Below, in pieces: positions 1 through 35,048 of a DNA stretch of 35,048 nucleotides (position 1 is its first letter; each line of letters begins with the position of its first letter). The notes below the pieces were generated by a model that worked only from the letters and a program-made list of their open reading frames with translations, was not told the DNA's origin and made no database searches. Position numbers and translations under genes: made by a program. Origin of the DNA: Streptosporangiaceae bacterium (GTDB taxonomy: Bacteria > Actinomycetota > Actinomycetes > Streptosporangiales > Streptosporangiaceae); the NCBI GenBank assembly GCA_030037785.1, contig JASHQA010000183.1, forward strand, positions 1 through 35,048, written 5' to 3'.

Positions 1-1731
1 CTCGCAGACCAGGTAGAAGCGAGCCTGGCGACGGTGACCGACCTGCAAGAGCACACCGCTGCCGCCGCGAACCGCGTGACAACCGAGGGGAACGTGGCCG
101 GTCAACTCGCGGCCGTCCGCACGCCAGCCGAGCTCGGCGGCCTGGCCCAGCAGATCGCCGCTGCCGACGCGATGGTCGCGGCCGCGCGGCAGCGGCGTGA
201 CGAAGCCGCCAGCCTGGCCGATGACGCTGACCAGCACCGGGCCGCGCTGCCGGACAAGGCCGGCGTGCAGGAGCAGCTGCGCATGCACGCGCTGGCGAGC
301 GAGCTGACCACGGATTCCGAACTGCAGGCCGCGGCGCTCGCGGACTGCCGCGAGCGCACGGCCAAGCTCGCGGCCGAGCTCAAGGCCGCCGACCTGGACG
401 CGGCTGCCGCCCAGCAGGCGGTCGAGACCGCGCGGCGAGCGCACGCCGCGGCCGGTCTCGCGCAGACCCTGCACGCCGGTGACGACTGCCCAGTCTGCCA
501 CCAGCGAGTGCAGGTCTTGCCTGCCCGCGACGAACCGGCCGACCTCGCCGCGGCCGCTGCCGCGCTCGATCGCGCCATGACGGCGCAGCGCATGGCCCGG
601 ACCGCGCACGCCGGAGCCGACAAGGCGGCAGCCGCGGCCGAATCCGAACTCGCCGCGACGCAGCGTCGGCTGGACAGCGCTGCGCGCGTCATGGCGGACG
701 TACCAGACGAGGCCGAGCTGACCCGGCAGCTCGAGGTGATCGTCGCCGCCGACGCGGCGGCGACGGCGGCGCGCACGCAGGCGGCGGCCCGGCAGAACGA
801 GCTGGTCGCGGCGGAACGGGTGCGCGACTCGCTGCGCGCCAGCGAACGGCAAGCGTGGACGGCGCTGCGCGCCGCGCGGGACACGCTGGTGGCGCTCGGC
901 GCACCGGCGGTGGACACCCAGGATCTCGCGGCCGCCTGGTCCGCGCTCACGACCTGGGCTGGCGGCGAGGCAGCACGCCGCCAGCGGGCACTGCCCGACC
1001 TGCAGGCCGTTGCCGCTGGGCTGCGGCAGCAGGTCGCCGACGCCAGCGCCGCGCTGATGCACCTGCTGGCGGCCCATGACGTCATCGCCGACCCGCTGAC
1101 GCGCGCGCCGGCCGCGGTCGCCGAGCAACGCGCCCGGTCCGAGGCCGCGCTGCAGCGCATCCGCGACGACCGCGCGCTGGCGGCCGGGCTTGACCGGCAG
1201 ATCGCCGCGCACCAGGAAGATGCACAGGTCGCCGCCATGCTGGGCAACCTGCTGCGGGCGAACTCGTTCGAGCGGTGGCTATGCAGCGAAGCGCTGGGCT
1301 CGCTGGTGCGGGAGGCGTCGGCAACGCTGCTCGAGCTGTCCGGCGGCCAGTACGAGCTGGACCGGGACGAGCGCAATGACCTCGTCGTCATCGATTACGC
1401 CGACGCCGGCACCCGGCGGCCGGTGCACACGCTGTCCGGCGGCGAGACCTTCCAGGCCGCACTGGCGCTGGCGCTAGCCCTCTCCCACCAGGTCATCGGG
1501 CTGTCGGCGGGCGTGCGCGAGCTGAACTCCATGTTCCTGGACGAGGGATTCGGCACCCTCGACAACGACACGCTGGAGACGGTTGCGAGCACGCTGGAGC
1601 GACTGGCGGCAGACTCAGACCGGATGGTGGGCGTCGTCACGCACGTGGCGGAGCTGGCCGACCGGGTGCCTGTGCGGTTCGTCGTCAGCCGGTCCGGCAC
1701 CACGTCGACGATCGTCAGGGAGCGCTCATGA
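1..1731 (+). CDS. sbcC: SbcC/Rad50-type exonuclease ATPase subunit, 5'-truncated by window edge
   Basis: Frame is open to base 1; Ala/Arg-rich coiled coil with zinc-hook CPVC; ABC signature LSGGETFQAALALALALS; Walker B MFLDEGFGTLD; C-terminal THVAEL. Confidence 0.93.
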   Translation, partial: LADQVEASLATVTDLQEHTAAAANRVTTEGNVAGQLAAVRTPAELGGLAQQIAAADAMVAAARQRRDEAASLADDADQHRAALPDKAGVQEQLRMHALASELTTDSELQAAALADCRERTAKLAAELKAADLDAAAAQQAVETARRAHAAAGLAQTLHAGDDCPVCHQRVQVLPARDEPADLAAAAAALDRAMTAQRMARTAHAGADKAAAAAESELAATQRRLDSAARVMADVPDEAELTRQLEVIVAADAAATAARTQAAARQNELVAAERVRDSLRASERQAWTALRAARDTLVALGAPAVDTQDLAAAWSALTTWAGGEAARRQRALPDLQAVAAGLRQQVADASAALMHLLAAHDVIADPLTRAPAAVAEQRARSEAALQRIRDDRALAAGLDRQIAAHQEDAQVAAMLGNLLRANSFERWLCSEALGSLVREASATLLELSGGQYELDRDERNDLVVIDYADAGTRRPVHTLSGGETFQAALALALALSHQVIGLSAGVRELNSMFLDEGFGTLDNDTLETVASTLERLAADSDRMVGVVTHVAELADRVPVRFVVSRSGTTSTIVRERS

Positions 1732-2705
1732 CGTCGGCTGCCGCCGCCGCACGGCCGGTGTCGTTCTCCGTGGACCCGTGGGACCCGAGCTACGGGATGG
1801 CGCTGCACGAGGAGCTCACCGGCGACCCGCAGCACGAGTCGACCGCGGAGCTGAAGCTGGCCCTGGAGGTGCCCGTCGACCGCTGGCGGCCGATGACCGC
1901 CGACCCCGGCGACCCCGTTCCCGGCATGGTTGAGTTTCTCGACGGCGTGCGCCGGATCGACGCGCGCGTGTGGGTGCACGGTCAGGATCCGCAGCCGCTG
2001 CCCGGCATCGCCGCGTCCTACGCGGCTGGCCTGGTCTGCCTGGGCGGCAACGCGCGGATCGCGGACGTGAGCGTGGAACGCGGGTTGTTCACGGCGGCCG
2101 CCGAGGCCGCCGACATCGACAGCCGGCACGCACGCTACGTCGCCCGGCGGGCGGCCGGGTCGGCGCCGGACCAGCTGTCGCTGGCATTGCAGCAGCACCT
2201 GAGCGAGGCCGAGGTGCGGCTCGCACTGCTGTTCCGGGCGGGCCAGCCCGATGCCGGCGACGTGCTGTTCGTCGACGGGCCGCTGCGCGGCCGTACGCAC
2301 CTGGCCCGCACGATCGGCTACGTGAAGACGCACCACACCACCTACCTGCCGCCGGAGCAGGCCGCGGTCGTCGGCATGCTCCGGCCGGGCCAGCGGACAC
2401 CGGCGTTCACGATGGGCACGTCCTGGCGCCGGAACTCCTGGTACCTCCGGCTGCCTGGCGCCGGCGACGCTCCGTGGGCCGGGGTGGTGCGCCTGGAGTG
2501 CTCGGCGGACCTGCCGCTGCCGGAGGTGCGGCGGCTCGCCGACCTGAGTGCGCGGCTGCTGCCGCCGCTCGCCAGCTCCCGGCACAAGGACCCGCGGGCT
2601 CCGCAGAACCTGGTCCCCATCGGCGGACTGGAGCGTGAGCTACGGCGCCGCCTCGGTGACCAGCAGTTGCTGTACCGCTCCCTGTCCGCCGCAGCGCTGG
2701 CCTAG
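1728..2705 (+). CDS. NurA-like nuclease domain protein, translationally coupled to sbcC
   Basis: ATGA overlap with sbcC stop; acidic DG motifs (EFLDGVRRIDARVWV, VLFVDGPLRGR) and the downstream GYVKTHHTTYLPPEQ...FTMGTSWRRNSWYLRL resemble NurA-domain proteins. Confidence 0.65.
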   Translation: MTSAAAAARPVSFSVDPWDPSYGMALHEELTGDPQHESTAELKLALEVPVDRWRPMTADPGDPVPGMVEFLDGVRRIDARVWVHGQDPQPLPGIAASYAAGLVCLGGNARIADVSVERGLFTAAAEAADIDSRHARYVARRAAGSAPDQLSLALQQHLSEAEVRLALLFRAGQPDAGDVLFVDGPLRGRTHLARTIGYVKTHHTTYLPPEQAAVVGMLRPGQRTPAFTMGTSWRRNSWYLRLPGAGDAPWAGVVRLECSADLPLPEVRRLADLSARLLPPLASSRHKDPRAPQNLVPIGGLERELRRRLGDQQLLYRSLSAAALA

Positions 2706-2729
2706 CCTTCTCGCCGCCGGGGGCGGGCG

Positions 2730-4973
2730 CTAGCTGCTCTCGTCCGCCGGAGCCGCACCGGAGGTGGTGCCCGGCTCGGACGGTGGCTGGGCTGGCCGGA
2801 TCCGCCGCGGCAGCGGCGCTGGTGCGCCGGGATCGCTGGCTCTGCGGGGCTCGCCGGCACCGCGGGGCTCGTCCGCCGGGACGCCCGGCGGTTCGGGGGC
2901 CGACGTCCGGACGGGTTGAGTCGCGGTGAGCCAGTGCCACGGCGCGGCACTGTCCGCCCGGCCGGGCGGGGCCAGCGAACCGGAGCTCGGCGACGGCACG
3001 ACTGGCGCGGGCATCCGGTCGTCGATGCGCGGCAGGCTGCCGTCGACGATCGTGTCCGTCACCTCGCCCGCGACCAGGATGGCGTGCGGAAGCAGCACGA
3101 TCGCGGTCGTCCCGCCGCCGATCGGCGAGCCGCGGAGACTCACCGTGATCGCATGCCGGACGGCGAGTCGAGCGACAACCAGCAGCCCAAGCCCGTCACC
3201 GACCGCCAGGCCGATCTCGGGCGGGTCCGTGAGCAGCGCGTTCGCGCGCTCGAGATCCGCTTCGGCGAAGCCGGGCCCGTGGTCCTCCACCTCGACCACC
3301 AGGCCACGTCCGGCTCGGCCGGTACGTACGGTAACCTCGGCCAGCTGCGGTGTGTGTCGCACGGCGTTCTCCACCAGCTCAGCGATCAAGTGCCGGACGT
3401 CGGCCACGGCGTCGGCCGTCACCGCGTCCAGAGCATCGCCGACCACGCTGACCCGCGACCCGTCGTCTACGTCGGACGCCGCCGCGCGGATCAGGTCGCC
3501 AACCGGCAGCGGTGCCTGCTCACTGCGGGCCAGCGAGCCGCCCGAGAGCACGAGCAACCCATCGGCGTGCCGCCGCATCCGCGCGCTGAGCTGGCTGACG
3601 GCCACCAGTCCCGCCAGCGTCTGCGGATCGCTCGTGCCGCTCTCGATCACTTCGAGCATCGTGAGCTGGCGATACGCCAGGGCGTGGCTGCGCAGCCCGA
3701 GGTTGCGCAGGAACTGGCTCGCTCCGCTGCGGAGCTGGTCCTGCGCTGCTACCGTCTGCCGCGCGAGCTGCTGCGCCGCGACGAGGGCGGCACTGGCCGT
3801 GGCGAGTTCCGTGATGCGGCCGGCCGGCCCGGGTACTGGCACCGCCGGCCCGTCGCCGGCACCCGCCACGCTCTTCGGCCCGGCGAGCCGCGGCGGCCGC
3901 TGGTCCTCCACCGTCAGCGCCACGGCCGTCAGCCCGGTGACCGCGCTGGTGATCCGCCACCAGAGGTAGATCGCCAGGACGATCGATGCCAGGACCGCCA
4001 CCAGGCCGAGGCCGGCTATCAGCGTGGCCACCAGCGTCGCCGTGCCGCTCGCCTGTGCTGCCAGGCTGGCCAGACCGGCGGCGTTCTGGCGCTGCGCGGC
4101 CAGGTAGCCGGTGCTCAGCGCCGAGGCGCTGCTCGCAACCGCGGGTGCGTCGACCGGCACGAGGTCGACGTCGCCGACAACCGCCGCGATCTGAGCTTCG
4201 ACGGTGCCGACGGCTCGGTAAGCGGCCGAGTTCCTGACCCGCAGGTAGCCGGAGCCCAGGCGTGGGTCGAGCACGGTGAGCGCGCTGTTGATCATCAGTC
4301 GTGCCCCGGCGCCGTCCTGCGCGAACAGCACTCGCTCCGGGGTACTCATCGCACCGCCAGCAGCGGCGGCGCCCGCAGCGAGCGCGATCTCGCCGCGCGC
4401 GAGGTCTACGCCACTGTCGGCCTCGACAGTCGCCGCGGCTTGCCGAGACAGCGACGCGTCGTCGACGACGAGCAGGCGCGCGTCGAAGCCATCGACAGCG
4501 GTGAGGATGGCGCCATAGGCCCGGACGGCAGCCAGCGCGGTTAGCTGGCCACCTTGCGCACCCGCCCGCAGCGCGGCGCGGCCGGCCAGCAGCGACTCGA
4601 GCGCGTGCAGCGCCGGCCGAGCGGCCGACGGGATCACTGGCTGGTCGGCGTGCGCCGCGGCAAGAAAGGCCGTCGCAGCCCGGTCGGTGACGCGGAACCG
4701 CGCCAGCAGCGGGGCGACCGGAGCGGGGCGACCGGCGCTGAGCCAGGTAACCACCTGCAGTTGCTCGGCCGCGAGCGCGGCGCGGAGTGGCTGAACCGGA
4801 CCCGAATACAGCCGGTCAACCGCGGTGAAGTCGTGGTCGGCAGCGGCACGCGACATCGTGACGCCGGTACCGAACCCCCACAACGCAAGCAAGCACACGA
4901 GAGGGACGACGAGGCCTAACGCGAGGAGAGCGCGGATCGACCGCTGACGCGACCAACGCGCGCGCGCTGGCAT
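2730..4973 (-). CDS. Nitrate/nitrite-sensing (NIT) domain sensor histidine kinase, CvnA-like
   Basis: Start at 4973 has GGAGGG RBS (ccacGGAGGGagacccATG). N-terminal TM, NIT-like extracellular region, second TM, HATPase motifs ELVENAVRHTP, VEDHGPGF, GLGLLVVARLA. Confidence 0.85.
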   Translation of the reverse strand: MPARARWSRQRSIRALLALGLVVPLVCLLALWGFGTGVTMSRAAADHDFTAVDRLYSGPVQPLRAALAAEQLQVVTWLSAGRPAPVAPLLARFRVTDRAATAFLAAAHADQPVIPSAARPALHALESLLAGRAALRAGAQGGQLTALAAVRAYGAILTAVDGFDARLLVVDDASLSRQAAATVEADSGVDLARGEIALAAGAAAAGGAMSTPERVLFAQDGAGARLMINSALTVLDPRLGSGYLRVRNSAAYRAVGTVEAQIAAVVGDVDLVPVDAPAVASSASALSTGYLAAQRQNAAGLASLAAQASGTATLVATLIAGLGLVAVLASIVLAIYLWWRITSAVTGLTAVALTVEDQRPPRLAGPKSVAGAGDGPAVPVPGPAGRITELATASAALVAAQQLARQTVAAQDQLRSGASQFLRNLGLRSHALAYRQLTMLEVIESGTSDPQTLAGLVAVSQLSARMRRHADGLLVLSGGSLARSEQAPLPVGDLIRAAASDVDDGSRVSVVGDALDAVTADAVADVRHLIAELVENAVRHTPQLAEVTVRTGRAGRGLVVEVEDHGPGFAEADLERANALLTDPPEIGLAVGDGLGLLVVARLAVRHAITVSLRGSPIGGGTTAIVLLPHAILVAGEVTDTIVDGSLPRIDDRMPAPVVPSPSSGSLAPPGRADSAAPWHWLTATQPVRTSAPEPPGVPADEPRGAGEPRRASDPGAPAPLPRRIRPAQPPSEPGTTSGAAPADESS

Positions 4974-5128
4974 GGGTCTCCCTCCGTGGCCGCTCGGCCC
5001 CGGCTGCAGTCCGCGCACCCGGCGCGCCCGGCCAAAACTGCGAAGTTTCGCGCAGCTCATTTAACACCGGCATCCCCTGCAGACTTCGGCTAATTGCGGC
5101 AAGAGGCCGCCCGCGAGCCAGCGGGCCG

Positions 5129-6130
5129 TCAGCCAGCGGTCGACCCCGCCCTGGCCGTGCCGCGTTCCAGGATCTGCGCAGCGCCCCGGATCACGCAGCG
5201 CAGCGGATCATCAACGACCGTCGTGGCGATGTCGGCGTCGGCCTCGATCCGGTAGGCGAGGCCGGGCAGCAGCGCGCCACCGCCGGAGAGCCGGATCTTG
5301 CTGCGGACCACTTCCTCGGCGAGGTTGGGCGGCATGTCGGACAGCATCTCGCGCACGGTCGCGGTGATCGACGCGACGGCCGGTTCGATGGCCGCCGCCA
5401 CCAGTCGCGCGGACACGCGCTCGCTCCGGGGCGTGCGCCCGGCCGCGTCGATGCCGACCGTCTCCGCCTCGGTGAGCTCGCCGGCCGCGAGCCCGAGCGT
5501 CATCTTCAGGTTGCGCGCCGCATTCCGGCCGATGAGCAGGCCATGCTCGCTCTTGACCGCCCTGGCGACGGCGTCGTCCATGGCGTCGCCGCCGAGTCGG
5601 AGCGAGCGCGCTCGCACGAGATGGCCGCCAGCGAGCACCGCGATGTCCGTGGTCCCGCCGCCGATGTCCACGACGAACGCGCCCGAACCCGCCAGCAGCT
5701 CAAAGCCCGAGCCCGCCGCCGCAGCCACCGGCTCCTCGACCAGGCGGACCGCACACCGCGGCCGCAGCGCTGCGACCGCGGCCACCACCGAGCGCTGTTC
5801 CACCACCGTGGCTTCGACCGGCAGGCACACGATCGCCACGGGCCTGGCCAGCCGCCTACTCAGCCGGGCCCGGCGCACGAACACCTGCAGGATCGCCACG
5901 GTCGCGTCGAGATCCGCGATGACGCCGGCCCGCAGCGGGTGCACGACGTCGATGCCGTGCGGCTCCTTACCGGTGAGCGCGTCCGCAGCCTGCCCCACGG
6001 ACACGACCTCGCCGGTTTCGCGGCTGATTGCGATGGCCGTCGGCTCGTCGATGACGATGCCGCGGCCCGCGACGTACACGAGCGTGTTCACCGTGCCGAG
6101 ATCGATCGCCACACCCGACCGAAGCCGCAT
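5129..6130 (-). CDS. MreB/Mbl-like actin-family protein
   Basis: GVAIDLGTVNTLVYVAGRGIVIDEPTAIAI, VVDIGGGTTDIAVL, LSGGGALLPGL actin-fold motifs. Confidence 0.9.
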   Translation of the reverse strand: MRLRSGVAIDLGTVNTLVYVAGRGIVIDEPTAIAISRETGEVVSVGQAADALTGKEPHGIDVVHPLRAGVIADLDATVAILQVFVRRARLSRRLARPVAIVCLPVEATVVEQRSVVAAVAALRPRCAVRLVEEPVAAAAGSGFELLAGSGAFVVDIGGGTTDIAVLAGGHLVRARSLRLGGDAMDDAVARAVKSEHGLLIGRNAARNLKMTLGLAAGELTEAETVGIDAAGRTPRSERVSARLVAAAIEPAVASITATVREMLSDMPPNLAEEVVRSKIRLSGGGALLPGLAYRIEADADIATTVVDDPLRCVIRGAAQILERGTARAGSTAG

Positions 6131-6293
6131 CGTCTGTCCCTCGCCGGTTAGCTTCTCCCGCTATCAGTATGAAGCGCTTGGTTTCCTCGCGTCGCTGCGA
6201 CGTGCCCACCCCGCCGACCCGGCACCAAGCCGCCGCAGCAGGACGCCCGCCCGCGCCGTCGCGCGAGCGCAGCTTACCGGGCGAAAGCCGGGC

Positions 6294-7577
6294 TCAGGCC
6301 AGCTCGGCGTCCAGCGCCGCGGTCAGCACGGCAGCGATCTGGTGCAGCTCCTCGGCCGTGATCACGAACGGCGGCGAGAGCTGGAGCGCCGCGCCGCGCA
6401 GCAGCCGCGTGATGACACCCCGGCTGCGCGCAGCGGCCACGACCCTGGCCCCGAGGCCGGGGTCGGCCGCACGCGCCGCCGCGGATATCTCGACGGCGGC
6501 GAGCAGGCCGGCTCCGGTGCGCACCTCGCTGACGGCCTGGTGGTCCGCGAGCGGCGCGAGCGCTCCGGCCAGGACCCGCTCGAGGTCCCTGACCCTGGGC
6601 ACCAGCCGCTCGCCCTCGATGATGTCGAGGTTCGCCAGGCCGACCGCACACGCAGCCGGGTGGGCCGTGTAGGTGTAGCCGTGGCGGAACACCTCAGTCG
6701 AGCCGGGCCGCCAGAACGGCTCGGCAACCCGCGGGCCGACGACGACCGCGCCCAGCGGCAGATACCCGGACGTCAGACCCTTCGCGACGGTCATCATGTC
6801 CGGCTCAAGCCCGTACCGCACGCTGCCGAACCACTCGCCGGTCCGGCCGAAACCGGTGATCACCTCGTCGGCGACGAACAGCACGTCGTTGTCCCGGCAG
6901 ATCTGCTGAACCTCGGCAAGATAGCCATCGGGCGGGAAGTACACGCCGCCCGCGCCGACGACCGGCTCGCAGAAGAACGCGCCGACCCGGTCCGGACCCG
7001 CCTGCTCGATGACCTTGGCGAGCGCCGCCGCGTCGTCCCACGGCACGTGCTCGACGAGGGTGACGAGCGGCCCGAACGGGTCGGTGAACGCCGGGATGCC
7101 GCCGAGCGACGTACCGTAGGCGTTCATGCCGTGATAGGCGTGCGAGCGGGCAACGATGATCTGCTTGCCTGGCCGCCCCACCGCATTCCAGTACGCGCGC
7201 GCGAGCTTGGCGGCGCTGTCGACGGCGTCCGATCCGCCGCCAGGAGTGAAGAACACCTTCGCGTCGGGCATGGGCACCAGTGCCGACACGCGCCGCGCGA
7301 GCGCCTCGGCCGGCTCGCTGGAGAACACCTCGTATGCCTGGAAGCACGCGAGCTCGCGCATCTGGGCTGCGGCAGCCTCGGCGAGCTCGGCACGGCCGTA
7401 GCCGACGTTGACGTACCAGAGACTGGCAAGGGCATCCAGATACGACCGGCCGGATGCGTCGTAGATCGTCGACCCCTCGCCCCGGACCATGGTCACGGTG
7501 TGGCCGGGCACGCTCGCCATCGTGGCGAACGGGTGCCACAGCACGGTCTGCACGCCCGCCCTGTCAGTTTCCGACAT
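6294..7577 (-). CDS. Class III (PLP-dependent) aminotransferase, omega-amino acid:pyruvate type
   Basis: VLFVADEVITGFGRTGEWFGS, MMTVAKGLTSGYLPLGAVVV (PLP Lys), FFTPGGGSDAVDSAAKLAR; RBS GAAGGGA before ATG 7577. Confidence 0.9.
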   Translation of the reverse strand: MSETDRAGVQTVLWHPFATMASVPGHTVTMVRGEGSTIYDASGRSYLDALASLWYVNVGYGRAELAEAAAAQMRELACFQAYEVFSSEPAEALARRVSALVPMPDAKVFFTPGGGSDAVDSAAKLARAYWNAVGRPGKQIIVARSHAYHGMNAYGTSLGGIPAFTDPFGPLVTLVEHVPWDDAAALAKVIEQAGPDRVGAFFCEPVVGAGGVYFPPDGYLAEVQQICRDNDVLFVADEVITGFGRTGEWFGSVRYGLEPDMMTVAKGLTSGYLPLGAVVVGPRVAEPFWRPGSTEVFRHGYTYTAHPAACAVGLANLDIIEGERLVPRVRDLERVLAGALAPLADHQAVSEVRTGAGLLAAVEISAAARAADPGLGARVVAAARSRGVITRLLRGAALQLSPPFVITAEELHQIAAVLTAALDAELA

Positions 7578-7654
7578 CTGAGAAGTCCCTTCGGCCGATG
7601 CTCCGCGCACAATCTATCGGTGCCCTGCAGCCACACCGAGCGCTGCCTCGGCCC

Positions 7655-10600
7655 CTAAGTCCGGGCCGACTCTGGTACGGCCGCTACGAGCCGCCGGTAG
7701 AGCTCCGTGGTGTCAGCGTGCGGCTCCCCGGCCGGCGCCACGTCCTGGATCGCGTCAAGGCATCGCAGCCACGCCTCGGTCACGCCAGCGAGATTGCCGG
7801 CCGCGTGCTCGGCGCGCATGACAGCCCGCCACAACTGCTCAGCCGACGCCTCGGCCAGCAGGCCCGCCCGCGCCGCTCGCGCCGCTGCCCGCGGCGAGCC
7901 AGTCGCGAGCTCGATGTCCGCGAGCCGCTCGGCCGCGTCGACGATCTCGGCCCGCACGCTTTCGATGAGCGGTATGTCGATCCACCAGAAGTAGCCGCCG
8001 GTGAACGGCTCACCGCGCACCAGGGCCAGCGCGCTGCGCAGATCGTCGGTTCCGCCGGAGGCGACGAGCTCGCGAAACCGCGGCCAGTCCAGTGCCGCCT
8101 CGCGGTGCAGCAGGTACTGGCCGCGACCCGCGTGGATGATGTACTCCGCGCCGTCGCTTGCCAGTCCGAGCCGGCGCCGCGTCCGCGCGATGATCTGCCG
8201 GACCGCGTCGGTTGGCTTCGGATGATCGGGATCGGCGCCGAGCAGGCTGCACAGCGCGGAGTTGGACAGGCCTGCCGGTGCGGCCAGCGACAGCGCGAGT
8301 ACGAGCTCGGCCTGCTTGGGCTGCAACTGGCCCGCTGCTCCGCCGATGACGAGCGGGCCGAGGACGCTGACGGTCAGACCCGCCGCGGCCGCTTCGGCAG
8401 TCCCCGGCCTGGTTCCGTCCGGACCGGCGGCCGCCGGGTCGGACGCGTCCGGCTCGCCGCTGAGCAGCTCGGTGTCGTGCGCGTTCCCGCCGCCTGCGTC
8501 CGCGTCGTCCGGCGCTTCAGGTTGCGGGCCAGCCGCGACGTCCGGGCCCGGTCGCAACGCTGCCGCCTGCGGGATCCACGGCGCCGCTGCGTATCGGGTG
8601 TACGGCTCCTCGTCCGGACCGACGTCGTCGCAATCAGCCGCGGTAAACAGCGTGCCGATCGCGGCGTACTCCGCCGCTGACAGCGCGTGCGGGCGCACGG
8701 TGATCTGCAGCGGAACCACGTTGGCCACGATTGCATCGGCGGCCAGCGGGTCGGGCGCTAGTTGCAGCGCCACGGGGGCCATCCGGCCGTCGGCCGCCTC
8801 CGGGTCGCCGGCGAACAGCACCGCCGCGCCGATCCGGCTGTCCACGACGAGGTCGAGCAGCCGGGTGAGCTGATCCGGCGACGGCTCAGCACGGCTGACG
8901 AGGATCGTGAGGCCCCAGTCTTCATCGTCCGGCTCGGCCAGCCGCAACTCACGAACGCCGACGGGAGCCCGCGCCGCGATGCGCTGCTGCGTCCTCGCAC
9001 AGCGGGACGCGATGATGCACAGCGCTTCCGCCAGCGTCGCGCAGTGCTCGGCGCGGCCCAGCGGCGCGAGCTCGTCGAACCCCACCAGATACAACTCGTA
9101 CCAGCCGCTCCACTGGCAGGCCGCTAGCTCGGTCGCGATCGTGGTCACCACCTGGTCGACCAGGGCTGGCGGCCCGTCGCAGCCAGTGACCTGCAGCGAT
9201 TCCAGGTCGAGCAGCAGGTATCCGTCAGCCGTCGACCCGACGGTGACGAGGCCGGGCAGCACGTGACACGCGGGCCGCTCCGCCGGCAGCGCGGCTGCGG
9301 CTGGCAGCGGGAGCTGCCAGCACATCCCCTGCCGGCCCGGGCTCACCGCGAACGGCGCGGGCGGCGCCTCCGCTGCCGGCGCGGCCAGCAAGACTTCCAG
9401 CACGTCGGGGGCGACGTGCACGCCGACGATGTCGGGAAGCCTGCCGTTGCCCGCGAGCACGCCAGCCTCCAACACGGCGAGCGCGTCGCGCAGCCGCTGC
9501 AGCGGCTGCGCGACAGTCGTCGCGCGCAGGCGCTGCTCCGTGGCAAGCACGGCAGCGCTGGCCGGCAGCGCGATCCGGCGACCAGGCCGACGCTCCTGAC
9601 GCTGCCGGAACCGGAGCCGTGTCAGGCCGGCCAGGATCGCGCCCGCCAGCGCGCCAGTCACGAACATCGCCGCCTGCGGGACCTGCGCTGCGTGGCCGGC
9701 CGCCCGGCTGGCCGGAGCGGGGCCCGTCGAGTCGGCGCGAGCAGACGAGCGGGCGGCGGGTCCACCGGCTGCGTTCCCGCCGGGCTCGCCGACTGACGGC
9801 GCTGTCGTCACGGCGGTGCGGGCCGCCGGATGCCGCCTGCGGTAGTGCGTGTCCGTGGTCGCGTGACCCGGGTGCTGGCTCACACCGGGCAGTGGTGCTG
9901 ACTGCCCCGCGCCGTCGGCGGTGCCGGGGGCGGTGCTGCCTGCAGTGCCGCCGGCGGGCAGCAGCAGCTGCCAGCCGGGCATGATCAGCGCGGGGTTCGT
10001 GAATGCCTGACCGTCGCCCATCTGCCGCCCGTAGTTGAGGCGGGCGATCTCCGGATACAAGTCGCCATTGCCGAGGTAGCGCTGGGCGATGGACCACAGG
10101 CAGTCACCGCTCTGCACGGTGACGACCGTCGCGGCGGCGGTCACGGGCCCCGCTACGGCCGCGACCGGCCCGGTCCCTAGCTGTAACGGGCCGGGCTGGC
10201 TCTGACTGGCGTCCTCGGCCGCCACGGTCGCCGCCGACGCGGGGAGTGCGCTGGCGGCGGACGTGCCCACCGTGAGCGCGGCCAGCGCGACCAGACGCGC
10301 CGCGGCGCCCTGGATGCCCCCGAGCCGCAGCCAGGGGGCGCGGCGGCCGCGGACCGCGGCGAGCGCCTCGGCCAGCACGCAGGCGGTGAAGGCCAGCCAG
10401 GCCAGCCAGGTGCCGTCCCTGACGACGGCGAGCACCAGGCCGGCGCCATCGCGGCTGAACAGCCCCGCCAGGATCTGGTGCCAGCCAGCCAGGCGGCGGG
10501 GCAGCGGCGAGCCAGCGAACTCGAAGAGCAGCACGGGCGCGCCAGCCACGACGGCAACCAGCGCGACCACCGCCGCCAGCCCGGCCGCCATCGCGCGGGC

Positions 10601-10684
10601 ACGTCGCGTGGGGGCGCGCGCACCAGACGGGTTACCGATCCGATTCTCGGCTCCCGGCGACCGTGCGGAGGTCGCGGGGCTCAC
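7655..10684 (-). CDS. Membrane protein with LysM domain and C-terminal SARP/BTAD-type DNA-binding and TPR module
   Basis: GTG start overlapping upstream TGA (GTGA). LysM: VVTVQSGDCLWSIAQRYLGNGDLYPEIARLNYGRQ...LIMPGWQLLLP. OmpR-like wHTH plus BTAD at C-terminus: VSVLGPLVIGG...TDAVRQIIARTRRRLG...ALDWPRFRELV...EQLWRAVMRAEHAAG. Confidence 0.85.
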   Translation of the reverse strand: MSPATSARSPGAENRIGNPSGARAPTRRARAMAAGLAAVVALVAVVAGAPVLLFEFAGSPLPRRLAGWHQILAGLFSRDGAGLVLAVVRDGTWLAWLAFTACVLAEALAAVRGRRAPWLRLGGIQGAAARLVALAALTVGTSAASALPASAATVAAEDASQSQPGPLQLGTGPVAAVAGPVTAAATVVTVQSGDCLWSIAQRYLGNGDLYPEIARLNYGRQMGDGQAFTNPALIMPGWQLLLPAGGTAGSTAPGTADGAGQSAPLPGVSQHPGHATTDTHYRRRHPAARTAVTTAPSVGEPGGNAAGGPAARSSARADSTGPAPASRAAGHAAQVPQAAMFVTGALAGAILAGLTRLRFRQRQERRPGRRIALPASAAVLATEQRLRATTVAQPLQRLRDALAVLEAGVLAGNGRLPDIVGVHVAPDVLEVLLAAPAAEAPPAPFAVSPGRQGMCWQLPLPAAAALPAERPACHVLPGLVTVGSTADGYLLLDLESLQVTGCDGPPALVDQVVTTIATELAACQWSGWYELYLVGFDELAPLGRAEHCATLAEALCIIASRCARTQQRIAARAPVGVRELRLAEPDDEDWGLTILVSRAEPSPDQLTRLLDLVVDSRIGAAVLFAGDPEAADGRMAPVALQLAPDPLAADAIVANVVPLQITVRPHALSAAEYAAIGTLFTAADCDDVGPDEEPYTRYAAAPWIPQAAALRPGPDVAAGPQPEAPDDADAGGGNAHDTELLSGEPDASDPAAAGPDGTRPGTAEAAAAGLTVSVLGPLVIGGAAGQLQPKQAELVLALSLAAPAGLSNSALCSLLGADPDHPKPTDAVRQIIARTRRRLGLASDGAEYIIHAGRGQYLLHREAALDWPRFRELVASGGTDDLRSALALVRGEPFTGGYFWWIDIPLIESVRAEIVDAAERLADIELATGSPRAAARAARAGLLAEASAEQLWRAVMRAEHAAGNLAGVTEAWLRCLDAIQDVAPAGEPHADTTELYRRLVAAVPESART

Positions 10685-11568
10685 GCGCCGGTCACCAGCG
10701 CTTCCGCCTGCGCCACCCGGATGGGGATGCTCACCGGTACCGATAGCGCCGGAGCCAGCACCCCGCCCGCACCTCCGGAGCCGGTCCAGGCGACCTGCCA
10801 CACCACCGTGACCGACGCCGGGTAGGAATCGCCGACCAGGTCCGCCGACGGCTGCGCGTACGTGTACGAGCAGCCGGTGCGCTGCGTGGCGGCGGGCACC
10901 GCCGGGTCGTAGGCGGTTCCAGGACCGGGGCAGGTAACCGCGCCTGCGCCGGTGCCCGGGTCGAAACTCAGGGCGGACGGCGTTGCGGTCACGGTCGCCC
11001 AGACGGGCCCGGCTGTGACCGTTACCGTCAGCGAGTGCCAGCTGGCCGCCGGGATCCAGAACCACTCAGGCAGACCGACCAGCCCGTCGGCGCCGACCGG
11101 CGGGGCGGTGGCCGGCGGCAGCGCGGGCACCCGCAATTCCTGCAGCGCCTGGATTAGCAGCTGCGCCGGCGTTACCTGCGGTGCGTTCGGGGCGGTGCTG
11201 ACCAGCACCGCCTGCGGCCCGGGTCCGATCGCGCCGCCCAGGCAGTCCAGTAGCGCCCAGGCTTCACCGGATGGCGGCGGCCAGGACAGGCCGAGGCTCT
11301 GCGCCTGTGCCTGGTCGAGCGGGACGATGCTGCACGCTCCGCTCACGGACGTGCCGGGGCCGGCCGCACCGGTGCTCGCGGCGCTCTCGGATCCCGACGA
11401 ACACGGGACCGGGATGACGGTGCCGGCGACGTACGGCGCGCAGCCGCCGGGGTCGGCGGCAGCGGCCCGCTCCTCGCCGGCGATGGCGGAAACCGCGACG
11501 AGCACCAGCACGCACAGCGCCGCCAGGGCTAGCCTGCGCACCGGCCGGCGGCGCGTCACGGCGTGCAC
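10681..11568 (-). CDS. Exported hypothetical protein, middle gene of LysM-BTAD operon
   Basis: N-terminal signal-like segment RRLALAALCVLVLVAVSAIAGEERAAA; overlaps both neighbours (13 bp upstream, 4 bp downstream). Confidence 0.75.
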   Translation of the reverse strand: MHAVTRRRPVRRLALAALCVLVLVAVSAIAGEERAAAADPGGCAPYVAGTVIPVPCSSGSESAASTGAAGPGTSVSGACSIVPLDQAQAQSLGLSWPPPSGEAWALLDCLGGAIGPGPQAVLVSTAPNAPQVTPAQLLIQALQELRVPALPPATAPPVGADGLVGLPEWFWIPAASWHSLTVTVTAGPVWATVTATPSALSFDPGTGAGAVTCPGPGTAYDPAVPAATQRTGCSYTYAQPSADLVGDSYPASVTVVWQVAWTGSGGAGGVLAPALSVPVSIPIRVAQAEALVTGA

Positions 11569-12140
11569 GGCACGTCCTCGACCAGCTGGAACTGCACGAG
11601 CCAGCGGCCGGACAGCAAAGCGAGGTGAGTGACGATGTTCAGCTCGCCGACCCCGGCCGAGCCGGGCACGAGCTGACCGGTCGCCTGGTAGCTCAGGCCC
11701 ATGCCACTGGTGTCGTCGCAGTCATGGACGAACGCGGACTGACCGCTGATGGTGACGCTCAGCACGTGCAGGACGTCCTGGCCGAAGAACACCTCGCCCT
11801 TGGCCCAGATGCCGCTCATCGTCTGAACTGTGTCGTCAATGCGGTTCGCGGCGAGGTAGGGCTGCAGCAGCCGTCGGGCGGTCGCCGCGTTCCGCGACTT
11901 CTCGGCCGCGCTCACGGCGGCGGTGTAGCCGACGAGCGCGGCGATCACCTGCTGGCGCGGTGTGCGCGCAGCGGCCGGGCTGGCCACGGCGCCCGTCGCC
12001 GCGCGTGGTGACCTGGCTGGCAGCGGGACCGGCACGGCCGCGGCACCGCAGCCGACGACCACCGGCGTGAGAACCGCGACCGCAGCGACTACGCCGCGCC
12101 ACCTGAGTCGCGCGCGGCGCCGCACGTCTATAGACCTCAT
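11556..12140 (-). CDS. Putative lipoprotein, first gene of LysM-BTAD operon
   Basis: Lipobox-like VAVLTPVVVGC near N-terminus; GGAGG RBS before ATG 12140; 3' end overlaps next gene. Confidence 0.75.
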   Translation of the reverse strand: MRSIDVRRRARLRWRGVVAAVAVLTPVVVGCGAAAVPVPLPARSPRAATGAVASPAAARTPRQQVIAALVGYTAAVSAAEKSRNAATARRLLQPYLAANRIDDTVQTMSGIWAKGEVFFGQDVLHVLSVTISGQSAFVHDCDDTSGMGLSYQATGQLVPGSAGVGELNIVTHLALLSGRWLVQFQLVEDVPCTP

Positions 12141-12288
12141 CCGGGCCTCCGGAGTCCGGCGGGGCGCCGTCGACGGGCCGCCGCACTCGTGCGGTCTGTC
12201 GCCGTGCGTCCTGCGTCGTGCGCAGACGCTAGGACGACTCGCGCCCGCACGCGGCCGGAATCGGGTCTGTGCCCGGTGCCAGGGCCAA

Positions 12289-12321
12289 GCGGTAACGCCT
12301 GCGCAAGACAGGGGTTACGGC
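12289..12321 (-). terminator. Stem-loop immediately after DNA ligase stop
   Basis: gcggtaacgcctg-cgcaaga-caggggttacggc: 11 of 13 positions pair, starting right next to the TGA at 12324-12322; no clear U-tract. Confidence 0.5.
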
Positions 12322-13320
12322 TCAGGACTCGCGCACCACCTCGGCGGCGTCCTTGTCGTCGCGCAGGCCCTTGTACGCCGGCCCGCGTAGCCGTCCGGAT
12401 CTGGTCCAGCCGGCGAACGCGACCTCGGCCACGAGCACCGGCTCCACCCAGCGGGCGGACCTGGCGTCCTCGGCTGGAAGCTGACCCGCAAACGGAGCGG
12501 TGTCGCGGCGCAGCGCGGCGAGCTTGTCGGCAAGCATCCGGAGCGTCTGCTGGCTGAAGCCGGTGCCGACGTGACCGCAGTACACCAGGTCGCCGCCGGA
12601 GTGAACGCCGACGAGGAGGGAGCCGATCCAGCCAGCCCGGCCGCCCTCGCCGGGCTTCCAGCCACCGATGACGACCTCCTGCCGAAACACGTTTTTGACC
12701 TTCAGCCACGCAGCTGACCGGCGGCCAGGCTCGTACCGCGACGCGATCCGCTTCGCCATCACCCCTTCCAGTCGCTGCTGCACGGACACCGCCTGAATGT
12801 CGGGGCCGGACTCGCCGCGGAACGACGGCGGGACCTGCCAGTGGCCGCGGTCAAGCCCGAGACCCTCCAGTAGCTCACGGCGGCGCGCGTAGGGCTGCGC
12901 GAGCAGCGGCCTGCCGTCCAGCCAGAGCAGGTCAAAGGCCAGGTAACTGACCGGTATCTGGGCCGACAGAGCGACCGCCTGCGCGGCCGAGGCGATGTTC
13001 ATTCGCTGCTGCAGAGCCTCGAAGTCAGGCCATGACCCGCTGGCAAAGGCCACGATCTCCCCGTCCAGCACGGCTTCGCGGGCGCCCGTCAGTCCAGGGG
13101 CGCGGGCAAGCTCGGGGTAGGTGGTCGTGATGTCCCGGCCGGTGCGGGATGTCAGCCGGACGACGCCGTCGGTGCAGAACGCCAGGGCCCGCAGCCCGTC
13201 CCACTTCAGCTCGTACGCCCAGCCGGTGTCGTCGGACGGCAGCGGGCCCGCGGTGGCCAGCATCGGCCGCAACCCCGCGGGCGGGTCCTGCCAGGTCTGG
13301 TCCCGCTGGCCCGTTGCCAC
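12322..13320 (-). CDS. Stand-alone ATP-dependent DNA ligase (LigC/LigD ligase-domain type)
   Basis: Adenylation motif ELKWDGLRAL, SRTGRDITTTYPEL, LDGEIVAF, EGVMAKRI, AAWLKVKN, then OB-fold (VVIGGWKPGEGGR...GHVGTGF). Exact start uncertain (GTG 13320 or inner ATG). Confidence 0.9.
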   Translation of the reverse strand: MATGQRDQTWQDPPAGLRPMLATAGPLPSDDTGWAYELKWDGLRALAFCTDGVVRLTSRTGRDITTTYPELARAPGLTGAREAVLDGEIVAFASGSWPDFEALQQRMNIASAAQAVALSAQIPVSYLAFDLLWLDGRPLLAQPYARRRELLEGLGLDRGHWQVPPSFRGESGPDIQAVSVQQRLEGVMAKRIASRYEPGRRSAAWLKVKNVFRQEVVIGGWKPGEGGRAGWIGSLLVGVHSGGDLVYCGHVGTGFSQQTLRMLADKLAALRRDTAPFAGQLPAEDARSARWVEPVLVAEVAFAGWTRSGRLRGPAYKGLRDDKDAAEVVRES

Positions 13321-13411
13321 CCTCCGATCCTGCCAATGCTTGTCAGCCCGCTGGCCGGGAACCCTCCATCGGAGTGGCCCGGCGAGGAGGCGGCGCACCG
13401 GGACCCGCCTA

Positions 13412-13440
13412 TTGAGCACATTTCAGAGCGACCTGATAGC
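13412..13440 (+). promoter_or_regulatory. Candidate sigma70-type promoter for sulfotransferase gene
   Basis: TTGAGC (13412-13417), 17-nt spacer, GATAGC (13435-13440), about 45 nt upstream of the start. Confidence 0.35.
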
Positions 13441-13485
13441 TTTCTATGGCCCGCACGTGGTCGGGCTGGCGCACGGGAGGTCGCG

Positions 13486-14475
13486 GTGGCGCTTCCGGAT
13501 TTTTTCGTGGCTGGTGTTCCCAAGGCCGGGACGACCGCGCTGCACGCCGCGCTCGCACAGCACCCCGAGCTGTACATGTCGGCGGTGAAGGAGCCCAAGT
13601 TCTTCCTCACCGACGGCCCGCCCCCGGAGCAGGGCGGCCCCGGCGACGCCACGACCTACGCCGAGCACGTCTGGCGCCGGCCGGACTACGAGGCTCTCTT
13701 TGATCCGGCGCCGGCCGGCACGCTGCGCGGCGAGTCCACGCCGTTCTACCTGTACAACCAGGCGGCCCAGCGGCGCATCAGGGCGCTGGTGCCGCACGCC
13801 CGGATGATCGTTGTACTGCGGGATCCGATCGAGCGCGCGCACTCGAACTGGACCCACTTGTGGTCGGCCGGGCTGGACCCGATCGATGACTTCCTCCGGG
13901 CCTGCGCCGCCGAGGACCGGCGGGCCGCCGCGGGCTGGGCGGACTTCTGGCACTACAAGCGGCTCGGCCTGTACGGGGCGCAGCTCCAGCACCTGTACTC
14001 GGTGTTCCCGGCCGCGCAGGTGCTGCTGTTCCGGTACCGGGAACTGCTCGAGGACCGGGCGGGGGTGCTGGACCGGATCTGCTCCTTCCTCGGCATCAGC
14101 CAGGGCTTGATCTCGGACCTGCCCAAGGAGAACGTCACGGCTCATCCAGACCTGACCCGGCGGCACCGGTACCTGTCCGCGCTGCTGCGGGCCGGCTCGG
14201 CGATCACCAGCGCGCTGCCGGGCCATCCGGCCAAGGCAGTGATCGACAAGCTGGAAGGCAGCCTCCAGCGGGGCGCCGCGCCACGACGTCCGCTGACGTG
14301 GGCGCAGCGACAGGCGCTCATCCCGTTTTTCGAGGCGGACGTGCGGCTGCTCGGAGAACTGACCGGCGAGGATTTCACGGGCTGGCTCGGCCCGCGCTCG
14401 GACTCCGGCGGACTGGTCGGCGCGCGGCCGACCGGTCAGCGGCAGGCCCGCAACGGCCGCCCGCGCGAGTACTAG
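13486..14475 (+). CDS. PAPS-dependent sulfotransferase
   Basis: 5'-PSB loop FVAGVPKAGTTALHAAL; 3'-PB RDPIERAHSNW; GTG start preceded by GGGAGG. Confidence 0.88.
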   Translation: MALPDFFVAGVPKAGTTALHAALAQHPELYMSAVKEPKFFLTDGPPPEQGGPGDATTYAEHVWRRPDYEALFDPAPAGTLRGESTPFYLYNQAAQRRIRALVPHARMIVVLRDPIERAHSNWTHLWSAGLDPIDDFLRACAAEDRRAAAGWADFWHYKRLGLYGAQLQHLYSVFPAAQVLLFRYRELLEDRAGVLDRICSFLGISQGLISDLPKENVTAHPDLTRRHRYLSALLRAGSAITSALPGHPAKAVIDKLEGSLQRGAAPRRPLTWAQRQALIPFFEADVRLLGELTGEDFTGWLGPRSDSGGLVGARPTGQRQARNGRPREY

Positions 14476-14479
14476 CGGG

Positions 14480-15385
14480 CTACCGCAGCTCCGTCCGTAG
14501 CTCGTGCTGACCATCCGGGCGGGTGTACTCGTAGTACCACCGCTCACGGCCGTCGCCGAGCGCGACGATGTCCACGTAACGCAGGCCGCGCGTGCCATCC
14601 GACCCGCCGCCCACGGGAACGGAGCCGTTGGCGGCCAGCGCAGCCGGCCCGATCCCGGTCGCCAGGCCGGTTCGCTCCTCGAAGTTCTCGGCCGCGGTCG
14701 CCCGGCCGTCATAGAGCGCTACGACCCGGTCCGGCTCAAACCGCACCGCGGTCACCCGGACGCCGCGCGCGTCCCACTCGTCCGGCCGCGGGGTCAGCGC
14801 GTGGCCGTGCGAGATCCAGTCGACGCCGTCGAGACTGGAGAAGTAGTCGGTGCTCATCCGGTCGGTGTGGCCGGGATCGGCGAGCGGGTGCACCGAGGCC
14901 CACAGGTGCCACGTTCCCTCGTGAATTCTGATCACCGGATCCTTGACGGCCGAGCCAGCGTCACCCGGCAGCACCACCACGCGCTTGACCGGGTCGAAGG
15001 CGTCCGGTGCGGGCGCCTCGAGCAGCTCGACACGCCAGTGCTTGGTTCCCGGCGTCGCGCAGCTCAGGTACAGCCGCCAGCCGCCAGCGGGGGTCCGCAT
15101 CAGGGCCGGCCGCTCCAGCGAGTCGGCGGCCATGTCCTCCTTGGCGATGACTTGCATGGTCTGGAAGTGCACGCCGTCGGCTGAGCGAGCCACGACCACG
15201 GCATAGCCACGCCGCGGGCCACCGCGGAGCCGGTAGGTCAGGATGATCTCGTCGCCGTCGACGAGCGCACTCGGCGCGCCCGTCCAGCTACCCGGCTCGG
15301 GTCCCGGCGGTCCGGCAACGATGACGGAGCGTTCTGGGTATGGCTCGAGCACGGAAAGCTGGGGCGGGTACTCCTCGGCGACCAT
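14480..15385 (-). CDS. Five-bladed beta-propeller protein, GH43/GH32-like
   Basis: Repeated propeller-like strands: TGAPSALVDGDEIILTYRLRGG, SLERPALMRTPAGGWRLYLSCA, VKDPVIRIHEGTWHLWASVHP, VRFEPDRVVALYDGR. Confidence 0.6.
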   Translation of the reverse strand: MVAEEYPPQLSVLEPYPERSVIVAGPPGPEPGSWTGAPSALVDGDEIILTYRLRGGPRRGYAVVVARSADGVHFQTMQVIAKEDMAADSLERPALMRTPAGGWRLYLSCATPGTKHWRVELLEAPAPDAFDPVKRVVVLPGDAGSAVKDPVIRIHEGTWHLWASVHPLADPGHTDRMSTDYFSSLDGVDWISHGHALTPRPDEWDARGVRVTAVRFEPDRVVALYDGRATAAENFEERTGLATGIGPAALAANGSVPVGGGSDGTRGLRYVDIVALGDGRERWYYEYTRPDGQHELRTELR

Positions 15386-15452
15386 ATTGCGAAGAATAAG
15401 CGATCTGCACCCGTGGTGTGCCGCGTGCGCGACATGCGGGCCCGCTCTCCCG

Positions 15453-17021
15453 CTAGCTCACCTGGGCCGTTCGGCCCGCCCAGTACGGCGCCCGCAGCTG
15501 TCGCTTAAGGATCTTGCCGGACCCGGTCCGCGGGAGCTCATCGACGTAGTCGATCGACCGCGGCACCTTGTAGCTGGCCAGGTGCTGCTTGCCGAAGTCC
15601 TTGATCTCGTCCGGCGAGAGCGACGCACCCGGCGCCAGCACAACGGTCGCGTGCACCAGCTCGCCCCAGTCTTCTGACGGGATGCCGAACACGGCGATGT
15701 CGTAGATGGCCGGGTGCTGCTCGAGCGCCGCCTCGATCTCCGCCGGGTAGATGTTCATGCCGCCGGAGATGATCATGTCGCTCTTGCGGTCGCAGATGTA
15801 GAGATAGCCCTCGTCGTCCCGGTAGGCGATGTCACCGACCGTGTGGAAGTCACCGCGGCTGCTCGCCTCGTAGCTATCCTGCTGCTTGTAGTAGTCGTTG
15901 AAGACGGCGGCCGACCGCACGTACAGCTCGCCGGTGTGCTCGGGCCCGGTGCCGGTGACCTCGCTGCCGTCCTCGTCGAACAGCACGACCTCCACGCCGG
16001 GGGCCGGCTTGCCACACGACCCTGGCTTGCGCATCTGGTCCTTCGGCTCCAGCACGCAGTCGACGCCGAGCTCGGTCGAGCCGTAGATCTCCCACAGCGA
16101 CTCGGGCGGGAAGTCCGCGACGTACTGCTGCTTGAGCGCGAAGCTCCACGGCGCCGCGTTCGCCAGCATGATGCGCATGGACGACCGGTCGTAGCGCGCC
16201 TTGACGTCGTCCGGCAGCGCGCACACCATCCGCATCAGCGCTGGCGCCGAGAACGTGGACGTCGCGGAGTACTTGTCCAGCAGCCGCAGCCAGTCCTCCG
16301 CGTCGAACTTACGCTGCACGACTATGGTCTGGCCGAACAGCAGGGCAAAGGCGAGGACCATGCCCGGCCCGCTGTGATACAGCGGCCCCGAGGTCAGGTA
16401 GATGTCGTCGGGCCGGTAACCGAGCAGGTTGATGAGCCCGGCAAAGGCCGCCGGGTCGGTGCCGCGCCGGACGGCCCCCTTCGGCTTGCCGCTCGTGCCC
16501 GATGTGTAGATCATGGTCGCCGCCGCGGCGGCGGCGTCCGCATCGACGTCCGGCGGCTGGTCCGACGCGGCGGCAGTGAGCTCCTCGCAGCGCAGCATGC
16601 CGTCCGGAGCCGGGCCAGCGCCGCCAAATACGATCACGTGCCGCAGCCGCGGCAGCGTGCCCACCAGCCCGCTGAACAGGTGCGCGTGCTCCGCGTCGAC
16701 GTAGCCGATCTCCGCGTCGGAGTGCTCGATGACGTAGCGCGCCTCCTCCGGGGTGAGCCGGTAGTTCAGCGCGACGGCCACCCCGCCGACCTTGCGCGTG
16801 GCGTTCAGCACCTCGATGACCGGCAGCGAGTTCGGTCCGCACCAGACGACCTTCTGTCCCGGCTCGGCGCCGAGCGAGCGGAGCGCGTTCGCGAGCCTGT
16901 TGACGGCGGCCTCCAGCTCGGCGTACGTCCGCTGGACCACGTCGCCGTCGCCCTTGTCGTCGATCACGGCGAGCTTGTCCGGCTGAGCCCCGGCGTAGAC
17001 CGTCAGGATGTCGTCTGGCAT
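15453..17021 (-). CDS. Acyl-CoA synthetase / AMP-dependent ligase (ANL superfamily)
   Basis: MIYTSGTSGKPKGAV, EIYGSTELG, YICDRKSDMIISGGMNIYPAEIE, PRTGSGKILKRQLR. Alternative GTG start at 17027. Confidence 0.93.
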   Translation of the reverse strand: MPDDILTVYAGAQPDKLAVIDDKGDGDVVQRTYAELEAAVNRLANALRSLGAEPGQKVVWCGPNSLPVIEVLNATRKVGGVAVALNYRLTPEEARYVIEHSDAEIGYVDAEHAHLFSGLVGTLPRLRHVIVFGGAGPAPDGMLRCEELTAAASDQPPDVDADAAAAAATMIYTSGTSGKPKGAVRRGTDPAAFAGLINLLGYRPDDIYLTSGPLYHSGPGMVLAFALLFGQTIVVQRKFDAEDWLRLLDKYSATSTFSAPALMRMVCALPDDVKARYDRSSMRIMLANAAPWSFALKQQYVADFPPESLWEIYGSTELGVDCVLEPKDQMRKPGSCGKPAPGVEVVLFDEDGSEVTGTGPEHTGELYVRSAAVFNDYYKQQDSYEASSRGDFHTVGDIAYRDDEGYLYICDRKSDMIISGGMNIYPAEIEAALEQHPAIYDIAVFGIPSEDWGELVHATVVLAPGASLSPDEIKDFGKQHLASYKVPRSIDYVDELPRTGSGKILKRQLRAPYWAGRTAQVS

Positions 17022-17136
17022 TGGCACCTGCCCATCGTCGCGTTGCGGCGTCCCGCACCTGGAAGTTCTCTTCTACACCCTGTACCGAATCACGCTCGGT
17101 TGTCACCCCTCGTGCCAGCCTTCGAGCCGAGGATCG

Positions 17137-17817
17137 CTAGCGCCCGGCCGCGTCCGCGAGCCGCAGGGCGGCGGCGACCAGCCGGTCGGCACGGCGCCCG
17201 GCGGCCGGCTCCGCGGCGCGCGTCTCCGCGAGCAGCCGATCCGGGTCCTGACCAGCCCGCTCGGCCTCGGCTCGGCCGCCGTCAGCGAGCCAGCGGCCGA
17301 CCTGAGCGCCGTCGACCTCCGGGTGGAACTGGACCGCGAGGTGCGGTCCGACGCCGTAGGCCTGGACGCATACGTCGTTGCTGGCCAGCACCCGCGCGCC
17401 GGGGGGCGGCAGGCACCGGTCGCGGTGGAACTCCAGCCAGGGGCCCGGTTCGATCAGGCCCGCATCGGCGGTCTGCACGGTGACCCAGCCGACCTCGCTG
17501 CGCGGTGCCGCCTCGACCCGGCCGCCGAGCGCCACCGTCAGCGCCTGGGCACCGAAGCAGATGCCGAGGACCGGGATGCCGGCCGCGTCGGCCTGCCGCA
17601 GCCAGTCCAGCTCCGCGCCGATCCAGTCCGCGATCCGCTCCTCGTACACCGACCAGGCCGCGCCCAGCACGACCACGTGGCCGACCCCGTCCAGTGACGG
17701 CAGCGGCGGCTGTCCGGGGAACAGGTGCGTGCTGAGCTCCGCGCCGCGGGCGGCGAACGCGTCGGCGACGAAGCCGGCCTCGTCGATCCGGTGGTGCCGC
17801 ACCACGATCACGCGCAT
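17137..17817 (-). CDS. Class I glutamine amidotransferase (GMP synthase-like)
   Basis: Nucleophile elbow VLGICFGAQALTVALGG; HLAVQFHPEVD; AGGGAG RBS before ATG. Confidence 0.88.
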   Translation of the reverse strand: MRVIVVRHHRIDEAGFVADAFAARGAELSTHLFPGQPPLPSLDGVGHVVVLGAAWSVYEERIADWIGAELDWLRQADAAGIPVLGICFGAQALTVALGGRVEAAPRSEVGWVTVQTADAGLIEPGPWLEFHRDRCLPPPGARVLASNDVCVQAYGVGPHLAVQFHPEVDGAQVGRWLADGGRAEAERAGQDPDRLLAETRAAEPAAGRRADRLVAAALRLADAAGR

Positions 17818-17844
17818 CCGGCTGCTCCCTCTGCTCGGAAACGA

Positions 17845-17893
17845 TTATCGATTGGGTTTCTCAGTAATAGTTACTGAGAAACCCAATCGATAA
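17845..17893. repeat. Perfect 23-bp inverted repeat, 3-nt spacer, in divergent intergenic region
   Basis: TTATCGATTGGGTTTCTCAGTAA-TAG-TTACTGAGAAACCCAATCGATAA; arms 17845-17867 and 17871-17893, no mismatches. Confidence 0.97.
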
Positions 17894-17919
17894 CGGGTCC
17901 CGACTCGCCAGGATGAGAC

Positions 17920-18816
17920 ATGAGCTGGCGGCTGACGGACAGCCTGGACGACTTCGAGCGCGCGGCGGGGGCGCACCTGAGCGCCGATCCGGTGCGGCAG
18001 ACCGTGCCGTTGTCGGTGCTGGCCACCCTGCGGCACGCGGGCATGTCGAGGTACGGCGCCGACGCGCCGGTGTTCGGCTGGCACCAGCGGGCCGATGGCG
18101 CCGTCGACGGCGCAGTGCTGCAGACACCGCCGTTCCCGCTGCTGGTGGCCACCCTGCCGGCCGGATCGGTGCCCGGCTTGCTCGCGGCGCTGGCCGCCGG
18201 GCGCGGGCTGCCGACCGCGGTCAATCTCGCCGCCACCGACGAGGCCGGCTTCCTCGCCGACTGGATGAGCGAGACCGGCGGCACCGGAACGGCCAGCGGC
18301 CGGAGTCGGCTCTACCTGCTCGGCAACCTCGTGCCGCCGGCGCCGGCGCCCCGTGGCGTCGCGCGACTGGCCAGCCACGCGGACGCGGGACTGCTTGTCG
18401 ACTGGCACCAGGCGTTCCGGGCTGAAGCCGAGGCAGCGGGCCCGGAGCACTCGAGCCGAGTCGTAGCGGACCAGCTCAGCCACGATGGGCTCATGCTGTG
18501 GGAGGCCGGCGGCGAGCCAGTCGCGATGGCCGGGCTGACCCGCACCGTGGCCGGCGTGGCCAGGGTGACCGGCGTCTACACCCCGCCCGCGCACCGACGG
18601 CACGGGTACGCGGCCGGCGCTACGGCGGCGATCAGCCGGGCTGCGCTGGCAGCGGGCGCTCGCAGCGTCGTGCTGTTCACCGACCTGGCGAATCCGACCA
18701 GCAACGCGCTGTATCAGCGGCTCGGCTACCGGCCGGTGCTTGACCGGGTGCTGCTGAGAGTGGCGGCGGGGGCGAACGTCACGGCCGAGGCCCGCACGCC
18801 GTCGGCACGGTCATGA
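17920..18816 (+). CDS. GNAT-family N-acetyltransferase
   Basis: C-terminal GNAT core: VAMAGLTRTVAGVARVTGVYTPPAHRRHGYAAGATAAIS...VVLFTDLANPTSNALYQRLGYRPV. Confidence 0.88.
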   Translation: MSWRLTDSLDDFERAAGAHLSADPVRQTVPLSVLATLRHAGMSRYGADAPVFGWHQRADGAVDGAVLQTPPFPLLVATLPAGSVPGLLAALAAGRGLPTAVNLAATDEAGFLADWMSETGGTGTASGRSRLYLLGNLVPPAPAPRGVARLASHADAGLLVDWHQAFRAEAEAAGPEHSSRVVADQLSHDGLMLWEAGGEPVAMAGLTRTVAGVARVTGVYTPPAHRRHGYAAGATAAISRAALAAGARSVVLFTDLANPTSNALYQRLGYRPVLDRVLLRVAAGANVTAEARTPSARS

Positions 18817-19565
18817 GAATCGCGATAATCGGCGGAGCCGGCACCCTGGGCAGGCACATCACCGCGGAGCTGGCGAAGCGCGGCCACGACGCGCGGGTGC
18901 TCGGCCGCAGCAGCGCCGCGTTCCCGGTGGATCTCCGCACCGGCGCGGGCCTGGACGCGGCCCTCGCGGACTGCTCCGCGGTGGTCGACGCGAGTAACTC
19001 GCAGCGCCGGCCGCGGCAGGTGCTCGTCGACGGCTCGAGCCGGCTGCTGGCCGCCGAGCAGCGGGCTGGCGTGCGTCACCACGTGTGCATCTCGATCGTC
19101 GGGTGCGACCACGTGCCGCTCGGCTACTACCGGGTCAAGACCGAGCAGGAACGGGTCGTCACGCGGGGCCAGGTGCCCTGGACAATCGTCCGGGCCACCC
19201 AGTTCCACGAGCTCGCAGCGTCGGTGTTCGCGGCGACCGCCCGCTACCGGGTGCTGCTCGCTGGACGGCTGCCGATACAGCCGGTCGCGGCGGCCGAGGT
19301 CGCCAGCGCCGTCGCGGCAGCGGCCGAGACCGATCCGGCCGAGCGCCGGATACAGGTGGCCGGCCCGGAGGTCAGCAGCCTCGGCGACCTCGCCCGCACG
19401 TGGCGATCGGCGACCGGGCAGAGCGCGGTCCTGGTGCCGGTGCCGCTCCCCGGCCGGGTGGGTCGCGAGCTGCGCGCTGGTGGCCTCACCACCAGTCAGG
19501 CTGACGTCGTCGGGAGGGTGACGTTCGCCGACTGGCTCGCTGCGTCGCGGGCGGCGGAAGGGTAA
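18813..19565 (+). CDS. NAD(P)-binding SDR/NmrA-like protein
   Basis: MRIAIIGGAGTLGRHITAELAKRGHDARVLGRS Rossmann motif; ATGA overlap with GNAT gene. Confidence 0.85.
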   Translation: MRIAIIGGAGTLGRHITAELAKRGHDARVLGRSSAAFPVDLRTGAGLDAALADCSAVVDASNSQRRPRQVLVDGSSRLLAAEQRAGVRHHVCISIVGCDHVPLGYYRVKTEQERVVTRGQVPWTIVRATQFHELAASVFAATARYRVLLAGRLPIQPVAAAEVASAVAAAAETDPAERRIQVAGPEVSSLGDLARTWRSATGQSAVLVPVPLPGRVGRELRAGGLTTSQADVVGRVTFADWLAASRAAEG

Positions 19566-19609
19566 GCAACCAGGCGTCGCGCGGCTAATCCGAACGAATA
19601 TTTGACTGA

Positions 19610-19615
19610 TATCAT
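19610..19615 (+). promoter_or_regulatory. Candidate -10 element (TATCAT) for leaderless alkB-like mRNA
   Basis: TATCAT followed by exactly 7 nt (cgagcgc) then ATG 19623; locally AT-rich. Confidence 0.5.
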
Positions 19616-19622
19616 CGAGCGC

Positions 19623-20252
19623 ATGAGCGCGGCGCTGCAAGGATCGCTGCTCGACCTCACCGGGAGTCCCGGACCCGGTCCGCTCGGCCGGCTGGCGCGG
19701 ACCGAGCTGGCTCACGGTGCCTGGATCGACTTCCTGCCCGCCTGGATGACCGGCGCGGACGCGCTCTTCAGCCGGCTGATCGAGACGGTGCCGTGGCGCG
19801 CGGAGCGACGCTGGATGTACGAGCGGGTCGTCAACGTGCCGCGCCTGCTCTGCTTCTACGGCGCCGGCGACGACCTACCCGACCCGCTGCTGACGGACGC
19901 CAGTCAGGCGCTGAACGAGCACTACGCGGCCGAGCTCGGCGAGCGGTTCGTCACGGCCGGCCTGTGCCTGTACCGGGACGGCCGGGACAGCGTCGCCTGG
20001 CACGGCGACACGATCGGCCGCGGCGGCACCGAGGACACCATGGTTGCCATCCTGTCGCTCGGCACGCCGCGGTCGCTGCTGCTGCGCCCGGCCGGCGGCG
20101 GCGGGCCGACGCTTCGGCACGACCTGGGGCATGGCGACCTGCTGGTCATGGGTGGCAGCTGCCAGCGGACCTGGCAGCACGCAATCCCGAAGTCGGCGCG
20201 TCCGACAGGTCCGCGCATCAGCGTGCAGTTCCGCCCGGAAGGCGTCCGGTAA
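19623..20252 (+). CDS. AlkB-like 2OG-Fe(II) dioxygenase
   Basis: WHGDTIGRG (HxD) and WQHAIPKSARPTGPRISVQFR (distal His and RxxxxxR) motifs; start chosen at ATG 19623 over TTG 19602. Confidence 0.88.
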   Translation: MSAALQGSLLDLTGSPGPGPLGRLARTELAHGAWIDFLPAWMTGADALFSRLIETVPWRAERRWMYERVVNVPRLLCFYGAGDDLPDPLLTDASQALNEHYAAELGERFVTAGLCLYRDGRDSVAWHGDTIGRGGTEDTMVAILSLGTPRSLLLRPAGGGGPTLRHDLGHGDLLVMGGSCQRTWQHAIPKSARPTGPRISVQFRPEGVR

Positions 20253-20351
20253 GCGGCGGCATCGCGTGATGTGACGGACTTGGCCGGAATGCACCGCCGT
20301 CCGGCTGTCCGAGACGATTGACGGCGGTCGGGCCAGGGCAATGTATGCGAC

Positions 20352-22451
20352 ATGACCGCGGCCTCCGAACCCCCCGAGTCGCAGTCGGCGGACAGGTCAG
20401 CGCCGGATGCCGCGACCGCCCTGTCCCTGTCGCTGACGCCGGGTGACGGCGGCCGCCAGCAGCGGCAGGCAGACGACTGGCAGGATGTCCGCGCGCCGGC
20501 GACCTCGCCGTATCCGCCGATCGCCGACTACGCCTTCCTCTCCGACTGCGAGGTGACCGCCCTGCTGGCGCCCAGTGGCGCGATCGAGTGGATGTGCCTG
20601 CCCAAGATGGACTGCCCGAGCGTGTTCGGCGCGATGCTGGACCGGGACGCCGGGCGGTTCCGGCTCGGCCCCGAGAACATCTCCGAGCCGGCCGATCGCC
20701 GCTACCTGCCGGGGACGCTCGTCGTGGAGACCAGCTGGGATTGCGACGAGGGCTGGATCATCGTCCGCGACTGCCTGCTCATGGGGCCCTGGCGGCACGA
20801 GCACCCTGGCCGCAGCTCGCACACCAGGCCGCCGACCGACTACGACGCCGAGCACACACTGCTGCGGACCGTGCGCTGCGTGCAAGGCGCTGCACAGCTC
20901 GTGCTCGACTGCGAGCCGGTGTTCGACTACGGGCGAATCCGGGGCCGCTGGCGGCACACCGACCGCGGCTACTACCAGGCATCGATCACGCCGGAGGAGA
21001 GCGATCTGACCCTGACGCTGACCTCGGACATCCGGGTCGGCGTGGAGGGGCCGAGCGCCAGGGCGCGCACCCTGCTGCACGAAGGCGACACGAGGTTCGT
21101 CGCGCTGTCGTGGGGTCGGCTGGCGCCGCCGCTGGACTACGCCGAGGCATACCACCGGCAGGTGTGGACCGCGCATCACTGGCAGCACTGGCTGGCCCGG
21201 GGCGACTTTCCCGACCACCGCTGGCGCAGCCACCTGGCCCGCAGTGCGCTGACGCTCAAGGGGCTGACGTTCGCGCCGACCGGCGCGATCGCGGCCGCCG
21301 CGACGACCTCGCTGCCAGAGTCGCCGGGCGGCGAGCGTAACTGGGACTACCGGTACAGCTGGATCCGGGACGCGACGTTCGCGCTGTGGGGCCTGTTCAC
21401 GCTCGGCTTCGACTGGGAGGCCAACGACTACTTTGCCTTCCTCACCGACCTGGTGGCACGCGATGGCGGTGACCTGCAGATCGTCTACGGCATCGACGGC
21501 CGTGGCGAGCTGCCAGAGCAGACGCTCAAGCACCTGCGGGGCTACCAGGGCGCCCAGCCGGTGCGGATCGGCAACGCCGCGTATTCCCAGCAGCAGAACG
21601 ACGTGTGGGGGGTCGTCCTCGACTCGCTGTACTTGCACACCAAGTCCAGGGACCGGCTCGACGAGCGCGTGTGGCAACTGGCCAGGCGTCAGGTCGAGCA
21701 CGCACTCGAGCACTGGCGCGAGCCCGACCGTGGTATCTGGGAAGTGCGCGGCAGCCCGAAGCACTTCGCCTCGTCCAAGCTCATGTGCTGGGTGGCCGCC
21801 GATCGCGGCTCGCGGCTCGCGAGGATCAGGGACGACCCGGACGCCGCCCGCCGGTGGCAGCTCGCGGCCGACGAGATCCACGCGGACATCTGCGCCAACG
21901 CCGTCGACGACCGCGGCGTGTTCTGCCAGCACTACGAGACGACCGCGCTGGACGCGTCCCTGCTGCTGATGCCGCTGCTGCGGTTCCTGCCGCGGAGCGA
22001 CCCGCGGATCCGGGCCACCGTGCTCGCCATCGCGGAGGAGCTGACCAAGGACGGCCTGGTGCTGCGCTACCGGCCCGAGCAGACCGACGACGGCCTGTCC
22101 GAGCCGGAAGGAACGTTCACCATCTGCTCGTTCTGGCTTGTCTCGGCGCTGGCGGAAATCGGCGAGCACCACCGGGCTCGCGACCTGTGCGAGAAGGTGC
22201 TGTCGCACGCCAGCCCGCTGCTGCTGTACGCGGAGGAGATCGAGGCCAGCTCCGGCCGCCACCTTGGCAACTTCCCGCAGGCGTTCACCCACCTGGCGCT
22301 CATCAACGCCGTCATGCACGTGATCGAGCACGACGAGGAGGAGGCCCGGCTGGCGCTGGCCGGGGCGGCGGAGCGGCCTAGGACCGGCGCCAACGGCCGG
22401 ACGCGGCGTCCGCCGACCGGCAGGCTGCGGCACCCGGACTCCGACCGCTGA
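20352..22451 (+). CDS. Glycoside hydrolase family 15 (glucoamylase/trehalase-like)
   Basis: YPPIADYAFLSDCEVTALLAPSGAIEWMCLPKMDCPSVFGAMLD; GGERNWDYRYSWIRDATFALWGL; EGTFTICSFWLVSALAEIG. Confidence 0.92.
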   Translation: MTAASEPPESQSADRSAPDAATALSLSLTPGDGGRQQRQADDWQDVRAPATSPYPPIADYAFLSDCEVTALLAPSGAIEWMCLPKMDCPSVFGAMLDRDAGRFRLGPENISEPADRRYLPGTLVVETSWDCDEGWIIVRDCLLMGPWRHEHPGRSSHTRPPTDYDAEHTLLRTVRCVQGAAQLVLDCEPVFDYGRIRGRWRHTDRGYYQASITPEESDLTLTLTSDIRVGVEGPSARARTLLHEGDTRFVALSWGRLAPPLDYAEAYHRQVWTAHHWQHWLARGDFPDHRWRSHLARSALTLKGLTFAPTGAIAAAATTSLPESPGGERNWDYRYSWIRDATFALWGLFTLGFDWEANDYFAFLTDLVARDGGDLQIVYGIDGRGELPEQTLKHLRGYQGAQPVRIGNAAYSQQQNDVWGVVLDSLYLHTKSRDRLDERVWQLARRQVEHALEHWREPDRGIWEVRGSPKHFASSKLMCWVAADRGSRLARIRDDPDAARRWQLAADEIHADICANAVDDRGVFCQHYETTALDASLLLMPLLRFLPRSDPRIRATVLAIAEELTKDGLVLRYRPEQTDDGLSEPEGTFTICSFWLVSALAEIGEHHRARDLCEKVLSHASPLLLYAEEIEASSGRHLGNFPQAFTHLALINAVMHVIEHDEEEARLALAGAAERPRTGANGRTRRPPTGRLRHPDSDR

Positions 22452-22474
22452 CTCGGCTGGGCCACGCTACCTGG

Positions 22475-22957
22475 CTACCGGTCCCTGCCGATCGGCGCAA
22501 TCCGTGCCCCCGCGGCCGCGACCAGGTCGGCCGGCGCGAGCTCGATCTCCAGGCCCCGCTGGCCAGCGCTGCACAACACGGTGCGATGCCGGAGCGCGGT
22601 CTCATCGACGATAACCGGCAGCCGCCGGCGCAACCCGACTGGTGCGATTCCGCCCGTTACATAGCCTGATGCTTTTTCTGCTCGTGCCGGGTCCGCCAGT
22701 ACAGCCTTCTTCCCGCCGACCGCGGCAGCCAGCGCCTTGAGGTCGAGGCTGCCCGCGACCGGCACGACCGCCACGGTCAGCTGGCCATCCACGTCCGCGA
22801 CGAGCGTCTTGAACACGCGGTCAGCAGAGACACCCAGGGCCTCGCTCGCCTCCTGGCCGTAGGACGGGTGCCTCGGGTCGTGCGGATAGCGATGCAGGAC
22901 GTGCTCGATCCCGAGCCGGGCGAGCTGCTCGGTGGCCCGGCTGGCGCCGCGTGGCAT
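22475..22957 (-). CDS. ybaK: YbaK/EbsC-type aminoacyl-tRNA deacylase (Cys-tRNA(Pro) deacylase family)
   Basis: GVSADRVFKTLVADVDGQLTVAVVPVAGSLDLKALAAAVGGKKAVLADPARAEKASGYVTGGIAPVGLRRRLPVIVDE. Confidence 0.9.
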   Translation of the reverse strand: MPRGASRATEQLARLGIEHVLHRYPHDPRHPSYGQEASEALGVSADRVFKTLVADVDGQLTVAVVPVAGSLDLKALAAAVGGKKAVLADPARAEKASGYVTGGIAPVGLRRRLPVIVDETALRHRTVLCSAGQRGLEIELAPADLVAAAGARIAPIGRDR

Positions 22958-22964
22958 GTCCGCA

Positions 22965-22970
22965 ACACTA
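22965..22970 (-). promoter_or_regulatory. Candidate -10 element (TAGTGT) for leaderless ybaK mRNA
   Basis: On minus strand: TAGTGT, 7 nt (tgcggac), ATG. Confidence 0.5.
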
Positions 22971-22975
22971 GAGGC

Positions 22976-24034
22976 GTGACCGCCTGGGTGCTGCACGTCG
23001 ACCTCGACCAGTTCATCGCGGCCGTCGAGGTGCTGCGGCGGCCTGAACTACGCGGCAAGCCGGTCGTGGTCGGCGGCGACGGCGACCCGACCAAGCGCGG
23101 CGTGGTCGCGACTGCCTCGTACGAGGCGCGGGCGTTCGGCGTGCACTCTGGCCTGCCGCTGCGCACGGCCGCGCGGCGCTGCCCGGACTGCGTCTTCCTG
23201 CCTGCCGACCGTGCGGCGTACGAGGCCGCCTCGGACGAGGTGATGGCGGCGCTGCGCGGTCTTGGGGCGGTGACCGAGGTGATGGGCTGGGACGAGGCGT
23301 TCGTCGCGATCGACAGCGACGACCCGGAGGCCTTCGCCCGCAGCGTGCGGCGGGCCATCAAGGCGGCGACTCAGCTCGACAGCACCGTCGGCATCGGCGA
23401 GAACCGGCTGCAGGCCAAGCTCGCGACCGGCTTCGGCAAGCCGCACCCCCCCGGTCCCGGCGCACCGCCAGGGGTGTTCCGGCTGACGCACGCGACCTGG
23501 TTCGCGGTACTGGGCGGCGAGCCGGTGAGCGCGCTGTGGGGCGTCGGCGGCAAGACCGCCGCCAAGCTGGGCGAGCTGGGCATCGCGACGGTGTCCGAGC
23601 TGGCCGCCGCGGACGTCTCCGTCGTGGCCCGGCGGTTCGGCCCGACGATCGGGCCGTGGCTGGTCGCCACCGCCAGGGGCCTGGACAGCTCGGATGTCAG
23701 CGCCGATCCGTACGTGTCGCGGTCGCGCGGCCGGGAGGTGACTTTCCAGCAGGACATCGACGACTGGGACCGGGTCCGGTCAGAGGTCGCGCAGCTCGCC
23801 GGGCTCATCACCGAGGACGTCGCGGCCGAGGGCAGGCCGGCCGTGCGGGTCGTCGTGAAGGTGCGGTATCGGCCGTTCTTCACCGCCACGCACGGCGTGC
23901 CGCTCAGCTCGCCCACCGCCGACCGGGCCGAGATTGAGCGGGCGGCGCTCGCCGCGCTGGACAAGTTCCCCGACCGCCGTCCGGTCCGGCTGCTCGGCGT
24001 GCGGGCCGAGTTCGCCGCCGACCGGCGGGACTGA
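22976..24034 (+). CDS. Y-family DNA polymerase, DinB/Pol IV-like
   Basis: VLHVDLDQFIAAVE; VVATASYEARAFGVHSGLPLRTA; EVMGWDEAFVAI; GIGENRLQAKLATGFGKP; GVGGKTAAKLGELGI; PVRLLGV. GTG start at 22976. Confidence 0.93.
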   Translation: MTAWVLHVDLDQFIAAVEVLRRPELRGKPVVVGGDGDPTKRGVVATASYEARAFGVHSGLPLRTAARRCPDCVFLPADRAAYEAASDEVMAALRGLGAVTEVMGWDEAFVAIDSDDPEAFARSVRRAIKAATQLDSTVGIGENRLQAKLATGFGKPHPPGPGAPPGVFRLTHATWFAVLGGEPVSALWGVGGKTAAKLGELGIATVSELAAADVSVVARRFGPTIGPWLVATARGLDSSDVSADPYVSRSRGREVTFQQDIDDWDRVRSEVAQLAGLITEDVAAEGRPAVRVVVKVRYRPFFTATHGVPLSSPTADRAEIERAALAALDKFPDRRPVRLLGVRAEFAADRRD

Positions 24035-24049
24035 GCCCGCGCCTTGACT

Positions 24050-24082
24050 CCGCCCCGGCCGGCCGGGCATGTCACGGGGCGG
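24050..24082 (+). terminator. Stem-loop downstream of the DinB-type gene (possible terminator)
   Basis: ccgccccg (24050-24057) and cggggcgg (24075-24082), perfect 8-bp arms, 17-nt loop, 15 nt after stop; no U-tract. Confidence 0.35.
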
Positions 24083-24096
24083 GTCGCCATCTCGTC
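24070..24096 (+). promoter_or_regulatory. Candidate ECF41-type promoter
   Basis: TGTCACG (24070-24076), 16-nt spacer, CGTC (24093-24096), upstream of the epimerase-ECF41 gene pair. Confidence 0.6.
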
Positions 24097-24143
24097 TCAG
24101 CGTTTGATCGGATGGCTGCAGCGAACAGTCCGGAGGAACAGCG

Positions 24144-25103
24144 ATGCGTGTGCTGGTGGCCGGCGCGACTGGCGCGGTCGGCAGGCAGTTGGTACCCCAA
24201 CTCGTCGCGGCGGGGCACGAGGTCAGTGCGACCACCCGGAGTCAGCCGAAGGTCGAGGGCCTGCGGGCCGCCGGAGCGGAGCCTTATCTGCTCGACGGCC
24301 TGGACGACACCGCGGTCGGCGCGGTGGTCGCACGGGCGCGGCCCGACGTCATCGTGCACGAGATGACGGCGATCCCGGCCGCGATGAACCTCCGCAAGTT
24401 CGACCAGACCTTCGCCGCCACCAGCAGGCTGCGGACCACCGGGCTCGACCACCTGCTGGCCGCGGCCCGCGCTCAGGGCGTGCCGCGGCTGATCGCGCAG
24501 AGCTACGCGGGCTGGCCGAACGCCCGGTCTGGCGGACCGGTGAAGACCGAAGCGGACCAGCTCGACCCGGATCCGCCGGCCGCGATGCGCGCGACCCTGG
24601 ACGCGATCCGATACCTGGAGCAGGCGGTAACGGGCGCGCCGCTGGCGGGCCTCGCGCTCCGGTACGGCTCGCTGTACGGGCCGGGAGCGTCGGAGACGTT
24701 CGTCCGGCTGGTGCGCCGCCGGCACGTCCCCGTCATCGGCGGCGGGTCCGGCGTGTGGTCATTCCTGCACGTAACGGACGCCGCAGCCGCGACGGTCGCC
24801 GCGGTGAGCCAGGGCACGCCGGGCGTCTACAACATCGTCGACGACGAGCCAGCCGCCGTGGCGGAGTGGCTTCCGGTCCTGGCGAGCTGCGCCGGCGCGC
24901 GACCGCCCTGGCGCGTCCCCGGCTGGCTCGGCCGGCTCGCCGCGGGTGACGCGGGCCTGTCGGTGATGACCAGCGTCCGAGGCAGCTCGAATGCGAAGGC
25001 CAAGCGCGAGCTCGAGTGGACGCCGATCTGGCCAACCTGGCGGGACGGCTTCGCCCGCGGCCTCGACCGCGCTTATCCGACCGAAGTGGCGACTGGGGGC
25101 TGA
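24144..25103 (+). CDS. NAD-dependent epimerase/dehydratase (extended SDR)
   Basis: MRVLVAGATGAVGRQLVPQLVAAGHEV; LALRYGSLYGPGASETF; GVYNIVDDEP; GGAGG RBS. Confidence 0.9.
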   Translation: MRVLVAGATGAVGRQLVPQLVAAGHEVSATTRSQPKVEGLRAAGAEPYLLDGLDDTAVGAVVARARPDVIVHEMTAIPAAMNLRKFDQTFAATSRLRTTGLDHLLAAARAQGVPRLIAQSYAGWPNARSGGPVKTEADQLDPDPPAAMRATLDAIRYLEQAVTGAPLAGLALRYGSLYGPGASETFVRLVRRRHVPVIGGGSGVWSFLHVTDAAAATVAAVSQGTPGVYNIVDDEPAAVAEWLPVLASCAGARPPWRVPGWLGRLAAGDAGLSVMTSVRGSSNAKAKRELEWTPIWPTWRDGFARGLDRAYPTEVATGG

Positions 25104-25108
25104 CCGCG

Positions 25109-26083
25109 ATGAGCGAGGGTTCCGCTGGCAGTGCCGAGACCGCCGAGATCTACCAGACGCTGCGGCCGCTGCTGTTCTCGATCGCCTACCGCATGCTCGG
25201 CAGGGTGACCGAGGCCGAGGACATCGTGCAGGAGGCGTTCGTGCGCTACCAGCGCGCGGTTACCAGCCACGGCCAGCCCGAGTCGCCGAAGGCCTACCTG
25301 TCCACGGTGGTGACCAGGCTGTGCATCGACCACCTGCAGTCGGCGCGCGTCCGCCGCGAGTCGTACGTGGGTGAGTGGCTGCCCGAGCCGCTGCTCACCG
25401 GGCCGCTGCCGACGGCGAGTGGCAGCCAGGATCCGGCCGCGGCTGCCGAGCAGGCCGACTCGTTGTCGATGGCGTTCCTGCTGCTGCTCGAGCGGCTGAC
25501 GCCGCTGGAGCGGGCCGTGTTCCTGCTGCACGATGTCTTCGGTTATGACTACGACGAGACGGCTGACATCGTCGGCCGCACGAACGTCAGCTGCCGGCAG
25601 GTGGCGCACCGAGCCAGGCAGCACGTCGAAGCCGGGCGGCCGCGGTTCGACGTTGCGGTCGGCCAGCGCGAAGAGCTGGCCGCGCGGTTCTTCGGCGCAG
25701 TCGAGCACGGTGACATGGCGGCCCTGGTCAGCATGCTCGCGGCCGATGTCGAGGTGCACGGCGACGGCGCCGGCGCGGGCGTGATGTGGCGGCGGGGGAT
25801 CGTCGGCCGGGAGCAGGTCGGCAGGCTGCTGGTCGCGCTCGGCAGGCAGCTTCGCGCCGTCAACGGCTCGCTGCACCCGGCCGGTGTCAACGGCCAGCCG
25901 GGCGCGCTGGTGCGGGCAGCGGACGGCAGCCTCATCGCCGTGCTCACCGTCGACATCGTCGACGGTGCGGTGCAGACGTTCCGCAGCGTCATCAGCCCAG
26001 ATAAGCTGCGCCACCTGGGTCCGCTCGCTGATCTCAGCAAGCTGATCGACGAGCGCCGGCGGCCACGCCCGGCCGAGCAGTAG
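25109..26083 (+). CDS. ECF41-type RNA polymerase sigma factor (SigJ-like) with C-terminal SnoaL-like domain
   Basis: Region 2 LLFSIAYRMLGRVTEAEDIVQEAFVRY; linker YVGEWLPEPL; region 4 LLLLERLTPLERAVFLLHDVFGYDYDETADIVGRT; SnoaL-like domain; C-terminal SPDKLRHL resembling the ECF41 NPDKL motif. Confidence 0.92.
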   Translation: MSEGSAGSAETAEIYQTLRPLLFSIAYRMLGRVTEAEDIVQEAFVRYQRAVTSHGQPESPKAYLSTVVTRLCIDHLQSARVRRESYVGEWLPEPLLTGPLPTASGSQDPAAAAEQADSLSMAFLLLLERLTPLERAVFLLHDVFGYDYDETADIVGRTNVSCRQVAHRARQHVEAGRPRFDVAVGQREELAARFFGAVEHGDMAALVSMLAADVEVHGDGAGAGVMWRRGIVGREQVGRLLVALGRQLRAVNGSLHPAGVNGQPGALVRAADGSLIAVLTVDIVDGAVQTFRSVISPDKLRHLGPLADLSKLIDERRRPRPAEQ

Positions 26084-26214
26084 CCGAGTAACGCGCCCGC
26101 CGGGGGCTGATCACCTCGCGCCGGCAGCGCGACCTGCGCGCCAGCCGGTGCGCTACTCTGCCGCTCTGACCGCGGGCTGCTGCGAAGGCGGCCGACCGGG
26201 GCACAAGGAGAGAC

Positions 26215-27391
26215 ATGGTCGTTCCGCTGGCCGCGCGGTACGTGGCCGCGGCCGTAGGCCTGCTGCTCGTCGTCACCGCTGGTAGCAGCGTCATCGGTAC
26301 GCTCATCGTGCCGCGGTCGGTGAGCAGCTGGCTGACCAGGAAAGTCGACCAGGTCGTCAACGTCGCGTTCGTGCTGATTACGAAGCCCGTTCACAACTTC
26401 CGCAGGCGCGACCGGATCCTCGCCACGCACGCAGCCACCATCCTCATCGCCCAGATAGCCGCGTGGCTGGGGATGTTCTTCGTCGGCTTCGCGCTCATCC
26501 TGTGGCCGTTGGTGCACGGCGGCATCACTGAGGCGTTCCGGCTGGCCGGACCGGGCCTGTGGCAGATCGGCAGCGACGAAGCGCGCGGCGGCGGGCAGCA
26601 AGCCCTGCTCGACATCGCGTCCGTCATCGGCATCGTCACGATCACCCTGCAGATTGCTTACCTGCCCACGCTCTACACCGAGTTCAACCGCCGGGAGAAC
26701 GCGGTGGCGCTGCTGACGGCGCGGGCCGGCGCTCCGGCCTGGGGGCCCGAACTGCTTGCCCGCACGCACTACGCGCTGGGCTCGGGCGTCTCCACCGTGG
26801 ACACGCTGCCCGAACTGTATGCGGAGTGGGAGAGCTGGGCGGCGGAGGTCGGCGAGAGCCACACCACCTACCTGCCGCTGGTCAGATTCCGGTCCCCGAA
26901 GCCGCTGTCCTCCTGGGTCACCTCGCTGCTGGCCGTCCTCGACTCGGCCGCGCTGATACTGTCGCTCAGCCCGTCGAGAGCGCCGGTTGTGCCCGCGCGG
27001 CTGTGTCTGCGCGCTGGCTTCATCTGCTTTGGCGACATCGCGAGAGCCATGGGATTCGACCTGCCGGCCGAACCCGACCCGAACCTGGGCATCTCCGTCA
27101 GCTACCAGGAGTTCCTGGACGCCATCGCGGTGCTGCGGCTCGTCGACTTCCCGATCGAGCGCTCGCCCGAGGACGCGTGGCCGGACTTCGTCGGCTGGCG
27201 AGTCAACTACGAGCAGGCGGCGTTCGCGGTCGCGTATGCCATCGACGCGGTCCCGGCGCTGTGGTCGGGACCGCGGCGGCACAAGAAGCTGCCACACATC
27301 CGGCCGCTGCGGCCGCCTTACGGCAGGCCCGACGGAAGCGCCAAGACCGGCGCGGACAAACCGGCCGAAGGGCCCGCCGGAGACCCGCCGG

Positions 27392-27405
<14 letters not shown>
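26215..27405 (+). CDS. Multi-TM membrane protein, channel-like architecture
   Basis: TM segments YVAAAVGLLLVVTAGSSVIGTLIV, TILIAQIAAWLGMFFVGFALILWPL, LLDIASVIGIVTITLQIAYLPTLY; soluble C-terminus; RBS AAGGAGA. Confidence 0.7.
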
Positions 27406-28171
<766 letters not shown>

Positions 28172-28467
28172 GTTGCCACAGCCTAACCGGGACCGCGGCC
28201 GGAGAAGTCATCCGGACGGGCCGGCCCCTCCGTCGTCGGGTTCGCCCTGGCAGCCGGCGCCAGGGCCGAAGTATCCGGCACCACCGAGGGTAGCGAGAAT
28301 ATGGACCACAAGGTGCCGATGTGGTCTGCATCGGCCGGATCAGGCTGCCGTGCGGCCGGGCCGACGATTGTTTACCGCCAGACGGTGGGGTTGCACCTGT
28401 CCGGCCGCCTAGATCGCTAAGCTGTGCGCGCCCGCAACGGCGCGGCCCGCAACCCGAGAGGAAGATC

Positions 28468-28971
28468 ATGAGTAACGACACCGGTGTTGAGCAGACGCTG
28501 GTGCTGCTCAAGCCCGACGCCGTGGCTCGCGGACTGGTCGGGCGCATACTGATGCGCTTCGAGGACGCCCTGCTCAAGGTCGTCGCCAGCAAGATGGTCT
28601 GGATGGACGCCGACCTGACCCGCCGGCATTACTTCGACCTCGAGGAGCGCTTCGGGTCGGCCGTATACGCGGCGATGGCGGAGTTCATGCAGAGCGGACC
28701 GGTACTGGCCATGGTGCTCGAGGGAGTCGACGCGGTCGCGTGCACCCGCAAGCTGGTCGGTCCCACCTATCCGGACCAGGCCCCGCCCGGAACCATCCGG
28801 GGTGACTTCGCGCACATGACCCAGGCGTACGCCAACGCACGCAGGATCGCCGTGGCCAATCTGGTGCACGCCTCCGGCAACGCCGACGACGCTAAGCACG
28901 AGATCAGCGTGTGGTTCGCTATGGACGAGATCGTCGAGTACCCGACCGCGGCGGAGCGCTTCGAGCGGTAG
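28468..28971 (+). CDS. Nucleoside-diphosphate kinase-like protein
   Basis: EQTLVLLKPDAVARGLVGRILMRFED; PGTIRGDFAH; catalytic His context NLVHASGNADDAKHEISVWF. ATG 28468 preceded by GAGAGGAAG. Confidence 0.88.
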   Translation: MSNDTGVEQTLVLLKPDAVARGLVGRILMRFEDALLKVVASKMVWMDADLTRRHYFDLEERFGSAVYAAMAEFMQSGPVLAMVLEGVDAVACTRKLVGPTYPDQAPPGTIRGDFAHMTQAYANARRIAVANLVHASGNADDAKHEISVWFAMDEIVEYPTAAERFER

Positions 28972-29014
28972 CGCAGCACCCGCCACCCAGCTGTCACGCA
29001 GCAGCGATGCTGGC

Positions 29015-31405
29015 CTACTCCCAGTCGTCGTCCGCCTCGGCAACAGGCGGCTCGGCGGGTATGGGCGCGGTCGCGAGCCAGCGCTCCAGCCAGCTGATCT
29101 GCTCGGCCAGCACGTCCAGCACCGACTCGCGGGCCAGGTAGCCGTGGTTCTCATAGGGCAGAATCACCAGCCTCGCCGTGCCCCCGGTGCCCTGGATGGC
29201 CTGGAACAGGCGCTCAGACTGAATCGGGAAGGTTCCGGAATTGGCGTCGCGCTCCCCGTGGATGAGCAGCAGCGGTGCCGCGATCTTGTCGGCGTAGCGA
29301 AACGGCGACACGCGGTCGTAGATCTCCGTCGCCTCCCAGAAATTGCGTCGTTCGGTCTGGAAGCCGAACGGGGTCAGGCTGCGGTTGTAGGCACCGCTGC
29401 GGGCGATCCCCGCTGCGAACAGGTCCGTGTGCGCCAGCAGGTTCGCCGTCATGAACGCGCCGTAGCTGTGCCCGCCCACCGCTACTCGCTCCGGGTCGGC
29501 GATGCCGAGTTCGGCCACGGCCCGGATGTGCGCGCCCGCGGCGGCAGTGATCTGCTCGACGTAGCTGTCGTTCATCGTCTCGGGGTCGCCGATGACGGGC
29601 ATGGTCGCACCCTGCAGCACCGCGTAGCCGCGCAGCACGAACCAGATCGGGTCGGAGGCAGTCAGCCTGGTGAACCGCTCGGCCGTGCCGCGTACCTGCC
29701 CCGCGGTCGCGGCGTCTCCGTAGTCAAGCGGGTAGGCCCAGATCACCAGCGGCAACGGGCCGTCGCGGCCTGGCTCGTACCCCGGCGGCAGGTGCAGCCA
29801 GCCGGTTAGCTGCACCCCGTCGCCCCGGTCGTAGCTGAGCAGGCGCTTGTCCATGCCCGTCAGCTGCGGGTGCGGATCGGGGAAGGAGGTCAGCCGCGTC
29901 CGCTCACCCCCGTCCAGCCGCGCCACCACGAGGTTCGGCGGCTCGGTCCGGCTCTCGTGCCAGAGCAGTACCGAACCCCTGTCGTCGCCCGAGAAGCCGA
30001 GCACCTGCTCAAACGCACCGGGCGGGCTCCGCCAGAGACGGTGCGTGGTCAGGTCCGACAGATCCAGCCGGTCGAGGAACGGCCGGTCGCCTGCCGGGCT
30101 GGCGCCCTGGCCCCGCAGGTAAACCTGGTTACCGTCCTGCAGCACGGTCCGGGTGCCGTCTGGATGCACGGTCGTCAGCGGAGCGCCTGGATCCAGGTAG
30201 GCCTCATCGGCCGAGTGGTCGAAGATGACCCGGCTGTCACCGGGCGCGGCCAGGTCCAGGAGCCGGGTCGTGATCCAGCGCCGGTCGCGGTCGTGCTCGG
30301 TGACGAGTAGCTGGCCGGCCGCGGCCATGTCATACCAGCCGAGGCAGCGCTGCTCGAGCAGCGCGCAGGACCGGGGCGCGTCGTCGAAGGGCGCCTGCAG
30401 CCGGAAGATCTCGTCCCGATGGTCCACCTTGGCCAGCGGATCGCCGCCGTCGAGCGCCTCGGTCCAGACCAGGCTGGCCGGCGTCGACTCTTCCCACGAC
30501 ACCATGCGCGGGCCGGTCGGCACGCCGTGCCTTGGCACCTCGTCACTCACCGGCAGGTCGGCGATGACCCGCTGAAGCTCGCCGTCCGACGTGCAGACCT
30601 CGACCCGACGAGCGAAATAAGGGAACGGCACCCGGAATGAGAACGGTCGCTGCAACCGGCACACCAGTAGGTGGGCACCATCGGGTGACTCGCTGATGGA
30701 GTAGTAGAGGTCTGGCTCGCCAAGACGGACAGCGGTGCCAGCTTCAGGGTCGACCCGCAGCGGCACGGTAGTGGCGAGCGACGCGAACCGGTCCGCGTCG
30801 GCGTCGGTGCGCAGCAGGTCCGTGAAGGTGGCCATCTGCGTCCGCTTACCCGACGTTTCCGCTGTGTGCGGCTCGATCGGCTCGGCACCGAGCGGCTCCG
30901 GCGGCGGCGCGGAGCCCAGCACGAGCAGCGTGGCTCCGTCTCGTGCCCAGCGCACCGTCGAGCCGACCGAGGCCGGATCGCCGCCCAGCACGTCCCTGAC
31001 CCGCAGTCCGGGGACTTCCGCCGCGGTAGCCGCCTGGGCGTCCGCGATCCACACCGCGATGCCGTCCGGCTCGTCCACGGTGAACGCGAACCGCCGACCG
31101 TCGGGCGCCCAGATCGGCACGCCGACTGACCGGCCGTCGGGCAGCTCGATCCGGCGAGGCCGGCCGCCGGGCAGCGCGAGGACCGATAGCCCGGTCATCC
31201 GTCTGGTCCGCTGCCTGCCGCCGAGCACAGGATCGATGCGCAGGCCGGCCAGCGCCAGGTACGGCCTCGCCAGTTGGGTAATTGGCGGGTGTGACTCATA
31301 GTGGACCAGGACAACGAACCTGCGTCCCGGCGCGAGCGAGGCAGCGGGGGTGGGCGGAGCGTCGATGATCGAGACAATGTCGCTGGCCGGAACCTGGTAC
31401 GCCAC
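29015..31405 (-). CDS. S9-family serine peptidase (prolyl oligopeptidase/glutamyl endopeptidase-like)
   Basis: GGHSYGAFMTANLLAHTDLFAAGIARSGAYNRSLTPFGFQ; LLLIHGERDANSGTFPIQSERLFQAI; LPYENHGY (Ser/Asp/His). Confidence 0.93.
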   Translation of the reverse strand: MAYQVPASDIVSIIDAPPTPAASLAPGRRFVVLVHYESHPPITQLARPYLALAGLRIDPVLGGRQRTRRMTGLSVLALPGGRPRRIELPDGRSVGVPIWAPDGRRFAFTVDEPDGIAVWIADAQAATAAEVPGLRVRDVLGGDPASVGSTVRWARDGATLLVLGSAPPPEPLGAEPIEPHTAETSGKRTQMATFTDLLRTDADADRFASLATTVPLRVDPEAGTAVRLGEPDLYYSISESPDGAHLLVCRLQRPFSFRVPFPYFARRVEVCTSDGELQRVIADLPVSDEVPRHGVPTGPRMVSWEESTPASLVWTEALDGGDPLAKVDHRDEIFRLQAPFDDAPRSCALLEQRCLGWYDMAAAGQLLVTEHDRDRRWITTRLLDLAAPGDSRVIFDHSADEAYLDPGAPLTTVHPDGTRTVLQDGNQVYLRGQGASPAGDRPFLDRLDLSDLTTHRLWRSPPGAFEQVLGFSGDDRGSVLLWHESRTEPPNLVVARLDGGERTRLTSFPDPHPQLTGMDKRLLSYDRGDGVQLTGWLHLPPGYEPGRDGPLPLVIWAYPLDYGDAATAGQVRGTAERFTRLTASDPIWFVLRGYAVLQGATMPVIGDPETMNDSYVEQITAAAGAHIRAVAELGIADPERVAVGGHSYGAFMTANLLAHTDLFAAGIARSGAYNRSLTPFGFQTERRNFWEATEIYDRVSPFRYADKIAAPLLLIHGERDANSGTFPIQSERLFQAIQGTGGTARLVILPYENHGYLARESVLDVLAEQISWLERWLATAPIPAEPPVAEADDDWE

Positions 31406-31826
31406 GCTGTTCCCTCTCGGTTGGTTACCGGGCGCGAACGCCCTGACCTAGGCTCACCCGATAACCGCTAGCGCGCAACCTGCGGCGGCTGGGCGACCCG
31501 GCAGCCAGTGGCGGGACTCAACCCGGTGCCAGGGCGCGGATCAGGCCAGCGCCCTCGGCGGGCCGCGCAGGTGTCTGTTCCCGGCTTCGCCAGTCATCAT
31601 GCGCACCCCCGCCCGGCGGTGCCGGGAGTGGCCGCCCGCGGCCCTCGGTGCAGGCGGCCCGACCATGTGCGGTCATAGTCCGAAAATGACTCACTCGACC
31701 TACATTTACAGGCGTGCCGCTTCCGGGCCGACCAGAATTCATTAACTAGCCAGACCCTGCAGCGATCCGTCCGGCCATGGTGTTTGATGGTGATGGCTGC
31801 ATTCGCGTTTTTGCTATGCGGCAGCC

Positions 31827-31850
31827 CGGGATCCTCGTCCGTGGATCCCG
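31827..31850 (+). promoter_or_regulatory. Stem-loop in cold-shock gene 5' leader
   Basis: cgggatcc-tcgtccgt-ggatcccg: perfect 8-bp stem, 8-nt loop, ending 26 nt before the ATG. Confidence 0.5.
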
Positions 31851-31876
31851 TAGATTCACCCAGTAGGAGAAGGCAC

Positions 31877-32080
31877 ATGCCTCAGGGCACCGTGAAGTGG
31901 TTCAACGCAGACAAGGGGTACGGATTCATCGCCCCAGATGACGGCAGCGCCGACGTCTTCGTGCACCACTCCGCGATTCAGGTCGATGGCTTCCGCAGCC
32001 TGCAGGAAAACCAGCGCGTCGAATTCACTGCCGGGCAGGGCACAAAGGGCCCGCAGGCGGAGCAGGTGCGTCCGCTCTAG
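31877..32080 (+). CDS. Cold-shock domain protein (CspA family, 67 aa)
   Basis: [70 protein letters not shown] taGGAGAAggcacATG. Confidence 0.96.
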
Positions 32081-32153
32081 CGGGTTTCCGGCTTCGGGCC
32101 GGATAGACACGCACATTCACAACCAGCCGAAATAGTCGGCACTACCGGAAATG

Positions 32154-32182
32154 GGCGGCTCCGGGTACACCCCGGGGCCGCC
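32154..32182 (+). terminator. Strong GC-rich hairpin downstream of csp gene
   Basis: GGCGGCTCCGGG-TACAC-CCCGGGGCCGCC: 12-bp stem with one G-U pair, 5-nt loop, followed by ttgtg. Confidence 0.6.
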
Positions 32183-32227
32183 TTGTGCGTGGCGCACTGC
32201 GACTCGGCCCGGCCGCCTGCTGACCGG

Positions 32228-32233
32228 TATTCT
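32228..32233 (+). promoter_or_regulatory. Candidate -10 element (TATTCT) for aminotransferase gene
   Basis: TANNNT-type hexamer about 40 nt before ATG 32272; no good -35 seen. Confidence 0.35.
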
Positions 32234-32271
32234 CGTTCCGTTATCGGTGCCGTTGCCGCGAAAGGCGGGGC

Positions 32272-33447
32272 ATGACGCGAGCACTGCTCAACGGCGCACT
32301 GGCCGGGATGGGCACGACGATCTTCGCCGAGATGTCGGCGCTGGCTGCCCAGACGGGCTCGGTCAACCTCGGGCAGGGCTTCCCTGACACCGATGGGCCA
32401 GCTGAGCTCGCCAAACTCGCCGCCGACGCGGTGCTCACCGGTCTGGGAAACCAGTACCCGCCAGGGCCGGGCGTGCCTGAGTTGCGGATGGCGGTCGCAG
32501 CCCACCAGAAGCGGTTCTACGGGCTCGACGTCGATCCCGACTCCGAGGTGCTGGTCACCGCCGGAGCGACCGAGGCCGTCGCCGCGGCCATGCTCGCGCT
32601 GCTGGAGCCCGGCGACGAGGTGATCGCGCTGGAGCCGTACTACGACTCATACGCCGCGTGCATCGCCATGGCTGGCGCGCGGCGAGTGCCAGTCACGCTG
32701 CGCGCGCCGCTGTTCCGGCCGGACCTGGACGAGATGCGCGACGCCATCACCAGCCGCACCCGGCTCATCCTGCTGAATTCGCCGCACAACCCCACGGGCA
32801 TCGTCGCCACCAGGGCGGAACTCGCCGCAATCGCCGAACTGGCGGTCCGGCACGACCTGCTCGTGGTCACCGACGAGGTATACGAGCATCTCGTCTTCGA
32901 GGGCGAGCACATCCCGATCGCCACCCTGCCGGGTATGCGAGAGCGGACCGTCACGATCAGTTCCGGCGGCAAGACGTTCTCGTACACCGGCTGGAAGATC
33001 GGCTGGGTGACCGGAACGCCTGAGCTTGTCACGGCGGTCAGGACTGCCAAGCAGTTCCTCACGTTCGTCAGCGGCGGCCCGTTCCAGTACGCGATCGCGG
33101 CCGGGCTCGCGCTTGGCGACGCCTTCTACGCCACGCTGGCCACGGACCTGCGGCGCAAGCGCGATCTGCTGGCGGCCGGGCTGCGCTCAGCGGGGTTCGA
33201 GGTGTTCGTCCCGCAGGGCACCTACTTCATCACGACCGACATCGCCGCGCTCGGCGAATCCGACGGCCTCGAGTTCTGCCGCGCGCTGCCGCATCGATGC
33301 GGCGTGGTCGCCGTGCCTAACGTGGTCTTTTACGATGACCGGGCCGCGGGCAGGACCCAGGTGCGATTCGCGTTCTGCAAGCGAGACGAGGTGCTGGCCG
33401 ACGCTGCCGCGCGGCTGGCCAGGCTGCGCGGCCAGGCGGCCCGGTAG
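32272..33447 (+). CDS. Class I/II PLP-dependent aminotransferase (DapC/kynurenine aminotransferase-like)
   Basis: SVNLGQGFPDTDGP; LLNSPHNPTGIVATRAEL; VVTDEVYEHLVFEGEHIPIATLPGM; SSGGKTFSYTGWKIGWV. Confidence 0.92.
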   Translation: MTRALLNGALAGMGTTIFAEMSALAAQTGSVNLGQGFPDTDGPAELAKLAADAVLTGLGNQYPPGPGVPELRMAVAAHQKRFYGLDVDPDSEVLVTAGATEAVAAAMLALLEPGDEVIALEPYYDSYAACIAMAGARRVPVTLRAPLFRPDLDEMRDAITSRTRLILLNSPHNPTGIVATRAELAAIAELAVRHDLLVVTDEVYEHLVFEGEHIPIATLPGMRERTVTISSGGKTFSYTGWKIGWVTGTPELVTAVRTAKQFLTFVSGGPFQYAIAAGLALGDAFYATLATDLRRKRDLLAAGLRSAGFEVFVPQGTYFITTDIAALGESDGLEFCRALPHRCGVVAVPNVVFYDDRAAGRTQVRFAFCKRDEVLADAAARLARLRGQAAR

Positions 33448-33535
33448 GCGGCGCGGACCGGAGCTTGTGCCCCGGTCACTAGGATGATGGTCCGGCACGC
33501 TGAGCGTGTGACGCTGGGGACAGGAGCAGCCATCC

Positions 33536-33964
33536 GTGACATCTGAGTCAGCCGTCAGGCCGCCCGCGGCAGGGCCCGTCCCGGAGGTCTACCGGGCCCC
33601 GAAGCAGGACAAGCCCTGGGGCCATGAGGTGATCTTCGCAAGCCTGGACGGCAAGTACGTCGGAAAGATCCTGCACGTCACGGCCGGGCACGCACTGAGC
33701 CTGCAGTACCACCGGGAGAAGGACGAAACCCAGTACGTGCTGTCCGGCGCAGCCCTGGTCGAGCACGGGCCGTCCGCAGACGCTCTCGTCAGCCAGCACT
33801 TCGGGCCGGGAGACACGATTCACCTGCCGGCCGGCACCGTCCACCGGATCACGGCGATCACGGATCTCATGCTCGCGGAGGCATCGACCGCTGCGCCCGG
33901 CTGGCGCGAGGACGTGGTTCGGCTGGAGGACAAGTACGGTCGCACCGGTACCGTCGCGCCCTGA
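33536..33964 (+). CDS. Cupin-domain protein (mannose-6-phosphate isomerase C-terminal-like)
   Basis: KPWGHEVIFA...LSLQYHREKDETQYVLSGAALVEHG...FGPGDTIHLPAGTVHRITAITDLMLAEAST cupin motifs 1 and 2. Confidence 0.87.
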   Translation: MTSESAVRPPAAGPVPEVYRAPKQDKPWGHEVIFASLDGKYVGKILHVTAGHALSLQYHREKDETQYVLSGAALVEHGPSADALVSQHFGPGDTIHLPAGTVHRITAITDLMLAEASTAAPGWREDVVRLEDKYGRTGTVAP

Positions 33965-34034
33965 CAGCCGCGCGAGCGACGCCGCACAGGCGGACGCCCC
34001 GACGCCGCGGCCGGGCCGAGCGCAGCGGCAACCG

Positions 34035-34955
34035 TCAGGGCCGCGGCCTGGCGGTGCGGCCAGGGTCAGCACGGGTACCGGTCGGCCGGTGATCCCCGGC
34101 TCGCCGGGCCCGGCCGTCGAGGGCCAGGAAGATCTGTACCCACTGATCCGGGCTCACGTATGCGACAACCGTTCGCCGGTCCACCCCGGCGTCCCCGCAC
34201 GCCGCCGCCACCTGCTCGGGCGGATAGGAGCGGCGCAGAGATGCCTGCACCGAGCCACCCACGCCGCTGAAGCCGGCCTGCACCAGCCGCCGGTATGCCG
34301 CGAGCCGTGCCCGGCTGACCAGCGGCTCGGCCCGGCGCACCAGCCGCAGGATGCCCGCGTCCACGCTGGGCACCGGGCGGAACTCGGTCCGTGCGATCGT
34401 GCCAGCTAGTTGCCAGCTAAACTGCGGCCACGTGCTGACCGTGAGATGCGTCCATCGGCCGTAACCGCCAGTCCGCTTGCGCGCGTACTCGAGCTGCGTG
34501 ATGAGGGTGGCGGCGCTCATCCGGGACGCGCGCAGGCACCACTCCACGATCGGCGCGGTGAGCGAGAACGGCGCGTTACCCACGACCTGGAATGGCCGGG
34601 GCGGCGGGCGCGCGGCGAGGAAGTCGCTGAGCACCACGCTGACGTTCGGCTGGTTGGCTACCCTCGCCCTGAGTCGCCCCGCGAGGCTCACGTCGATCTC
34701 GTAGGCGACGACGTCGTCGAACAGCGCGGCCAGCCGCGCCGTCAGGATGCCCTCACCCGCACCCACCTCCACGCACAGGTCACCGGGAGCCGGTCGCACC
34801 GCGGTGAGGAACTGGCGAGCGGCCTGCTGGCCGCGCAGGTAATTCTGGGACAACTCGCGGCGCCGACGGTCGGCGTCGGTGCGCGTGACGGGGCGGCGCG
34901 TGCTGCCGGACCGGTCTGCGCCACCGGGACTGCCCGTGCGCCCGCGTCCGCTCAC
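34035..34955 (-). CDS. Erm-family 23S rRNA (adenine-N6) methyltransferase-like
   Basis: RRRELSQNYLRG; VEVGAGEGILTARLAALFDDVVAYEID; VVGNAPFSLTAPIVEWCL; LITQLEYARKRTGGYGRWTHLTVSTWPQFSW; FRPVPSVDAGILRLVRR. Confidence 0.88.
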   Translation of the reverse strand: MSGRGRTGSPGGADRSGSTRRPVTRTDADRRRRELSQNYLRGQQAARQFLTAVRPAPGDLCVEVGAGEGILTARLAALFDDVVAYEIDVSLAGRLRARVANQPNVSVVLSDFLAARPPPRPFQVVGNAPFSLTAPIVEWCLRASRMSAATLITQLEYARKRTGGYGRWTHLTVSTWPQFSWQLAGTIARTEFRPVPSVDAGILRLVRRAEPLVSRARLAAYRRLVQAGFSGVGGSVQASLRRSYPPEQVAAACGDAGVDRRTVVAYVSPDQWVQIFLALDGRARRAGDHRPTGTRADPGRTARPRP

Positions 34956-34995
34956 CGGTCAAGGGTAGCGAGCGGCTCGCGGCGCACGCCGCGGC

Positions 34996-35048
34996 TCACT
35001 CCTCGGACGGCCGACGGAGCCGCTTGAGCGCAGCGCGCCGCTGCTTGT
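34996..35048 (-). CDS. C-terminus of an unidentified protein truncated by window edge
   Basis: Minus-strand open frame from the edge: ...KQRRAALKRLRRPSEE-stop (TGA 34998-34996), 40 bp upstream of erm-like start. Confidence 0.35.
   Translation of the reverse strand, partial: KQRRAALKRLRRPSEE

Follow-up and report, generated by a model that had tools for sequence, protein, structure and literature searches.

The perfect 49-bp palindrome at positions 17845-17893 of the window (the whole 35,048-nucleotide stretch of DNA from a Streptosporangiaceae bacterium that was analysed here) probably belongs to a dispersed family of palindromes tied to a gene on another contig, which encodes an AbiEi-type DNA-binding domain together with a probable DUF559/Vsr-like nuclease domain, in a partnership resembling that of RAYTs and REPINs. 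Palindrome families linked to such AbiEi-DUF559 genes are dispersed through several genomes with a preference for gene ends.

A perfect palindrome between divergent genes

The palindrome consists of TTATCGATTGGGTTTCTCAGTAA, the trinucleotide TAG and TTACTGAGAAACCCAATCGATAA (Table 1), with no mismatch in 23 pairs and a GC fraction of 0.347 (35%) against 0.721 (72%) across the window. It is real, perfect and well beyond chance expectation, with a palindrome score of 23 against a maximum of 13 as the best among 20 Markov-shuffled windows. The gaps to the starts of the divergently transcribed amidotransferase (17817) and GNAT (17920) genes are 27 nt and 26 nt, respectively; the initial annotation, which had described a perfect AT-rich 23-bp palindrome placed nearly symmetrically between two such genes, was hence accurate on these points, and its names for both genes are borne out by Pfam. 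As a folded hairpin the palindrome is predicted to reach -34.4 kcal/mol as RNA (z = -12.5) and -24 as DNA. In the interval 17700-18000 of the window we found neither a sigma-70-like promoter nor a T-tailed terminator; an intrinsic terminator would comprise a GC-rich stem followed by a run of T downstream of a gene, and no such site occurs in this interval, in which the flanking genes diverge. The palindrome has no match in Rfam at the gathering score. A separate perfect 30-bp GC-rich palindrome, GTCGCGCAGCCGCTGCAGCGGCTGCGCGAC, with a score of 15 that is just above the shuffled maximum of 13, is present at 9485-9514 of the window.

Table 1. Coordinates of the palindrome, its neighbors, its copies in the source genome (G000) and the associated gene
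Feature	Location	Strand	Remarks
Left 23-nt arm, core CGATTGGGTTTCTCAG	window 17845..17867	+	six other genome copies
3-nt centre, TAG	window 17868..17870	+	gives element orientation
Right 23-nt arm	window 17871..17893	-	perfect inverted repeat of left arm
Class-I glutamine amidotransferase, left neighbor	window 17137..17817	-	Pfam GATase; orthologs found
GNAT acetyltransferase, right neighbor	window 17920..18816	+	Pfam Acetyltransf_1; relatives found
Palindrome copy	C35:17868-17916		
Palindrome copy	C273:1690-1738		
Palindrome copy	C273:7879-7927		
Palindrome copy	C302		window copy
Palindrome copy	C420:6642-6690		
Palindrome copy	C224:142-190		
Palindrome copy	C261:2057-2105		
AbiEi-DUF559 gene	C420:6742-7770		AbiEi-type DNA-binding domain and probable DUF559/Vsr-like nuclease domain

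Copies in the source genome and its relatives

The assembly from which the window derives contains seven complete 49-bp copies on six contigs, while the reversed pattern, used as a control, gave 0-1 matches. As read on the contigs, the centre is TAG in five copies and CTA in two. Homology among the seven is confined to the 49 bp, the flanks being unrelated, and all of them lie within, or border, intergenic regions. No target-site duplication is visible flanking any of them and no parent transposon lies beside any, and thus the combination of terminal inverted repeats, target-site duplication and parent transposon that defines a MITE was not encountered at these seven sites. Changes between copies are mostly matched in the two arms: 14 cells are altered on both sides in a nine-copy alignment, versus 6.1 expected under shuffling. 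On the left side of the C35 copy (L005) a NUDIX/GNAT-like ORF, seemingly without its usual C-terminal part, ends inside the palindrome; the counterpart of this site in the related genome G002 is devoid of both the NUDIX/GNAT-like gene and the palindrome.

Two further interpretations of the copies were considered and abandoned. In the TAG orientation the majority of the positions that vary among the source-genome copies coincide with third codon positions of a frame approximating RLGFSVIVTEKPNR-stop, with tips reading TAA/TGA/TAG; this coding reading was rejected because the symmetry leaves only about 4 independent sites, the stop is lost in several copies from other species and there is no conserved in-frame upstream ORF. 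The scattering of the copies as singletons led us to discard an integron attC-like reading. In BLASTN searches of phages and plasmids, short chance matches were all that was recovered.

Among 345 genomes of the family a degenerate pattern allowing up to 3 mismatches detected copies only in the source genome and G002. A covariance model recovered 22 copies in five of the nine genomes of the genus (seven in the source genome, two in G002, five in G006, three in G003 and five in G001), the genus relatives being fragmented assemblies, and none in the 394 further class genomes that were searched. Comparison of orthologous sites added one more copy in G003 (C247) and one decayed copy in G006 (C204). 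The option of a small mobile or REP-like palindromic element, which the initial annotation had raised, is thereby favored, the search of the genome and its relatives having yielded six more copies in the former and at least 15 in four other species. The stem sequence is specific to species groups, being CGATTGGG in the source genome and G002, CGCCTGGC in G003 and G006 and different again in G001, with TTYTCAG...CTGARAA shared across the groups.

Association with an AbiEi-DUF559 gene

One copy of the palindrome is situated directly upstream of the same AbiEi-DUF559 gene in all five species, at 55-126 nt from the aligned start of the orthologs. These orthologs, with 57-70% identity, are found in exactly the five copy-bearing genomes, the best match elsewhere being at 50%; the four genus genomes without a close ortholog, which encode AbiEi-DUF559 paralogs only (identity ≤50%), have no palindrome copies. 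The N-terminus of the protein matches Pfam AbiEi_4 (E 8e-9) and the PADLOC AbiEi model (E 3e-24, residues 12-184), and its best PDB match is 6y8q (E 0.003), which is an AbiEi-type abortive-infection protein. The C-terminus shows a weak match to DUF559, with a best E of 4e-4 and a hit at E 0.1 in 7 of 12 members, and has conserved positions, namely E, D, E-x-D, H and R/D/RDN, as in Vsr-like nucleases; from these sequence features it is predicted to be a probable DUF559/Vsr-like nuclease domain. In the published type IV toxin-antitoxin systems AbiEi has a DUF1814 toxin as its partner. The AbiEi domain described here is instead followed by a nuclease-like domain: no DUF1814 (AbiEii) toxin gene was recognised beside the source-genome gene, and the AbiEi ORF runs on into the DUF559-like domain. 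Downstream of it lies a convergent ORF that appears from its sequence to encode a DapD-like transferase. Searches of plasmids with the protein (tblastn) gave no match.

The gene-adjacent palindrome of the source genome differs from the other copies of that genome at 1.0 of 16 core positions, versus 2-4 of 16 from the orthologous copies of G002, G003 and G006; such resemblance to copies of its own genome is what concerted evolution, or co-evolution with a protein acting in trans, would be expected to produce. Sequences resembling TTATCCACA (DnaA-box-like), some of them mismatched, are seen in the interval from the palindrome to the AbiEi-DUF559 gene, or next to these, in the source genome, G002, G003, G006 and G001. 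In the source genome a second, unrelated 34-bp palindrome, TCAGCATGCGATCGCGGTCGCGATCGCATGCTGA, spans the predicted ATG of the gene (C420, L163:1474-1507).

As published, the promoter of AbiEi itself contains two 23-bp inverted repeats, with a 3-bp spacing, to which the protein binds; Rv2827c recognises two pairs of this kind, at most 131 bp from its start (PMC7319586). The window copy has the 23+3+23 geometry of these operators of S. agalactiae abiE and M. tuberculosis Rv2827c, and a site in the roughly 130 bp that precede an AbiEi-family gene is likewise present, as one copy per species, in the five species. The window copy differs from them in having an amidotransferase and a GNAT gene as its neighbors, and the repeats described here differ in being near-perfect palindromes that are dispersed genome-wide. 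The earlier suggestion of an operator stands with respect to geometry but not ownership, the probable owner being the AbiEi-nuclease gene on another contig rather than the gene pair of the window.

Other AbiEi-nuclease genes and their own palindromes

An upstream palindrome of their own was found at 24 of 53 AbiEi-nuclease homologs but at none of 58 control genes from the same loci (Fisher p = 6e-10, with the related genes not being fully independent); in roughly half of the homologs sampled, none could be detected upstream. These palindromes, which are approximately 35-72 bp long and precede the aligned start by 55-166 nt, occur with paralogs from the genus as well as in other families. They differ among genes, those of related species showing some similarity. 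In about 10 genes of family f21 the same palindrome is repeated 2-16 nt past the aligned end, such that the gene is bracketed. In the genome G517 the palindrome of the gene recurs at 14 further places with 94-98% identity; multiple dispersed places are also seen in G444, G404, G509, G452 and G563, and fewer in G005, G003, G001 and G002. The G517 copies (L269-L282) have a near-invariant 50-bp core, with locus-specific flanks that are themselves inverted-repeated to give arms of up to 44 bp. As pairing that continues into locus-specific flanks exceeds the need of a binding site, these extended arms suggest insertion into the loops of terminator hairpins that were already present, or else hairpin-templated repair.

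Placement and turnover of copies

Across several palindrome families the gene ends adjacent to dispersed copies are 3' ends in 70 cases versus 5' ends in 36 (p = 0.001, as counted with a simple gene caller). The regions holding these copies include 21 convergent, 25 tandem and 5 divergent ones, and the median distance to the nearest gene 3' end is 6 nt. The window copy is thus atypically placed, since it lies between divergent genes while most copies adjoin 3' ends.

Both the window copy and the copy at the nuclease gene are shared with G002 at the same places; the G002 counterparts of the C35, C273a, C273b and C224 sites have no palindrome and differ in their intergenic content. The copy on C47 of G006 is not matched in G003, in which the same gap contains a palindrome of a different, second family. 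A clean empty site did not emerge from the comparisons made, in which the entire intergenic stretch differs. The initial annotation had looked to relatives for presence of the palindrome at the same gene pair, and this is seen in G002 but not in G005, where the amidotransferase/GNAT pair has none. This second palindrome family of the G003 gap also occupies the region upstream of the orthologous amidotransferase in G003 and G006. Its core is TGTCGCTATAGCGACA, and its members lie at L086:2037-2092 (G006), L087:1844-1895 (G003) and, in another gene gap of G003, around L253:610-640. Dedicated control of the amidotransferase/GNAT pair, as had been envisaged, finds no support in view of the G005 pair and of the different palindrome family in G003 and G006. 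We regard the two genes as host genes that lie outside the palindrome system; the window palindrome itself, which G002 shares, was probably inherited as one of the older copies, and the same AbiEi-nuclease protein might incidentally bind there.

Proposed partnership and its alternatives

In the partnership that we consider probable, the AbiEi domain would bind both 23-bp arms in the manner known for AbiEi and its promoter, and the gene-adjacent palindrome would serve as an operator through which the AbiEi-nuclease gene is autoregulated. The nuclease domain, acting with replication or repair, could then spread or maintain copies at gene ends, with the palindrome and the gene behaving as a RAYT/REPIN-like pair in which the AbiEi-nuclease replaces the tyrosine transposase. 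Were each arm a single site for the protein, the parallel change of both arms and the species-specific variants would follow. Weighing against this partnership are the weakness of the nuclease match, the many homologs at which no upstream palindrome is seen, the extended arms in G517 and the failure to find a clean empty site or a target duplication. Each RAYT has its own REP flavor alongside (PMC3116915), and the present system resembles REPIN-RAYT in its short, dispersed extragenic palindromes, with a distinct type per gene of the family and species-specific variants. It differs in that the linked gene in all five species is AbiEi-DUF559 rather than an HUH/Y1 tyrosine transposase, in that none of the seven source-genome copies has a GTAG or CGTC tag at the stem feet, and in its low copy number (7) and its nearly perfect arms, which measure some 23 nt or more. 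Vsr-like (EDxHD) homing endonucleases are known for a selfish mode of spread. They resemble the proteins described here in the probable nuclease domain, of the Vsr/DUF559 type, and perhaps in this way of spreading, whereas no intron or intein is involved here and the associated DNA is a non-coding palindrome with many dispersed copies. We found no paper describing the pairing of AbiEi-DUF559 genes with palindromes in the open-access literature, which excludes subscription papers.

A different possibility is that the AbiEi-type protein is a global regulator, with the palindromes being operators of adjacent genes that were fixed by selection, none of them mobile. The exactness of the AbiEi geometry, the retention of the palindrome core while the flanks drift and the conservation of the amidotransferase-locus copy in the source genome and G002 are all compatible with this, and the AbiEi of S. 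suis binds an oriT site besides its promoter (PMC11062541). We nevertheless regard it as unlikely, given that the dispersed copies are mostly at gene 3' ends, often between convergent genes, and not at promoters, and that they turn over between close species. Such positions, just after stop codons, together with the high stability of the hairpin, would suit bidirectional terminators that stop transcripts from both sides, with copies spread by recombination and a nuclease gene that merely carries one. This appears quite improbable, however, as the window copy lacks a T tract, both it and the gene-linked copies are upstream of starts, the conserved sequence is more than a terminator requires and many nuclease genes have a palindrome of their own.

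Dispersed extragenic palindromes with a preference for gene ends are REP-like (PMC3733652, PMC3116915), and the copies could on this count be ordinary REP or MITE remnants moved by a conventional transposase, the AbiEi-nuclease gene being a chance neighbor or a repeated insertion target. Against this, in addition to the untagged stem foot, different palindromes are found by different AbiEi-nuclease genes in several families, which is hardly a coincidence, and we accord it very little weight. It is scarcely credible that the window palindrome is a local operator of the amidotransferase/GNAT pair recognized by an unrelated dimeric regulator: its near-symmetric placing between divergent genes and its presence at the same place in G002 would be in keeping with such a role, but the six other copies adjoin unrelated genes and the G005 gene pair lacks the palindrome.

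Implications

To our knowledge, the principal described example of a bacterial gene maintained alongside a dispersed population of palindromes is REPIN-RAYT. The RAYT/REPIN-like partnership favored here, if true, would constitute a second and enzymatically unrelated gene-palindrome pairing, implying that the arrangement evolved more than once. It predicts binding, co-variation and a change in copy number upon deletion. It would further provide a candidate function for many genes annotated merely as AbiEi-family antitoxin or DUF559, and would connect the operators of type IV antitoxins with repeats found across the genome. More tentatively, AbiEi-DUF559 genes and their palindromes might form a new class of selfish element, in which a sequence-specific antitoxin-domain nuclease disperses its own operator-like palindromes to gene 3' ends, in some lineages with a bracketed palindrome-gene-palindrome arrangement. 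Taken together, the observations suggest a little-known kind of partnership between a gene and a repeat.
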